Source: Actinomycetota bacterium | Lineage (GTDB): Bacteria > Actinomycetota > Thermoleophilia > BMS3ABIN01 | Assembly: GCA_023489275.1 (NCBI GenBank) | Contig: JAMDDD010000008.1 | Location: forward strand, 1-64,000 | DNA length: 64,000 bases | Direction: 5' to 3' | In this document: piece after piece, positions 1-64,000 of the stretch | Position numbering within the stretch: the stretch's first letter is position 1 | How the letters are laid out: each line of letters begins with the position of its first letter | The notes under the pieces: model-generated | What the model was told of the DNA's origin: nothing | What the model saw: only the letters and a program-made list of their open reading frames with translations | Databases searched by the model: none | Program-made: the position numbers and the translations under genes

Positions 1-49
1 CTATCGTTTCAACCGGCGCAGTGAGCGGACCGATCTCTTTCGCCGGGTT

Positions 50-1267
50 CTAAACCGCTGCGTCCGTTTCACGGAACCTGTCACCTATGCCCAGTTGATT
101 GCTTCCTGAGCGAATTGAATGGTCAGTTTTATCTAAGTCAGATGGCATCACTTTCCAGGAGCCATCGCTATTGAAAAAAGCAATTGGCGATGCTTTCTTA
201 TCACCCTTAACATCGCTAACTGTTTGCCAATCCGAGGCTTGACAACTTGAGGTTATACCGAAGCCGTTTTTCCAAGCCTGATAATTGTTGAATCCGCTGC
301 CATTTGAAAGAGCAACGTACCATCGGCCACATGTTTTATAGGCATCAGGGCCGGGGAAAAATACAACAGCGTCAGCCTTTCCGTCGCCGTTCACATCCGC
401 CAACATCTGTTTCGATGATCCGAAGCCATGCCCAGCCGTCCAGAGCGCGTACCCATTGAAACCATTGCCATTCGAGAGAGCGACGTACCAGCGACCCCCT
501 GGTGTAACTCCGTCAGGTTCATTAAAAAAGACCACAGCATCTGCCTTGCCGTCGCCGTTCACATCCGCCAGCATTTGAGATGTTGATCCAACACCATGGC
601 CGGCTATCCAAAGTTTTAAGTCACCAAAACTTGATCCAGTTGAAGGTGCAACATACCAGCGACCCCCTGGTGTAACTCCGTCAGGATCGTTATAGAAAGC
701 GACTGTATCTGCTTTGCCATCACCAGTCACGTCGGCAAGAAATTGCGAAGTTGATCCCGCCCCAAAACCCGTTTTCCAGAGTTTGTAAGGATCGAATCCA
801 TTCCCATTTGAAAGAGCGACGTACCAGTCGCCGTTGGGGAAAAACACTACAGCATCCGCTTTTCCGTCGCCGTTTACGTCTGCCAGGAACTGCTTTGAAG
901 ATCCTAAGCCGTGTCCTGCTGTCCAAAGTTTGTAGCCGTTGAAGCCGTCACCATTAGACAGAGCAACGTACCACCGTCCAGCGGGAGTTGAGCCATCGGG
1001 ACCATTAAAGAAAACTACAGCGTCTGCCTTGCCGTCGCCGTTTACATCGGCAAGCATCTGCGAAGTGGAACCCACGCCATGGCCAGTAGTCCATATATAT
1101 TTTGCTGCGGTTGAATACCAGGTGCTATACCAGATACCGACCTGCGGAGATGACGGAGATGCGGAAGCTTTTGCTATTTGACCGGGATCGCCAGATACAA
1201 AGAGAGTGACGCCAAGCAGAATGAGGGGAATAAACCACACTAGAAATATGATTGGCCTTTTTTTCAA
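50..1267 (-). CDS. Exported FG-GAP/VCBS-like repeat protein (about six repeats with DVNGDGKADAVVFF cores)
   Basis: ORF track 50..1372. Likely start is TTG at 1267 preceded by GGGGATAGG and followed by KKRPIIFLVWFIPLILLGVTLF signal/TM segment; repeated LADVNGDGKADAVVFF...GRWYVALSNG motifs. Confidence 0.8.
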   Translation of the reverse strand: MKKRPIIFLVWFIPLILLGVTLFVSGDPGQIAKASASPSSPQVGIWYSTWYSTAAKYIWTTGHGVGSTSQMLADVNGDGKADAVVFFNGPDGSTPAGRWYVALSNGDGFNGYKLWTAGHGLGSSKQFLADVNGDGKADAVVFFPNGDWYVALSNGNGFDPYKLWKTGFGAGSTSQFLADVTGDGKADTVAFYNDPDGVTPGGRWYVAPSTGSSFGDLKLWIAGHGVGSTSQMLADVNGDGKADAVVFFNEPDGVTPGGRWYVALSNGNGFNGYALWTAGHGFGSSKQMLADVNGDGKADAVVFFPGPDAYKTCGRWYVALSNGSGFNNYQAWKNGFGITSSCQASDWQTVSDVKGDKKASPIAFFNSDGSWKVMPSDLDKTDHSIRSGSNQLGIGDRFRETDAAV

Positions 1268-1465
1268 CCTATCCCCTGCAAAGGTAGTCGGACAACTTGT
1301 CCATTGTTGACAAATTGAAGAGTATTTAGTGTAAACTAGGGCGATAAGAAAGCATCGCGATTCATTGTTCAATACACGGGTCGCTCTAGCAATCGAAGCT
1401 CGGTTTATTGCACAATCAAATACTGTTATGTTGCGGTAATTCAGTTTGCTCGCAATAAGTAGCTA

Positions 1466-1497
1466 ATGGTACCCCCCCCCCCCGACGTTTTTGTCAA
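1466..1497 (-). promoter_or_regulatory. Promoter-like motif with poly-G spacer: TTGACA-AAAACGTC-G12-TACCAT (20-nt spacer)
   Basis: Minus strand TTGACA at 1497-1492, TACCAT at 1471-1466, C12 on the plus strand at 1472-1483. Same arrangement recurs at 23882-23918. Confidence 0.55.
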
Positions 1498-1591
1498 TTA
1501 TTCGTTGCATTGCAAATTCGGAAATCATTGCCTTCAACCCCCAAAACCCGACAAACTTAGTCTTCTAAAAAAGATATTTCTTGGTTTTTGA

Positions 1592-1858
1592 AAAAGGGGA
1601 ATTAAGGCGACCGCAGGGAGCCGTCGTCTGGACGCAGGCCAGACTTCCCACCGTTTCGCCGAGAGACAACGGAGCGAGGGAAACCTTTAGGTCGAAATGG
1701 TGGGAAGTCGGGCCTCATTTTGACCAACAAAATGAGGACAGACGACGCTGGATTGGAGTGGGCTAAATGCCCCGGAAATCCAGTTAATTCCCCCTTTTGT
1801 TTTTAGGTTTTTTCTTATGTTTTGGGGGTTTCTATCGGGTGTTTCTATTAATTGAAAC
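1592..1858 (-). ncRNA. Structured intergenic element, copy A (candidate RNA or DNA hairpin locus)
   Basis: Nested complementary segments at 1592-1605/1784-1798, 1623-1630/1739-1746, 1642-1652/1699-1709 and 1714-1722/1728-1736. Homologous by structure and loop sequence to 13073-13321. Confidence 0.6.
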
Positions 1859-2131
1859 AGGCAATGAAACACCCTGGCTGGGTGGCTCTGCCTATTACAG
1901 AAGGGTATTACCGCGGTTATAACAGGCTTTGTAAGAACTCGGAGGGTCTTGCACCGGATTGCAAGGGGCAATACAAGGCCTTGCTATCTGTTTTGGGTAT
2001 TGATTTCGGCTCTTGATCTGAAATCAACAGGCATTTCAATATCCGCCCTTACCCTCAACCAAAAATCTGCCTATTAAAATCGGGTATTAATTCGGAGATT
2101 AATAAGCAGATTAAGACCCTCGTGGTTTCAG

Positions 2132-2140
2132 TTATCCACA
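2132..2140 (+). promoter_or_regulatory. Perfect DnaA box TTATCCACA
   Basis: Exact 9-mer between the structured element and the XRE gene; also present in element B at 12752-12760. Confidence 0.5.
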
Positions 2141-2222
2141 AGTTTTCCAAAACACGGCTCTTGCCAGCTATTCAATTCTGTGAAATGATAGCTTCAAATG
2201 TCAGTAATTTTACTTATCGATA

Positions 2223-2579
2223 ATGAGCGTTAGAGAAATATTCGGGAAGAAGCTGAGGCAGGCGCGAACCGAGAGAAATCTCTCGCAAATGCAAATCAGC
2301 AAAATCCTGGGATACAAGAATCCCGGCTACGTATCGGATGCGGAGCTGGGCAGGTTCGTCCCCCAGCACGACAAGCTCAAGAAATGGGCAAAAGCCCTCG
2401 GCATGACCCAAGCGGAGATGAACAGCCTACTGGCGGACGCAAAATTGGAAGATTTCGGGCTCACCGATCCGGGCTTCACGATCATGTTCAAAGAAGTGCC
2501 GAACATGACCGCCGAGGAAAAGGAATCGATAATCAGAGCCTACAAAAGAGTAACTAAGGCCAGGGAGAAAAAGTCATGA
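2223..2579 (+). CDS. XRE-family helix-turn-helix regulator
   Basis: FGKKLRQARTERNLSQMQISKILGYKN HTH; paralogous to 12305-12691 (shared DPGFTIMFKEVPNMT). Stop overlaps recombinase start. Confidence 0.85.
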   Translation: MSVREIFGKKLRQARTERNLSQMQISKILGYKNPGYVSDAELGRFVPQHDKLKKWAKALGMTQAEMNSLLADAKLEDFGLTDPGFTIMFKEVPNMTAEEKESIIRAYKRVTKAREKKS

Positions 2580-4159
2580 GATGCGTTATCTATCTGAGGG
2601 TGTCCACCAGGGAACAGGCCGAGGGCGGTTATTCCATCCCTGCCCAGCGCGAAGCTTGCATGAAGCTTATCCGCGAAAATGACTGGATGCTGGTCGACGA
2701 GTACGCTGACAGAGGCGAATCAGCAAGATCAACAGCCCGTCCCCAGCTTCAGGAAATGCTCTCAAGGATCAAGAAGAAAGATATCGATGCGGTTATCGTT
2801 CACAAGATCGACCGCCTGGCCCGAAATATGTCAGATCATGTGGCCATCAAAGCCGTTTTAACGCGCTCCGGGGCGCAGTTGGTGTCAGTGGTCGAAAACA
2901 TTGAGGACAGCGCCTCTGGACACTTCGTAGAGGGTATCCATGCACTCATGGCCGAGTTCTACTCCGCCAATCTTTCAGCGGAAGTTAAAAAGGGTCTTCT
3001 TCAAAAAGCCAAGTCCGGCGGAATGGTCACAAGAGCCCCTGTCGGCTACAAGAACGTCAGAGATACGATTGAGGGGAAAAGCATCGCCAAGGTTATACAA
3101 GATGAGGAAATGGCACCTTTGGTAAAGGAATGCTTCGATCTCTACGCCACCGGCAACTATTCCCTGGCAGAGATTCAAAAGATCATGGCCAAGAAGGGTC
3201 TGAGAAACAACTTCTCCAAGAAGCGGCCCTACCCTGAGTTTTGCAAATCTTCAATCGCCATGCTGCTTCAAAACCGCTTTTACATGGGGATAGTCAAGTA
3301 CCGAGGCGTTGAGTATCCCGGACTTCATGAGCCGATTGTCGAACCCGCTCAGTTTGAGAGAGTCCGGCAGATGTTGAAATCAAGAGACCAGGCCGGAGAG
3401 CGAAAACGAAAACATCCGCATTATCTGAAAGGCACCATCTACTGCGCCGAGTGCGGTTCCAAGCTCTCCTTCCTCCTGGCCAAAGGCAAGTATCCGTATT
3501 TCTACTGCCTGGGGCAGAAGAAGCATAATGGCTGCTCACAGAAATACGTGGATGCCGACTGGGTGGAAAAGAAAATCGAGGACCTATATCGAGATATTCA
3601 GTTGCCTACTGAGACAGTCCAGAAACTGAAAAAGATCATGGAAAAGGAAATCGTCAATCAACAGGCTTCCTCAATCCTCCAAAGAAAGCGTCTCATCAAA
3701 AAGACAGAGGAATTAAACGACAAGAGATACAAATTGGTCGAGGCATATTACGCCGGAGCAATCGCTATCGATATTCTAAAAGGCGAGCAGGAAAGGCTGG
3801 TCAATGAGATAGGACTGGCAGAAGATCAGCTGAAAGTCCTTGACGGAAAGCATGAGAACGTTCAGGAACTTTTGGAGCTGGCAATAAAGCTTGCCGGTAA
3901 CTGCCATAAGGCTTATTTAAAGGCCGAGGGTGATAACCGGCGGCTCATGAATCAGTCGTTCTTCAAGAAAATCTTCATTGGTGAAAAAGGCAGAAAAATG
4001 AAAGAGCCGGAATACAGCGATCTCTTCCATGAGCTTTTTTCAGGTGACAGTTTGAATAAGTCAAACCTGGTCGGGGTGGGCGGATTTGAACCGCCGGCCT
4101 CACGGTCCCGAACCGTGCGCTCTACCAGGCTGAGCCACACCCCGAAAAGCGGATGGTAG
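2576..4159 (+). CDS. Large serine recombinase of element A; 3' end runs antisense through tRNA-Pro
   Basis: MRCVIYLRVSTREQAEGGYSIPAQREAC resolvase N-domain, recombinase domain, CxxC...C zinc ribbon and coiled coil; C-terminal VGGFEPPASRSRTVRSTRLSHTP is antisense tRNA translation. Confidence 0.92.
   Translation: MRCVIYLRVSTREQAEGGYSIPAQREACMKLIRENDWMLVDEYADRGESARSTARPQLQEMLSRIKKKDIDAVIVHKIDRLARNMSDHVAIKAVLTRSGAQLVSVVENIEDSASGHFVEGIHALMAEFYSANLSAEVKKGLLQKAKSGGMVTRAPVGYKNVRDTIEGKSIAKVIQDEEMAPLVKECFDLYATGNYSLAEIQKIMAKKGLRNNFSKKRPYPEFCKSSIAMLLQNRFYMGIVKYRGVEYPGLHEPIVEPAQFERVRQMLKSRDQAGERKRKHPHYLKGTIYCAECGSKLSFLLAKGKYPYFYCLGQKKHNGCSQKYVDADWVEKKIEDLYRDIQLPTETVQKLKKIMEKEIVNQQASSILQRKRLIKKTEELNDKRYKLVEAYYAGAIAIDILKGEQERLVNEIGLAEDQLKVLDGKHENVQELLELAIKLAGNCHKAYLKAEGDNRRLMNQSFFKKIFIGEKGRKMKEPEYSDLFHELFSGDSLNKSNLVGVGGFEPPASRSRTVRSTRLSHTPKSGW
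4068..4145 (-). tRNA. tRNA-Pro (CGG)
   Basis: Minus strand TCGGGGTGTGGCTCAGCCTGGTAGAGCGCACGGTTCGGGACCGTG...GGTTCAAATCCGCCCACCCCGACCA, cloverleaf with encoded CCA. Confidence 0.95.
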
Positions 4160-4235
4160 ATTGTGGATGGTGGGTGGCTGCCAAAAGCCCTGTTCATCCG
4201 CGAGCTATTTTAGCACGAAACAAGATTCATAAAAG

Positions 4236-4259
4236 GGGCTTCGAACCCGAAGCCCCTGA
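4236..4259 (-). terminator. Hairpin AGGGGCTTCG/CGAAGCCCCT, probable terminator downstream of pilT
   Basis: Inverted repeat just downstream of the pilT stop. Confidence 0.5.
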
Positions 4260-4302
4260 TAATTTAAGGCGATGGCTGACGGTTTATTCCGCCGCTATTG
4301 GC

Positions 4303-5436
4303 TCAGGCGACGCCACTGATCAGCGACACGTCGAAGCCCTCCTGCTGCGCCATCAGCTTGAAGTCATGGGGGCTGCTGGCAACCTGGGCGGCATCCTGCA
4401 GCGTCACCAAACCATCGCGGTAAAGCTGCAGCAGTGACTGATCGAACGTCTGCATGCCGTAGTAATCCCCTTCCTTGATCGCCTCCTGGATCTTGAATGT
4501 CTGCTGCGGGTCGAGGACCAGGTCCCTGATTCTATTCGTCATCACCATCAGCTCCAACGCCGGCACCCGGCCTTTGCCGTCAGCCCGCTGCAACAACCTC
4601 TGCGATATGACACCGCGCAATGAGCCGGCCAGCATGATTCTGACCTGCTGCTGTTGATGCAAGGGGAAGAAATCGATGATCCGGTTGATTGTCTCGCTGA
4701 CATCAATCGTATGGAGCGTGCTCATCACCATGTGACCCGTCTGCGCCGCCGTCAACGCCGTCTGAACAGTTTCCAGATCACGCATTTCACCTATGAAGAT
4801 GACGTCCGGATCCTGACGGAGAACATAGCGAAGCGCTGTGGAGTAGCTTCTGGTGTCTATACCAATCTCTCGCTGATTAATCAATGATTTCTTGTCCCGA
4901 TGCAGAATTTCAATCGGGTCTTCAATCGTGACGATGTGCCGCCGGACATTGTCGTTGATGGAATCTATCATCGCCGCGAGAGTAGTCGTCTTGCCGCTGC
5001 CGGTCGTCCCGGTGACAAGAACCATCCCCCTGGGCTCCAGCGCCATTTTTTTCAGCAGCGGCGGCAGATGCAATTCCTCAAAATTCGGTATTTTCCCCAC
5101 CACCTGCCGCATGGCTATGCTAATGCTGCCTCTCTGGCGAAAAATGTTTATGCGGAAACGGCCCACGCCGCTCAAGCCATAGGCAAAGTCGATCTCGTTT
5201 TGCTCCGAAAAGATAGCAATCTGCTTGTCGCTCATCACCGATGCGGCATATTCTTTCATATCCTCCGGAGAAATCGATGCGTCATCGAGCTCGTAAAGTT
5301 CCCCGTCTACGCGCATGATTGCCGGGCTGCCGGCTTTCAGGTGCAGATCCGAAGCCCCTTTCTGCACCATTGCCTGCAGCAGTTCATTCATCGGTATCAT
5401 TGGATTTTCAGCCTCCTGCCTGTGTCCATGCAACAA
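4303..5436 (-). CDS. pilT: Type IV pilus twitching motility ATPase PilT
   Basis: MNELLQAMVQKGASDLHLKAGSP, Walker A GTTGSGKTTTLAAMID, Asp/His boxes; likely start internal at MIPMNELL. Confidence 0.93.
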   Translation of the reverse strand: MLHGHRQEAENPMIPMNELLQAMVQKGASDLHLKAGSPAIMRVDGELYELDDASISPEDMKEYAASVMSDKQIAIFSEQNEIDFAYGLSGVGRFRINIFRQRGSISIAMRQVVGKIPNFEELHLPPLLKKMALEPRGMVLVTGTTGSGKTTTLAAMIDSINDNVRRHIVTIEDPIEILHRDKKSLINQREIGIDTRSYSTALRYVLRQDPDVIFIGEMRDLETVQTALTAAQTGHMVMSTLHTIDVSETINRIIDFFPLHQQQQVRIMLAGSLRGVISQRLLQRADGKGRVPALELMVMTNRIRDLVLDPQQTFKIQEAIKEGDYYGMQTFDQSLLQLYRDGLVTLQDAAQVASSPHDFKLMAQQEGFDVSLISGVA

Positions 5437-5591
5437 CCTGTATCTCTTTCTTCGGTTAGGGCCAGAGCATTCTTTAAGGGAAGCGACATTTTGAACTAAA
5501 TTATTTCTGGTGGCATCACTGCCAGTGTGTTAATCTATTTCACAGCCAGGTTAATTCAGTTGACGTTTTGATTATCTGGCTGCCGCGAAAA

Positions 5592-5665
5592 TGAGGCGTC
5601 GTCTAATGGCAGGACAGCGGACTCTGGATCCGCCGGTGGAGGTTCGAATCCTCCCGCCTCAGCCA
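5592..5665 (+). tRNA. tRNA-Gln (CTG)
   Basis: TGAGGCGTCGTCTAATGGCAGGACAGCGGACTCTGGATCCGCCGGTGGAGGTTCGAATCCTCCCGCCTCAGCCA. Confidence 0.95.
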
Positions 5666-5697
5666 TTTTCGGGAACTCTCTTTAATTTATTCCCAGC

Positions 5698-6543
5698 TTA
5701 ATCAAGCGGTTTTACTGCCATTCCATGTTTTAGATAATCGCCCAGCCGGACCAGGATATAAGTCCCAAAGGCAAAGCTCGTGACAAAGAAACTAACCGGA
5801 TAAGGCAAGTAAAACGCAATGACCAGGCCGCTCCAGGTAAACAGCAGCGCAAACAGCACCGAAAGCAGGATCGCGCGGGCGGGCCGCGCCGTCAACCGCT
5901 GAGCGATTGCCGGCGGCGTAACCAGCAAGGAAAAAATCAGCAGAACGCCGACGACCTGCGTCGCTTCTGACACAGCCAGCGCCAGTAGCACCATAAAAAC
6001 AACGGAAAGAAACCGGATGGGGACTCCCCTGCCCTCCGCTACTTCTTCGTCAAAAGAAGCAAAAAGCAACGGCCGGTAAATGGCGGCGAGCGCCAGTAGC
6101 GTAGGAATGCCGGCAAGGAGGGTTACGAGAACGTCGCTTTTGCTGATGCCAAGGATCTCGCCGAATAAAATCGCATACGCTTCGGTTGCGTATCCGGTGT
6201 AAAGGGACAGAAATAAAACGCCCAGACCCAGGGTCCAGGCCAGCACAATCCCGATGGCGACATCCCGGCCGTACAGGCGCCGGCCGAGCGAACCCATGCC
6301 GATGCTTGCCACTGTTGAAAAAACAATCAGTCCGTAAAGCGGGCTGACTCCAAGAACCACCGCACCCGTCGCGCCGGCAAAACCAATGTGGGCAAGCGCG
6401 TGACCCGCAAAAGAAAGACCCCTGAGAACGACAAAATAGCCGACGACGCCGGCAACGATAGAAACGATCGTTCCGGCCTCAAACGCGTTCCGCATGAAGT
6501 CATAATTAAATATCGACGGCAGATCTATGAGAAGAAGCATCAC
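5698..6543 (-). CDS. znuB: Metal (zinc/manganese) ABC transporter permease
   Basis: ABC-3 family multi-TM protein next to an ABC ATPase, a periplasmic metal-binding protein and a Fur-family regulator. Confidence 0.85.
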   Translation of the reverse strand: MMLLLIDLPSIFNYDFMRNAFEAGTIVSIVAGVVGYFVVLRGLSFAGHALAHIGFAGATGAVVLGVSPLYGLIVFSTVASIGMGSLGRRLYGRDVAIGIVLAWTLGLGVLFLSLYTGYATEAYAILFGEILGISKSDVLVTLLAGIPTLLALAAIYRPLLFASFDEEVAEGRGVPIRFLSVVFMVLLALAVSEATQVVGVLLIFSLLVTPPAIAQRLTARPARAILLSVLFALLFTWSGLVIAFYLPYPVSFFVTSFAFGTYILVRLGDYLKHGMAVKPLD

Positions 6544-6581
6544 TTATGTCAAATAATCAATTATGTCAGATTTACAGCAAA

Positions 6582-7397
6582 TCATTTATGGGGATGAGCC
6601 GATTCTTCCTCAAGGCCAACGACGAAAATCCGGCCCCGGCTGTCCTCGACGATTTCCACCGGCGCTTCGTAAAGATCAGACAGCCGTTCTGTGGTGATAA
6701 TCTCGTCCGGCTTGCCGGTGGCGAATTTTCCCTTAGCGATATATACGACCTGATCAAGATGCGGCAGCAGCGGATTCACGTCGTGCGCCACCAGCACAAC
6801 AGTAATTCCTTCATCATGCGCCAGCCTCGCCACGAACTGGACGGCAGCGGCCTGATTGCGCAGGTCGAGGTTGCTTAAGGGTTCATCCAGCAAAAGCAGC
6901 CGTGGCCGGGAGATGAGAGCCTGTGCCAGAATCAGCCGTTGCTGCTCCCCTCCTGAGAGCCGGCCGACCTGCCTGCCGGCATACGAGCCGGCCTCCACGG
7001 CATTGATCGCAGCTTCAACCAGCGCTCTTTTTTTCTTTTGCGTCTCTCTGAAAAGAGGGATGCCCCAGCGATGGCCGTCCACTCCAAGCCCCACCAGATC
7101 AGTTCCGCGCACCGCCAGCTCCGGCTGCAGCGTCTGTCGCTGTGGCACATAACCCACACGCCGGTTTCCCCGGTGAGGATGCTGGCCAAAAACTTCCGCG
7201 ATTCCCCTCTCCAGACTCTCCAGTCCCAATATCAGTCGCAGCAAGGTGGTCTTGCCCGCGCCGTTCGGACCCAGTACCACCACAAAACTGCCTTCGTTGA
7301 TCTCGACATTGGCATCGCTCCAGATCGTCCGGCCACCTAGCCGCACGGCAGCATCTGCCAGACGGACAACGGGCTTTGATGACGCTTCGTTCATCAC
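6582..7397 (-). CDS. znuC: Metal ABC transporter ATP-binding protein
   Basis: GPNGAGKTTLLRLILG, LSGGEQQRLILAQAL and LLLLDEP motifs. Confidence 0.88.
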   Translation of the reverse strand: MMNEASSKPVVRLADAAVRLGGRTIWSDANVEINEGSFVVVLGPNGAGKTTLLRLILGLESLERGIAEVFGQHPHRGNRRVGYVPQRQTLQPELAVRGTDLVGLGVDGHRWGIPLFRETQKKKRALVEAAINAVEAGSYAGRQVGRLSGGEQQRLILAQALISRPRLLLLDEPLSNLDLRNQAAAVQFVARLAHDEGITVVLVAHDVNPLLPHLDQVVYIAKGKFATGKPDEIITTERLSDLYEAPVEIVEDSRGRIFVVGLEEESAHPHK

Positions 7398-8371
7398 CCG
7401 GCGCGCCTGCCGCTTTCAAGCGCATTTTGCAGCTTGACGAGCTGCGAGTCCTGCCAGTCCTGAAATGTCGTGCCTGCGGGTATCATCGTCTCGGAAATGC
7501 CGATGACCGGTATGCCCTCACCTACAGCCAGCTGTTTCAGATTTTCCGTAATGTTGGTCGATGTCTGCCTGTTATAGACAAGCACGTTAATCTGCTTCTG
7601 TCTGATCTGCCGCTGAAATTGCGCCACGGCGTTCGCTGGCGGTTCGTTGCCTTCCGAGATCGCCTGCATAAATGCCGGCGGTGAAACCAGATCGAGATCA
7701 AGCGCCCCTGCCATATAGACAAAGATCGATTCAGTCGAGCCTACTTTTTGATTTGCAAAATGAGACTTTATGTAATTAATGCGATCTTTATAAGACTTGA
7801 GCGAATGCTCAAAATCGCTCCGCAATGCCGTAAACCGCCCGGCCGCTGCCGGTTTCAGTTTTATGTAATCCGCAGTGATCCGGTCCGCAACTTCTGACAC
7901 ATAGGCCGGGTTGTACCAGAAATGAGGATTGTCCCCCTCGTGCTTTCCAAGAAGATCAGATATCATCAGCACCCTTCTTCCCGGCACCGGATTTGCATTC
8001 AGCAGTTTCTGCCCCCAAGTATCGTAGCCGGCCCCATTAAGGATCACATAACCGGCCGACGCGAAAGCGCGGGCATTGTTTGTATTGCTTTCATACGCAT
8101 GCGGATCAGTGTTTGGGTTGTTCTCGATGCTGGTCACCTTGACCAGGCTCCCTCCCAGCTGAGCCGCGATGCTGCCCCAGAAATTTTCACCGGCAACGAC
8201 ATTGATGACGCCCTTGCCGGTCCCGGTGCCAGTCGCGCCACACCCCTGAAGGATTAAAGCAGCCAGAAAACCGAGGATTAATCCGGTTGCGGCAACAGTC
8301 CAGCCGCGGGAGTTGGGACGGGGTTCACGGCATTCCACGTCCATTAATGCTCCAGAATGTAAAATGACCAC
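7394..8371 (-). CDS. znuA: Metal ABC transporter substrate-binding lipoprotein (ZnuA-like)
   Basis: Lipobox LQGCG; ZnuA-type fold sequence GSIAAQLGGSLVKVTSIENNPNTDPHAYESNTNNA. Confidence 0.85.
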   Translation of the reverse strand: MVILHSGALMDVECREPRPNSRGWTVAATGLILGFLAALILQGCGATGTGTGKGVINVVAGENFWGSIAAQLGGSLVKVTSIENNPNTDPHAYESNTNNARAFASAGYVILNGAGYDTWGQKLLNANPVPGRRVLMISDLLGKHEGDNPHFWYNPAYVSEVADRITADYIKLKPAAAGRFTALRSDFEHSLKSYKDRINYIKSHFANQKVGSTESIFVYMAGALDLDLVSPPAFMQAISEGNEPPANAVAQFQRQIRQKQINVLVYNRQTSTNITENLKQLAVGEGIPVIGISETMIPAGTTFQDWQDSQLVKLQNALESGRRAG

Positions 8372-8377
8372 AGGATG

Positions 8378-8803
8378 TCAACGGCAATGATCGCATAGCC
8401 CGATAAACTCAACCATGTGCGTTTTGACCTTGAATTTCCGCCTGCTCAACATGTCTTCGATTTTGCTGATGCCTTCTGCACAATCAATGTCTTCCACAAC
8501 ACCGCATTTCTCACAAACGGCATGGTGATGATGTGGAAATAACGAAAGCTCGAAACGATCTTGGCGCTCACCAAACGTCAACCGGGTAACAATTCCCTGA
8601 TCCAGCAGGAAGCCAATCTCGCGATACACGGTGGTCTTATGGGGACTTAGCCCGCTTTTCTGCAAACAACCCCTCAACTCGCCGGTTGACAGCGGCCGCT
8701 TAGCATTATCCAGTTCCCTGATGATCGCTTTTCTAACCACCGTCAGGCGGAAACCTTTTCTGATCAGAAGATTTGTTAAAAAATCGTAATAACTTTGGTT
8801 CAT
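8378..8803 (-). CDS. zur: Fur-family metalloregulator (Zur-like)
   Basis: GFRLTVVRKAIIREL winged helix, HHHHAVCEKCG metal site, CDHC. Confidence 0.85.
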   Translation of the reverse strand: MNQSYYDFLTNLLIRKGFRLTVVRKAIIRELDNAKRPLSTGELRGCLQKSGLSPHKTTVYREIGFLLDQGIVTRLTFGERQDRFELSLFPHHHHAVCEKCGVVEDIDCAEGISKIEDMLSRRKFKVKTHMVEFIGLCDHCR

Positions 8804-8815
8804 TATTCAGCCTAA

Positions 8816-8854
8816 TGCAACTAAGTTGCGTAATGTTAATGCAACTTGGGTGCA
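8816..8854. promoter_or_regulatory. Two tandem palindromic operators (TGCAACTAAGTTGCG and TGCAACTTGGGTGCA)
   Basis: Dyads at 8816-8830 and 8840-8854, centres 24 bp apart, between divergent zur and the His-rich peptide gene. Confidence 0.6.
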
Positions 8855-8942
8855 ATAGCAAGGATGGAGACGTGGGCGCTCATTTTTTTCATTGAATTTA
8901 CCGATGAGTGAAATGTAAAGAATCAGTTTAAGGGAGGATATT

Positions 8943-9146
8943 TTGAAGAAAAATTTTGTAATTCTGCCGGTTATTCTCTTGGCCGTATTCGCGACAATCG
9001 CGTTTGCCGCAGTGCCGCATTACTGGGGCTCATCTGCAGGTGATCACGCCGCCACTCGGCAAGCAGCCCACAAAGGTTCCGGTGATCACAAAGTTTCAAA
9101 CTGCGAATATGATCACGGGCACGGCGGACGCAACTGCGACGACTAG
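8943..9146 (+). CDS. Small exported His/Asp-rich protein, candidate metal-binding peptide
   Basis: TTG start with upstream GGGAGG; signal peptide MKKNFVILPVILLAVFATIAFA; mature part rich in His/Asp/Cys (HYWG..DH..H..DHKVSNCEYDHGHGGRNCDD). Confidence 0.7.
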   Translation: MKKNFVILPVILLAVFATIAFAAVPHYWGSSAGDHAATRQAAHKGSGDHKVSNCEYDHGHGGRNCDD

Positions 9147-9177
9147 ACTGCCGAGCAGAAGACAATAAATGCAAATT

Positions 9178-9205
9178 AGCCGGCGATCAACTCGCCGGCT
9201 TTTTC
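9178..9205 (+). terminator. Rho-independent terminator AGCCGGCGATCAACTCGCCGGCTTTTT
   Basis: Stem-loop followed by T-run. Confidence 0.85.
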
Positions 9206-9331
9206 ATGACCTGATTCTTTTTCCTGCAGGTTTCTGGCGGTTTACGGGCCGGCTTGGTAAAATCTTAGCTTCCGGCTTAGAGATGTTTGGGCTTTTCCAA
9301 AATCCAAGGTCGAATATCCAAGTCAGTTTAC

Positions 9332-9407
9332 GGCGCATTCGTCTAGTGGCCCAGGACGCCGCCCTCTCACGGCGGTAGCAGGGGTTCAAATCCCCTATGC
9401 GCTACCA
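9332..9407 (+). tRNA. tRNA-Glu (CTC)
   Basis: GGCGCATTCGTCTAGTGGCCCAGGACGCCGCCCTCTCACGGCGGTAGCAGGGGTTCAAATCCCCTATGCGCTACCA. Confidence 0.93.
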
Positions 9408-10905
9408 TATCTATTTTGTGCGAACTCGGCGAGAAGATAGGCTCATAGATTTCCGTATAGTGGCCTTCTGAGAGTTCCTTATCCTTTACAAATATCTTAT
9501 TGAAGAAAGCCTGGTTATAGAGTTTTCTGATAGAAGGCGTTGCTTCTTTGTATCCGAGGCCGCAGGTCATGGCCAGCTTAATTGCTCTTTCCAAGACCTC
9601 AGTGTGCTGATCAAGCTTGACGGTGATTTTCCTAAGCCTTGCTTCTGAAGAAGCTACCTCATCTGCAATTCGCCTCTGTTCGCTTTTTAAAATATCAACA
9701 TCAATTGCTCCGGCGTAGAAAGCTTGCATGAGTTTCAATTTTTCTGAGGCAAGTTTGGCGATTCTTTTGCCTAGCAACTGCTCTTCCATGGCATTTGTTG
9801 ACTGCCCAGAGATGATTTCATTATTGAAACTTTCGATGATCCTGTCAGCCATCTCCTGGTTAATCTGAATATCCCCATAAAGTTTCGCGACTTCATTTTC
9901 AAGGAATTCAGCCTCAACATAGGGTTGAGTACAGCCCCGGCCACGCTTGGTCCCCAGGCAATAAAAGTATGGATATTTTCCTTTGGCGACTAAATATGAA
10001 AACCTTGAGCCGCACTGCCCGCAAAACAGTGTGCCTTTTAAATAATGAGGATGCTTCCTTTTCCTTTCACCTACCTGATCCCTGGCTCTTAGCGTGGCCT
10101 GAACTTTTTTGAATAGCTCTCTAGTGATCAAAGGCTCGTGTTTTCCTTCATATTCAATACCCTTGTAAGTTATGACGCCATAATAAAAAGTGTTTTGAAG
10201 GAGCTTGTGCACCCCATTCATGGACATTATCCCTGTTTTGCCTGCCCGCCGTTGACCGATGCCTTTGTCAAAAAGAAATTCTCGTATCTCTTCCAGGGAA
10301 CAATTGCCTGAGGTATAAAGCTGAAATGCTTCTTTGATATAAGGAGCAAGGTCGGGATCGATAACAATCTTGGCCAAACCTTTCCTTGTCCCCGGAATCT
10401 GTTGTCTCATGTTTTTGTAACCAACCGGGGCTCTTCCTGGCCACCCCCCCTCTTTCACCATCTCGTCCATGCCTTTTTTGACTTCAGTCCCAAGGTTGTC
10501 GGAAAAATACTGCGCCATAGCCGAGTAGATGTTTTCCATCAGTTTCCCTTGGGCGGTGTCTTCAATTTTTTCAACAACTGACACAAGTTGGCAGCCCGCC
10601 CGGTTTAATTCACCCTTGATAATTACGTGGTCTTCGACATTTCTTGAGAACCGATCCAGCTTGTGAACAATCACTGCGTCAATGTCTTTATCTTTCTTAA
10701 TGCGCGAGATCATTTCCCGAAGCTGTGGCCGTTGGCTGCTTCTCGCTGACTCTCCGCGATCAGCATATTCATCAACTACATCCCAGCCCTCATATTCAGC
10801 GTGTCTTAAACATGCTTCTCGCTGGGCAGCGATAGAATAACCCTCTTTGTCATTGGTGAGGGTCTGCTCAGTGGTTGACACTCTTAGATATATGATGCAT
10901 TTCAT
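9367..10905 (-). CDS. Large serine recombinase of element B; stop codon lies inside tRNA-Glu
   Basis: MKCIIYLRVSTTEQTLTNDKEGYSIAAQREACLRHAEYEGW resolvase domain, recombinase domain, zinc ribbon CGQCGS...C; ends VAHRGFEPLLPP within the tRNA. Confidence 0.92.
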   Translation of the reverse strand: MKCIIYLRVSTTEQTLTNDKEGYSIAAQREACLRHAEYEGWDVVDEYADRGESARSSQRPQLREMISRIKKDKDIDAVIVHKLDRFSRNVEDHVIIKGELNRAGCQLVSVVEKIEDTAQGKLMENIYSAMAQYFSDNLGTEVKKGMDEMVKEGGWPGRAPVGYKNMRQQIPGTRKGLAKIVIDPDLAPYIKEAFQLYTSGNCSLEEIREFLFDKGIGQRRAGKTGIMSMNGVHKLLQNTFYYGVITYKGIEYEGKHEPLITRELFKKVQATLRARDQVGERKRKHPHYLKGTLFCGQCGSRFSYLVAKGKYPYFYCLGTKRGRGCTQPYVEAEFLENEVAKLYGDIQINQEMADRIIESFNNEIISGQSTNAMEEQLLGKRIAKLASEKLKLMQAFYAGAIDVDILKSEQRRIADEVASSEARLRKITVKLDQHTEVLERAIKLAMTCGLGYKEATPSIRKLYNQAFFNKIFVKDKELSEGHYTEIYEPIFSPSSHKIDMVAHRGFEPLLPP

Positions 10906-11075
10906 TCGTTTTTTTCCTGGCCAAAAAAATCATTCAATTCTTTTTGCAGCTTTGGGGTAACTGGACGGCATTCGCAATGCTTTGCATGCTCGCGGTGCCA
11001 GAGCATACGCTCCTCCCGGGACGGGTTCTTTGGCATCTTGTTTTCCTGGTGCCACTCCTTGTTTATCTTGCCCAT
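10902..11075 (-). CDS. Small conserved-looking protein (57 aa) translationally coupled to the recombinase
   Basis: MGKINKEWHQENKMPKNPSREERMLWHREHAKHCECRPVTPKLQKELNDFFGQEKNE; ATGA overlap with recombinase start. Below the ORF-track size cut-off; translated by hand. Confidence 0.65.
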   Translation of the reverse strand: MGKINKEWHQENKMPKNPSREERMLWHREHAKHCECRPVTPKLQKELNDFFGQEKNE

Positions 11076-11076
11076 G

Positions 11077-11502
11077 CTACTTCTCCAAAATCTTTAGAAA
11101 CTGAGCCGGGGTCATGATTTTGATGCCTTCGTATTCTTTCAGATCAAGGAGGTCGCTGTCACCAGAGACTATTAAATCAGCCTGGGCTTTGACGGCGCAC
11201 TCAAGGATGCGGTTATCGGAATCGTCACGTTCGGGGGAGATGGCTGAAATTGATTTTTTAGTTGAGACAACATCGCCCCATTTAACGAGGAGTTGGGCGG
11301 CTCTTTCAATTTTAGGAGCAGACCAAAGGAACTTTTCGCCGGAGAGGGTTCTGGAAAGTTCGTTTAAAATGAACGGGGAGAGGAAGAGGTCAAATCTTTT
11401 GGTGGTCCTGCCGTGGGCATAGGCCATGATTGCCCGCGGCTTGCCGCCAAAGTTAAGGGCGGATACAAGCACATTGGTATCGAGGACGACTTTAAGATAC
11501 AC
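11077..11502 (-). CDS. PIN-domain toxin of a type II toxin-antitoxin pair
   Basis: VVLDTNVLVSALNFGGKPRAIM ... DDSDNRILECAVKAQADLIVSGDSDLLDL. Confidence 0.88.
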   Translation of the reverse strand: MYLKVVLDTNVLVSALNFGGKPRAIMAYAHGRTTKRFDLFLSPFILNELSRTLSGEKFLWSAPKIERAAQLLVKWGDVVSTKKSISAISPERDDSDNRILECAVKAQADLIVSGDSDLLDLKEYEGIKIMTPAQFLKILEK

Positions 11503-11752
11503 CTCTTACCTCATGTATGATCCTCTCAATGTCTTTTTCCGTGATGCCCGCTTCCTTGGCTTTTTTCTCGCCGTACCTGGTTAGCTCTTCCCATTCTCTT
11601 TCGTCCTGCAACTCTTCATAGGCAGCGATCATTTCACGGAAGAGCTGGCTTTTGTTTTTTCTTTCGATGCGCGCTCGTCTATCGACCACCTGGAAGTCTT
11701 CCGGCGGCAGGGAAATGGTTACTGTTTTTGATTTTCTAGCCAACATACTCAC
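11492..11752 (-). CDS. Ribbon-helix-helix (CopG-like) antitoxin
   Basis: KTVTISLPPEDFQVVDRRARIERKNKSQLFREMI; overlaps the PIN gene. Confidence 0.8.
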   Translation of the reverse strand: MSMLARKSKTVTISLPPEDFQVVDRRARIERKNKSQLFREMIAAYEELQDEREWEELTRYGEKKAKEAGITEKDIERIIHEVRGVS

Positions 11753-11850
11753 CTCCTTATGTTGTGTTACCCTGTCTTACAATTACTTATCTCTAAGATA
11801 ATCGACATTTCAGTTCTTGTCAATAGTTTTTTCCAACTATTTCCAACTTT

Positions 11851-12321
11851 TTAACCCGCCCTGGCGGCGCTTCTGCCGCTTAAATCCCGTTCGAAATTGG
11901 CCCAGACTTTCAGCCGGAGTCTGACGACTCCTTCGGTAACTTGGAAGTGATTTGCCATTTCGTCAATTCTGTTTCTGTTCGCAATGAACTTTTGAAGCTC
12001 GGATTGAGGCATGAGCAGGCAGGCGGCGAAGACGTTAGCCTGCTTCTCATGGTAATTGCCGAATGAATAAATCCGCTTCTGCATGGCCAGGTGATTTCCG
12101 GCATGCATCAGGTGATGGCCGACAGCGTGGGCAATCAGTTCCCGCTGTTTTCTGCTTGAGAGGCTGCTGTTTACGGCGATCATGCCGGGAACATAGAACT
12201 CGGTGAGCCTGCCTTCCATTTCCTCGGAAATGACAGAAAGACCCAGACTCTCAGCAATCTCGTCCAGGTCGTTGCCGTACTGCCGGTATATTTCATTGGC
12301 TTTATCAATTACCCGCTTCAC
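11851..12321 (-). CDS. ImmA/IrrE-family metallopeptidase-like protein
   Basis: IAVNSSLSSRKQRELIAHAVGHHLMHAGN; NVFAACLLMP. Next to the XRE gene. First motif Glu is replaced (HAVGHH). Confidence 0.8.
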   Translation of the reverse strand: MKRVIDKANEIYRQYGNDLDEIAESLGLSVISEEMEGRLTEFYVPGMIAVNSSLSSRKQRELIAHAVGHHLMHAGNHLAMQKRIYSFGNYHEKQANVFAACLLMPQSELQKFIANRNRIDEMANHFQVTEGVVRLRLKVWANFERDLSGRSAARAG

Positions 12322-12691
12322 TTCTTTTTCCTATGTCCTCTCTGGCCTTAAGAATATTTTCGAAAGTCTTGATGAGCGAATTCTTTTCCGCCGTTGTCAT
12401 GTTCGGCACTTCCTTAAACATAATCGTAAATCCGGGATCGCTGAGCCCCAGCCGTTCCAGTTCGGCATCGACCTTCAAGTCTTCGATCTCTTCCCAGGAA
12501 AGCCCCATAATGTCAGCCCAAGCTTTTAGCTTGTCGTCTGAGGGAAGGAAGCGGCCCCTCTCTGCATCTGAGAGGTAGCTGTTAGAGCCGACTCCAAGAC
12601 GCTCAGCCAGGTCTTCCTGGCGGATGCCCCTCTCAAGCCGAATCTGCTTCATCTTCTTGCCGAAATGAATTGTTTTAAATTCTTCATTCAT
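12305..12691 (-). CDS. XRE-family regulator, paralogue of the element A regulator
   Basis: FGKKMKQIRLERGIRQEDLAERLGVGSNSYLSDAERGRFLPSDDKLKAW; DPGFTIMFKEVPNMT shared with 2223-2579. Likely start MNEEFK. Confidence 0.85.
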   Translation of the reverse strand: MNEEFKTIHFGKKMKQIRLERGIRQEDLAERLGVGSNSYLSDAERGRFLPSDDKLKAWADIMGLSWEEIEDLKVDAELERLGLSDPGFTIMFKEVPNMTTAEKNSLIKTFENILKAREDIGKRSEAGN

Positions 12692-12751
12692 CGCTTTACA
12701 AACGATACAACAGCTGCAAATGCGAGTCAAGACTTTTATATATCCACCTAT

Positions 12752-12760
12752 TTATCCACA
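12752..12760 (+). promoter_or_regulatory. Perfect DnaA box TTATCCACA
   Basis: Exact 9-mer in the equivalent interval of element B. Confidence 0.5.
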
Positions 12761-12892
12761 ATAAGCGTTATTCTGTACACTTGAATTATCGTGAGTATAC
12801 CGATATATTAGAGACACCTTCGGCTTATGCCCTTTATTTTTACCCAAGCATATCGAAGTTTTAGCGATATTTAACAGCTTCATGAAGGCAAA

Positions 12893-13099
12893 ATGATAAG
12901 AGTTTTTCCAAAAGAGATCGACCCCGAGAGGTTAAGCAGCCAGCTTGATTTGCTGGCTCGTGCCATTTGGAAAAACGCTGAATATCAAATCAGGGCAGAA
13001 ATGAAGACGCTCTCCAGGAAATCAAAGGCACCATATTCGACTCATGAAGAGAAAGAAACCGTTTCACCACCCGTTTCTATTAATGGAAACCCCCGATAG
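12893..13099 (+). CDS. Small hypothetical protein (68 aa)
   Basis: ORF MIRVFPKEIDPERLSSQLDLLARAIWKNAEYQIRAEMKTLSRKSK; its 3' end enters the conserved GTTTC...GAAAC block. Confidence 0.4.
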   Translation: MIRVFPKEIDPERLSSQLDLLARAIWKNAEYQIRAEMKTLSRKSKAPYSTHEEKETVSPPVSINGNPR

Positions 13100-13321
13100 A
13101 AACCCCTAGAAACTTGAAAACCACCAGGGAAATTAACCGTCTTGCAGGGCATTTAGCCTCTTTAAGCCGGTGCCGTCTGTCTTCGTTTGTAGGGCAAAAC
13201 GAAGCCCGACTCCCCGCCCCTCGACTTGCAGTTACCCTCGTTCCTTCGTCTCTTCGGCGAGGCGCGGGGAGTCTGGCTTATCAGCCAGACGGCGCTCCTA
13301 CGGAGCTTAATTTCCCTGGTG
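13073..13321 (+). ncRNA. Structured intergenic element, copy B (candidate RNA or DNA hairpin locus)
   Basis: Perfect 15-bp terminal inverted repeat CACCAGGGAAATTAA (13122-13136) / TTAATTTCCCTGGTG (13307-13321) enclosing stems 13172-13179/13286-13293, 13181-13188/13197-13204, 13208-13217/13264-13273 and 13219-13223/13258-13262. All stems have counterparts with compensatory changes in copy A. Confidence 0.65.
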
Positions 13322-13342
13322 TAAAAACATGAAAGGCAAAAG

Positions 13343-14179
13343 ATGAAAAGAAGGAGAACAAATCAAACGGTATCAATGCGGCTGACGGCTCGTGATGTGG
13401 CGATCATTTTGAGCGTTTACGAGAACCGCTTTTTGAAGCGGGATCAGATTCAGCGTCTGCATTTTCCCGATGTTTCACGCTATGCCTGCAACAAGAGGAT
13501 CAAAGCTCTTTATGAGAATAAGTTTTTGGATCGGCTTGTGAAACCCGTGGCTGTCGGTTCTCATCAGCTGGTTTATGCCCTGGATAAGCGGGGAGCCGAC
13601 GTCGTTGCCGCCGCCCTTGAGATTGACCGTCGCAAGGTCAAATGGCAGAGAGCCCACAACCGGGTTGAGTTTCTGTTCCTTGATCATACGCTTGGAGTTT
13701 CCGAGTTTAGGGTTTGCCTTGAATTGGCGCTCAGGGGAAGAGGCGAATGCGCCTTTTTCTATGAGAGGGGCGACAAATCACACCTTCGGCGCATTTCCAT
13801 GACGGGAGCCAAGAAGAAATATTTCGTGGTCGCCCCCGACGCCTTCTTCGGCATTCAGAGCGGAAGGGGAAAGCATGTCTTCTTTCTTGAAGTTGATATG
13901 GGAACAGAACCGCTGTCGAGATTCGCCGAAAAGATTGTCGCTTACAAGAGATATTGGAAATCACATCAGTACACCGAAGAATACGGATTTAACCATTTCC
14001 GCGTCCTCACGGTCGCGGAAAGCGAAAGGCGCATGCTTAATCTGCGCCAAGCAACGGGGAAAGCAGGGGGACAGAGAATGTTTCTGTTTTCGACCTTCCA
14101 AGCCATTCAGGAAAACGGCGCGCTTGGAAGTGTCTGGCTTTCTCCAATTTCAAACGAACCAACTTCTTTGTTGGAATAG
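13343..14179 (+). CDS. Replication-relaxation family protein
   Basis: RLTARDVAIILSVYENRFLKRDQIQRLHFPDVSRYACNKRIKALYENKFLDRL winged-helix start typical of the family; starts 22 nt after the structured element. Confidence 0.75.
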   Translation: MKRRRTNQTVSMRLTARDVAIILSVYENRFLKRDQIQRLHFPDVSRYACNKRIKALYENKFLDRLVKPVAVGSHQLVYALDKRGADVVAAALEIDRRKVKWQRAHNRVEFLFLDHTLGVSEFRVCLELALRGRGECAFFYERGDKSHLRRISMTGAKKKYFVVAPDAFFGIQSGRGKHVFFLEVDMGTEPLSRFAEKIVAYKRYWKSHQYTEEYGFNHFRVLTVAESERRMLNLRQATGKAGGQRMFLFSTFQAIQENGALGSVWLSPISNEPTSLLE

Positions 14180-14492
14180 CCCGAAAGGGTAAGAGTTTTC
14201 AGGGCTATCATCCCTGAAGGATGAGGCCCTTTTCCGCAAATCTGTCATGTCCTTTGATTTTACTTCTGGCAGGTTTTGCTCTTGCTGGCTGCGGAAGGTC
14301 CGGCGCGGGCTGCAAGCAAGTGTCCCTGCGCCGGGCTGAAAGCTCAATTATTGACAGAAAAAATATCCAGGTGATAGATTCACTGGCTGATGAGCCAATC
14401 TGACCATCTTGGTCTTGAAAGCAATCCTAGCCGGTTAATCATATCGCTTTCAGCCGAAAAGCTCATCTTCTAGTTCGTTTCTGCTCAAAACT

Positions 14493-15053
14493 GTGAAAGG
14501 AAAGTTCATGTCATCAGTTTTTTCTTTTTTTATGATTGTGATTATCGCCCTGGTCATCATTACCGTCCTCAGAATGGGCAGCCGGCCAAAAGAGGAAAAC
14601 GTCGTTCAGAGATGGGGCGCGTATCTGCCCGGGAAGAAAGAAGCCGGTGAGGAGTATTTGGAAATGGCTGAAAAGGAATTTACAGGCCGTAATACAGATT
14701 TACGCCATGAGCGGATCTTTTTCAAACTGGCCAGCAAAGAGGGTCCAGCACTCCGAATCATACATAGCCCAACTTATTCGAGCTACATAGCCTACGATAC
14801 AACCGGTGATGACCTCTTCCTTCATTACGTTCTTTACAGAAGAGGAGATTTTCTTTATGCAATCCCAATGGTTGGCTGGCTTTTTTTCCGGCTGTTTCAC
14901 AACGTTTTCGTCCATGACCACAATAAGCTGATCGGGTTTGCCTCGATGACGATTGACTGCGCCAAAGAAGCAGCCGGAGATCTTATGGACAAGTTCAACA
15001 TGGACAGGTCGAAGGGGATCAGACCGTCCAGCGGAAAGCTTGGTTCGTTGTAA
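14493..15053 (+). CDS. Membrane-anchored hypothetical protein
   Basis: N-terminal TM FSFFMIVIIALVIITVLRM; no recognised domain. Confidence 0.6.
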   Translation: MKGKFMSSVFSFFMIVIIALVIITVLRMGSRPKEENVVQRWGAYLPGKKEAGEEYLEMAEKEFTGRNTDLRHERIFFKLASKEGPALRIIHSPTYSSYIAYDTTGDDLFLHYVLYRRGDFLYAIPMVGWLFFRLFHNVFVHDHNKLIGFASMTIDCAKEAAGDLMDKFNMDRSKGIRPSSGKLGSL

Positions 15054-15077
15054 ACTTTTTGTCGCGGGGTAATAACA

Positions 15078-15983
15078 TTGGGCGAAATTAAAACATGCAA
15101 AGATTGTAATAGCTCCTTTGAGTTCATCGATGGCGAGCGTGAATACTTTGCGAAGCAGGGGCTCGTTGATCCAAAGAGATGCCCATCTTGTAGAGCAGCT
15201 CGCAAAGATATCGAAGACCAACAATTAAAATGTCAACGATGCGGTCAACTATTTGTTTATCCTAAAGAACTCCAGCTTTATGCCAGAAGCTATAAATGGG
15301 ACCCTCCGACTACCTGCCTGGGAGGATGTGGGGAAGATAAATTTCAAGAGGGCTATGAACTTTCTCAATTTGAGAACAAAGCATCAAGAATCCTCGGTCG
15401 ATTCTCAAAATATTTTTCTAAACAAACAGATACAAAATCTTCACGCACAGCTGACTCAAAGAGCCCACCATTAAGACCGCGTCTGGCGGGGACTAGCCAG
15501 AACCCCGTTATATCAAATCAAGATGTCGAAGAATTCTTGGAAAACAAGATTCCAAACGAGCATCTGCGTAATGTCCGCAAAATACAATTCTCTAATGAAA
15601 CGAAAATGACGCCGGATGGTCCTTCTCGTGGCTTCTATTACGAAGAAATACAGCTGATTGTAGTTAACAACCTTCTTTTAGAGGATGACACAATCGACGA
15701 GTACAAAAACACCCTTACACATGAAATTGGCCACGCCGCGCTCTCCAATTTGAGCGAGGCGGAGCAAGATGACTGGACCCATCAATCGATGCTTGCCGGT
15801 CCCGTTACTGATAGAATGAAAGATTTGTGGTATAATGAACTAAACCGACATCCAGAAAATTTTGCTGAAGCGTATCGCCTTTATGTTATGGATCCAAATG
15901 AATTTTTGCAACAAAGCATCGAATGCTATGAAGCATACCAATTTTTATTGGATAAAGTGTTTAAAGGTAAAGAATATCTATGA
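15078..15983 (+). CDS. Zinc-ribbon protein with HExxH metallopeptidase-like domain
   Basis: Zn ribbons CKDCNSS...CPSCR and CQRCGQ...CLGGC; NTLTHEIGHAALSNL (HExxH) followed by ENFAEAYRLYV. Confidence 0.65.
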   Translation: MGEIKTCKDCNSSFEFIDGEREYFAKQGLVDPKRCPSCRAARKDIEDQQLKCQRCGQLFVYPKELQLYARSYKWDPPTTCLGGCGEDKFQEGYELSQFENKASRILGRFSKYFSKQTDTKSSRTADSKSPPLRPRLAGTSQNPVISNQDVEEFLENKIPNEHLRNVRKIQFSNETKMTPDGPSRGFYYEEIQLIVVNNLLLEDDTIDEYKNTLTHEIGHAALSNLSEAEQDDWTHQSMLAGPVTDRMKDLWYNELNRHPENFAEAYRLYVMDPNEFLQQSIECYEAYQFLLDKVFKGKEYL

Positions 15984-16387
15984 TAACTATCATCGTTGAA
16001 AAATTTAAAGTTTTTAAATACGGCAAAGAATATCATTGCGAGAGCGTTGTGGTTGGTCATATTAATTGGCATAGAGACGGAACATATGAAGTATTTTCAG
16101 ACTCCGCTGATATTAAAAAATTCATTGAAGAAGCTGTCAGTTACAAAATTGCAAAAGGCGTCCCAAATTTTTCAAGCCAGGTGAGAGGACCTAGAATTAT
16201 TGAATACATGAACATATTAAAACCAACAGATCCGCGATTTCCTTCGTGTCTGGCAGGGCGACTTTCTGAATCACATATCAAGATGGGCGATTACCAGATG
16301 ATGGCTATGTTGGAAGAAAAGTTCTACAAACACAGGAAGTCTTGGACAAAAGTAAATGAAAATACTTATAGGATTTGTTACAAATAA
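15980..16387 (+). CDS. Hypothetical protein overlapping the HExxH gene stop
   Basis: ORF with ATGA-type overlap; no recognised domain. Confidence 0.5.
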   Translation: MITIIVEKFKVFKYGKEYHCESVVVGHINWHRDGTYEVFSDSADIKKFIEEAVSYKIAKGVPNFSSQVRGPRIIEYMNILKPTDPRFPSCLAGRLSESHIKMGDYQMMAMLEEKFYKHRKSWTKVNENTYRICYK

Positions 16388-16430
16388 TAAAAAGATATTT
16401 TAACAGCAATTTTTTTAGTAGCTGCCTTTG

Positions 16431-17813
16431 TTAGTCAACATATTTATAAGGTTCCTCTGGCTCTTCGATGGCAATTGAAGACGAGAATGTTACATCTTCA
16501 TCAAGTGTTGCCAAGCTGAGTGTTTTGCCTGAATCCTTATTTCGTAGTCGAAGGGTCGCTAGATTTTCTACGAGGTGGGAGCTTTCATCCAGGTCGAAAG
16601 TTCGAAACATCATCGAGTTTTTCCCTTTTGTTTTTAGGATGGCAACCTGGGTGTCTAAGTCCATCAGTTCACTGATCCCTTGTTCTCTCTGCTCGTCTTT
16701 TGTGAAATAGGTATTTGATAAGTCAATCCTGTCCTTCACATCCCACGGATCGTATTCCCTCATGTATTTGATGATCAGCTCCGCGTCCTGCCTGTCGCAC
16801 CTGTAAATGACGAAATTCTTGGCGTTGCCGAGGATGATGTCCCGTAATTGCTGGTCGAGCTGAACGAGGCTCTGATGAGCCAGGATGAGCGACAACCCAT
16901 ATTTCCTGGCCTCGCTCATGATCTCGGCAAAGCTCAGTGTGGCGTAGTTTTGAAACTCGTCAACGTAAAGGTAAAACGGCTTTCTCTCTGATGGTGGCAG
17001 GTCAACCCTCGACATTGCTGCCATTTGAATCTTGGCGACGAATAAAGCTCCTAGCAGGAAGCTGTTGGTTCTCAGTACTCCTTTTGCGAGGTTAATGAGG
17101 ACAGTTTGTTCTTTGTCCATGATCTGCCTGAAATCAATGGTTGATTTTTTGGCAGATAGCATTAGGCGTATTCTAGGGTCGCTGGTAAATGAAGAAACTT
17201 TGTTGAGAGTAGATTCGACGTTAGAGATTCTGTCTGCTTCAGACCATCTCTCAAATCTGTCATGCCAGAATATATCTACTCCCTCATAAGAGACATACTT
17301 CATTTTCTCTTTGCGGAACTTCTCGTTTGTGAGAAGCGGTTCAATGTCTAACATTGTTCCCCCCGCTTCGATGAGGGTCAAAACTGAATTCCGCAAAATT
17401 TCTATCAGCCGAGGCGTCTTGTCTTCCGAGAGATTCCAAATCTTCCGAAACACTTCAACAAGTTCAAGCATTTGGGTGTAAGGATCAATCCCTGGCTGAA
17501 CTTCCAGTGGATTAAATCCGATGATGTTGGCCGGATCGGTCATCTCGACTAGGGTGACATTCCGAAAATCGTCAAGATTTCCAATAATGTCGTTGATAAG
17601 GTCGCCGTGGGGATCAATAACGCCGCATCCATTACCGTTCATAATGTCACCCAGAATCCAGGTGGCAAGCCCTTTAGATTTGCCAACACCTGAGCTACCC
17701 AGCACATAGATGTGAGTTGATCTGTCCTCCTCGGGCAAATAAAAACCGACGATCTCGTCGGCGTCGTTATATGTTATGCCGAGTTTTAAATTCATAAATT
17801 GAATGATAGACAC
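16431..17813 (-). CDS. VirD4/TraD-type coupling ATPase (conjugative DNA transfer family)
   Basis: THIYVLGSSGVGKSKGLATWIL Walker A, GCGVIDPHGDLINDII, FYLYVDEFQNYATLSFAEIMSEARKYGLSLILAHQSLVQL. Confidence 0.88.
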   Translation of the reverse strand: MSIIQFMNLKLGITYNDADEIVGFYLPEEDRSTHIYVLGSSGVGKSKGLATWILGDIMNGNGCGVIDPHGDLINDIIGNLDDFRNVTLVEMTDPANIIGFNPLEVQPGIDPYTQMLELVEVFRKIWNLSEDKTPRLIEILRNSVLTLIEAGGTMLDIEPLLTNEKFRKEKMKYVSYEGVDIFWHDRFERWSEADRISNVESTLNKVSSFTSDPRIRLMLSAKKSTIDFRQIMDKEQTVLINLAKGVLRTNSFLLGALFVAKIQMAAMSRVDLPPSERKPFYLYVDEFQNYATLSFAEIMSEARKYGLSLILAHQSLVQLDQQLRDIILGNAKNFVIYRCDRQDAELIIKYMREYDPWDVKDRIDLSNTYFTKDEQREQGISELMDLDTQVAILKTKGKNSMMFRTFDLDESSHLVENLATLRLRNKDSGKTLSLATLDEDVTFSSSIAIEEPEEPYKYVD

Positions 17814-17884
17814 AAAGTTATTGACATCATTATAGTTGTCATGTTCAATGATTTATAGCATTACCATTAAATTAGAGGATTTCC

Positions 17885-18310
17885 ATGGATACTAAAATTG
17901 AGCCCAAGAACCGTAACAAGGTTCCAGAGAAATTAACAAAATCTTTCAAGAATGCTGGGAATAGTACGTTCGCAATTGGCATTTTTATGTTAGTCGCATT
18001 ACCAGCAGAAGCATTTTTTCTTCACTTTCTTGGTGGCGCTCTTAATCTATCTTCTTTCCTTGTTATTTACCTCCTAATGGCCATATTCATGGCTTATTTC
18101 ATTTTCGCCGGTTGGGGAATGAAAAAAGATACTTTCACGAATGCAAAAAAATCTTATACTCGCGCTTTGTTGCTCATGATTATAAGTCTGGTCTCAGTTA
18201 TTGTATTTGCTCCTGGTGGCATCCTGCTGATTTTTTACATCTTATTGATAATCAACAATATCATCGCCTTTAGCCAAATCAGCAAATACAAAAAGATAAT
18301 GGGTAGTTAG
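17885..18310 (+). CDS. Multi-TM hypothetical protein
   Basis: Four hydrophobic segments. Confidence 0.55.
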   Translation: MDTKIEPKNRNKVPEKLTKSFKNAGNSTFAIGIFMLVALPAEAFFLHFLGGALNLSSFLVIYLLMAIFMAYFIFAGWGMKKDTFTNAKKSYTRALLLMIISLVSVIVFAPGGILLIFYILLIINNIIAFSQISKYKKIMGS

Positions 18311-20682
18311 TCTGGCATAGATACTGCGTAGAAATAATTGTCATCATCACCAAAGTAGGCCGTATTATTTTCAATATAAGGCGTTGATTCAATTTCTTTG
18401 TTCATTCCAAATCGCCACATTTCCTTTCCGTTTGTGCTATCAATGGCGACCAGATAATAAGCAGTTTTGAAAACATCATTTGTTGTTACACCCATATAAA
18501 TATCATTATTACTAAATGCCGGCACTGAAGTGGCATTTATTCTTATTTCCCAGTTTTCTTGTCCACTGGTCGCGTCCACGGAATGGAGTACCCCATCATC
18601 ACTATTAAAAATAATCTTTCCGTTCCCGAGGACCGGATCTTTCACACTCCCGTTACATTTGTAAACCCACATTTTTTTACCAGAAGCAGCATCCAGAGCA
18701 AATAAATTATCACCTCCGCCAAATATGATCATATTATTGACAAAAATCATGGGTGTACGAATTGGGTTTGTAAGAAAATCACTGTCTGTTTTAAATATCC
18801 AAGTTTCTTTCCCTTGTCCTTCGTAACAAGTGTTTGAACAAGCTGCATTAGATGGAACTGCTATTATCCGGTTATTTCCTTCAACAAAGACTAGGCCATT
18901 ATTTATAACTGGCGATGATACGCCAAAATTACCAGTATTATATTGCCACAGCTTCTGTCCCGTATCTTCAGCGAGCGCAGTGTCTACGAGCATTTCTCCA
19001 AAAAAGACTTTTCCATCTACGATGGAAGCATCCGAGAATGCATTAAAAGGGACGTCTGTATATCGCCACTTCTCCTTCCCAGTGGCGGCGTCAACTGCGT
19101 AGAAATTTGGTTGGCTTCCAAAGAAAATGATGTTGTTATCAAGGGTTGGCTTTATGGAGATTGAATTTTCAGTTTTAAAGCTCCAAATCTTATTACCAGA
19201 ACTTGCTTCTAATGCATATAAATTCTTGTCATCTGAACCAAAGTATACGGTCCCATTTGAGAAAGCAGGTGATGATTTTACTGTTCCCCCTGTTTCAAAT
19301 TTCCATTTTATTTTAGGGCCACCTGATTGGCCTGCCCCCTCGCTCCCTGGAGTGTTTTTTAATAGATATTTAATGTAACCTTCTGTGCCATCAGCTATTG
19401 CCCATAAGTTAGAAGATTGTTCGCCTAGCTTAAGTGTCATAGCCAATTCATTTTCCGACATAGCTGAAATTGGCCGAACTTGATGTTCGGGAATAACAGT
19501 TTGTCCCTGATCGCCAAGTCCTCCGACTGCGTTGGCCAAACTAACACCATCAACCACAGTTGCAATATCACCGCTGCCAGCCCCAAAATCGTAAGAGGAT
19601 ACAGCATTCAGTTCAAGACCTTTGGCATCGCTTATGACTTGGTTTTGTCTGATTTCAAGATTTTTGCTTACTGCATCTGTCAATTTATCTTCAATTGCGT
19701 TATATTCTGAAATTACTCCTAATGAGACTTTTCTGGGCTCAACTTTTTGCCCATCTGGAAAAGCTACTGCTTGAAACCTGATAATATGTTCACCGGTATT
19801 TTCACCACCATTATTCTTTTCGAGGTCTTGCGTCAAACTCGTTAAATCACCAAGAGTTTGTTGTAGCGGGAAACCCTCAGGTAGCGTCTCTGGTATGTCC
19901 CCAATGAGCGTGTCAAATCCATCTTCGATCTTTGTTCTTGCATCATTAAGATTGGGCGACCATTCTATGATGGATGGTCTTTGGCCGTCCATCTTACCGC
20001 TTCGTCTGGCCACTTGGATTTCACTGCTGCTTTCAATTATCGGCCGCATGTCGTTAGCGATAGTATTGACATTACCTTTATCGGGACCATAGAGTTCGTC
20101 CGCTTTTTTGCTTAGATTGGAATAACCTTGCGGGAAGAGATCATACGATCCTAAATTTTGAAAATCGCCAAATAAACCTGCTAAAAAAATGTCACCCTGG
20201 AAAGACTTAGTTTGATCATCAACGGCACTCATGCCTTTTCCAAAATGATCAGCTACACTCGAAAGTTCGCCGTTTTCATTTGTTATACTGCTGCCCGAAA
20301 AAAATTCATCTTTATTTAAATTGCTAAAGTTCAGACTTGTGCTGACGAGATCTACGGACATCCTCAAAGAATCGAACACCATGCTGCTCCACTCACTGAT
20401 TGTGAAGGCTGGATTGTTTCTATAGACTGAGCCATTTCCATAAGCTTTTGTAGTATCAACAATATTGTAATCGTAAGCAACTAGAACCTGATCTCTTAAA
20501 TCGCAAAGTTCTTTTCGGAGTTGTTGGCCACCAGATTGTGGATTTTCAATTTCACAATTCTGTTCGGGAGTATGAGGATTCCCTACAGCGGCACTATCAG
20601 ACGATGAGGAGCAACCAAAATAAAAAAGACTCAAAAAAGCAATGGCAATTAGAGCTAAATATTTAAGGTAATGAGACGACAA
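18307..20682 (-). CDS. Lipoprotein with C-terminal PQQ/BamB-like beta-propeller repeats
   Basis: Lipobox LFYFGCSSSSD; repeats such as GTVYFGSDDKNLYALEASSGNKIWSF. Confidence 0.8.
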   Translation of the reverse strand: MSSHYLKYLALIAIAFLSLFYFGCSSSSDSAAVGNPHTPEQNCEIENPQSGGQQLRKELCDLRDQVLVAYDYNIVDTTKAYGNGSVYRNNPAFTISEWSSMVFDSLRMSVDLVSTSLNFSNLNKDEFFSGSSITNENGELSSVADHFGKGMSAVDDQTKSFQGDIFLAGLFGDFQNLGSYDLFPQGYSNLSKKADELYGPDKGNVNTIANDMRPIIESSSEIQVARRSGKMDGQRPSIIEWSPNLNDARTKIEDGFDTLIGDIPETLPEGFPLQQTLGDLTSLTQDLEKNNGGENTGEHIIRFQAVAFPDGQKVEPRKVSLGVISEYNAIEDKLTDAVSKNLEIRQNQVISDAKGLELNAVSSYDFGAGSGDIATVVDGVSLANAVGGLGDQGQTVIPEHQVRPISAMSENELAMTLKLGEQSSNLWAIADGTEGYIKYLLKNTPGSEGAGQSGGPKIKWKFETGGTVKSSPAFSNGTVYFGSDDKNLYALEASSGNKIWSFKTENSISIKPTLDNNIIFFGSQPNFYAVDAATGKEKWRYTDVPFNAFSDASIVDGKVFFGEMLVDTALAEDTGQKLWQYNTGNFGVSSPVINNGLVFVEGNNRIIAVPSNAACSNTCYEGQGKETWIFKTDSDFLTNPIRTPMIFVNNMIIFGGGDNLFALDAASGKKMWVYKCNGSVKDPVLGNGKIIFNSDDGVLHSVDATSGQENWEIRINATSVPAFSNNDIYMGVTTNDVFKTAYYLVAIDSTNGKEMWRFGMNKEIESTPYIENNTAYFGDDDNYFYAVSMPD

Positions 20683-20764
20683 AATTTCGAAATCCGATTC
20701 TTAAACTGTGATTCAATTTCTTTATTCTATTTTCAACCGCTCGGACTGTGTCCCCGTGAATTGT

Positions 20765-21640
20765 TTACGGCATTTCTTGTTCAACGGTTCTGGAAAAATT
20801 ACCCGTCATCGCACTTCTTGCGCTATCGACTCGTGATGTATCAGTTTTCACCTTGGACAAGATAGCCTCTGCATCCGCGGCTCCCGTTTCTTGATTTCTC
20901 TTCGCCTCCTCAAGCTCTGTGGTGGCTTTGGAAATAGCTTGTCTTTTATCCTCTTTGATCTTGGGCCAATCCGACAGGGCAGTTTGTAGCTTTGAGGAAA
21001 ATTCCCTGGCTTTTTCGAACTGCTCGGGCTTGCCTTCAATCAAGCTTTGAAAATCTTCTGTCTTTATATTCAAGTTGCCGTTAGGACTTGCCTCGGTTTG
21101 AATAGCACCGGCATCAAATGAGGCCGTTCCCTGGGGCGTTTCAATTCGGTCTTCATACAAAGCGGCTGCATGAAACTTTGCCAGTTTCCGCTGCCCCATT
21201 TGATTAGCAGCGCTGACGGCCTTTTCCGCTTGCTTAACTTCTTTCTCAAGGCCCTTGATCGTTGCTTTGTATGTTTTTTCCGCCTCTTTTACCGCTCTGG
21301 TATATTCTTTCTCGGCCACACGCAGTTCAATCTGTTCTGGTGTCATCGCAACTCTATCCTGTTTCGCCCTATCCAATAGAAAAACGACCAACCAAATGGC
21401 AAGCAGGGCTACTCCTATCAGCGCGATAATTATTGAAATCATGAAACCAAGATCTACGTATTTTCCGTAGGAGGTCATTTGCTCGTACATGGCTGAACAA
21501 GCATCACCATATGGACAACCAGAAAGATCGCTGTAAAGCTTATATCCGAACCCAATACTTCCTAGTGTACCGAGACCCACGATGATCAGTGCGATATTTC
21601 GGAATTTCTTCAGTGTTGGCGAATTCACTAATCCTCCCAC
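20765..21640 (-). CDS. Two-TM protein with coiled-coil region
   Basis: N-terminal TM helices, then long Ala/Lys/Glu coiled coil. Confidence 0.55.
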   Translation of the reverse strand: MGGLVNSPTLKKFRNIALIIVGLGTLGSIGFGYKLYSDLSGCPYGDACSAMYEQMTSYGKYVDLGFMISIIIALIGVALLAIWLVVFLLDRAKQDRVAMTPEQIELRVAEKEYTRAVKEAEKTYKATIKGLEKEVKQAEKAVSAANQMGQRKLAKFHAAALYEDRIETPQGTASFDAGAIQTEASPNGNLNIKTEDFQSLIEGKPEQFEKAREFSSKLQTALSDWPKIKEDKRQAISKATTELEEAKRNQETGAADAEAILSKVKTDTSRVDSARSAMTGNFSRTVEQEMP

Positions 21641-21713
21641 AAATATTCTAATCTTATAAAACCATTACCCTCATAAACATGACGGCATACCTCTCCTGAA
21701 AAAAAGCATTTCT

Positions 21714-22553
21714 TTAACTCTTATCAAATCGAATATCACCGCCCTCCTTAATAAAATTGCCATACCATTCGCACTCATCAGCGTAGTTGCCTTTTTTTGT
21801 GGAATTCATTGTAATCGAAACAATTCCAGTATTTTGTAAAACCTCAATTTCGTATGTGCCGGTATCAACTATATTAGTCACTTGTGCCTCGCTTGAATCT
21901 GCTTGCATCGTATAATCATGCTCATAACCACCGTCAGCTTTGAGAATAATAAAGTCGTCCGATTGAGATTGATTCGTATACTTTCCCGCCACTTCGCTAT
22001 TGGTTGGAGTTTGGCGATGCCTTTTCCCGGTTGTTGTCGTGGCCGTCTTTCCACCTTCAATGTCATCAATTTTCCAAGTGTCATTTTCTTTTATCAGGGT
22101 GTATATGGAGAATCCACCAGAAATCTGTTGTCCATCGGTATCAATCGTTGCAGTAGCTTTGACGCCTGCCTTATCATCAGAGATATTCGTGATCGAAGTA
22201 TTTAATTCTTTTACTTCCATTTTTCCAATGTCACCGACTTCTTCTTCACATTCCTGTATCTCCCGCTCTTTTGAGTTATACATATAATTACTAAATCTTA
22301 ATGTCTCTAGAGCGGCTACCTGTTTACAATCTTTGTTTGCATAAGCCATTATTGAAGCTTTAACGACAGCGGCGGGGTCATCCCCATTTACTGCAGTACT
22401 TGAAGAAGCGGATTGAAATGATGCTTGGTTATGTAACTGAGGAGAATTTGCTGATGAAACATCATTCCCACAACCTGAGACAATAAAAGTCAAGAAAACG
22501 ATTGCCAGCGACAATAACAAGATAAATAATTGCTTTTGTTTATAAAATCTCAT
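21714..22553 (-). CDS. Lipoprotein with DUF4878-like domain
   Basis: Lipobox FIVSGCGND; DDPAAVVKASIMAYANKDCKQVAALE. Confidence 0.6.
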   Translation of the reverse strand: MRFYKQKQLFILLLSLAIVFLTFIVSGCGNDVSSANSPQLHNQASFQSASSSTAVNGDDPAAVVKASIMAYANKDCKQVAALETLRFSNYMYNSKEREIQECEEEVGDIGKMEVKELNTSITNISDDKAGVKATATIDTDGQQISGGFSIYTLIKENDTWKIDDIEGGKTATTTTGKRHRQTPTNSEVAGKYTNQSQSDDFIILKADGGYEHDYTMQADSSEAQVTNIVDTGTYEIEVLQNTGIVSITMNSTKKGNYADECEWYGNFIKEGGDIRFDKS

Positions 22554-23191
22554 AATCTATCAACCACTTTTTTCGCAAAATTTAATACCTTCTGTTTAAG
22601 ATCTGGATCACCTGTACTACCAGAATGGGGAGATGCAGAAATAATCGTATCATTATTTTGGATACTCAAATTAATGGCGATTTCTCTTGATCCTTTGCGA
22701 ATGTCTAAACCCTCTTCGGACCAAAAAGCATCATCGCCGAGATCAGATACAGTTTGAGCATCCGCCCGGTCAGGATAAAACCGTGGATAATCCCAAGAAG
22801 TGATAAATATTACGTAACGTGGCTGCATACCCTCATTGTTTACATCAATCTGCTCAACTGAATCAATCTCACAACTTTTTGATTTGGGTGGCACGGATTC
22901 TACATAGAAAGATCCGAGATATCTTGGAGTATTCACGGATCCTATTTCAGCTTCAGCTTCATCTTTTGTAATCACGGAGCACGGATCAACTGGCTCGGAA
23001 TCTTGCTTTGTAGCGGAGGAGACTTGATCTGAATTATTGGTAACCTGCAGTTGCTCACTTAATTTACCATTGCTAGTAGTTTGTGAAATGCCAACTGATG
23101 AAGCATTCCCGCCACAACCGGAAACAGCAATGATTCCGAATAAGCACGCGCTGAGTAAAAAGAGAGTCAACTTTTTCAATCTTTCACCCAC
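22550..23191 (-). CDS. Lipoprotein (DUF3558-like)
   Basis: Lipobox IIAVSGCGG; PVDPCSVITKDEAEAEIG. Confidence 0.6.
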   Translation of the reverse strand: MGERLKKLTLFLLSACLFGIIAVSGCGGNASSVGISQTTSNGKLSEQLQVTNNSDQVSSATKQDSEPVDPCSVITKDEAEAEIGSVNTPRYLGSFYVESVPPKSKSCEIDSVEQIDVNNEGMQPRYVIFITSWDYPRFYPDRADAQTVSDLGDDAFWSEEGLDIRKGSREIAINLSIQNNDTIISASPHSGSTGDPDLKQKVLNFAKKVVDRL

Positions 23192-23556
23192 TTCATGCCA
23201 TCATTATCTGTAATTGTGTTTCCGCTGATTGTGTCCTTCTCGACATGTTTGGTAGTTAGTCCAGGATAGTGATAACGAATGGTTAATGAGTTCCCTGATA
23301 TTTCATAAGTTCCAGTCACATCCATATTGTTAGCGTGACCATAAAATGTGCCACCATCGTCGAGCACTATATACTCTTCGTGATTATAGGCGTTGTAATA
23401 TTTATTTCCGCTGGCATGGTTGGAAAGAAAATAATATCCGCCACCTCCACCGGCAAGAATGACAACAATAATAATGATGGCTTTAAGTTTCATAAGAGCA
23501 GTCTGTCCGTTTAATAAATAAAGGTCCACATATTGCGTGCACCGCACATAGGACAA
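23176..23556 (-). CDS. Small exported/membrane-anchored protein
   Basis: TM KAIIIIVVILAGGGGGYYFL; beta-rich tail; true start probably internal (MKLKAII). Confidence 0.5.
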   Translation of the reverse strand: MSYVRCTQYVDLYLLNGQTALMKLKAIIIIVVILAGGGGGYYFLSNHASGNKYYNAYNHEEYIVLDDGGTFYGHANNMDVTGTYEISGNSLTIRYHYPGLTTKHVEKDTISGNTITDNDGMKWVKD

Positions 23557-23792
23557 ATCTTTGCCCTTCCGTCACCTCTCCTTATAAGCCAGATAAAAGC
23601 CAAATAAAAAATACCTGCGCCACCAGCAAATAAAGAAATAACGCCAACAATCCAATGGCGGGGCAGAAATATCGGCTCAACTTTCCATGGAACTGCAGCT
23701 CCGCATGATTGACACTTAGGGACCGGGTGCTGTACTGGTGTGGCTGCAACCGGTTGTTGCGGTAATAGATGTGTTTCAGTAGCACCTTCCAT
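23511..23792 (-). CDS. Small zinc-ribbon membrane protein, first gene after the G17 promoter-like motif
   Basis: ATG at 23792 preceded by GGAGG; CQSCG...CPMCG; TM segment. The longer ORF-track start (23918, TTG) is the TTGACA box itself. Confidence 0.6.
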   Translation of the reverse strand: MEGATETHLLPQQPVAATPVQHPVPKCQSCGAAVPWKVEPIFLPRHWIVGVISLFAGGAGIFYLAFIWLIRRGDGRAKICPMCGARNMWTFIY

Positions 23793-23881
23793 TTTACCTC
23801 CTGAATTTTCAGTCAGCCCCAAATGGACTAATTTGTGCAGTTCTGCAACCCATTTATCTTCCGGACAAAAAATTTTAGCTA

Positions 23882-23918
23882 ATGGTACCCCCCCCCCCCC
23901 CCCCGAGACTTTTGTCAA
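23882..23918 (-). promoter_or_regulatory. Promoter-like motif with poly-G spacer: TTGACA-AAAGTCTC-G17-TACCAT (25-nt spacer)
   Basis: TTGACA at 23918-23913, TACCAT at 23887-23882, C17 on the plus strand at 23888-23904; flanks match 1466-1497. Confidence 0.55.
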
Positions 23919-24058
23919 TAATCTGAGTCGTGCTAGATTTCATCACGTCTCAAATTGCGCAGCCCAAGGCAAGATCGTTAAATAAGTCTAATTTGCATGC
24001 AAAGCTTGAGTAAGAGGAGATTAGGCCAAGGGTTTGACCTAATTAGGACGGGGGTTTC

Positions 24059-26095
24059 TTACGCTTCGGCTTGATCCTGAAGTAAGTTCAATTGAAGACG
24101 CAACTGATTCTTTAAATTTAAAGTGCCCTCTGTGATTTGATCTAAGGCCGATTTGTCTGGTTTGCTCTTTTGGAGTATATGTATTTCTGATGTCAACCTC
24201 GCAATGAGACCTTCGAGTTGCTTAAGGGCATCTGAGGCAAGGCGATACTTTTCTTCGTTTGAAGCGGTTCTTGAAGTTTTTTCTTTCAGAGCTTCGAGAC
24301 TTGTAAGGAATTCGGCTCCAAGCCCTGCCGAAGCGGCTGTTAGCCATAGCGAAGTGCTGAAGGTAATGAAATCCTCGACCGCTTTGCCTTCGAAAGGGCT
24401 TGGCCCGAAATAGTAAGCAAGAAAAGTTCCAAGGACAAATAGTCCGCCGGCCAGCGAATTTCCGAAAAAGCCCAAGAATAGGCTGCTGATTAAAAAACTC
24501 ACTCCGATATACAAGCTGAAATAAATAGGAAGGCCGGCCTGTAAAGCAACGACAAATAGAACCGCAAATAATGACTGTTTGATAATTAAAAAAACCGGGA
24601 AATTCTGGAAAGCAATGGAAAGTCGCAGTCGGAATATTACCCATGCTATGCAATCCAGTGAGAGCACTCCCGAAATGATGAGAGCAGCGGCGGAGAACCT
24701 CTGATACGGCGGCAGAAGCATCATTTGGATCAAAACCAAGCCCAGCATGAGAGCTTGTATCAGGATTAAGAGCGAGAAGATACCGCCCCCTTTTAACTTC
24801 AGGCGGTTTTGCAGTTTTCCCTGATGCACTTTTAAAAACGAGAATTTAACGCTCGTTCCTTTTCCGGGGATGCTTTCAACGCTTGCCTTCCCGCCAATCC
24901 GCGAGGCGCGCTCTTTGAGCAGCTTTATGCCCTGGCTTCCTTGAGTTTGTTTTCTTTGAAGCTCTTCCGGGCCAAAGCCCCTTCCCTCATCGTTGACTTC
25001 GATCATCAAATGTTTTCGATGATAGATGATTTTGATGGTTATCTCTTTTGCAAGGGAATGAGCGGCCGCATTTCTCACAGCTTCCCGAACCAGAAAAAAG
25101 ATTTCCCTTTGAAGCTCAGGTGCTAGTTTGATGCTCTTATCATTTGAGACAAGGTGAATCGTCATATCATTTGGCTTAAAGCTTTCAGAAAGCTCTGAAA
25201 GAATTGCAGTCAGGTCTTTATTCTCTGAAGATTCGAGATCAGAGAACAGGCGTTTAATGGTGACGCTTGCCAGTTTGGCACCTTCTGAGAGCTGATTTAA
25301 GGCATTCTTGATCTCGTCCGCGCTTTTTTCGGCAACACCCTCGCTCCACAAGCAAAGGCCGCAAACGATGCTGCCAAGATCATCATGAAGCCAGGCGCGA
25401 AAGAGCATCCGCTCCTTATTCAAAATACCGGCAAGTTCGAGATTTGAGACTCTCTCAAGAATTCCGGCAAAAGCAACTGAACCGAGGCCAAAAAAATAGA
25501 AGATTACAAAACTGCCGAGTTCATTTGGCGAGCCGAGAAGCTGGCGTGGTGTCTGCACCCATAGCCACTGGGCTCCCAGATAGGCGAAGCTTAAGAAAAA
25601 AGTGGTGGCAAATGCTTCAGAAAAGCGGCGTTTTGGAAAAGCGATAAGGGTTGAATAAGCATACATGGAAGAAATGTAGATTAGCTTTGGCTCGCGGGCC
25701 ATGATCATTAAAGAGGCGCAAACGAGAAGATCAATCAGGTGAAAATATTTGTTTGCCGATCTCTTTGACACGATAGCCATATATGCGTAAATCGCGGTGT
25801 AAAGGGCGGCGGACGTAAAAACAAATAAAGCCCAGCTAACGGAGCCGAGTCTTTCCGGGCAAAAGATCGACATGACCGGTATTTGAAGGATAATCACGAA
25901 CCGCCAATAGACGGCCCACTTTTGAAGCACCAAGTGCCTGCGGCGCGATCCGTCTTCACCGATGAGAGCCGGGTTTTCTAAAGAAGGTGCTTTTGGGACA
26001 AAATTTCTTTTAAGAAATGGACGCAGATACAGGCCAAGCCCGGTTCCATCCAAACTCTTTTTTTCTATGGCGGCTGCTTCGGTGTCAAAATTCAT
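24059..26095 (-). CDS. Membrane sensor histidine kinase (HisKA_3-type) with a second TM block after the kinase core
   Basis: FRAWLHDDLGSIVCGL, HATPase core EINDEGRGFGPEEL-like region and GKGTSVKF; hydrophobic segments on both sides. Confidence 0.8.
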   Translation of the reverse strand: MNFDTEAAAIEKKSLDGTGLGLYLRPFLKRNFVPKAPSLENPALIGEDGSRRRHLVLQKWAVYWRFVIILQIPVMSIFCPERLGSVSWALFVFTSAALYTAIYAYMAIVSKRSANKYFHLIDLLVCASLMIMAREPKLIYISSMYAYSTLIAFPKRRFSEAFATTFFLSFAYLGAQWLWVQTPRQLLGSPNELGSFVIFYFFGLGSVAFAGILERVSNLELAGILNKERMLFRAWLHDDLGSIVCGLCLWSEGVAEKSADEIKNALNQLSEGAKLASVTIKRLFSDLESSENKDLTAILSELSESFKPNDMTIHLVSNDKSIKLAPELQREIFFLVREAVRNAAAHSLAKEITIKIIYHRKHLMIEVNDEGRGFGPEELQRKQTQGSQGIKLLKERASRIGGKASVESIPGKGTSVKFSFLKVHQGKLQNRLKLKGGGIFSLLILIQALMLGLVLIQMMLLPPYQRFSAAALIISGVLSLDCIAWVIFRLRLSIAFQNFPVFLIIKQSLFAVLFVVALQAGLPIYFSLYIGVSFLISSLFLGFFGNSLAGGLFVLGTFLAYYFGPSPFEGKAVEDFITFSTSLWLTAASAGLGAEFLTSLEALKEKTSRTASNEEKYRLASDALKQLEGLIARLTSEIHILQKSKPDKSALDQITEGTLNLKNQLRLQLNLLQDQAEA

Positions 26096-26858
26096 TTAGC
26101 TTGGAAGTATGCGGATCGATAAGCCCTTCTTTCACGGCCAAGACCACCATCTCCTGGCGCTCGCGAACTCCCATTTTTTCTCTTAAATGTTCTTCAAAAA
26201 TGCGGCGTATCGTTCTGGGGGAATTATTAAACTGGCTGGCTATCTCTTTGTCCCGTTTGCCTCGTGAGTAAAGATCAAGCACTTCCAGTTCTTTGTCAGT
26301 GAGATTAAAGGGCAGAAATGAGCCGTCTTTTTCAAACTGCGCCCGCATTTTTTTAAGATTCGCAGGCAAAGGCAGGCGGCCGCCGTTTTGAACGATGCTG
26401 AGGCACTGGGCGAGATTATTATCAACATAATCTTTCACTAGATAGTCATGAGCGCCAGCTCTTAGAGCTCTTAAAAAATATCCGCATCCATTGGATACGG
26501 TTAATACCACTATTTTAGCCTCAGGCCTTGCTTGAGAGCAGAACCTTATCAGCTCCAAGCCGATTTCGGTTTTCGGCTGCTTGTCGGCCTCCGGAAACCA
26601 GGATGTTGCCGAAGATACGAACTTTTTTCGGGGGATAGCCAAATCGGTCAAAAGGATGTCAAAGGCATTTTTTTCGATAAGCTCTGTGGCATCTTCAAAG
26701 CTTGTGGCCGATCCTGCGATCTCCACGGCTGTGCTAGCCCGGAGATTTTCGAGCAGACTTTTAAGGTAATACTCCTGATTTTCCACCAGAAGGACGTTGA
26801 TCTTTTCAGTTTTATCGCTGATCCTTGACCTCCCCGAACCCGATCTTTGACCAGTCAA
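26085..26858 (-). CDS. LuxR/NarL-type response regulator
   Basis: Receiver DILLTDLAIP and HTH NLTDKELEVLDLYSRGKRDKEIASQFNNSPRTIRRIFEEHL; overlaps the kinase gene. Confidence 0.85.
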   Translation of the reverse strand: MTGQRSGSGRSRISDKTEKINVLLVENQEYYLKSLLENLRASTAVEIAGSATSFEDATELIEKNAFDILLTDLAIPRKKFVSSATSWFPEADKQPKTEIGLELIRFCSQARPEAKIVVLTVSNGCGYFLRALRAGAHDYLVKDYVDNNLAQCLSIVQNGGRLPLPANLKKMRAQFEKDGSFLPFNLTDKELEVLDLYSRGKRDKEIASQFNNSPRTIRRIFEEHLREKMGVRERQEMVVLAVKEGLIDPHTSKLNEF

Positions 26859-27040
26859 GATTTGTGCATTCTATCATCCTATCGGCCCGAGAATTTGTCA
26901 AAAAAACAGCTCGATTATTGCATACGGGATTTGGACTCAGCGAAATCAATTGAACGGAAAAGGCACAGTCTCCTTTTCGATTCTTGCCTTATACGCTTTA
27001 GCGTGCGATACTCCGAACCTTTCCGCCTGCCGCGATAGCC

Positions 27041-27256
27041 ATGGTGATGAAAACAAATCGCTTTAATTCCGAAAAAATTATCGAAATTCTGAAAAAGAAA
27101 GAACTGCGAAAGCCACTGAGCAAAGTATCCGTCCTAGAGAACCTGGAAATCGCCGAGGAGGCAAAGCATTCTGGGGCCGAAAGCCTGTACTACAGGGAAG
27201 AAATAAATGAATCAGAGCTGAAGACGCGCTTGAAACGCATCTTATCCTTGATTTAA
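27041..27256 (+). CDS. Small hypothetical protein adjacent to the element B right end
   Basis: 71-aa charged ORF ending 63 nt before the right direct repeat. Confidence 0.45.
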   Translation: MVMKTNRFNSEKIIEILKKKELRKPLSKVSVLENLEIAEEAKHSGAESLYYREEINESELKTRLKRILSLI

Positions 27257-27332
27257 GTTTTCTACCGCTTTTTCGAGCTGGAAGAGGACATCATTGTTCG
27301 AATAGCTTACGATAGCGTCTACCATATCTATT

Positions 27333-27616
27333 ACGGTCTCGTTCTTTCTCCAGGCGCTCGGCCTCGTAGTCCCTGCCTGAGCCAAAAACTTCGGGCATGG
27401 ATTTAAGCGCCTGCTTCTTCCATTGACCGATCTGGTTGGGATGGACTGAGAATTCCTGGGCGAGCTCGTTTAATGTGCGTTGTCCCTTGATCGCTTCCAG
27501 GGCGACCTTGGCTTTGGACTCCTTTTTGAACTTTCTGCGGTTAACACTCATGAAGCCCCTTTCCTGAAACAGCAGGTTCCATCTTGACCTACTGTCCCGT
27601 TTTGGGGGTCCACTAT
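27333..27616 (-). mobile_element. IS3-family remnant (orfA only), truncated at the element B right repeat
   Basis: MSVNRRKFKKESKAKVALEAIKGQRTLNELAQEFSVHPNQIGQWKKQAL orfA homologous to 28507-28791; end ATAGTGGACCCCCAAAA. Confidence 0.8.
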
Positions 27617-28506
27617 AATGATTCAGACATTTGTGCCCTCTTCGACAATTTTAATTTCTTCTTCAGTGAGATCGTAGAGCTCGTAGACGAGGCGGTCGAT
27701 CTGGCGGTCGGTGGCGTCGATCTGGCGTTGGAGGGTTGTTTTGTCGTGGGAGGTTTTGGCGGTTTGAAGTTGTTTGTTTAGGTCTAGCATGCGGTTGACT
27801 AGTTCGACCATCTCGTCATGGCGAGATTTGTCGGTGGGGTTGGAGAAGTTGATTTCTTTGATAGGAACTTTAGCTAAATCGACTACACGAATTGACACAT
27901 CTAATATACATTTTCGATACCAAAAATTAATAAATCTGGAATTCAGCAACCCTAAAATATAAAACAGATTATAATTCTGACCAGATTTAAGAACTGCATT
28001 TAGAAGAACACCAGCGCTATAAGTCAAGTCATCGTCTAAATAACCAACGACCAGGCGCTGGCGTAGCACTGGATTCCTTAGTTTCTGGATAACGAGGCGA
28101 GGGCCTTTAAAAAACCTTTCATTTACAGCATGGGCCAACCAGGGACCATAGCTAATCCAACTTTTTTGATTCCAGTGGACTTTGTAACGTGAGACATCGC
28201 GCCCTAAAAGTTCTTTTTTAAATGTCCCGTCCTTTTGATGATCACAATGAAACAGTCGGCCGTTAACGATTTCTTCCGCTCGCGAACGACCATACTTTTC
28301 AGCAAGCGATGATCTGCGGTAAAGTGTCAAGCCTTGAGTAATCTCAACGATCTTACTCAGCGCAATTGTGTGTTTGCTGATGTTTTCCAGAATGTTGATG
28401 TCATCTGCTGTGATCCGGGGGTTAAAACGTAACGAAGGATTATAGTGGACCCCCAAAATGAGACAGTGGGTTAAGATGGAAACCTGCTGTCTGAGAAAGG
28501 GGTTTC

Positions 28507-28791
28507 ATGAGCCGCAGAAAGTTCAGCAAGGAGTTCAAAGCCAAGGTCGCCCTGGAGGCGATCAAGGGCCAGCGAACCATAAACGAACTCGCCCTGGAGT
28601 TCGGCGTCCATCCCAACCAGATCAGCCTCTGGAAGAAACAGGCGTTGGCCTGCCTACCGGAAGTTTTCGGCACCGGCAAAGACCACGAGGCCGAGCGTCT
28701 CGAACTCGAACGCGACCGCCTCTACAAGAAGGTGGGCCAGCTGCAGGTGGAAGTGGACTTCCTTAAAAAAAACATCGGACATCTGGACTGA
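28507..28791 (+). CDS. IS3-family transposase OrfA
   Basis: HTH MSRRKFSKEFKAKVALEAIKGQRTINELALEFGVHPNQISLWK; A8 run near the 3' end compatible with programmed frameshifting. Confidence 0.9.
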   Translation: MSRRKFSKEFKAKVALEAIKGQRTINELALEFGVHPNQISLWKKQALACLPEVFGTGKDHEAERLELERDRLYKKVGQLQVEVDFLKKNIGHLD

Positions 28792-28793
28792 CG

Positions 28794-29645
28794 GTGGCTA
28801 CCAAACGTGCCATGATCGAGCCGGCTCACCGGGAGCTTAACGTCAGCGCTCAGTGCGAACTGCTCGAACTGCCCCGGGCCAGCTATTACCGCACTCCTCA
28901 GCCGGAATCAGATGAGAACCTGATGCTGATGCGCCTGATCGACGAGCTCTACACCCGCCGCCCATCCCTGGGATCGCGCGGGATGCGCGACCGCTTAAGG
29001 CTTAAGGGCCACAGGGTAAACCGCAAACGGGTGCAGAGGCTGATGAATATCATGGGCATCGAATCGCTGGCGCCCCAGAAGAAGAAAACCACCGTGCCGG
29101 CCCCAGGACACAAGATCTATCCGTATCTGCTCAGAAACCTGGACATCGTCAGGCCGGATCAGGTCTGGTGTAGCGATTTTACGTATATTCGCCTCAAGCG
29201 CGGCTTCGTCTTCTTAACGGCGGTGATGGACTGGCACTCCCGCTACGTGCTCTCCTGGGAGATCTCGGTGACCATGGACGAGGAGTTTTGCGTCAGCGCC
29301 CTGGAGCGGGCCTTAAGACGGCACGGCGCTCCGGAGATCTCCAACACCGACCAGGGTTCGCAGTACACCGGCGCCGCCTATACCGGCGTGCTCAAGGATC
29401 ACAAAGTCAAAATTAGCATGGACGGCAAAGGCCGGGCCACCGACAACATCATGATCGAGCGCCTCTGGCGCACAGTGAAGTACGATGACATCTATCTCAA
29501 GGACTACGAGACCGTCGAACAGCTGACCCGTGGACTCAGGATATTCTTCGATGACTACAACAACCAGCGGCCGCACAGCTCGCACGGCGGCAAAACTCCG
29601 GCCCAGATCTACTTCGGCGCCGCTGCTCTTCGGCAGGCCGCCTGA
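28794..29645 (+). CDS. IS3-family transposase OrfB (DDE integrase core)
   Basis: RPDQVWCSDFTYIRLKRGFVFLTAVMDWHSRYVLSW; ISNTDQGSQYTG; YNNQRPHSSHGGKTPAQIY. Confidence 0.92.
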   Translation: MATKRAMIEPAHRELNVSAQCELLELPRASYYRTPQPESDENLMLMRLIDELYTRRPSLGSRGMRDRLRLKGHRVNRKRVQRLMNIMGIESLAPQKKKTTVPAPGHKIYPYLLRNLDIVRPDQVWCSDFTYIRLKRGFVFLTAVMDWHSRYVLSWEISVTMDEEFCVSALERALRRHGAPEISNTDQGSQYTGAAYTGVLKDHKVKISMDGKGRATDNIMIERLWRTVKYDDIYLKDYETVEQLTRGLRIFFDDYNNQRPHSSHGGKTPAQIYFGAAALRQAA

Positions 29646-32019
29646 TGACTGTCATGCTGGTATGCGGATTGAAAAAAACCTTTACACCTTAAATCAAGAA
29701 AAGGTTGTATTGACATTGGGGTCCACTTCCGATTGCTCAGCCATGACTTGATTGGCACGTTTCGACACTTATTGATCAATGTTCCCGACGAAGAAACTTC
29801 AATTATTTCTTCCTTTTTAATCTCGCCTAAACAAATTACGTTGCACCTATTACGGGATGCTACGATTATGCAGCTGTCCATCTTTACGCCAGCAAAGACA
29901 TTTTCAGGAAACACAATTAAGGAATGTGGACAAAATGTACCGAACAGGAACTCCCGAAGTTGCGCTGTTTGGGAACGAGAAATCCAATAACTAGGAGTAA
30001 TGAATCCCCATAGTCCAAACTTATTTAACAAGAGCGAAACGCGTTCCACAAAATAAATATAGCTCTCAAATTTTCCTGTATTCAAAGAATAACGAAGCTT
30101 GAAATACGGCTTTTCTGATTCATCAATGTACGCGCCCCATGGCGGATTTCCAATCACGATGTCAAACCCTCCGGCCTTCATAATTTCCGGAAAGCCGCCT
30201 GGCCCATCCCAATCAAAAGCATTGACACGGTAACGCACTTCCTCCTCCAACAACCCCATCTGCTGCCCCTCAAAAAAATCCGTCCCAATCAGCGAGTTAC
30301 CGCACTTGATGTTATTTCCCAAATCAGGCAGCGCCCGCTCGTGAAAGAACTTGAGCTGCGAGTTGATGGTTTCCTGCGATTCTTCTTCCAACACTTTGAG
30401 CAGCAGTGAAAGCTTGGTAACCTCGACGGCCTGCGGGTCGATGTCCACGCCGTAGATGTTGCCCAGCAGAATCCGTTTCTTCTCCGCCGTGGTCAACTGC
30501 CAGCCGTTCTTGCCCGCGAACAGGCGCGGCTCCTTGCCGGTGGCCCACTTTTTCGCTTCGTTCTCTGAGTACCAGTCGCGGTGCCAGTCGAGCAGGTATT
30601 CGTAGGCGCCAATCAGAAATGAGCCGGAGCCGCAGGCGGGGTCGAGTATCCTCAGTTTCTCTGCCTGCTTCGGGGTCTTGTCCGCAAGCAGCTTCCCGAC
30701 GGTGTTCTTCACGATGTAATCAACGATATAGGTTGGCGTATAGTAAACGCCTCCCGCCTTCTTAACCTCAGGCTTGTCCTCGACCTTGGCCTGGTGCCCG
30801 GCTGTCAGCCTGATGACCTTGCCGAGGAACTGCTCGTAGACCTGGCCGAGGATGTCGATGGGGAGCACCGAAAATTCATAGGGACTGTCAGGGTAGTAGA
30901 GCCCTTTTAGTATCTGCTTCAGCGGTTTGTCGTCGATGGTGAGGCCAAGCGTGAGCTCATCCGGATGGTTCGGGTTGCCCCGTTCCTCCCTGAAGTGGAA
31001 CAGGCCCGAGTTGTAGCGCTCGTCGGCTTTCTGAAACAGCTCGAGGAGCCGCGCGTAAACGTTGGCGCCGTTTTGCATCCCATGGAGATTGCCGTAATCC
31101 TCGATTCCCCTGTCCTCACAGATGCGCAGGAAGATGATGCGGTCGATGGTGACCTGCACCGCCTCGTTGAGTTCGCGCTGGCTGAGGCCCGGGTTGCGCA
31201 AGGCGATGTTTTTTGCCAGAAGCTCGCGCCAGCTTTCTATCTCCTTGAGAAATTCCTTGTCCACCTCACCGGTGCCGCGCTTGGCCTTGGCAGAGGTGGC
31301 CATGCGGTCGAGCCCGCCCCTCTTGATGCCCTCGGGAGAGAAAGCATCGAGCAACTCTTCAAGATGGTCGAGGTACTCATCGTACCGCCAGTAACGGATG
31401 CGGCCCGTGCTGGCCTTGTCGCTCGGCAGCGGCTTTGCCCGGCAATCGACGATGGCCAATTCCTCGAAATCGGTGACGATTGAGAGCGGCAGCTTGGCGC
31501 TATAAGCGTAGCGGCGGAGCTGGTAATACGGATCGGGGTCGTTCTTCATATCCACGGCGGGCTTTTTGGCTTCAACGAAGAACTTGCGCTGACCGCCGAT
31601 GCGGAAGCAGTAATCCGGCGCCTTGGTCATACCGCCCACCTTGATGGCGTCTTCGTGGATGACATCCTTGTAGGCGGGCGCATAGCCGGCCTCGTTGTCT
31701 ATGTCCCAGCCGAGCGCCTTGAAGAAAGGGTCGATGAATTCGCGGCGGGTCTGGGTTTCGTTGTAAGCGGGATTCTTGTAAGCGGCTTCGTTGATACGGA
31801 AGTTTTCCACCAGCTCGGCGACGCGCACGCGGATCTCGGGGGGTACGACCGGGCGCGCCGGCTCGCCGGTAGCAGCTTGCTGCTCGCCCACGGGCTCGTC
31901 AGGGTTTGGCTGACCAGTTGACATGCCGCGATTATATCACCGCATGCGGATGGCGCACTATGGCGGCTACCTTCAAACGCGAGATTCTTCGGCGCCTGCG
32001 GCGCCGCAGAATGACTAAC

Positions 32020-32637
32020 TTATTTCTTTTTCGCCGGCGTCCGTTTCCTGGCAGGCGACTTTTTCCTCGCCGGCGTCACAAGCTCCGCATGGAATCCAAC
32101 CTGGTTCTTCCTCGGATGAGGCGGCGCCATCAGCTGGCGGATAGCGTCGAAGACGATACGGAACTGGACGTCGTATTTCTTTTCCATTTTTTCAATTTTC
32201 TGTGAAATTTCGCTATAAGAAACCATCATTCGCTGCAGATTGACGAACGTTCTCATAATTTCGATATTCACCTGAATCGCCCGTTTACTTCTGAGCACGC
32301 TTGAAAGCATTGCCACACCCTGCTCCGTAAAAGCGAACGGCAGATATTTCATATGCTTGCCGCGTTGAGAATTGCCGCCGGCCTCGCCTGTCGCAGTCGT
32401 GATTTCTTTTGTAAACTGCCCTTGAGTCTTTATGGCTTCCAGCTCGTTCCTTGACAGCTGAAACATAAAATCGCTTGGAAACCTATCCATATTCCGCTTT
32501 ACAGCCTGCATCAATACGCGATGTTCGACGTCGTAAAGCCTGGCGAGATCGTTGCTCAAAATTACCTTACTACCGCGGAGAACGATGATCCTCTTTTCGA
32601 CAACCTCTTCAGTAATGGCAGCCATTTCCCTTGTCAT
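32020..32637 (-). CDS. ORF6N-domain DNA-binding protein with lysine-rich H1-like tail
   Basis: VEKRIIVLRGSKVILSNDLARLYDVEHRVLMQAVKRNMDRFPSDFMFQLS; tail TPARKKSPARKRTPAKKK. Confidence 0.85.
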   Translation of the reverse strand: MTREMAAITEEVVEKRIIVLRGSKVILSNDLARLYDVEHRVLMQAVKRNMDRFPSDFMFQLSRNELEAIKTQGQFTKEITTATGEAGGNSQRGKHMKYLPFAFTEQGVAMLSSVLRSKRAIQVNIEIMRTFVNLQRMMVSYSEISQKIEKMEKKYDVQFRIVFDAIRQLMAPPHPRKNQVGFHAELVTPARKKSPARKRTPAKKK

Positions 32638-32652
32638 ATCCTCCCCTTTCGA

Positions 32653-32689
32653 TGATTCTTTAAGATCACATTTTGTGACCTTAAAGATT
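32653..32689. promoter_or_regulatory. Long dyad CTTTAAGATCACATTTTGTGACCTTAAAG, probable operator of the ORF6N gene
   Basis: Near-perfect inverted repeat just upstream of the 32637 start. Confidence 0.55.
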
Positions 32690-32903
32690 CGTCCCAGCTA
32701 TCCCTCGAGCTCATATCTGATCATTTCAGGCCAATATTATTTTTGACCGCCATCGGGTGACAGAAGTTTATCAGGTGGTGTCGCCAGACATCATATCCTC
32801 CTCCCTTAAGTGACACGTAGTTTCCCGCACCCTGCAATTCTTGCAGGCAGCTCTTCGTCGAATATTCTCTGGTTAAGCAACCAGCGACCGGCGGAGGGCA
32901 TTC

Positions 32904-33449
32904 GTGGCGAAACTCACTCAGGAGGAAATAATGGCCATCAAACAAACAGGCCAGAAAGACATCAGCAATAGAAAGCTTGCCAGGCTCTTCGGTGTCGATG
33001 AAAGCACGGTGCGCTATCATGTCGCCAGGGGCAAAAAACCCGACGGACGGGGGAACAAGCCGCAAAAGGCAGAGCAGCTGGCCCAGGTGATCACCCACTG
33101 GCTGGGTCACAACAAACCCGATCCCGGTCGCAGGCCTAACGCCAGAGCCCTGTGGGAGTATCTGGTGGATGGTTACGGCTACACCGGCAGCTACCGCTCC
33201 GTGGTCAGATACCTGGACCGGCATCTGTCGGCCGCACCGCTTCGGCCCCGCCGGCGGGTAGAAACACCACCCGGCATCCAGGCCCAGGCCGAAACCGAAA
33301 GCGAGGTGAAAGAGTTAATCAACCGGGCTATGAGCTACTATAATCGGGACCGGCTGCACTCGGCACTTGACCACGTAGCTCCTGACAAATATATCAATAA
33401 TATTAAGAAGCAAAAGCAACCAATGACTCATGCTTTAGCTCTGGCGTAA
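32904..33449 (+). pseudogene. Chimeric transposase remnant: IS21-like HTH N-half joined to a DDE-transposase C-terminal tail
   Basis: N-half MAKLTQEEIMAIKQTGQKDISNRKLARLFGVDESTVRYHVARG...TGSYRSVVRYLDRHL; C-half ELINRAMSYYNRDRLHSALDHVAPDKYINN; no catalytic core between. Confidence 0.75.
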
Positions 33450-33482
33450 CTGGTGCAGAAAAAAGGGCGCGGCGCCAGATGA

Positions 33483-35012
33483 TCAGTTGGATTTATTTGT
33501 GTCTTTTGGCTCAGCTTCCAGCATCGCCAACGCCGCCTCAATCCTGCTGACGCTTTCCTGGCGTCCAAGCACCGCCAGGGTCTCAAACATCCCCGGGGTC
33601 ACCAGTTTGCCGCTAACGGCAATCCGTACCGGCTGCAGGAACTTGCCCAGCTTGATTTCCATCTCCGCGGCCGCTTGGCGAAGCTCTTCTTCGATGCGGC
33701 CGACAGAAAAATCAGTCAAGCCGCTTAAAATGCCTGATACCGTGCGGAGGATCGCTGTTGCATTCGCATCGTGCTCCAGCTTTGCCAAAGACTTGGCTTC
33801 GAATGCGATCGGCAAGAAAAAGAAATCAGTCAAACTGATGAAATCCGCGAGCGTCTTCATCTTTTCCTGGACCAGCGGGACCAGATCGGCTACACCCGGT
33901 TTCCCCTTTTGGCCGGGTAGACCGGCCAGGCGAGAGGTTGACAAAAAACCTTCGATTCTCGCGGCCAGCTCGGCCGCGGGCAAGTTCCTGATGTAATAAC
34001 CATTCATCCATGTCAGCTTGTCTTCATCGAATGCGGCAGCAGTGGCGCCCACGCGCTCAAGAGAGAATTTACCGGTAAGCTCCGCGATCGAAAACAGATT
34101 CGTATCGCTGTCATAACTCCATCCCAGCAGCGCCAGATAATTGCAAAGCGCTTCCCGGACAAATCCTCTTGAACGGAATTCCTCAACGGAGACGGCTCCG
34201 TGCCGCTTTGAGAGCGGTGCCCGGTCCGCTCCAAGAATCAAAGGCAGGTGTGCATAAACCGGCGGCTGAAATCCCAGTGCCTCCATCAGCAGCAGCTGAC
34301 GCGGCGTGTTGGGAAGATGATCATCGCCGCGGATCACGTGGGAAATCTTCATCGCGGCGTCATCGACAGAAACAGCGAAATTATACGTCGGCACCCCGCT
34401 GGACCGCATCAGAATAAAGTCGCCAAGCTGCGCATTCTCGAATTTTACATCTCCCTTGATGATGTCCCTGACGACCGTTATCCCGGAGGCTGGCGTTTTC
34501 AGCCGGAGCACGGGCTGGCGGCCCTGTTCCCGGAGGAGCCTGCCTTCTTCGGCTGAGAGGTTCCGGCAGCACCCCTGATAAATCACCGGTCGGCCCTGCG
34601 AGCGCGCCTGCCGCCGCTTTTCTTCCAGCTCCTCATGCGTGCAGTAACAATAATATGCCTTGTCTTCAGCAAGAAGCCGCTCGGCCGCGCTCCGGTACAG
34701 GTCCAGCCTTTCCATCTGCCGGTAGGGACCGTAGATTCCGGCTGCTTCCGGCCCTTCATCCCAATCAAGCCCGAGCCAGCGCATGCTGTTGATTATCTGG
34801 TTAATCGCCTGCTCAGTTGAACGCGACAGGTCTGTGTCCTCAATTCTAAGAATAAAAACGCCGCCGTGGCCGCGGGCGAACAACCAGTTATAAAGCGCGG
34901 TTCTTGCTCCGCCAATGTGCAAGTGGCCGGTGGGGCTCGGGGCAAACCTGACGCGAATTTGATTGTTATTGTTGAAATTCATTTTATTAATCAATACAAC
35001 TACCGGCCACAC
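33483..35012 (-). CDS. gltX: Glutamyl-tRNA synthetase
   Basis: VRFAPSPTGHLHIGGARTALYNWLFAR; LSKRHGAVSV. Confidence 0.96.
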   Translation of the reverse strand: MWPVVVLINKMNFNNNNQIRVRFAPSPTGHLHIGGARTALYNWLFARGHGGVFILRIEDTDLSRSTEQAINQIINSMRWLGLDWDEGPEAAGIYGPYRQMERLDLYRSAAERLLAEDKAYYCYCTHEELEEKRRQARSQGRPVIYQGCCRNLSAEEGRLLREQGRQPVLRLKTPASGITVVRDIIKGDVKFENAQLGDFILMRSSGVPTYNFAVSVDDAAMKISHVIRGDDHLPNTPRQLLLMEALGFQPPVYAHLPLILGADRAPLSKRHGAVSVEEFRSRGFVREALCNYLALLGWSYDSDTNLFSIAELTGKFSLERVGATAAAFDEDKLTWMNGYYIRNLPAAELAARIEGFLSTSRLAGLPGQKGKPGVADLVPLVQEKMKTLADFISLTDFFFLPIAFEAKSLAKLEHDANATAILRTVSGILSGLTDFSVGRIEEELRQAAAEMEIKLGKFLQPVRIAVSGKLVTPGMFETLAVLGRQESVSRIEAALAMLEAEPKDTNKSN

Positions 35013-35018
35013 AAAAAA

Positions 35019-35040
35019 AGCCCGGCGAACCGGGCTCTTT
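35019..35040. terminator. Hairpin AGCCCGGCGAACCGGGCT with flanking A/T runs
   Basis: Between convergently or tandemly placed gltX and NlpC/P60 genes. Confidence 0.75.
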
Positions 35041-35060
35041 TAAATCATTTCCGGATTTTT

Positions 35061-36314
35061 CTATAACCGGCAGGCCCCACGGTAGGTGCCGCCTCCCGAT
35101 ACCGGAGAAATCTGCACGACGGTGCCCGGATACGGTGCTTGAATGATCTGGCCGCCGCCAATGTAAATGGCGACATGCTCAATACCACCGTCTCCATAGA
35201 AAACAAGGTCGCCTGCCGCCAGCTGACTATAACTGATGGGCGTTCCCGCTTCATACTGCGCGGCTGCCGAGTGTGGCAAGTAGATGCCAACCTGAGCATA
35301 AACGTACATGACCAGGCCCGAACAATCAAATCCAGCCGGAGAGGCTCCGCCCCAAACATATGGAACGCCCAGGTATTGCATCGCGATGGCAACGACTCCG
35401 CCGGTGTGAGCCGGTGGCGGTGAAGACGAACCTCCTCCTCCTCCGGACCCGCCGCTGCCAGAGCCGCCACTGTTGCTGCTGACTGCCGCGCTGGCCTCAA
35501 GCTGTTGCTGCTCCGTAGCCTGTTCGGCCGCCTGCTGGGCGGCTTCCTGCTGCTGCAATTGGGCAATGTTCATATGAATACTGTCAAGTTTTTGCTGTCT
35601 GTCAGCGATGCCCGCCTGGATGCTGTTCTTGTCCGTCGCCAGCTGGCTGACCAGAGACTGCTGCGAGCTTTCTTCACCCATAAGCTGCTTTTGTGCGGTC
35701 ACGATCTGGGACTTCAGCATTTTTATCTGCTCGACGTCGTTCCGGTCCTGCTCGCCGAGTTTTGCCAGCATGTCATAATTTGACAGAAAATCATTCAGGC
35801 TTTTTGTATCCATCAGAACGTCAAGAATACCGGAGGAGCCATTCCGGTAAATCCCGCTGATTCGCTTGTCAAGCCTTTCCTGGGTCACTCCCAGAGTTGC
35901 CTGCGCCTGGCTCAGCCTGTTCTGGTTATCAGTGATGCTTGTCTTGATATTGCCCAGTTGAACGTTGGCATAGTTGTAACTCTCTACCTTCGCTTCGAGC
36001 TGGGAATTCATGGAGTCTATTTGCGCCTGAACTGATTGCGCTTGCGATTGCTGACTGGCAATGTCACTCGCTGGGTCTGCAAAGGCAAAAGCAACCATCG
36101 CTGTCAGGGGAACGAGAACTATCAGGGGTAGACAAGCAAAAAAGACTTTAAGTCTTTTAGGGATGCGCTTATGAGGGGTATTTCCTTGAGGAGTATTACT
36201 CGTAACTGACGAAAATTGTGGCTTAAACCTGATTGTATTCGCCTCCTTAAGGACACTCCTGGTGCCGGTCAGTTGGCATTTAATCCACACGAAAAACTTC
36301 GTGCACCATAGCAA
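35061..36314 (-). CDS. Exported coiled-coil NlpC/P60 peptidoglycan hydrolase
   Basis: Coiled coil QSQAQSVQAQIDSMNSQLEAK; GVPYVWGGASPAGFDCSGLVMYVYAQVG catalytic region. Start codon uncertain. Confidence 0.9.
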   Translation of the reverse strand: MLWCTKFFVWIKCQLTGTRSVLKEANTIRFKPQFSSVTSNTPQGNTPHKRIPKRLKVFFACLPLIVLVPLTAMVAFAFADPASDIASQQSQAQSVQAQIDSMNSQLEAKVESYNYANVQLGNIKTSITDNQNRLSQAQATLGVTQERLDKRISGIYRNGSSGILDVLMDTKSLNDFLSNYDMLAKLGEQDRNDVEQIKMLKSQIVTAQKQLMGEESSQQSLVSQLATDKNSIQAGIADRQQKLDSIHMNIAQLQQQEAAQQAAEQATEQQQLEASAAVSSNSGGSGSGGSGGGGGSSSPPPAHTGGVVAIAMQYLGVPYVWGGASPAGFDCSGLVMYVYAQVGIYLPHSAAAQYEAGTPISYSQLAAGDLVFYGDGGIEHVAIYIGGGQIIQAPYPGTVVQISPVSGGGTYRGACRL

Positions 36315-36444
36315 GCGGAAACGGTGAAGTCAAATCTTCAAGAAAAATAATAACTAAAATCTTGCAAATTGCGGCATTTTTATTAACAATTTGCCGGTGC
36401 CGCCGGTGGCTGACCCCCTTCCCCACGCCAGACCGGCGACTCTG

Positions 36445-37515
36445 CTAACCGCCATTAAAATATTCCTTAAGCCCGGAAAAGATGGCGCCGGCTTCCCGCC
36501 GGGCAAAGGTTTCAGAGCCGGCCAGCTCCGTCATCTCCGAATCAGAAAGAAAGACTGGCTCGACCAGGATGGCGGTCATGGCGGTTTCCCGTAAAACGGC
36601 AAAATTGCGGCCCAGCGCCGGTATGGCTCTTACCCCCAGCTTCCCGGCCACACTGTCGACAATATGCTCGGCAAGCATCTTTCCCCTCTCGGAATAATAA
36701 CCCTGCCGGCAAAAAAAATAGGCCGCCGCGCCCTGCGCCCGGGAGCCCGATTCATTGTTGTGATGGATGCTGATAAAAAGATCAGCGTTTTTTTGATTGG
36801 CAAGATCAGAGCGTTCGTAAAGACCGGTGAAATTATCCGCGTCTCGGGTGAAGTAAACTTCCGAACCGGCCTCGGCCAGCGCTTCCCCCAGCAGCACCGC
36901 TACTCGCAGATTCAGGTCCTTCTCGCAGAGGCCATTGGCGGAGATTGCTCCCCGGTCGCTGCCGCCGTGTCCGGGATCAATCACGACGATCATCTCCGAC
37001 AGCGACCGCCCGGTGGCGTAGCCGCCGTTCCGGTCAGGTATTTTGGCGCCGCCGGAATGAGGATCGCCATCCTTGGTTACCCGGGCCATCACTCTTAGAA
37101 CCGAATCGTCGACCATTCCGTCCATGATCAGGCCCGAGTTCTTCTGGAAATCCAAAACTGCTCTTTCCGTCATGTCGCCAAAGATGCCGTCTTCCGGGCC
37201 GGCGTTGAAGCCAAGACGGTTAAGCGACCGTTGCAATGTCAGGACATCAGCGCCGCGAAACGGCGGTATTTTAAGATAGAGCAGCCGTTCTCCCGGCTCG
37301 TACCTGGCTTCCACCAGCTCCAGCCAGGTATTTTCCCCGACGATGCCATCCACCAGCAAGCCGCTATTTTGCTGAAATCTTTTCACGGCTGAGCGCGTAT
37401 CGGCACCAAAGAGGCCGTCTACTCCGTCGGTGCCAACGTCGTAGCCGAGGCTGCTGAGCCGCGACTGCACGTCCAGAACCTCTTTGCCCCTATCGCCAAA
37501 TTTTAAAGTTCTCAA
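36445..37515 (-). CDS. N-acetylmuramoyl-L-alanine amidase with two peptidoglycan-binding repeats
   Basis: Two PG_binding_1 repeats; Amidase_3 core IVVIDPGHGGSDRGAISANG ... DLFISIHHNNE. Confidence 0.92.
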   Translation of the reverse strand: MRTLKFGDRGKEVLDVQSRLSSLGYDVGTDGVDGLFGADTRSAVKRFQQNSGLLVDGIVGENTWLELVEARYEPGERLLYLKIPPFRGADVLTLQRSLNRLGFNAGPEDGIFGDMTERAVLDFQKNSGLIMDGMVDDSVLRVMARVTKDGDPHSGGAKIPDRNGGYATGRSLSEMIVVIDPGHGGSDRGAISANGLCEKDLNLRVAVLLGEALAEAGSEVYFTRDADNFTGLYERSDLANQKNADLFISIHHNNESGSRAQGAAAYFFCRQGYYSERGKMLAEHIVDSVAGKLGVRAIPALGRNFAVLRETAMTAILVEPVFLSDSEMTELAGSETFARREAGAIFSGLKEYFNGG

Positions 37516-37582
37516 TTGGAATCGTCCGTATTTCCCGGAAAGAAGAATCCCTCCAACGCAAGCCGGTCGAAGTTCTTACAGG

Positions 37583-38395
37583 TTAAAGGTTGCCAGTCCC
37601 GGGTTCAACCGGGTCTTGTAGCCATGGAATTTTCAAGCCGCGGCCAGGTAAGACCGCTCCGGTGGCAGCTCGCTCCACCATTGACTTCGCAGCCCGGACT
37701 GCCTCGCCAAGCTCGAAATCGCGCGCCAGCAACCCGGCTAAAGCCGCCGAAAACAAACACCCGGTGCCGTGAAGTTCGCCGCTGCCGCGCCTGACACCTT
37801 CAATTACTTCTGTCCCGCTCTTTCCGGCCAGGACATCGACAGGGGCGCCTTCGAGATGGCCTCCGGTGACACAGGCGGCGGCCGCTCCCATCTCGACCAG
37901 TGCTTCGGCGGCTGTCCTGGCTTGAGCCAGGGTCTTTACCGGACGCCGGGTAAGCGCGGATGCTTCCTTAAGGTTTGGGGTGATTACGTGGCAAAGAGGC
38001 AGCAGCCGCGCGGCTATAGCAGCGGCCAGACCAGCCTCCGCCAGCGGAGCGCCGGTCGTACTGGCAAGCACCGGATCGACAACGATGGGACCGGTAATGC
38101 GCTCCAGAATCGTTGCAACCGCCTCAACTATGGGAGCGGTGGCGAGCATCCCGGTCTTGACGGCCGCCGGCCTGAAGTCTTCCAGCAGCGTTTCCAGCTG
38201 GCTGCTGACTTCCGCCGGATGCAGCGGAAAAATATTTCTTACCTCAAGGGTGTTTTGTGATGTGATCGCCGTGACGGCGCCGAGACCGTAAAAACCAAGC
38301 CAGCCGAATGTGCGCAGATCCGCCTGAATGCCGGCGCCGCTGCCAGGGTCATGGCCGGCCACACTTAATACTGAGATCAACTCTGACTTGTTCAT
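37583..38395 (-). CDS. thiD: Hydroxymethylpyrimidine/phosphomethylpyrimidine kinase
   Basis: SVAGHDPGSGAGIQADLRTFGWLGFYG; GSGELHGTGCLFSAALAGLLA. Confidence 0.93.
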   Translation of the reverse strand: MNKSELISVLSVAGHDPGSGAGIQADLRTFGWLGFYGLGAVTAITSQNTLEVRNIFPLHPAEVSSQLETLLEDFRPAAVKTGMLATAPIVEAVATILERITGPIVVDPVLASTTGAPLAEAGLAAAIAARLLPLCHVITPNLKEASALTRRPVKTLAQARTAAEALVEMGAAAACVTGGHLEGAPVDVLAGKSGTEVIEGVRRGSGELHGTGCLFSAALAGLLARDFELGEAVRAAKSMVERAATGAVLPGRGLKIPWLQDPVEPGTGNL

Positions 38396-39399
38396 CCGGC
38401 CAGAAAGTGATCGTATCCACGCTCTTTAAACAGCCGCTCACCGTAGTCTCCAGACAGCAGCAAGCCCCGCTCTTCCGGCAGAATTTCCCCGATCTCCGTC
38501 ACGCGAACGCCAGTTGCGGCGACGGCCGTGGCAATCCGGTTGCTATTTTCGGGCCGGACAGTAAACAGCAGTTCGTAGTCTTCGCCCCCCTCCAGAGCGA
38601 GGCTGGTGACGTCAAAGTCAAAGCGACGCGACGCCCGCAGGAGCGCATCCGAAATCGGCAGTCTGGCCTGAAAAATTCTGGCTCCGGTGCCGCTCTCCCG
38701 GCAGATATGGCGCAGATCGGCTGCCAGGCCGTCGCTTAAATCCGTCATCGCCGCCCCCCCGTGTTGACGGACTCTCATTCCGGCTTCCACTCTGGGCTCA
38801 GGCCTGACGAAAGCTTCCCTCAGTTCGGGAAAATCACCGGCGGCCTGCCTCATAAGGAGTAGCAGCCCAGCGGCGGCGTTTCCCAGGTGGCCGGTGACAA
38901 AGATCCTGTCCCCCGGCCGCGCGCCCGATCTGAACACCGCCGTCCCACCATCCGGAATTACGCCGGACAAGGCGAGGCCGACAACCAGAGGCCCTCCGGA
39001 AGCAGTCGTGTCGCCGCCGATCACTATGAGCCGGTGGGCCGCAGCGAGGCTGGCGATTCCCTGACACAATTCCAAAATATAGTCAACTGTGGTTAAAGCA
39101 GAACAGGCTACCGAGAGCAGCGCGTACCGCGGCGCCGCCCCCATCGCGGCCACGTCGCTCAAGCTGACCGCAAGGCTCTTGTGACCAAGTTCCCGCGGCG
39201 TTTGCCATTCCGTTTGAAAATGGATTCCTTCCAGGAGAAGATCGGTAGTCCAGACTTCGCTGCCCGCGACCGGCGCAGTCACGGCGGCATCGTCGCCGAT
39301 TCCGATGATGACATTTGCCGGAAAAGCGGCCAAACCTGACGAAAAGAGGCGGCGCATCTTTTCCAGCAGTGCCTCTTCGCCAAGTTCACCAACTAGCAA
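38392..39399 (-). CDS. thiL: Thiamine-monophosphate kinase
   Basis: IIGIGDDAAVTAPVAGSEVWTTDLLLEGIHF. Confidence 0.94.
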   Translation of the reverse strand: MLVGELGEEALLEKMRRLFSSGLAAFPANVIIGIGDDAAVTAPVAGSEVWTTDLLLEGIHFQTEWQTPRELGHKSLAVSLSDVAAMGAAPRYALLSVACSALTTVDYILELCQGIASLAAAHRLIVIGGDTTASGGPLVVGLALSGVIPDGGTAVFRSGARPGDRIFVTGHLGNAAAGLLLLMRQAAGDFPELREAFVRPEPRVEAGMRVRQHGGAAMTDLSDGLAADLRHICRESGTGARIFQARLPISDALLRASRRFDFDVTSLALEGGEDYELLFTVRPENSNRIATAVAATGVRVTEIGEILPEERGLLLSGDYGERLFKERGYDHFLAG

Positions 39400-40703
39400 C
39401 CCGAGATCTCACCGGCTTTCAGGCCCAGGTGGTCAGAGACAATCTTCATCGCGCAAAGTTCGCCGCACATACTGCATCCCGCTACGGACTCACTGTGGCG
39501 GCTTCCATAGATGGATCTTGCCGCCTGCGGATCGATAGCGAGCGCTATCTGCTCCTCCCAGTCGAGAGACTTCCTTGCTCCCGCCATCCTGATATCCCAG
39601 TCCATCGCCGTGTGGCTGCCCTTGGCGATATCGGCGGCGTGAGCGGCGATCCGGGAGGCGATGACCCCGGAATGCACTTCTGCCGCAGTCGGCAGCCCCA
39701 GGTGCTCGGCGGGCGTCACATAACAGAGATAATCGGCGCCGGCGGCGCCGGCGATGGCACCGCCGATGGCGGCCGTGATATGGTCATAACCGGGCGCGAT
39801 ATCCGTAACCAGCGGACCGAGAACGTAAAAAGGCGCGCCGCCGGTCAGCTTTTTTGCCATTTTGACATTAGCTTCAATATCTGACAATGGCATGTGCCCG
39901 GGCCCTTCGATCATGGCCTGAACGCCCGCCTCATTGGCCGCGGCGGCCAGTCTGCCGAGGGTTACCAGCTCCTCGAACTGGGCTCTGTCACTCGCGTCGG
40001 CCAGGCAACCGGGGCGAAGCCCGTCTCCCAGGCTGATGGTCACATCCCACCGGGCCATGATATCCAGCAGCAGATCGAAGTCCTCATAGAATGGATTTTC
40101 GCGTTCATGATGAATCATCCAGGCAATCATAAAAGCGCCGCCACGGCTGACGACATCCATCAGCCGCCCCTGCGACTGCAAGTGGTCCAGCGCCGATAGC
40201 GTCAGCCCGGCGTGGATCGTCATAAAATCGACCCCGTCAGCTGCGTGTTGCTCAACGGCGCCCAGCAGGTCGTCCCTGGTCATTGCCACGACGCTGCCCG
40301 ATCTCTGCCGCGCCAATGACGCCGCCTCATAGATGGGAACCGTGCCAAAAGGCAAATCGCAGGCGGATATCAGGGCCCGCCGGAGCGAGCCGGTGTCACC
40401 GCCGCTGGAAAGGTCCATTACCGTATCGGCCCCGGCGCGGACCGCAGCGTCCAGCTTGGCCAGCTCTTCCGGTTCGGAATTGAGCTCGCTGGAAGCGCCG
40501 ATATTGGCGTTTACCTTGGTTCTGACCCCGCTCCCGATAGCGACACCGCGCACCCTCCGTCCGGAATTTCCGGCCGGCGCCACCATCGTTCCCGCGGTAA
40601 TCCGCTCGCAGAGATCGTCTGCCACCATCGATTCCGTGGCGGCAATGCCGGCGATCCTTCCCGGAAGATTTCCCGCCCGCAGCATATTTATCAAAGTGCT
40701 CAA
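39393..40703 (-). CDS. thiC: Phosphomethylpyrimidine synthase
   Basis: VMDLSSGGDTGSLRR; EGPGHMPLSDIEANV; CSMCGELCAMKI cluster motif. Confidence 0.96.
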   Translation of the reverse strand: MSTLINMLRAGNLPGRIAGIAATESMVADDLCERITAGTMVAPAGNSGRRVRGVAIGSGVRTKVNANIGASSELNSEPEELAKLDAAVRAGADTVMDLSSGGDTGSLRRALISACDLPFGTVPIYEAASLARQRSGSVVAMTRDDLLGAVEQHAADGVDFMTIHAGLTLSALDHLQSQGRLMDVVSRGGAFMIAWMIHHERENPFYEDFDLLLDIMARWDVTISLGDGLRPGCLADASDRAQFEELVTLGRLAAAANEAGVQAMIEGPGHMPLSDIEANVKMAKKLTGGAPFYVLGPLVTDIAPGYDHITAAIGGAIAGAAGADYLCYVTPAEHLGLPTAAEVHSGVIASRIAAHAADIAKGSHTAMDWDIRMAGARKSLDWEEQIALAIDPQAARSIYGSRHSESVAGCSMCGELCAMKIVSDHLGLKAGEISGC

Positions 40704-41359
40704 ACCATGCCTCCCGCGGCCCGCCTGCGGCTGGCCGAACTCTTGGCATCCATTAGCGCTTCCTTTAGCTCCCTGGTGGCCGCCACCATATCCTTAGCCA
40801 TTGCCACAGAAGAAACCACCGCCACCCCGTCCGCACCGGCGGCAATGCAATCGGCGACATTGGCGGCATTGATGCCGCCAATGGCGATAACGGGAATGTT
40901 CAGCAAAGCCTTGACCTTCGTGATCCTGCCAGGACCCACCGGTATTTTTCCCGGTTTGGTCGGTGTCGCAAACACCGGCCCGGCGCCGACATATCCGGCT
41001 CCCTCCTGCTCCGCCTTGACCGCGGCGTCGTGCTTGTTGGCCGACTTGCCGACAAACTTCCCGCGGCCGAGCATTCTCAGCGCCGCCGTCACCGGCAGAT
41101 CGTCCGGCCCCACATGCAGTCCTTCCGCCTTGGAAGCCATGGCAATGCCCACGTGATCGTTGATTATCAGCGGAATCCCTGCTTGAAGGGTAATTTCATG
41201 AATGGCGTTGGCAATCTTTAACGCCTCCCTCATGCTGCGCCGCTTGATCCGCAGCTGGATCGTGTCGGCGCCGCCCTCGATCGCCGCTACGGCCACATCA
41301 TAATGGTCGCGGCCCAACTCGGGAACCGAAGCGGTAATGACGTATAATCCTAGGTCCAC
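40700..41359 (-). CDS. thiE: Thiamine-phosphate synthase
   Basis: LIINDHVGIAMASKAEGLHVGPDDLP; IPVIAIGGINAANVADCIAAGADGVAVVSS. Confidence 0.94.
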   Translation of the reverse strand: MDLGLYVITASVPELGRDHYDVAVAAIEGGADTIQLRIKRRSMREALKIANAIHEITLQAGIPLIINDHVGIAMASKAEGLHVGPDDLPVTAALRMLGRGKFVGKSANKHDAAVKAEQEGAGYVGAGPVFATPTKPGKIPVGPGRITKVKALLNIPVIAIGGINAANVADCIAAGADGVAVVSSVAMAKDMVAATRELKEALMDAKSSASRRRAAGGMV

Positions 41360-42186
41360 GACCTGTCCCCCAGGGCTTGATAATCTGCCAGTAAATCACT
41401 ATGGACGCGGCAAAATTCAGGGCCGCTTCCCAGCTGCGAGCGAATCAGCTCGCTCTGCCAGTGAGCGTTAAACAAACAGCAATCCTTATCAGTACAGAAA
41501 GGCTCGTTTGTTAACCGGTAAACGACCGCCTGCATTGCCAGTCCTTTAGCTACGGATGTCAACCGGGGGTCTTCGAGCTCCAGGAAGTCATCAGCAAATG
41601 AACGCGCCATCCTGTTTTTTTCCTCTTCCTGCAGTCCAAGCCACTCGCCGCTTCGCCTGGCGAGATAATATCCGCGAGCCCTTGCTGGAGCCTCTACCAT
41701 CCCGCCAGTCGAGACGATCGAAGGCGCCCCCAGAATAACCGTCCTCGCATGATATCGTTTGTCGGCTAAATCACGGCTTCCTATTAACTGATTTGTAAAA
41801 ATTATACTGAGATCGGCAAGGCCTGATTCAGTCGATGGTATCAGGTCACGGCAAATTTCCAGCATCATCCCGGCGTCATAAAGAATCCCGAAGACAGATG
41901 ATTCCCGGTTTCGCAGCCTTCTCAGCTCGTACTCGACCTCGCCGCTGAGCGGCTGCCGAGCCTGTGGCGCCGGTCCCTCCAGGTGCCTGACCCTTGCCGC
42001 CGCCAGCGCCCTGGCCCGCGTCTCTGTCATGGCTTCCCCGCCCCCGGTGAACTCCTCCAGAAGCGGCCCCCTCAGGAAGACCTCTGCCGCCGGCATTTTT
42101 CCCTGGATGTAAGCGGCGACATCCTCGTACTCGATCGAGCGGCATCTTGGCTCGGCATATATGAATATGTTGGAGATCCCGGTCAT
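41350..42186 (-). CDS. Conserved hypothetical protein within the thi operon, possible zinc metallopeptidase-like family
   Basis: Cys-rich FCTDKDCCLFNAHWQSELI segment; embedded between thi4 and thiE. Confidence 0.6.
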   Translation of the reverse strand: MTGISNIFIYAEPRCRSIEYEDVAAYIQGKMPAAEVFLRGPLLEEFTGGGEAMTETRARALAAARVRHLEGPAPQARQPLSGEVEYELRRLRNRESSVFGILYDAGMMLEICRDLIPSTESGLADLSIIFTNQLIGSRDLADKRYHARTVILGAPSIVSTGGMVEAPARARGYYLARRSGEWLGLQEEEKNRMARSFADDFLELEDPRLTSVAKGLAMQAVVYRLTNEPFCTDKDCCLFNAHWQSELIRSQLGSGPEFCRVHSDLLADYQALGDRSWT

Positions 42187-42239
42187 AACGGGCTCCCGCG
42201 TCCAGCAATCAGCGGTCTAACAAGTAGCAAGTCAGTAAA

Positions 42240-43037
42240 CTATTTCACCGCAGCCTTGTGTGAAAGCTTCTCCGTCACAATCTCCGCGGCGCGCCGGCCA
42301 GAAAGCAGCATGCCGCCAAATGTGGGGCCCATCCGCGGCAGCCCGTAAGCAGTCGAGACGGCCATGCCGGTGATCACCAGACCGGGCAGAAATTCACCGG
42401 TGTGCTCGAGGATCAGGTCTTCGGAGCGTTCTACCCACATGGCTCCGAAGCCTACCGTTTCGGCCATTCCCCTCTGCTCGAGCTTCGAAAGCACGCATGC
42501 GTCATGCCCGGTGGAGTCGATGATCATGTCGGCCTCGATTGCCACCGGATCAACGCAGGTGATCTCCCGCGGCAGCGAATTGATCGGCGTCCAGTTGATG
42601 ACGACGCCGGCTACCCGGTTACCATCACGGATGACAACATCTTCGAAAATTGTCATGTTCGCGAATTTGACGCCGGCATCGCAGGCTGCGGCAATAAGCT
42701 TGGAACAGGCGTGCGGACCGTCAGCAACGTAAAGACCTTCCTGAGCTTCCTGAAACGGTACGCCCAGCTCCTCCAGCACTCCCTGCGCCGGCGCCCGCAG
42801 CGTCACTTTGTTCATCAGATAACCGCCAATCCAGAAACCGCCGCCGATGTAATTGTTCCTCTCGACGATTAAGGTTTTAAAACCATTGGCGGCAAGATCC
42901 CTCCCTGCCATCAGGCCGCTGGGGCCGCCCCCGACAATTATGACATCGCTTTGTGAGTACTCTTCAAACTGCTTCATGAAACTACCCACAATCGCTTTGG
43001 TCACGTCCTTTTCATCAATGGGATGAAATACCGACAT
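42240..43037 (-). CDS. thi4: Thi4-family thiazole synthase
   Basis: [55 protein letters not shown]; start at MSVFHPID with upstream AAAGGAG. Confidence 0.9.
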
Positions 43038-43112
43038 CTTGCTCCTTTCCATTTGGGGCTTTCGAACAAATAAAAAAACCGCACAGCGGCGGCATGGCTC
43101 CCGGCCAAGAGT

Positions 43113-43202
43113 CATCCCTTCGCTGGCATTATCCAGATCAGGTTCGCAGGGTCAGCGAAAACATCACTTTCTCAGCTGCTTGATTGCAGCTCCCCGTTAT
43201 GA
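43113..43202 (-). ncRNA. TPP riboswitch (THI element)
   Basis: Minus strand ACGGGGAGCTGC...GCAGCTGAGA...GACCCTGCGAACCTGATCTGGATAATGCCAGCGAAGGGA. Confidence 0.95.
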
Positions 43203-43294
43203 ATGGGAGGATTATATCATGCGGGTTCGGACAGCGTAAAACATAAAACCGGACATTGCATTTTAGCTGTTGGATTATGGACAAAACAGGCTTC

Positions 43295-43495
43295 CTAGAC
43301 GGCACCCTTGCTTTCAACCATCTCAGGGGTTCTGCCTATAAGCTGGCCTTCTTCTTCAGAATCAGCCGGTTTTGCCAGCGATTCCCAATCCACCAGAGAA
43401 CCGGGGTCTTCATATTCCTCACCGCAAATCTCACAATATCCCCACTGATTTACGGATCCGGCGGAGAGGCAAATATCGCAGTCGTACATCTTCAT
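43295..43495 (-). CDS. Small zinc-ribbon protein
   Basis: MKMYDCDICLSAGSVNQWGYCEICGEEYED. Confidence 0.6.
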   Translation of the reverse strand: MKMYDCDICLSAGSVNQWGYCEICGEEYEDPGSLVDWESLAKPADSEEEGQLIGRTPEMVESKGAV

Positions 43496-43727
43496 GCTAT
43501 CCTCCTTCCTGTTGTTATTTGCCGCGGAAAAGGCAACCACAAGCTAATCACAAGCATTGGACGCGCTAAAATCAGGAATGAGAGAAAAGCGCCTTGCTTT
43601 TTTTTCAGGTTACCCGGTAGCAGTCGGGGATAAACTTTAAGATTTTTTTTAGATCCTTATTGACTTAACGTCACGGATCAGGACCTGCCCACCGTGGCGA
43701 AGCCCGGCGAATGTTTTGGATCCGCTT

Positions 43728-44825
43728 TTAGCTGGCTTTTTTTTGCACTGCGAAAGGCCGGCCGGAAACGGGACAGAACGGAAGTTCCTGGCAATCTTCG
43801 ACCTTAATAAAGAGATCGACGACCGCCGGATCGAATTGACTGCCTTTGCCGGCCAGGAGCTGTTCGCGCGCACGCTCCGGCGGCATTGCCTCGCGGTAGG
43901 GGCGGTTTGAGGTCATGGCGTCGTAAGCGTCGGCCACTGCCATTAGTCTCGCCCCGATCGGAATCTCCTTACCTGCCAACCCGTCCGGATAGCCACGCCC
44001 GTCAAATCGCTCGTGATGACATCTCACCATCTCCAGAATCTCCGGGTCCTTGATAATAGGCATAAGGATTTTTTCTCCCATAGCGGAGTGCTCCTGAATG
44101 CTGCTAAACTGCAACGCAGTCAGCTTCCCCGGTTTATGCAGAATGTCTTCAGGAACGCCGATCTTGCCGATGTCGTGAAGCATGCCGGCCAGCCTGATCT
44201 TCTCGACATCTTCCCGGGGCAGCCCCATCTCTTTGGCCATGGTCACCGTCAACTCCGTAACCCGGCGGGAGTGCCCGTTTGTGTAGGGATCCTTGGTCTC
44301 GAGCGCCTCCGCCAGCGCCTTGATCGCCCCGAGAAACGTCGACCTGATTTCACCCGTCTGCTCCTCAACTTTCTTCTCGAGAGATTTACGATAATCCCGA
44401 TTGGACAGGAGCAGATTTCTTTTTTCTAGGGCGCGGCCAACGGCCATACGAACTTCTGTCAAATTAAAAGGCTTGATGATGTAATCCTCGGCGCCCTGCC
44501 TCATGGCGTCGATAGCCGTTTGAGCGCTTGCCACAGCTGTGATCATCATCATCATCGTATCCGGCCACCGCTGGCGGACCTCAGTCAGGAGATCAATACC
44601 GGAGCCGCCGGGCATCATGATATCGCTCAGCACCAGGTCGGCCGGCGCCGACTCGAGAGCAGAAATCGCTGCTTCCACGCATGTGGCGGTCCGGCAGATA
44701 TATCCCTCAGACGAAAGCAACCGCTGCAGCACATCCCGCACCGACGACTCATCATCGACGATGAGTATCTGCGTGCTGCTCGCGGCCTCTTCGATCTTTT
44801 CCGGATTTATACCGGACTGATTCAC
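43728..44825 (-). CDS. Response regulator with HD-GYP output domain
   Basis: Receiver VLSDIMMPGGSGIDLL; LAGMLHDIGKIGVPEDIL and HHERFDGRGYPDGLAG. Confidence 0.94.
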   Translation of the reverse strand: MNQSGINPEKIEEAASSTQILIVDDESSVRDVLQRLLSSEGYICRTATCVEAAISALESAPADLVLSDIMMPGGSGIDLLTEVRQRWPDTMMMMITAVASAQTAIDAMRQGAEDYIIKPFNLTEVRMAVGRALEKRNLLLSNRDYRKSLEKKVEEQTGEIRSTFLGAIKALAEALETKDPYTNGHSRRVTELTVTMAKEMGLPREDVEKIRLAGMLHDIGKIGVPEDILHKPGKLTALQFSSIQEHSAMGEKILMPIIKDPEILEMVRCHHERFDGRGYPDGLAGKEIPIGARLMAVADAYDAMTSNRPYREAMPPERAREQLLAGKGSQFDPAVVDLFIKVEDCQELPFCPVSGRPFAVQKKAS

Positions 44826-45105
44826 GCAAATCCTCCAATTTGTTCTTCTTAATCGGCATCGGCCGGACTGTTCTTAAGCGCCTTCACCAGCAGGATGTTC
44901 TGCTGCAGCCAGCCGCAAAAGCCCAAGTCCTTTTCGCTCGGCCTGGCTGCGAACAAGCCATTGGCAAGGCTCAAAATGTCTTGCCCGCCCCCGGCTGTTT
45001 GCGGCGCCGGCTTTAGTTTGCTATTTATTAAAAATTGGTAACTAGATTAAAATCATGATTAAAGATTTACTCCTGTGACAAATAGCAATCAATCAAGGAC
45101 CGATC

Positions 45106-45732
45106 ATGGATGTGCTTGAAGCGATAAAGAACCGGCGCAGCCACCGGGCGTTTACCGCCGAGCCGGTAGAGCCAGAGAAGGTTGAAGCCATTCTGGAAGC
45201 AGGCCGCTGGGCGCCGTCAGCCGCAAATTCACAGCCCTGGGAATTCATTCTCATCACTTCGGAAGCGGCCCGCAGGAGAATTTACGAGCTGTCGGAGGAG
45301 GCAAAGCGAACGGGGCATATCGCCATCCGGGGGTTCAGCTACGTGCGCCCGCTTCCCGGCGAAGTGACCGGCGAGGACGAAACCCTGGCGGCGGTCCAAA
45401 ATTATTCCTTTAAGTTCCTGACAAATGTCCCGGTCATCATCGCGGTCGTGGGCGTGCCGGCAACCCCGGTGCAGCAAGCCAGTCCGGGGGAAACCGCGGA
45501 CAGTTATAAATATGCCTGCGGCGCCGTCATCCAGAACATGCTTCTGGCGGCCGAATCAATGGAGCTCGGCAGCCTCTGGTTTACTTTCTTTGACCCGCAG
45601 CTGGCAGGGCAATTCCTGGGTATCGGACCGGACCGGCGCCTGGTGGCGCTGGTTCTCGTCGGCTACCCGGCCGGGAACCCCCTGCCGCCGGGCCGGCTGC
45701 CGCTTGCTGCGAAGGTTCGCAGAATCATCTGA
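45106..45732 (+). CDS. Nitroreductase-family protein
   Basis: IKNRRSHRAFTAEPVEPEKVEAILEAGRWAPSAANSQPWEFI. Confidence 0.92.
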   Translation: MDVLEAIKNRRSHRAFTAEPVEPEKVEAILEAGRWAPSAANSQPWEFILITSEAARRRIYELSEEAKRTGHIAIRGFSYVRPLPGEVTGEDETLAAVQNYSFKFLTNVPVIIAVVGVPATPVQQASPGETADSYKYACGAVIQNMLLAAESMELGSLWFTFFDPQLAGQFLGIGPDRRLVALVLVGYPAGNPLPPGRLPLAAKVRRII

Positions 45733-46319
45733 TGGTAATGTTTCTGGGCATATCTGCGAGTCCGAGGCTGGGTGGCAACTCGGAGACCCTCCTTGATCAG
45801 ACCATGGCGGGCGCCGCCGGCGCCGGTGCTGAGGTGTCGAAGATCCGGCTGGCGGGCATGAATATCCACGGCTGCACCGAGTGTAACGACTGTTACGAGT
45901 GCGGCGAGTGCAGCACCGCGGATGATATGGACCGCGTCTACGCCCTGCTGGAGCGCGCCGACCGAATCGTGCTTGCTTCTCCCATTTTTTTTATGGGCCT
46001 GCCGGCACAGGCAAAAGCGATGATCGACAGATGCCAGAGATACTGGGCCATAAAGTATATCCTTAAGGAGCCGTTACCGCGCCGGACGGGAGCGCCGCTC
46101 CGGTACGGAGCTTTCATCGGCGTGGGAGGCACACGGGGCGAGCGGCTGTTTGATGGCGCAAAGTTGACAATAAGGTACTTTTTCGATGCTATATCGGTAT
46201 CGCCGCGTGAAGACCTGTATCTGCTTGTCCGCGGGGTTGACGCCAAGGGTGAGATTGAATCCCGGCAGGCAGCATTAGACTCGGCCTACAAGCTGGGAGA
46301 AACGCTGGCGAAACTCTAA
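45732..46319 (+). CDS. Flavodoxin-like NAD(P)H-dependent FMN reductase
   Basis: LGISASPRLGGNSETLLDQTMAGA; DRIVLASPIFFMGLPAQAKAMIDRCQ. Confidence 0.9.
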   Translation: MVMFLGISASPRLGGNSETLLDQTMAGAAGAGAEVSKIRLAGMNIHGCTECNDCYECGECSTADDMDRVYALLERADRIVLASPIFFMGLPAQAKAMIDRCQRYWAIKYILKEPLPRRTGAPLRYGAFIGVGGTRGERLFDGAKLTIRYFFDAISVSPREDLYLLVRGVDAKGEIESRQAALDSAYKLGETLAKL

Positions 46320-46356
46320 CAGGCCTGGGGCCGTCGCTCATACCGCTGCCTTCGGC

Positions 46357-46731
46357 CTAGCCGGCGGATGACCAGCTATGATGCCTTCCCATCTGCCGCC
46401 GGTCCTGCAGGTCTTGCGGATCCTGACTGACGCGCCTGTCCACGATGATCTCGGTCTCTGGCATTTGCTCGCTCAGCTCTTCGCATCGCTTTTGCAAATA
46501 AGGCATGTCCCGGTCCACGATTAAAATCTTGCTATCTTCCTTATCTATCAGCGCCGATTTAAATCCGCAAAACCGGCACCCGGAAAACCTGTCTGGCGAC
46601 GACTCGACCTTTGCCTGGCCGCAATATGGGCAATGAAATTCAACCATAGCTTTAATATAACTGGTAGCGGCCGAATCGGTATCGGGGATATCCCTTAAAT
46701 GGAGAAACAATTGCCGCCAGATTGGCCGCAA
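46357..46731 (-). CDS. Hypothetical zinc-ribbon protein
   Basis: FHCPYCGQAKVESSPDRFSGCRFCGFKS; start uncertain. Confidence 0.5.
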   Translation of the reverse strand: MRPIWRQLFLHLRDIPDTDSAATSYIKAMVEFHCPYCGQAKVESSPDRFSGCRFCGFKSALIDKEDSKILIVDRDMPYLQKRCEELSEQMPETEIIVDRRVSQDPQDLQDRRQMGRHHSWSSAG

Positions 46732-46801
46732 TAATTTAGCAATAAAACGATATAACTCAACCGGTCAAGGCCTGGACGCCGGCCGGAGCACTTGCAAAGA
46801 C

Positions 46802-46876
46802 TGGCTCCTCGGGCAGGACTCGAACCTGCAACCAACCGGTTAACAGCCGGTTGCTCTACCATTGAGCTACCGAGGA
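46802..46876 (-). tRNA. tRNA-Asn (GTT)
   Basis: TCCTCGGTAGCTCAATGGTAGAGCAACCGGCTGTTAACCGGTTGGTTGCAGGTTCGAGTCCTGCCCGAGGAGCCA. Confidence 0.94.
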
Positions 46877-46941
46877 GCATAATGGAGTACCCGCATTATG
46901 AATCACGTGCGGGGTCTTTTCAAGGCTGAAAAAGGACACAA

Positions 46942-46963
46942 AAAATCCCGTCATCAACGGGTA
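46942..46963 (-). terminator. Terminator CCCGTTGATGACGGGATTTTTT downstream of rpoD
   Basis: Stem-loop plus T-run on the minus strand. Confidence 0.75.
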
Positions 46964-46991
46964 AATTGCCTGGTCAAGATTTGATTGGAAG

Positions 46992-48089
46992 CTACTCCAG
47001 AAACTCCCTTAATTTTTGGGACTCGCGGTAGCTCTTGAGCTTTACCAGCGTCTTTGCCTCTATCTGTCTGATCCGCTCCCGGGTGACGCCAAACTTCTGC
47101 CCCACTTCTTCCAGCGTCCGCGGATGCTCGCCCTTGAGACCGAATCTCAGCTCGATCACCTTCCGCTCCCTGTGGGTGAGGCTGCCCAACACTTCAGAAA
47201 GATCCTCTTTCTGCATAATGTCAGAGACCGCGTCCACCGGCGCCACCGATTCGCTGTCCTCGATAAAATCTCCCAGTTGGCTGTCCTCCTCCTCGCCGAT
47301 CGGCGTTTCCAGCGAAACCGGCTCCTGGGAAATCTTCAGGATCTCCCGCACTTTTTCCGTGGTGGTATCCATCTCCCGGGCGATCTCGAACGCGGTCGGC
47401 TCGCGACCCTTGTCCTGAAGCAGCTGGCGCTGCACGCGAATCAGCTTGTTGATCGTTTCCACCATGTGTACGGGGATACGGATCGTTCGGGCCTGATCGG
47501 CGATAGCCCGGGTAATTGCCTGCCTGATCCACCAGGTGGCGTACGTTGAAAATTTATATCCCTTGCGGTAATCGAACTTCTCCACGGCGCGGATGAGACC
47601 GAGGTTGCCTTCCTGGATCAGATCCAGAAACAACATTCCCCTGCCCACATACCGCTTGGCGATGCTGACGACCAGGCGCAGGTTTGCCTGAATCAGCCTC
47701 CGCTTTGCCTCCATATCCTGCCGCTCAATCCTTTTGGCGAGAGCGACCTCTTCTTCCGCCGTCAGCAGCGGCACCCGACCGATCTCTTTCAGGTAAAGCC
47801 GCACCGGATCGCTGGTGGGAGTCTTGACGGAAAGATCGAGGCGGCTGATTATGCCTTCATCCTGTGACTTGGGATCCCCGAGGTCGCGCGGAATCAGATC
47901 GTCATCCTCTTCGACAACCTCGATGCCCATGTCGAGGAAAGCCGTGTATATATTTTCGATCTGCTCAGTGGTCAGTTCGATATCCTGAAGCACGTCGGCC
48001 ACTCTGTCCGCCGACAGATAACCATGCTCCCTGCCTTCAGAAATCAGGTCGCGCACCTCGTCTATTCTGAGCTCTTCCGAGGGATTCAT
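46992..48089 (-). CDS. rpoD: Primary sigma factor
   Basis: [78 protein letters not shown]. Confidence 0.97.
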
Positions 48090-49871
48090 CTACGCTTCAT
48101 AGTTGCCAGACTGGATCAGCTCGATTATTTCACGACGGTGCTCTTCGAGGCGGCAAAGCTCCTCAAAGCGGTCGGAGCCCTCCCCTTGTGCAAGATCAAC
48201 CTTCAGCCGGCCGATCCGCCGGGAGATCTCTGCTTCGGAAAGCCGGAAATATAGCTCGTGCAGCGCCACCGCGGATTCACCGTCACCGGACTGCGATTTG
48301 ATGATGAGCTCAGGCAGGATCGAATGCGCCGCAACCGGCGCGGAGATGGGCTTGGCTAAGACAGGCCCGGCACCGCCGTCCCCAAGTCTCTCCCTTACCC
48401 ATTGGAACGCCGACTGAGTCGATTCCGTCGTAAAGTAGGCGTCAGTCATGTCCCGCAAATACCTTCTGGCCTCCCCTGGGTGTGCCAGACACATACTGAG
48501 GAAATTTCGCTCCGTCATCTCCTCATGAGATAAAACCCGCCGTCTTGTCTCTTGCCCATTCCCCCCGGAAGCGCGGGAAGAGATCGACTCCATTAAGTAT
48601 GCCACATTTTCAGGGCTAAGGCGGAGTCGATCGGCAATAATTCTTAGCTGCTCATCCCGCTCGATCGAGGTGGCGGCTGCGGCCAGAACATTCTGCAGTG
48701 ACTGCAGCGCCAGGTTGCGCCCCGCGGCGGTTTCGAGATTGGACGCCGCCAGGACGCTGCGGACCTGATATTCCAGCAGCGCCGGCGCCGCGGCGACAAG
48801 CTCGAGAAAAGACTCCGCCCCGCCGTCCTTTGTTGCCATATCTGCCGGATCCTGGCCTGCTGGCATCTGCACCACCCGCACTGTTAGCGACAGCTTGCGG
48901 GCCAGCTCCAGCGCCCGCAGCATCGCCTTCTGCCCGGCGGCGTCGGCGTCAAAAGCGAGATAGACATTCTTGGTGAATCTTGATACTTCCCGCAACTGCT
49001 GCTCGGTGAGCGCCGTCCCCATCGATGCCACCGCGTGCTTGATCCCCGCCTGCCAGAGCGCCAGTACGTCGGTATAGCCTTCGACGATGAGGACGTTGTC
49101 ATGTCGAATGATTTGCGGGCGCGCCGAACCAAGGCCAAACATAAGCCTGCTTTTATGGTACAGATCCGATTCGGGAGAGTTTAAATACTTGGGTTTCGAA
49201 TCATCGAGCACGCGGGCGCCGAATCCGATCACGCGGCCGCGGTGATCGGTAAACGGAAACATCAGCCGGCCCTGGAAACGATCGTATGATCTCTCCCCTC
49301 TGGCCGCCGCCAGACCCGCGTCCACAAGCTCCCCCACCTTGTATCCCTTGCCGGCGGCAGCCTGGATCAGGGCCCGGCCGCCCGAGGGAGAAAAGCCAAG
49401 CCTGAATTCACGGGTCACGGCGTCGCCAAATCCCCGGCGCTTCAGGTAAACGCGAGCTTCCCGGGCCTGGGATGATTTTGCCAGAAAACGCGCATAGTAA
49501 GATGCTGCCTGATCCAGCAGCGACAGCGCCCGCTCCCGCTGCCGGAAACGCTCTTCCTGATGTGGAGAGCCCTGCTCGTAATCTATCCGGATGGCGTTTT
49601 TTTCCGCGAGCCACCGGACGGCATCCGCAAAATCAAGCCCCTCCTTTTTCCTGATGAATGTGAGTACATTTCCGCCTTCGCCGCAACCGAAGCAATAATA
49701 AACTTTTTGCACCGGGTCAACAGAAAAGGAGGGAGTTTTTTCCGCATGAAAAGGGCAGCGGCCCATGTAGTTCGCGCCTGCCTTTTTCAACGTCGTGTAC
49801 GGTGACACGATATCCAGCATATCGCAGGCATCGACGACGGCGTCGATAGAGGACTGTTTGATCAGCGCCAA
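48090..49871 (-). CDS. dnaG: DNA primase
   Basis: CPFHAEKTPSFSVDPVQKVYYCFGCGEGG zinc finger; VEGYTDVLALWQAGIKHAVASMGTALT. TTG start. Confidence 0.97.
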   Translation of the reverse strand: MALIKQSSIDAVVDACDMLDIVSPYTTLKKAGANYMGRCPFHAEKTPSFSVDPVQKVYYCFGCGEGGNVLTFIRKKEGLDFADAVRWLAEKNAIRIDYEQGSPHQEERFRQRERALSLLDQAASYYARFLAKSSQAREARVYLKRRGFGDAVTREFRLGFSPSGGRALIQAAAGKGYKVGELVDAGLAAARGERSYDRFQGRLMFPFTDHRGRVIGFGARVLDDSKPKYLNSPESDLYHKSRLMFGLGSARPQIIRHDNVLIVEGYTDVLALWQAGIKHAVASMGTALTEQQLREVSRFTKNVYLAFDADAAGQKAMLRALELARKLSLTVRVVQMPAGQDPADMATKDGGAESFLELVAAAPALLEYQVRSVLAASNLETAAGRNLALQSLQNVLAAAATSIERDEQLRIIADRLRLSPENVAYLMESISSRASGGNGQETRRRVLSHEEMTERNFLSMCLAHPGEARRYLRDMTDAYFTTESTQSAFQWVRERLGDGGAGPVLAKPISAPVAAHSILPELIIKSQSGDGESAVALHELYFRLSEAEISRRIGRLKVDLAQGEGSDRFEELCRLEEHRREIIELIQSGNYEA

Positions 49872-49878
49872 AATTCCT

Positions 49879-49910
49879 GGTTTCCGGTTTCCAGTTTCCG
49901 GTTTCCGGTT
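49879..49910. repeat. Heptamer tandem repeat (GGTTTCC)~4.5
   Basis: GGTTTCC GGTTTCC AGTTTCC GGTTTCC GGTT, immediately upstream of the dnaG start. Confidence 0.85.
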
Positions 49911-50103
49911 GAGAAATAGATTTCAGCGCCCCAGGAATCCCCGGCTTGACATCGGATTGGAAACTGGATATCAGATTTTAAAAAGTAACTGATCATCTAA
50001 TTAAATCAGTTCAGGTAAGATTGACATCCCGGGCGAAGTGAAGAACTTGTTTTTCAGGACAAATAATCGAATGCTCAATTATCAATGTCAAAATCCGGTT
50101 TGT

Positions 50104-51130
50104 TCATTCTTCATTCTCCCATCCCCGGGGGAGAAAGATTTCCTTGAACGTCCGGATGGCGAACTGGTCAGTCATACCGGCAATATAATCGGTTACCTTC
50201 CGGATGTCATCGCCGCCGCCGGCTCCCGTCCAGGGGGGGGAGCAGCCGGGGATTTTCCATATAGTATTTAAACAGGTTGCCTACCACCATGTTTACCCGC
50301 CGCATCTCCCGGCTGGCGACCGATCCCACGTAGACGCGATCAAACATAAACTGACGCAGACTGTTCATCGCTTGCTTCATCTCCGGGCTCTGGACGATCT
50401 CGCCTTTACTCCGGCTGGTTTCGACCAGGTCATGCACCAGCGTGTCGATCCGCCGGCTTAGAGTGTCGCCCAGCAGGCCAATTTCATTTGGCGGCAGATC
50501 GCCGCCGCGGATTATCCCCGCCCGGAGGGCGTCGTCGATATCGTGGTTGATATAGGCGATGCGGTCGGCCAGACGGACGATCTTACCCTCGAGCGTCAAC
50601 GGCTTTCCCGGCCCCGTATGATGCAGGATGCCGTCTTCAACTTCCCGGCAAAGATTCAGGCCGTTGCCCTCCCGCTCGAGCTTCTGCACCACCCTCAAAC
50701 TTTGTTTGTGATGCTCAAATAAACGGCCGGTGTGGCTCTTGAGCACATCCGAAAGCGCCTCTTCCCCCATGTGTCCAAACGGCGTGTGTCCCAGATCGTG
50801 GCCCAGGCTAATCGCCTCCGCCAGATCTTCATTCAGCCGCAAGGCCCGCGCCGCCGTCCGGGAGATTCCCGAGACTTCCAGGGTGTGCGTCAGCCTGGTG
50901 CGGTAATGATCTCCTTCCGGCGCGATGAATACTTGCGTCTTGTGTTTGAGCCGGCGGAAGCTTTTGCAATGAACGATTCGGTCGCGGTCGCGCTGAAAAC
51001 AGTTTCTTAGACTGCAACCTTTTTCCGGAACGGCCCGCCCCAGACTGTCAGAAGCCCTGACCGCGAACCGGGAAAGTCTGTCCTCCTCCCGGCTCTCAAT
51101 CTCGGTTTTAGAAGAAGTTTGAGGAATCAT
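50104..51130 (-). CDS. dgt: dGTPase / HD-domain triphosphohydrolase, frame interrupted at a G8 tract
   Basis: ORF 50207-51130 ends in RRRR*. The other frame after C8 (minus) continues DDIRKVTDYIAGMTDQFAIRTFKEIFLP to 50104. Confidence 0.85.
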
Positions 51131-51278
51131 CCCTCATCTCGTCTGGTTGGTAATAGGGTTAACGTATCATCCAATATAACCGACCGGCCGGACGGATAAA
51201 AGCGGCAACGCTATTCCCATTCCGTCATCTCCTGATCCCATAGCGAAATCCTGCCCAACAGCGTTAAAAACGACGACA

Positions 51279-51417
51279 AGGTTTTTTTCCGCAGCTTCTC
51301 AGTGAAGGAAAAAATCCCGTCCGGCCATCTTTTCCCTAAAATTTTCTTCGGTTCACAAAGAGAAACGGACGGGGTGTTTTTTCCGGAGCTTCCCAGCGAA
51401 AACATCCCGTCCGTCTG
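51279..51417. repeat. Two tandem imperfect copies of a ~45-nt hairpin element
   Basis: GGTTTTTTTCCGCAGCTTCTCAGTGAAGGAAAAAATCCCGTCCGGC (51280-51325) and GGTGTTTTTTCCGGAGCTTCCCAGCGAAAACATCCCGTCCGTC (51374-51416). Confidence 0.7.
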
Positions 51418-51438
51418 ATATCGATTACGTAAAATGCC

Positions 51439-54105
51439 TCAGGCCGTCGTAAACGCGATCTCCGTTTCTTCCAGCACCGCCTGGGCGGCCGCCAGCCTTG
51501 CCAGCGGCACCCGGTAAGGAGAGCAGCTCACATAGTTGAGCCCGGCGCGGTGGCAGAACTTGACGCTGGCCGGCTCGCCGCCGTGCTCGCCGCAAACGCC
51601 GAGCTTGATGTCCGGTTTCTTTTCCCGGCTGGCTTCAACAGCAATTTCTACCAGCTTGCCGACTCCGTCTACATCGATTGTCTCAAACGGATTGCTCTTG
51701 ACGATGCCCTCTTCCAAATAGTATGTGAGGAACTTGCCTTCGGCGTCGTCCCGGGAGAAGCCCAGTGTCGTCTGCGTCAAATCGTTGGTGCCGAAACTGA
51801 AAAAGTCGGCATAATCAGAGATCTCGCCGGCAGTTACGGCCGCGCGCGGCAGCTCAATCATCGTACCAATCCTGTATTCGAGGCTGCTGGCGGCGCCAGC
51901 CAGAACTTCATCGCAAACTTTAACGGTCAGTTCGCGCATCCGCCTGAGCTCCTCGGCAAAACCGACCAGGGGGATCATGATCTCCACTTTCGGCGCCTGG
52001 CCGGAACGTTTGTCGACCGCCACCGCCGCCTGCATGATGGCGCGCACCTGCATCTCATAGATTTCAGGCCACTGGATGCCCAGGCGGCAGCCGCGTGTGC
52101 CCAGCATCGGGTTCATTTCCTTCAGCGACCGCACCCGGGCGGCAACCGTTTCCTTTTCGTCGATCTCCGCCTGCGAGCCGCCGGTACACTTGAGATGCTC
52201 GATCTCCACCATCAGCTCGGTAAAGTCCGGCAGGAACTCATGCAGGGGCGGGTCCAGCAACCGGATAGTCACAGGCAGGCCGTCCATCACCTCGAAGATG
52301 CCTTCGAAATCACCCTGCTGCATCGGCAGCAGTTTCTCCAGAGAGGCGGCCCGGTCCCGGGCGCTGGAGGCCATGATCATTTCACGGACGATCGGCAGGC
52401 GTTCGGTGGCCATGAACATGTGCTCTGTGCGGCATAGGCCGATGCCCTCGGCGCCGAACTCGCGCGCTTTCTCCGCGTCTTCGGGGGTGTCCGCGTTGGT
52501 GCGGACTCCCATGGTGCGGATCTCATCGGCCCAGGCCACAATCGCCTGGAAGTTCTCATTTATCTGGGGCGGCACCAGCTCCACCGCGCCTAGAATCACG
52601 TTGCCGGTCGTACCGTCGATGGTGATGATATCGCCCTCTTTGACAACATGCTCATCAATGGTAAACTGACGCTCTTCTTCGCTAATCTTGATCTGATCAG
52701 CCCCGCAAACAGCCGGTTTGCCCATGCCACGGGCAACGACCGCCGCGTGGCTGGTCATGCCGCCATGAGATGTGAGCACACCCTGCGCCTGGATGAGCCC
52801 GTGAATGTCATCGGGGCTGGTCTCCCAGCGGACGAGGATGACCGCCTCACCGGCTTTCCCCTGCGCGGCGGCTGTGTCAGCGTCAAAAACAACCTTGCCC
52901 ACGGCGGCGCCGGGCGAGGCGTTAAGTCCCGTGGCAATAATGTCGTACTTCCCGGTGGGATCAAGCATCGGATGCAGCAGCTGGTCCAGCTGGCCGGCGT
53001 CGACGCGGGCTACCGCTTCCTCCTTGCTGATAATGCCCTCGTTGAACATGTCGACGGCGATCTTGACCGCCGCCGCCGCGGTGCGTTTGCCGTCGCGGGT
53101 TTGCAGCATGTAAAGCTTGCCTTTTTCAAAGGTAAACTCGATGTCCTCCATCTCGCGGTAGTGCTGCTCCAGTTTCAGCATGACGCCGGTCAGTTCCTCG
53201 AAAACCTGTGGCAGCTCCTGCTGCATGTCCGCCAGCTTCTTGGTCTTGCGGATGCCGGCCACCACATCCTCGCCCTGGGCGTTTGTGAGGTAATCGCCAA
53301 AAATCTCCTTCACGCCGGTAGATGGGTTACGGGTGAAGGCGACTCCGGTGCCGGAGTCGTCGCCCATGTTTCCAAAAACCATGGACACCACGTTAACCGC
53401 GGTGCCCAGGTCATCGGAAATATTGTAGTGGCGGCGGTAGGTTACGGCGCGGGCGCCACCCCAACTGCGGAAGACGGCCGCGATCGCGAGATCGAGCTGC
53501 TCGCGCGGGTCGGATGGGAACGAGCGGCCTGTTTCCTTCTCAAGGATCTGCTTGAAGGCGGCCACCAGCTCCTGCAAATCGGCCGGCGAAAGTTCGTTAT
53601 CGAACTGTACGCCGGCCTTTTCCCGCTGAACAGTGATGGCGTCTTCGAAAAGCTGCCCTTCTACTTCCATTACTACCTTGCCAAACATCTGGATAAAACG
53701 GCGGTAAGCGTCATAGGCAAAACGCTCGTCGCCGGTCTGGGCCGCCAGACCCTTGACCGACTCGTCGTTAAGCCCGAGGTTGAGCACGGTGTCCATCATG
53801 CCGGGCATGCTGAATTTGGCGCCGGATCGCACGCTCACCAGCAAGGGGTTGTCCGGATCACCCAGCTTCTTGCCGGTCTTATCCTCCAGGGCGGCCAGGT
53901 ATTCGTTGACCTGATTATCCAGCCCGTCCGGGAAGCGATTGCCATCATTGCCATACTCGATGCACGCCTCGGTCGTGATCGTGAAACCCTCAGGGACCGG
54001 AATGCCCAGGTTTGCCATCTCAGCCAGATTGGCCCCTTTCCCCCCGAGCAGGCCCTTCATGTCGCGAGAGCCTTCCGAAAAGTCATACACATACTTCTTG
54101 CCCAC
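51439..54105 (-). CDS. ppdK: Pyruvate phosphate dikinase
   Basis: KYVYDFSEGSRDMKGLLGGKGANLAEMANLGIPVPEGFTITTEAC; GGMTSHAAVVARGMGKPAVCG. Confidence 0.97.
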   Translation of the reverse strand: MGKKYVYDFSEGSRDMKGLLGGKGANLAEMANLGIPVPEGFTITTEACIEYGNDGNRFPDGLDNQVNEYLAALEDKTGKKLGDPDNPLLVSVRSGAKFSMPGMMDTVLNLGLNDESVKGLAAQTGDERFAYDAYRRFIQMFGKVVMEVEGQLFEDAITVQREKAGVQFDNELSPADLQELVAAFKQILEKETGRSFPSDPREQLDLAIAAVFRSWGGARAVTYRRHYNISDDLGTAVNVVSMVFGNMGDDSGTGVAFTRNPSTGVKEIFGDYLTNAQGEDVVAGIRKTKKLADMQQELPQVFEELTGVMLKLEQHYREMEDIEFTFEKGKLYMLQTRDGKRTAAAAVKIAVDMFNEGIISKEEAVARVDAGQLDQLLHPMLDPTGKYDIIATGLNASPGAAVGKVVFDADTAAAQGKAGEAVILVRWETSPDDIHGLIQAQGVLTSHGGMTSHAAVVARGMGKPAVCGADQIKISEEERQFTIDEHVVKEGDIITIDGTTGNVILGAVELVPPQINENFQAIVAWADEIRTMGVRTNADTPEDAEKAREFGAEGIGLCRTEHMFMATERLPIVREMIMASSARDRAASLEKLLPMQQGDFEGIFEVMDGLPVTIRLLDPPLHEFLPDFTELMVEIEHLKCTGGSQAEIDEKETVAARVRSLKEMNPMLGTRGCRLGIQWPEIYEMQVRAIMQAAVAVDKRSGQAPKVEIMIPLVGFAEELRRMRELTVKVCDEVLAGAASSLEYRIGTMIELPRAAVTAGEISDYADFFSFGTNDLTQTTLGFSRDDAEGKFLTYYLEEGIVKSNPFETIDVDGVGKLVEIAVEASREKKPDIKLGVCGEHGGEPASVKFCHRAGLNYVSCSPYRVPLARLAAAQAVLEETEIAFTTA

Positions 54106-54308
54106 TTTTTCCTCCCAAGATCAAAAGGTCAGATGTTCCTGGAACCGCAAAACAAGGTATTGCTCACACCTCGGCCCGGTCCAGGAATGGGATGATACAA
54201 ACCCCGGTAATCCGGGGCTTAAATTTTAGCGCATGAAAGCAAATTAGACCATACCGGCGCCGCGGGCGGCGAGGGATATCGGTTATTCCGGGGCTCATTT
54301 CTCCGGGA

Positions 54309-56429
54309 TTATTTGGGCGCCGCCGCGACCAGCATCGGATCGCCCAACCCCCCCAGCAGCAAAGCCACGCGCAGCACGAGCGCCAGACGGTTATTGCGGA
54401 CCCGCCCGTCTTCTGACATTACCAGGACTTCGTCAAAAAACCGGTCCACAGCGGGCCGGATGGTTCCGGCAAGCTCAAGGGCCTCAACGTATTTTCGCGC
54501 CCGCGCCAGAGCTTCGATTTTTGGCGCCATCACTGCCGCGTGCCGGTACAATTCCCGCTCGCTGCCGTGGACAAACAGGGACTCATTAACGCTGGCGGGG
54601 TCCACGCTCTCTCCGGCCTTTGCGGCAATTTTGCTGCAGCGGAAGAAAGCCGTATAAAAATCCTCGAACGCCGGCGTTGAGCGAAAAGTATCCAGGGCGT
54701 CAGCAAGTAAAATTATCCGGAACAGGCTCCGGGCGCCGGATGCGCGCGCCGCCTGGACGATCTCCACCGCTTTGCCGCTTTCGACCAGCCGCTGCTCGAG
54801 CCGGTCCAGAACAAATTCCAGGGCAGCGCCGGCAATGGAGGCGTCTTTGCCGGCATCAGTTTTCTGTTCGATAAACAGCCGGTGCGAACCCGCCAGCAGC
54901 GATTCCAGATTGAAGTCGAATTCAAACCGGCGGCAGATTTCCATCAGGCCGGCAGCCGACCGCCTCAATCCGTGCGGATCCCGTGATCCAGTCGGAAGCT
55001 CACCTACCGAAAAAGCCGCCACGATATTGTCAACCTTGTCACAGACCGAAAGAGCCGCCCCAGCGGGCGACGACGGCAGGGAGCCGCCGGCCAAAACGGG
55101 CAGGTACTGCTCGGCGACGGCCTGGCAAACCTCGGCAGGGTAGCCTTCGAGGCCGGCGTATACCGATCCCATGTAACCCTGCAAGTCAGGAAATTCCTGG
55201 ACCATCATGCTGACCAGGTCGGCTTTGGCGATTTTCGCCGCCGTCGCGGCAGCCTTTCGGTCCGGCCCGCAGAGATCGACAAGATCGGCAAACAATTCGA
55301 CCAGTGACCAGAGCCGGTTGCTCTTGTCCACCAATGAACCCAGCCGCCGGTGAAACGTGACTGCGTCCAGACCGGCCGCCATCGCCTCGATGCCGGCGCC
55401 AAGGTCTTTGTCATATGAGAATTCCGCGTCCTCGATCCGGCCTTCCAGCACCCTCTCGTTACCATCGGTAATCTCCGCGGCGCAGCCGGGATCCCCGTTC
55501 ATCACATATAAGAACCCTGCCATTAAGGACCCATCCTCGCCCCTTAGGGGGAAGTAGCGCTGGTGCGACTGCATCGCCGTAATCAGGACCTTTTCGGGAA
55601 GCCGCAGATGCTCTTCGCTAAAAGAACCAAAATGTACGCTCGGATTTTCCACCAGATAGATAACTTCTTCCAGTTCTCTGGCAGGGTCAAAGAAGGATGC
55701 CCCCAGCTTTCCCGCCGCCGTTGCCAGGCCTTCAAGAATCAGCCGGCGGCGTTCTTCCTGGTCGACGACGACGCCGGCGGCCGCCAGTTGCTCCCGGTAC
55801 GAGCCGGCACTTTCAATCGCCAGCTCTCCCGGAAACAGAAAACGGTGGCCGTGGCTTGATCCGCCTACAGGCAAATTGTCATAGGCTGCCGGGCCCGGCG
55901 GCGTCTCGTCACCAAATTTTATCACCAGCCACCTGACCGGCCGCGAGAACCTGAGCCCCGAAGAATCCCACCTCATGCTCTTGGAGAAAGTGAGGCCCGC
56001 CAGAATCTGCATGCAAATATCGACAATCAGGTCGCTAACGGGACGGGGCTCGGGCCTTTTCACGGCAAAGACAAACTTCTTACCCTCAAATTCCCGGATT
56101 TCCAGCGACCCGACATCGACCCCCTTGGCTCTGGCAAACCCGGCCGCGGCTTTGGAGGGAGCGCCGCTTTTGTCAAAGGCGGCCTCAGCGCGGGGACCGC
56201 GTTCAGCGATCTCTTCCGGCTGCTGCTCCAGGGGGACACCCGCGACAAAAATGGCAATCCGCCGCGGTGTAATCCAGACGCTCAGATCTGCCGGATTGAT
56301 CCGGGTGGCGTGGCGCGCAAACACCTCCAGCGCCAGCTGACGCGCTTGTTTTAATGCTGCGCGTGCCGCCGCCGCCGGCAGCTCCTCGCAGCCGATTTCA
56401 AACAGGAAATCACGGGATTCGCCGCTCAT
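54309..56429 (-). CDS. glyS: Glycyl-tRNA synthetase beta subunit
   Basis: [36 protein letters not shown]; overlaps glyQ. Confidence 0.95.
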
Positions 56430-57322
56430 GACTCTTCCCCGAGTTTACGGCGGAGAAGGTACATCTCGGCACAGCGGCGGGCAAGATTCCGGACGCGGCC
56501 GATGTAGCCGGTCCGGTCGGTGACGCTGATCACGCCGCGGGCGTCAAGCAGGTTAAAGACGTGCGAACATTTGAGCACGTAATCGTAACCCGGCAACGGC
56601 AGATCGTGAGCCAGACAGCGTTCACACTCCTGCTCAAAATCATTAAAGTGCGCCTGGAGCGCTTCCACGTCGGCGGTCTCAAAATTGTAACGGGAAAACT
56701 GCTCCTCACTGACTTGATAGATATCTCCATATGTAACATCGTTGGCCCATACCAGATCGTAGACGCTGTTTTTCTTCTGCAGGTACATATCGATCCGTTC
56801 CAGCCCGTAGGTAATCTCCACCGGCATCAGCTCCAAGTCGATGCCGCCGACCTGCTGGAAGTAAGTGAACTGGGTGATCTCCATGCCGTCGATCCAGACC
56901 TCCCATCCAAGCCCCCAGGCTCCCAGCGTCGGACTCTCCCAGTCATCCTCGACGAAGCGAACATCATGCGCGGCCAGGTCTATGCCCAGATGAGCCAGGG
57001 AGCGCAGGTAGAGGTCCTGGCAGTCCGCCGGAGCCGGTTTGAGAATCACCTGGAACTGATAATAATGGGAGAGGCGGTAGGGGTTCTCACCGTAGCGCCC
57101 GTCAGTTGGACGGATCGACGGTTCCACATATGCCGCCCGCCAGGGCCTGGAGTCAAGGCTTCGTAAAAAAGTCGCCGGATTAAAGGTACCGGCACCCACT
57201 TCAGTATGGTATGGCTGCATCAGGACGCACCCCTGCGAAGCCCAGTAGTTCTGCAGCGATAGGATAATCTGTTGAAAGGTAGGGTATCCGTCCAAAGCGG
57301 TGTGTAATTCTATAGAAAGCAA
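56426..57322 (-). CDS. glyQ: Glycyl-tRNA synthetase alpha subunit
   Basis: [42 protein letters not shown]. Confidence 0.97.
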
Positions 57323-57439
57323 GCAGGTTTGTAAACTTCCGCCACCTTCGTCACCCGTGCAAGTAATTCGTGACGAGTTGCATCGGCCTGGAAATGCCCT
57401 TCACAGCTGCCGCATAACCGCTCCCGCTATAATAGTTTC

Positions 57440-58180
57440 ATGCCACGCGATTTTTCTACCGAAGCGGTCGTCCTCGGCTCGCACCGCCTGCGCGAAGCCG
57501 ACCGGATCGTGACCCTGTTTACCCTCGACCGCGGCAAGGTTCCCACCGTTGTTAAAGGTGTGCGAAAAGTCAGCTCACGCTTCGGGGGGCGTCTGGAGCC
57601 GTTTACTTACCTGAGGGTGAGCCTCCATGAGGGCAGGAGTCTGCACACGCTCACCAGCGCCGACACTATCAGGACGCACGCGGCCAGCCGCGACCATCCG
57701 GCGGCGCTCAAGGCAGGCCTGTCTTTCATTAATCTGCTGGCCCGGGAAACCAACGATCTGGAAGGCCGCCCCCGGACTTATAACCTGCTGGTCAGGTTTT
57801 TGGATGAGCTGGACCGGCTGGTCAAATCAAGCGCGGCGCCGGCCTGCCTGCCGCTGCTGGCGCTCTCCGCAGACCTGAAGCTGCTGCTGCTGGCCGGTTA
57901 TCTGCCCCTCCTGGATAACTGCCCGCTTTGTGGCAGAAGCATCGAGGCTCCGGCCCGTTTCTCCGCGGCTGCCGGCGGGGCCATTTGCAACGAGTGCCGC
58001 GCGGACGCTTTTCCTCTCTCTGTGACGGCCCTGACAACGATGGAAGCGCTGCTTAAACAGCCGCTGAGCGCGGTTCCGGAAATCATCATCGATTCCGGGA
58101 CGGCGCGGGAGGTGTGGCGGGCCATCCGCGAAATCTGCCACTATCACCTGGGAATTGATCTGAAAATTGCCCCGGTGTGA
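57440..58180 (+). CDS. recO: DNA repair protein RecO
   Basis: TEAVVLGSHRLREADRIVTLFTLDRGKVPTVVKGVRK; CPLCGRS...CNEC. Confidence 0.93.
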   Translation: MPRDFSTEAVVLGSHRLREADRIVTLFTLDRGKVPTVVKGVRKVSSRFGGRLEPFTYLRVSLHEGRSLHTLTSADTIRTHAASRDHPAALKAGLSFINLLARETNDLEGRPRTYNLLVRFLDELDRLVKSSAAPACLPLLALSADLKLLLLAGYLPLLDNCPLCGRSIEAPARFSAAAGGAICNECRADAFPLSVTALTTMEALLKQPLSAVPEIIIDSGTAREVWRAIREICHYHLGIDLKIAPV

Positions 58181-58357
58181 TCTGGGTTTCCTGAACAAAA
58201 TAAATATTCCGGCGCCGAATGGACAGCTGCAGGAGCGATGGCTTCCCGCGCGGGAAGCCGGCCACAGATCAGGCAGCCCGAGACAAACCCCCCTCGCAGA
58301 TCCCCTCCTGGTTTACAACCAAATCATCAGACCCGGCGAGACTGAGCAACCCCCGAA

Positions 58358-59467
58358 TTAACCCGGCGAGTTTACCCGCCGGAGAAATTCCTGGTAATTA
58401 TCGGTGAAGAAGTGGTGGCCGGCGGCGTCGCCAGTGGCCACATAGTAAAGATAATCAACTTTGGCCGGAGTCAGCGCCGCTTGCATCGAAGCCAGCCCCG
58501 GGTTACAGATCGGTGCCGGCGGCAGACCGGAAAACAGGCGGGTGTTAAATGGCGATCGGATCTCCAGGTCCTGCTTAGTAAGACCGTCTTTCCAGTAACC
58601 GAGGGCATACTGGACAGTCGCATCGACCTCCAGCTTCATGCCTGAGGCCAACCGGTTGTAAATTACCGCCGCAACCAGCGGTCTCTCTTCCGGAACCTTC
58701 GCCTCCCGTTCAATCATTGAGGCAACGATCAAAATCTGATATGGAGTCAGGTTTGCCGGAGCGGTCCGCACATGGGCGGCGCCGCTCCAGTCAAGCCGCG
58801 CGGTCTGTTCACGGAAGGCCGCCAGCTGCCGGGAGACAAGCGAGGCGGCGTTGGCGCCGGCGTCCAGGCTGTAGGTGCTGGGAAATAGAAATCCTTCCAG
58901 CGTGCCGGCGCCTTCGGCGCCCGCAAGCGGCAAAAGCTTGCCGGAGGCGGTCGAGGCCGCCAGGTACTCACTGGCTGAGACCGGCGTCCGCAGCGATACC
59001 AGTTTGGCGATATCGGCATCGCTGTAACCCTCGGGAATGGTCAGTTTTCCCTCAGACGCCTGCCGGCCCGATTCCAGGTCGAAAATGATGTTCTGAACGG
59101 GCTCTCCTCGCTGAAACCGGTAAACGCCTGCCTTCAGCTTGCCGGAAGCGCCGGTGTCATCAGCGGCGCGCATGAAATCATCCTTGCTGGCGATCACGCC
59201 CGAGTCCGAAAGCAGAGAGGCGATCTGCCCGGCGCTGGTTCCTCCCGGGACGCGGACGGTGGCCTCACCGCCAGCCAGGATCCGGGGGCTTCCGGTCGTG
59301 GCGATCGCCGCGATAATGACGGCGCCAATTACGATGAAGATGCCGTAACGGCGCAAGAAAATAAAGAGCAGGCTCCTTCCCGGTCTGCCGGGCCGCCTCC
59401 GCCGGCGCGCTTCGCTTCCGCCTCGTCCGCCACCACCATGGGAAGACCCGGTCCTGGGCGCCATCAC
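58358..59467 (-). CDS. mltG: Endolytic transglycosylase MltG
   Basis: YQILIVASMIEREAKVPEERPLVAAVIYNRLASGMKLEVDATVQYALG. Confidence 0.94.
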   Translation of the reverse strand: MMAPRTGSSHGGGGRGGSEARRRRRPGRPGRSLLFIFLRRYGIFIVIGAVIIAAIATTGSPRILAGGEATVRVPGGTSAGQIASLLSDSGVIASKDDFMRAADDTGASGKLKAGVYRFQRGEPVQNIIFDLESGRQASEGKLTIPEGYSDADIAKLVSLRTPVSASEYLAASTASGKLLPLAGAEGAGTLEGFLFPSTYSLDAGANAASLVSRQLAAFREQTARLDWSGAAHVRTAPANLTPYQILIVASMIEREAKVPEERPLVAAVIYNRLASGMKLEVDATVQYALGYWKDGLTKQDLEIRSPFNTRLFSGLPPAPICNPGLASMQAALTPAKVDYLYYVATGDAAGHHFFTDNYQEFLRRVNSPG

Positions 59468-59904
59468 GACACCCTCCCGGCAGAGCGCAGGTAGTCATCG
59501 AGAAGCAGGCTGGCCGCCAGACTATGAGTCGAGTCCCGGCGCCTGGATTTCTTGACGGCCACGCTCCTGCCGGCTATCTTGCTGGTAAACCGCTCGTCCC
59601 AAAGAATCACAGGCACGCCAACCTGCTTCCGGAGATCTTCGGCAAACTTTTCCGCCTCTTGGGCCTGCGGCCCTAACCTGCCGCTCAATGACACCGGTAG
59701 CCCGACAATTACAGTGCCGGCGCCGGTTTTCGAGACTAGCCGCTGAAGCTCCTGGAGCCCGGCGCGCCCGGCCGCATCGGAAATCTCTTCGAGCGGCGTC
59801 GCGATAGTGCCAGAGGGATCGCTGATGGCGACTCCGGTATGGACTTTCCCGTAATCAAGCGCGATAACGCGGGCGCATTTTTTACCTTGTTTGTTGCCGG
59901 GCAT
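59464..59904 (-). CDS. ruvX: Holliday junction resolvase-like protein RuvX/YqgF
   Basis: VIALDYGKVHTGVAISDPSGTIATPL; VGLPVSLSGRLGPQA. Confidence 0.93.
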   Translation of the reverse strand: MPGNKQGKKCARVIALDYGKVHTGVAISDPSGTIATPLEEISDAAGRAGLQELQRLVSKTGAGTVIVGLPVSLSGRLGPQAQEAEKFAEDLRKQVGVPVILWDERFTSKIAGRSVAVKKSRRRDSTHSLAASLLLDDYLRSAGRVS

Positions 59905-59919
59905 AAAAAAGATGCAGGC

Positions 59920-62541
59920 CTAAGCGAGCTTTTCCCGCAGCCAGGTCTTGCCGCTGGCGAGGGCATCCCCAATCTTGCTTGTTTCCTTGCCGCCGCCGCG
60001 CGCCATGCCGGGCCGGCCGCCGCCCTTGCCGCCGACAATCACGGCAACTTCACGGATAAGATCGCCTGCTTTTAATCCCTTCTCAACCGCCTGATCGGAA
60101 AAGTTCGCCACCAGGCTAACGCCGCCGGCGATATCAGCGGCAAGTAATACCGCGGCGGCGCCCAACCGCTCTCTCAGGGCGTCCGACAGATCCAGCAACT
60201 GCTGCGCATCGCTCACTATTACTTCTTCTGCCAGGATCTTGATGCCGCCCGCCTCTTCCGCACGGCCGGCCAAATCGACCGCTGCCGAAGCCATCTTTCC
60301 GGCGGCCGCGTCCCTGGCCAGCTCCCGCAGCCCAGCCAGTTCTTCTTGCTGGCGCGCCAATGCATCCGGAAGCCGGAGCGGGTCGGTCTTTAACTCCGCG
60401 GCCAGTTCGGCAAGCAGCTGCTCGCGTTCGCGCAGGTAATCAATCGCCGCCTTTGAGGTGATTGCCTCAATCCGCCGCAGGCTGGCGCCGACACTGGATT
60501 CGGCAATAATCTTGAACGCGCCGATCTCCGCCGTGCTGTCAATATGGGTGCCGCCACAGAGCTCGCGGCTGAAGTCGCCCACCTCGATGACGCGGACATA
60601 CTCCCCGTATTTTTCATCAAACAGGGCAATGGCTCCCATGTCATGAGCATATTCCTTGGTGGTCGTAAACGCCTTCACCGGGTGATTCTCGATAATCTTT
60701 CTGTTGACCATGTCCTCAATCTGTCTCAACTCCCCATCCGTCAGCGCCGCGCCGTGAGTGAAATCAAAGCGGAGTTTTTCCGGACCGACGGACGAACCTG
60801 CCTGGCGCACCTGCTCACCCAGGAGCTGCCTGAGCGCATTATGAAGCAGATGCGTGGCCGTGTGATTGCACGCAACAGCGTGCCGGCGCACCCGGTTGAC
60901 CATTACTTTTGCCCGGGCCCCGGCCTCGACCCGGCCTTCCACCACTTCGGCAAGAATCACCTGATCACCATCAAGCGAGATCACCCCGGCGACATCGGCT
61001 TTGCCATCATCAGTGTGGATCCAGCCAGTGTCAGAGATCTGGCCTCCCGATTCCGCGTAGAAGGGCGACTCCCGCAACTTGAGGGCAACCCGCCCATTCT
61101 CCAGTTCCCTCAAATCTCCGATCGACGTGTAGAGTTCATTTTTTTGAAAGGAACGGTCACCAGAGCCGCCCTTGGCCCGGCGCCCCAGCTCGGCCAGTGC
61201 TTCACGCTCCTCGTCGCCCACCGACCTCACGGCAGCGCGCGCCCGGCGCCGCTGATCATCCATTAACCTGTCAAATTCCTCCGTATCGACTTCGAGCCCC
61301 TCATCGTGCAGAATCTCGCTGGTCAGATCAAATGGAAAACCATACGTGTCATGCAGGCGGAAGGCGACCTCCCCTTCTACCGTGTGCCCGCCGGCGGCCC
61401 TGGTCGCAGCGATGGTCTCCGCGAGAATGGCATTTCCCTGCTCAAGCGTCAAACCGAAGCGCTCCTCTTCCTGCGCGGCGGCCTCCTCGATCATCTTCTG
61501 GTTTCTGGCCAGTTCCGGATAGGCTCCTTGCATCTGCGCGACCACCTGCCGGCACAGCCTCGCCAGAAACGGCTTACTGATCTCCAGCGTCGATGCCGCC
61601 TGGATGGCCCGGCGCATCACCCTTCTGAGCACGTAACCGCGCCCTTCATTGCCGGCGAAAACGCCGGCGGCGATCAGGAAAGCGATTGCCCGCGAGTGGT
61701 CCGCCAGCACGCGGATAGCACGGTCGTGCTTCTCAGCTTCGCCATACTCGACTCCGGCCGTTTCAGAGACAAAGTCGATTAAAGGCTGGAAAAGATCAGT
61801 GGTAAACACGCTGAGTCTGCCTTCCATGACGGCGGCAATCCGTTCCAGTCCCATCCCGGTGTCGACGTTCCGGCGCGGCAGCCTGGTCAGAACTCCAGCT
61901 TCGTCGCGGTTAAATTCCATGAACACCAGGTTCCAGAACTCGACAAATCTGTCGCAATCACAACCGGGCCGGCAATCGGGCCGGCCGCAGCCGGCGGCCT
62001 CTCCCAGATCGAAATAAAGCTCAGTGCAAGGACCGCAGGGACCGGTGGGCCCGGCCGACCAGAAATTGTCGCCGGTGGAAAGCGGCACGATTCGATCTTC
62101 CGCCAGGCCCGCTTTGATCCAGTTGCTCCTTGCTTCCTCATCGGCCGGCACATCGCTGTCTCCCTGGAAGATGCTGACCCACAGCCTGTCCGTGTCCAGC
62201 TTGAGTTCCTCCGTTGAGAAGCGCCAGGCCAGATCGATCGCGCCCTCCTTGAAATAATCGCCGAAGGAAAAGTTCCCCAGCATCTCAAAGAAGGTAAGAT
62301 GGCGCGCCGTTTTCCCGACGTTGTCGATGTCGGTGGTGCGGAAGCATTTCTGGCAGGTCGTCAGCCGCGGGTGCGGCTCCTGTTGAATTCCCAAAAAGTA
62401 TGGCTTGAACTGCTGCATACCGGCGGTGGTAAGCAGCACCGAAGGATCATTTACCGGTACCAGCGACGCGCTGGGGCGGCTCTGGTGACCGTTCCTTTCA
62501 AAAAACTCGCGAAACCTGGAGCGAATCTCGTGACTTTTCAA
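59920..62541 (-). CDS. alaS: Alanyl-tRNA synthetase
   Basis: FREFFERNGHQSRPSASLVPVNDPSVLLTTAGMQQFKPYFLG. Confidence 0.97.
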   Translation of the reverse strand: MKSHEIRSRFREFFERNGHQSRPSASLVPVNDPSVLLTTAGMQQFKPYFLGIQQEPHPRLTTCQKCFRTTDIDNVGKTARHLTFFEMLGNFSFGDYFKEGAIDLAWRFSTEELKLDTDRLWVSIFQGDSDVPADEEARSNWIKAGLAEDRIVPLSTGDNFWSAGPTGPCGPCTELYFDLGEAAGCGRPDCRPGCDCDRFVEFWNLVFMEFNRDEAGVLTRLPRRNVDTGMGLERIAAVMEGRLSVFTTDLFQPLIDFVSETAGVEYGEAEKHDRAIRVLADHSRAIAFLIAAGVFAGNEGRGYVLRRVMRRAIQAASTLEISKPFLARLCRQVVAQMQGAYPELARNQKMIEEAAAQEEERFGLTLEQGNAILAETIAATRAAGGHTVEGEVAFRLHDTYGFPFDLTSEILHDEGLEVDTEEFDRLMDDQRRRARAAVRSVGDEEREALAELGRRAKGGSGDRSFQKNELYTSIGDLRELENGRVALKLRESPFYAESGGQISDTGWIHTDDGKADVAGVISLDGDQVILAEVVEGRVEAGARAKVMVNRVRRHAVACNHTATHLLHNALRQLLGEQVRQAGSSVGPEKLRFDFTHGAALTDGELRQIEDMVNRKIIENHPVKAFTTTKEYAHDMGAIALFDEKYGEYVRVIEVGDFSRELCGGTHIDSTAEIGAFKIIAESSVGASLRRIEAITSKAAIDYLREREQLLAELAAELKTDPLRLPDALARQQEELAGLRELARDAAAGKMASAAVDLAGRAEEAGGIKILAEEVIVSDAQQLLDLSDALRERLGAAAVLLAADIAGGVSLVANFSDQAVEKGLKAGDLIREVAVIVGGKGGGRPGMARGGGKETSKIGDALASGKTWLREKLA

Positions 62542-62550
62542 CTAGGCGTA

Positions 62551-63381
62551 TCAACTCTCCTTTCCCTCCCGCTGCTCTATCTCGGCGCGCACCTTTGCCA
62601 GCGCTCTCCGGATCAGGCGGGACACATGCATCTGCGATACGCCTATGTTCGCTGCTATCTGTGACTGAGTCAAGCCTTGAAAAAACCTTTGATGCAGGAT
62701 TATGCGCTCGCGCTTGCTTAACTGCTCCATTCCCGGCTCGAGGATGATCCGCCGGTCCGCAGCCTCAAAGCCGGGCTCAAATTCGCCGATGGACTCCATC
62801 GGCGACCTGTCGTCTTCTTCTTCGCCGCCGAGCCGGTGATCCAGCGATAGGGCGCTCCTGGACCTGCCGGCCTCGATCGCTTCCATAACTTCTTCCGGTG
62901 AGGCTCCCGTGGCGTCAGCCAGTTCCTCGACTGTTGGCGACCGGTGGTTGGAGCTGGCCAGCGTACTGGTCACCTGCTCCAGGCGAATGTTAAGCTCCAG
63001 CATTCCCCGCGGCACTTTCAGCGCCCACCCCTTGTCGCGAAAATAGCGCTTGATTTCACCGATGATATTTGGTGTCGCATAGGTGGAAAGGGCCACGCCA
63101 CGGGTGGAATCAAACCGGTCAATCGCCTTGATGAGACCGATGCAGCCGACCTGCACCAGATCCTCAAGTTGCTCTCCCCGCTGACTGTACCGGCGGGAGA
63201 CACCGAAAACAAGAGGCATGTAACGAACGATCAACTCTTCCCGGGCGCGGGAATCGCCCATGGTGTGATACGCGTGCAGCAACTGCTTTTCTTCGTTGCG
63301 ACGATGACGAACACTGATTGTAGGATCGGGACCGCACAATACCGCTGGCATCTGACCACCTCCATCGAATTTGCCCTTCAT
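62551..63381 (-). CDS. SigB/SigF-type alternative sigma factor
   Basis: RYMPLVFGVSRRYSQRGEQLEDLVQVGCIGLIKAIDRFD; LSKRERIILHQRFFQGLTQSQIAANIGVSQMHVSRL. Confidence 0.92.
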   Translation of the reverse strand: MKGKFDGGGQMPAVLCGPDPTISVRHRRNEEKQLLHAYHTMGDSRAREELIVRYMPLVFGVSRRYSQRGEQLEDLVQVGCIGLIKAIDRFDSTRGVALSTYATPNIIGEIKRYFRDKGWALKVPRGMLELNIRLEQVTSTLASSNHRSPTVEELADATGASPEEVMEAIEAGRSRSALSLDHRLGGEEEDDRSPMESIGEFEPGFEAADRRIILEPGMEQLSKRERIILHQRFFQGLTQSQIAANIGVSQMHVSRLIRRALAKVRAEIEQREGKES

Positions 63382-63640
63382 GACGAAGGACCTTTTGACC
63401 CCACTTTTTTCGATAGCGTGGATACCCTCCGGCCGGAAGCCTTGTGCAACATTGTCCCAGAGCTCCGTCCGCCCGCTTGCCCGCGCTTCCCCGGCCTTAA
63501 CGAATCATCAGAAAAGTCCGGGAGTTTTAGATTTACCCGGTGTTTCGAAGACTAAACATCGATTAAAACTTGCAGATGCATCAACCCGCGCCGATTATTT
63601 AACTCGAGAGACGGTCACAAGAAAGGCTTCCGCAGCACTT

Positions 63641-63919
63641 TCAAACGACGTAATCAATGTTTGCCGGTTCCGGTGGCTTTTCCTCAAGCTGCTGGTCGAT
63701 TTCTTTTTCCTTGCGATCCGCCGCCTGCTTCCCGGCATTGACAGCTTTTTCGATCCTGATTTTCAAGTCAGCCTGCGTTTTTTTTAGCTCATCCGGCAAA
63801 TTGGAGAGGACTGTCATCATATCCTTTCCTGTCTCAGCCGCCCGTTTCTGCGCGTAGATAATCGTCGCCGCGGCGCCGATGACGATAGCTAAACCAGCTT
63901 TGGATACCAAATTACTCAA
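63641..63919 (-). CDS. Small YtxH-like protein
   Basis: N-terminal TM GLAIVIGAAATIIYA and amphipathic helical tail. Confidence 0.5.
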   Translation of the reverse strand: MSNLVSKAGLAIVIGAAATIIYAQKRAAETGKDMMTVLSNLPDELKKTQADLKIRIEKAVNAGKQAADRKEKEIDQQLEEKPPEPANIDYVV

Positions 63920-64000
63920 TTTTGTCTCCCCGACTACTTGACCACAGAGATAAAATCGCCTCCGAGACGCCGGCCGACAGGCCCGCTACTTTTTTTACCG

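Follow-up and report, generated by a model that had tools for sequence, protein, structure and literature searches.

The window analyzed here is a 64,000-nucleotide stretch of contig JAMDDD010000008.1 from an Actinomycetota bacterium of the class Thermoleophilia. It harbors two integrated elements, which we call satellite A and helper B, and each of them carries one copy of a structured core. Copy A (positions 1585 to 1815, minus strand) belongs to satellite A, which encodes an HTH regulator (2223 to 2579, plus strand; Pfam HTH_19/HTH_3) and a large serine integrase (2576 to 4159, plus strand; Pfam Resolvase, Recombinase, and Zn ribbon). The 3' end of the integrase gene overlaps a tRNA-Pro(CGG) gene detected by ARAGORN (4068 to 4144, minus strand). 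This is the insertion site of the satellite, and the corresponding site is empty in genome G018. Copy B (13105 to 13326, plus strand) lies in helper B, an 18-kb integrative mobilizable element in a tRNA-Glu gene (9332 to 9407, plus strand; ARAGORN).

Helper B is bounded by a 14-nt direct att repeat, CTACCATATCTATT, at 9402 to 9415 (left end, plus strand) and 27319 to 27332 (right end, plus strand). On the minus strand, it encodes a large serine integrase (9367 to 10905; Pfam), a PIN/RHH toxin-antitoxin pair (11077 to 11752; Pfam PIN_3 and RHH_1), an IrrE/ImmA-like peptidase (11851 to 12321; Pfam Peptidase_M78), and an HTH regulator in an ImmR-like position (12305 to 12691), the ORF of which is homologous to the HTH genes of other helpers. 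On the plus strand follow a small conserved ORF of 68 aa (12893 to 13099), a single bind-type block with the tag GTTTC/GAAAC, inside which this ORF ends (13061 to 13106; nhmmer, with the block itself being part of the profile), copy B, and the gene for a PF13814 (Replic_Relax) relaxase of the MOBC type (13343 to 14179; Pfam E value, 2.4e-33). A VirD4/TraG-like coupling ATPase is encoded further downstream (16431 to 17813, minus strand; Pfam TraG-D_C and T4SS-DNA_transf). Helper B thus combines the site-specific integrase and flanking att repeats (starting at 9402 and 27319) of an integrative mobilizable element with a relaxase and a candidate oriT, and mating-pore genes are lacking (neither PF03135 nor PF19044 was detected in the genome).

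Beside the right end of helper B, we observed 207-nt inverted repeats (27334 to 27540 and 28512 to 28718) that are 80% complementary. The region from 27334 to 31924 contains a restriction-modification-like gene, apparently split by an IS3-type element (28794 to 29645). Two promoter-like sites on the minus strand (1470 to 1500 and 23890 to 23925) are composed of TTGACAAAA..TC, a run of at least 12 G, and TACCATTAGCTA, and one of them precedes a gene for an FG-GAP repeat protein. The G run between the -35-like and -10-like sequences suggests that expression may be phase variable. An ordinary TPP riboswitch (43098 to 43206, minus strand) is present beside thiamine genes.

In a preliminary description, the DNA at positions 1592 to 1858 was proposed to form a structure shared with copy B and preserved by compensatory changes. 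This span corresponds to most of the core and most of the first repeat block (1825 to 1870); four further blocks are located upstream of copy A (1890 to 2115), and neither this array nor the link to relaxase genes nor the existence of two element classes was part of that description. We confirmed that copy A (read on the minus strand) and copy B (plus strand) are members of one structured family, with the proposed stems and the changes in both arms between A and B present in the sequence. The fold comprises an outer stem, a GGGCATTTAGCC hairpin, two inner hairpins, and a terminal hairpin, and the covariance model matched copies A and B with 206.6 and 218.8 bits, respectively. The two copies, which are the only full cores in the 1.58-Mb draft genome of the window, are 71% identical over the element, and 14 of 68 pairs changed on both sides with pairing kept. 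The fold energy of the A strand was -113 kcal/mol, compared to a shuffle mean of -75 (z -8.6); the opposite strand folds too.

When 299 genomes of the class were searched with blastn, copies were found in 9 of them, all in the window's own family. With a covariance model built from 12 copies, we detected about ten more divergent copies in this family and two copies in other families of the phylum. Two-sided changes were found at 12 pairs among the 12 copies, at 28 of 66 pairs among 22 copies, and at 34 of 66 pairs in the set including Candidatus Aquicultor. The latter set contained 149 such cells, while the controls gave 45±6 (shuffles) or at most 18 (slid structures). Copies from other genomes thus upheld the covariation that had been noted between A and B. 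Furthermore, Rfam searches at gathering and permissive thresholds returned chance microRNA models only, in line with the earlier statement that no named RNA family is recognizable. A MITE was rejected as well, since full cores occur only in two classes of elements with an integrase and are tied to the relaxase.

The structure had been attributed to selection on either RNA or single-stranded DNA (ssDNA). The selected fold is well supported, and of the two options, the evidence favors DNA. At the paired columns of 22 copies, we counted, on the strand read, 11 G-U and 27 A-C cells, which are not independent of each other. Because G-U is not in excess over A-C, these counts do not support an RNA on this strand and would fit DNA, as would the relaxase gene as the usual partner and a layout resembling known oriTs (see below). 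The loop TTTCCCTCGCTCC..., previously regarded as conserved, is kept in a subset of the copies, but in several others the apex of the long hairpin is an unrelated sequence. The apical loops of L031, L033, and L036, for example, differ from each other, as if cassettes had been exchanged. In L036 (6790 to 7087; genome G024), the inner hairpin pair is tandemly duplicated, resulting in a longer element. The GTTTC-ATTAAT-GAAAC / CCCGATAGAAACCCC block is indeed kept from A to B, but it is a separate module, which differs in other elements.

Nearly every relaxase-bearing element (helper) has the core directly upstream of a PF13814 (MOBC) relaxase gene and directly downstream of one block of approximately 46 nt. 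At every core-bearing helper locus with the flank present, the core is located between the divergent HTH gene and the PF13814 gene. The layout integrase-(IrrE)-HTH/block/core/relaxase recurs in the first twelve regions, some flanks of which are cut by contig ends, and in the two further families of the phylum, the core is upstream of PF13814 too. Relaxase loci were also found independently of the core, on genome contigs of metagenome-assembled genomes (MAGs) labeled Thermoleophilia, Gaiellales, Actinomycetes, Candidatus Aquicultor, or only "bacterium." Five of these loci were scanned with the model, and the core was detected upstream of the relaxase gene in four (Candidatus Aquicultor, 56.8 bits, and three of the four others). 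In the exception, L090, the block (5945 to 5990) runs straight into the relaxase start and the core is absent, as if cleanly deleted. Viral contigs contained no relative of the relaxase; in plasmids, the core was unmatched and the relaxases were only distant. The host genomes are uncultured MAGs, mostly labeled Thermoleophilia or Actinomycetes.

The relaxase of helper B matched PF13814 with 116.3 bits (curated cutoff, 25.3), a family that corresponds to the MobC superfamily in CONJscan (PMC5357655). Its acidic residues of the PD-(D/E)XK type (D...E-x-D/E), D166, E183, and D185, are invariant in 10 aligned sequences, and the helper residues align with the D and E-x-E of the pAM373 relaxase. The N-terminal region also aligns with the pAM373 protein, whose HTH_45 match is weak; the AlphaFold model (pLDDT 36) was too poor to search. 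Among MOBC relaxases, TraX is described as a relative of restriction endonucleases; its N terminus contains a winged HTH, and the protein binds to 5 direct repeats located 70 to 120 bp from nic (PMC12857230). In pAM373, which is typed MOBC, GTATGCCTAAAG-type repeats (period of ~11 to 12 bp) are followed by a large inverted repeat, inside which lies a 24-bp hairpin, and then by the PF13814 gene. The same order is found in the helpers, which supports reading block and core as an oriT. In the helpers, as in the Enterococcus faecalis pAD1/pAM373-type oriT, the PF13814 relaxase gene is thus preceded by a repeat block and by a large inverted repeat that encloses a hairpin, the ~11- to 12-bp period being seen in pAM373. 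Differences from the enterococcal oriT, with which we noticed no sequence similarity, are the arrangement of the repeats as nested inverted pairs, the four branches of the folded core, and the block arrays of the satellites. In pAD1 and pAM373, the repeats reportedly differ from one element to the other, whereas the core with the inverted repeat is conserved.

The same pattern was observed in the helpers. Each block consists of two nested 5-bp inverted repeats (e.g., GTTTC-GTTTC-GAAAC-GAAAC), about 12 bp apart. Among helpers, the tag changes as a set (TTTC, TTAC, TTGC, TTGAT, and TTAAT), while the core stays conserved. In a comparison of ten loci, tag distance was not correlated with core distance (r 0.09) and showed a weak correlation with the N-terminal domain of the relaxase (r 0.41, p 0.05). 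It was also correlated with the small ORF (r 0.32, p 0.02) and the integrase (r 0.37, p 0.01). Helper L028, which has an L030-like tag and an L030-like relaxase N terminus with an L025-like core between them, supports a link between tag and relaxase. In contrast, helper L027, in which a TTAAT tag is combined with a relaxase N terminus of the TTAC type, contradicts it. The relaxase may be the reader of the tag, but the correlation is weak and tags also track the small ORF and the integrase. The small ORF of the helpers (51 to 68 aa; 12893 to 13099 in the window and at the same place elsewhere) overlaps or abuts the bind block, and it diverges in step with the integrase (r 0.75, p 5e-4). Judged by this pattern, it may encode a recombination directionality factor or an accessory protein.

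Copy A and about ten other copies represent a second class of elements, the satellites, which have the same core, a related serine integrase, and an HTH gene but no PF13814 gene. They are mostly located in elements with an integrase 85 to 93% identical to that of satellite A, most of them in tRNA-Pro; in L069, L076, and L077, there is no integrase within the stretch covered. PF13814 genes and helpers are equal in number in each of the seven genomes that contain satellites, so there is no extra relaxase gene. With their own integrase in a tRNA site and no relaxase in the element, the satellites of the copy A class have the hallmarks of relaxase-less integrative mobilizable elements (IMEs), or iOriT elements. 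The satellite cargo that we scanned includes an AbiE-type antitoxin, a cation efflux gene, and IS110, but no mobilization gene. Exact and near-exact repeat searches did not reveal att repeats of the tRNA-Pro satellites; the empty tRNA-Pro site of G018 bounds the satellite of G012 to at most about 14.8 kb. Satellite and helper co-occur in seven of seven core-bearing satellite genomes, an argument that loses weight through shared ancestry and because genome G036 encodes a satellite integrase homologue but contains no helper.

The two classes differ in the number of blocks. Using an nhmmer profile made from helper blocks only and run over 445 kb of loci, we found exactly one block in each helper and two to five blocks (E < 0.5), spaced roughly 65 nt apart, in satellites. 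No match at E < 0.2 was located away from a core. More than one block was present in 10 of 11 satellites but in 0 of 16 helpers (Fisher test, 1.3e-6, a statistic that ignores phylogeny). The exceptional satellite, L069, has one block and a rearranged neighborhood. There is one core per array.

In satellite A, all five blocks are on the minus strand. Block A1 (1825 to 1870; E value, 5e-8) has the tag GTTTC/GAAAC and is most similar to the block of the coresident helper B (83%). The other four match helpers in other genomes. Block A2 (1890 to 1935; tag class TTAC/GTAA) is the weakest, with an E value of 0.079 and a best helper identity of 68%. Block A3 (1944 to 1977; class CTTGC/GCAAG; E value, 1.6e-5) matches L028 and L030 (81% identity to L030), A4 (1995 to 2040; class TTGAT/ATCAA; E value, 4e-4) is 85% identical to the block of L032, and A5 (2069 to 2115; class ATTAAT; E value, 0.016) is 77% identical to that of L027. 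The order of tag classes from proximal to distal is conserved in satellites (TTAC/TTTC - TTGC - TTGAT - TTAAT), and satellite blocks are mostly 70 to 87% identical to those of the matching helper. In L071, a hybrid block occupies the proximal position, and some of the distal blocks of L070, L075, and L077 are visible by eye only. One of the latter, in satellite L070 (G048), has an exact 21-mer in common with helper L029 (G018).

Taken together, we interpret the structured element as the oriT core for PF13814/MOBC relaxases, present in helpers and in relaxase-less satellites with a multihelper docking array, and assign this reading a probability of about 0.7. We infer that the relaxase binds to the blocks and nicks in the core and that the satellites are mobilized in trans. 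The core would act as folded single-stranded or extruded DNA. In a helper such as B, the single adjacent nested-repeat block would dock the element's own relaxase, which would nick within the folded core and pass the nicked strand to the VirD4-like ATPase. In a satellite such as A, each block would mimic the site at which relaxases of another helper specificity class dock. Any helper relaxase present could load on the fitting block and nick the single core that all blocks of the array have in common, and the satellite strand would then leave via the helper's coupling ATPase and some channel. With somewhat less confidence, we also consider it probable that the satellite oriT is a composite "key-ring" oriT, in which one nicking core is combined with ordered docking sites imitating the tags of different cocirculating MOBC helpers, widening the helper range without duplicating a recombinogenic core.

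No VirB4-type mating-pore ATPase (PF03135 or PF19044) was found in 19 family genomes, despite the presence of PF13814 relaxases and VirD4-like ATPases. This lack is the main gap in the transfer reading, and it would fit a core that serves as a double- or single-strand replication origin of the excised circle, with the PF13814 protein starting rolling-circle replication and transfer being secondary or absent. Rolling-circle replicons typically have ssDNA origins with strong folds, and Pfam names the PF13814 family replication-relaxation. We nevertheless consider this unlikely, since helpers encode a VirD4/TraG-like coupling ATPase and CONJscan classes PF13814 as a MobC relaxase (PMC5357655). 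The two explanations overlap, as one nick site could serve both replication and transfer. It is very unlikely that the core is instead a structured RNA, i.e., a relaxase mRNA leader or a small RNA needed for mobilization. Its location immediately before the start codon of the relaxase gene and its good RNA fold are compatible with this, and a mobilization sRNA beside an oriT has a precedent in the sgm-sRNA of SGI1 (PMC9299015). However, both strands fold, A-C cells outnumber G-U cells, Rfam has no match, and in satellites no relaxase gene follows the core. An RNA leader of the relaxase is thus not favored.

The blocks could also have roles other than relaxase docking. They might be operators for a helper repressor or regulator, by which a satellite senses the induction of several helpers, as phage satellites do. 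Satellites commonly sense helpers, and HTH genes are found in helpers and satellites alike. Against this stands the distance test, in which tag divergence was unrelated to HTH divergence across the ten loci (r -0.01, p 0.5); the HTH proteins of L025 and L036, for instance, are 90% identical, but their tags differ. Moreover, the block overlaps the end of the small ORF beside the core and not the promoter region on the HTH side. Operators of the HTH regulator are therefore not supported by this test, and we regard such a function as distinctly unlikely. The regular spacing of roughly 65 nt suggests duplication, but that the arrays are simply tandem duplications under random drift, unrelated to helper specificity, is highly improbable, given the conserved order of tag classes across satellites, the closest similarity of each position to a particular helper class, and the 21-mer that is identical to a helper sequence from another genome.

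The proposed oriT system resembles several known ones. The gene combination of helper B is that of the streptococcal IME_Class_8 (serine integrase, MobC, and VirD4; PMC5357655), but helper B has an IrrE/HTH regulator pair and the conserved small ORF, and its hosts are uncultured MAGs. The satellites are similar to relaxase-less IMEs or iOriT elements, which have an integrase and a helper-like oriT but no relaxase (PMC5704250, PMC11389934). They differ in that one core is accompanied by several different docking blocks and the helper itself is a MOBC-type IME. In Staphylococcus aureus plasmids with two or three oriT mimics (PMC4652767, PMC8136818), one hitchhiker likewise has several specificities matching different helpers, and a variable specificity repeat lies beside a constant core. 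In these plasmids, however, each specificity is a complete oriT with its own core, whereas here the specificities form a tandem array and share one core. In S. aureus plasmids with two oriTs, same-strand pairs are absent, and the authors suspected relaxase-mediated deletion between them; if several docking sites serve one core, such core-to-core recombination would be avoided. Both elements that carry only an oriT and plasmids that combine several whole oriT mimics are already known (PMC11389934, PMC4652767, PMC8136818). In the literature searched, which was covered in part, we did not find a description of a single-core array with multiple docking sites.

With these elements, two questions can be asked at the sequence level: by what means a hitchhiker broadens the range of helpers that it can use, and how docking and nicking by a MOBC relaxase take place at separate sites. 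In uncultured genomes, transfer origins are usually difficult to recognize; the covariance model and the docking-site profile can find them in part of the Actinomycetota. If binding is confirmed, specificity (block) and catalysis (core) would be separate, interchangeable modules.
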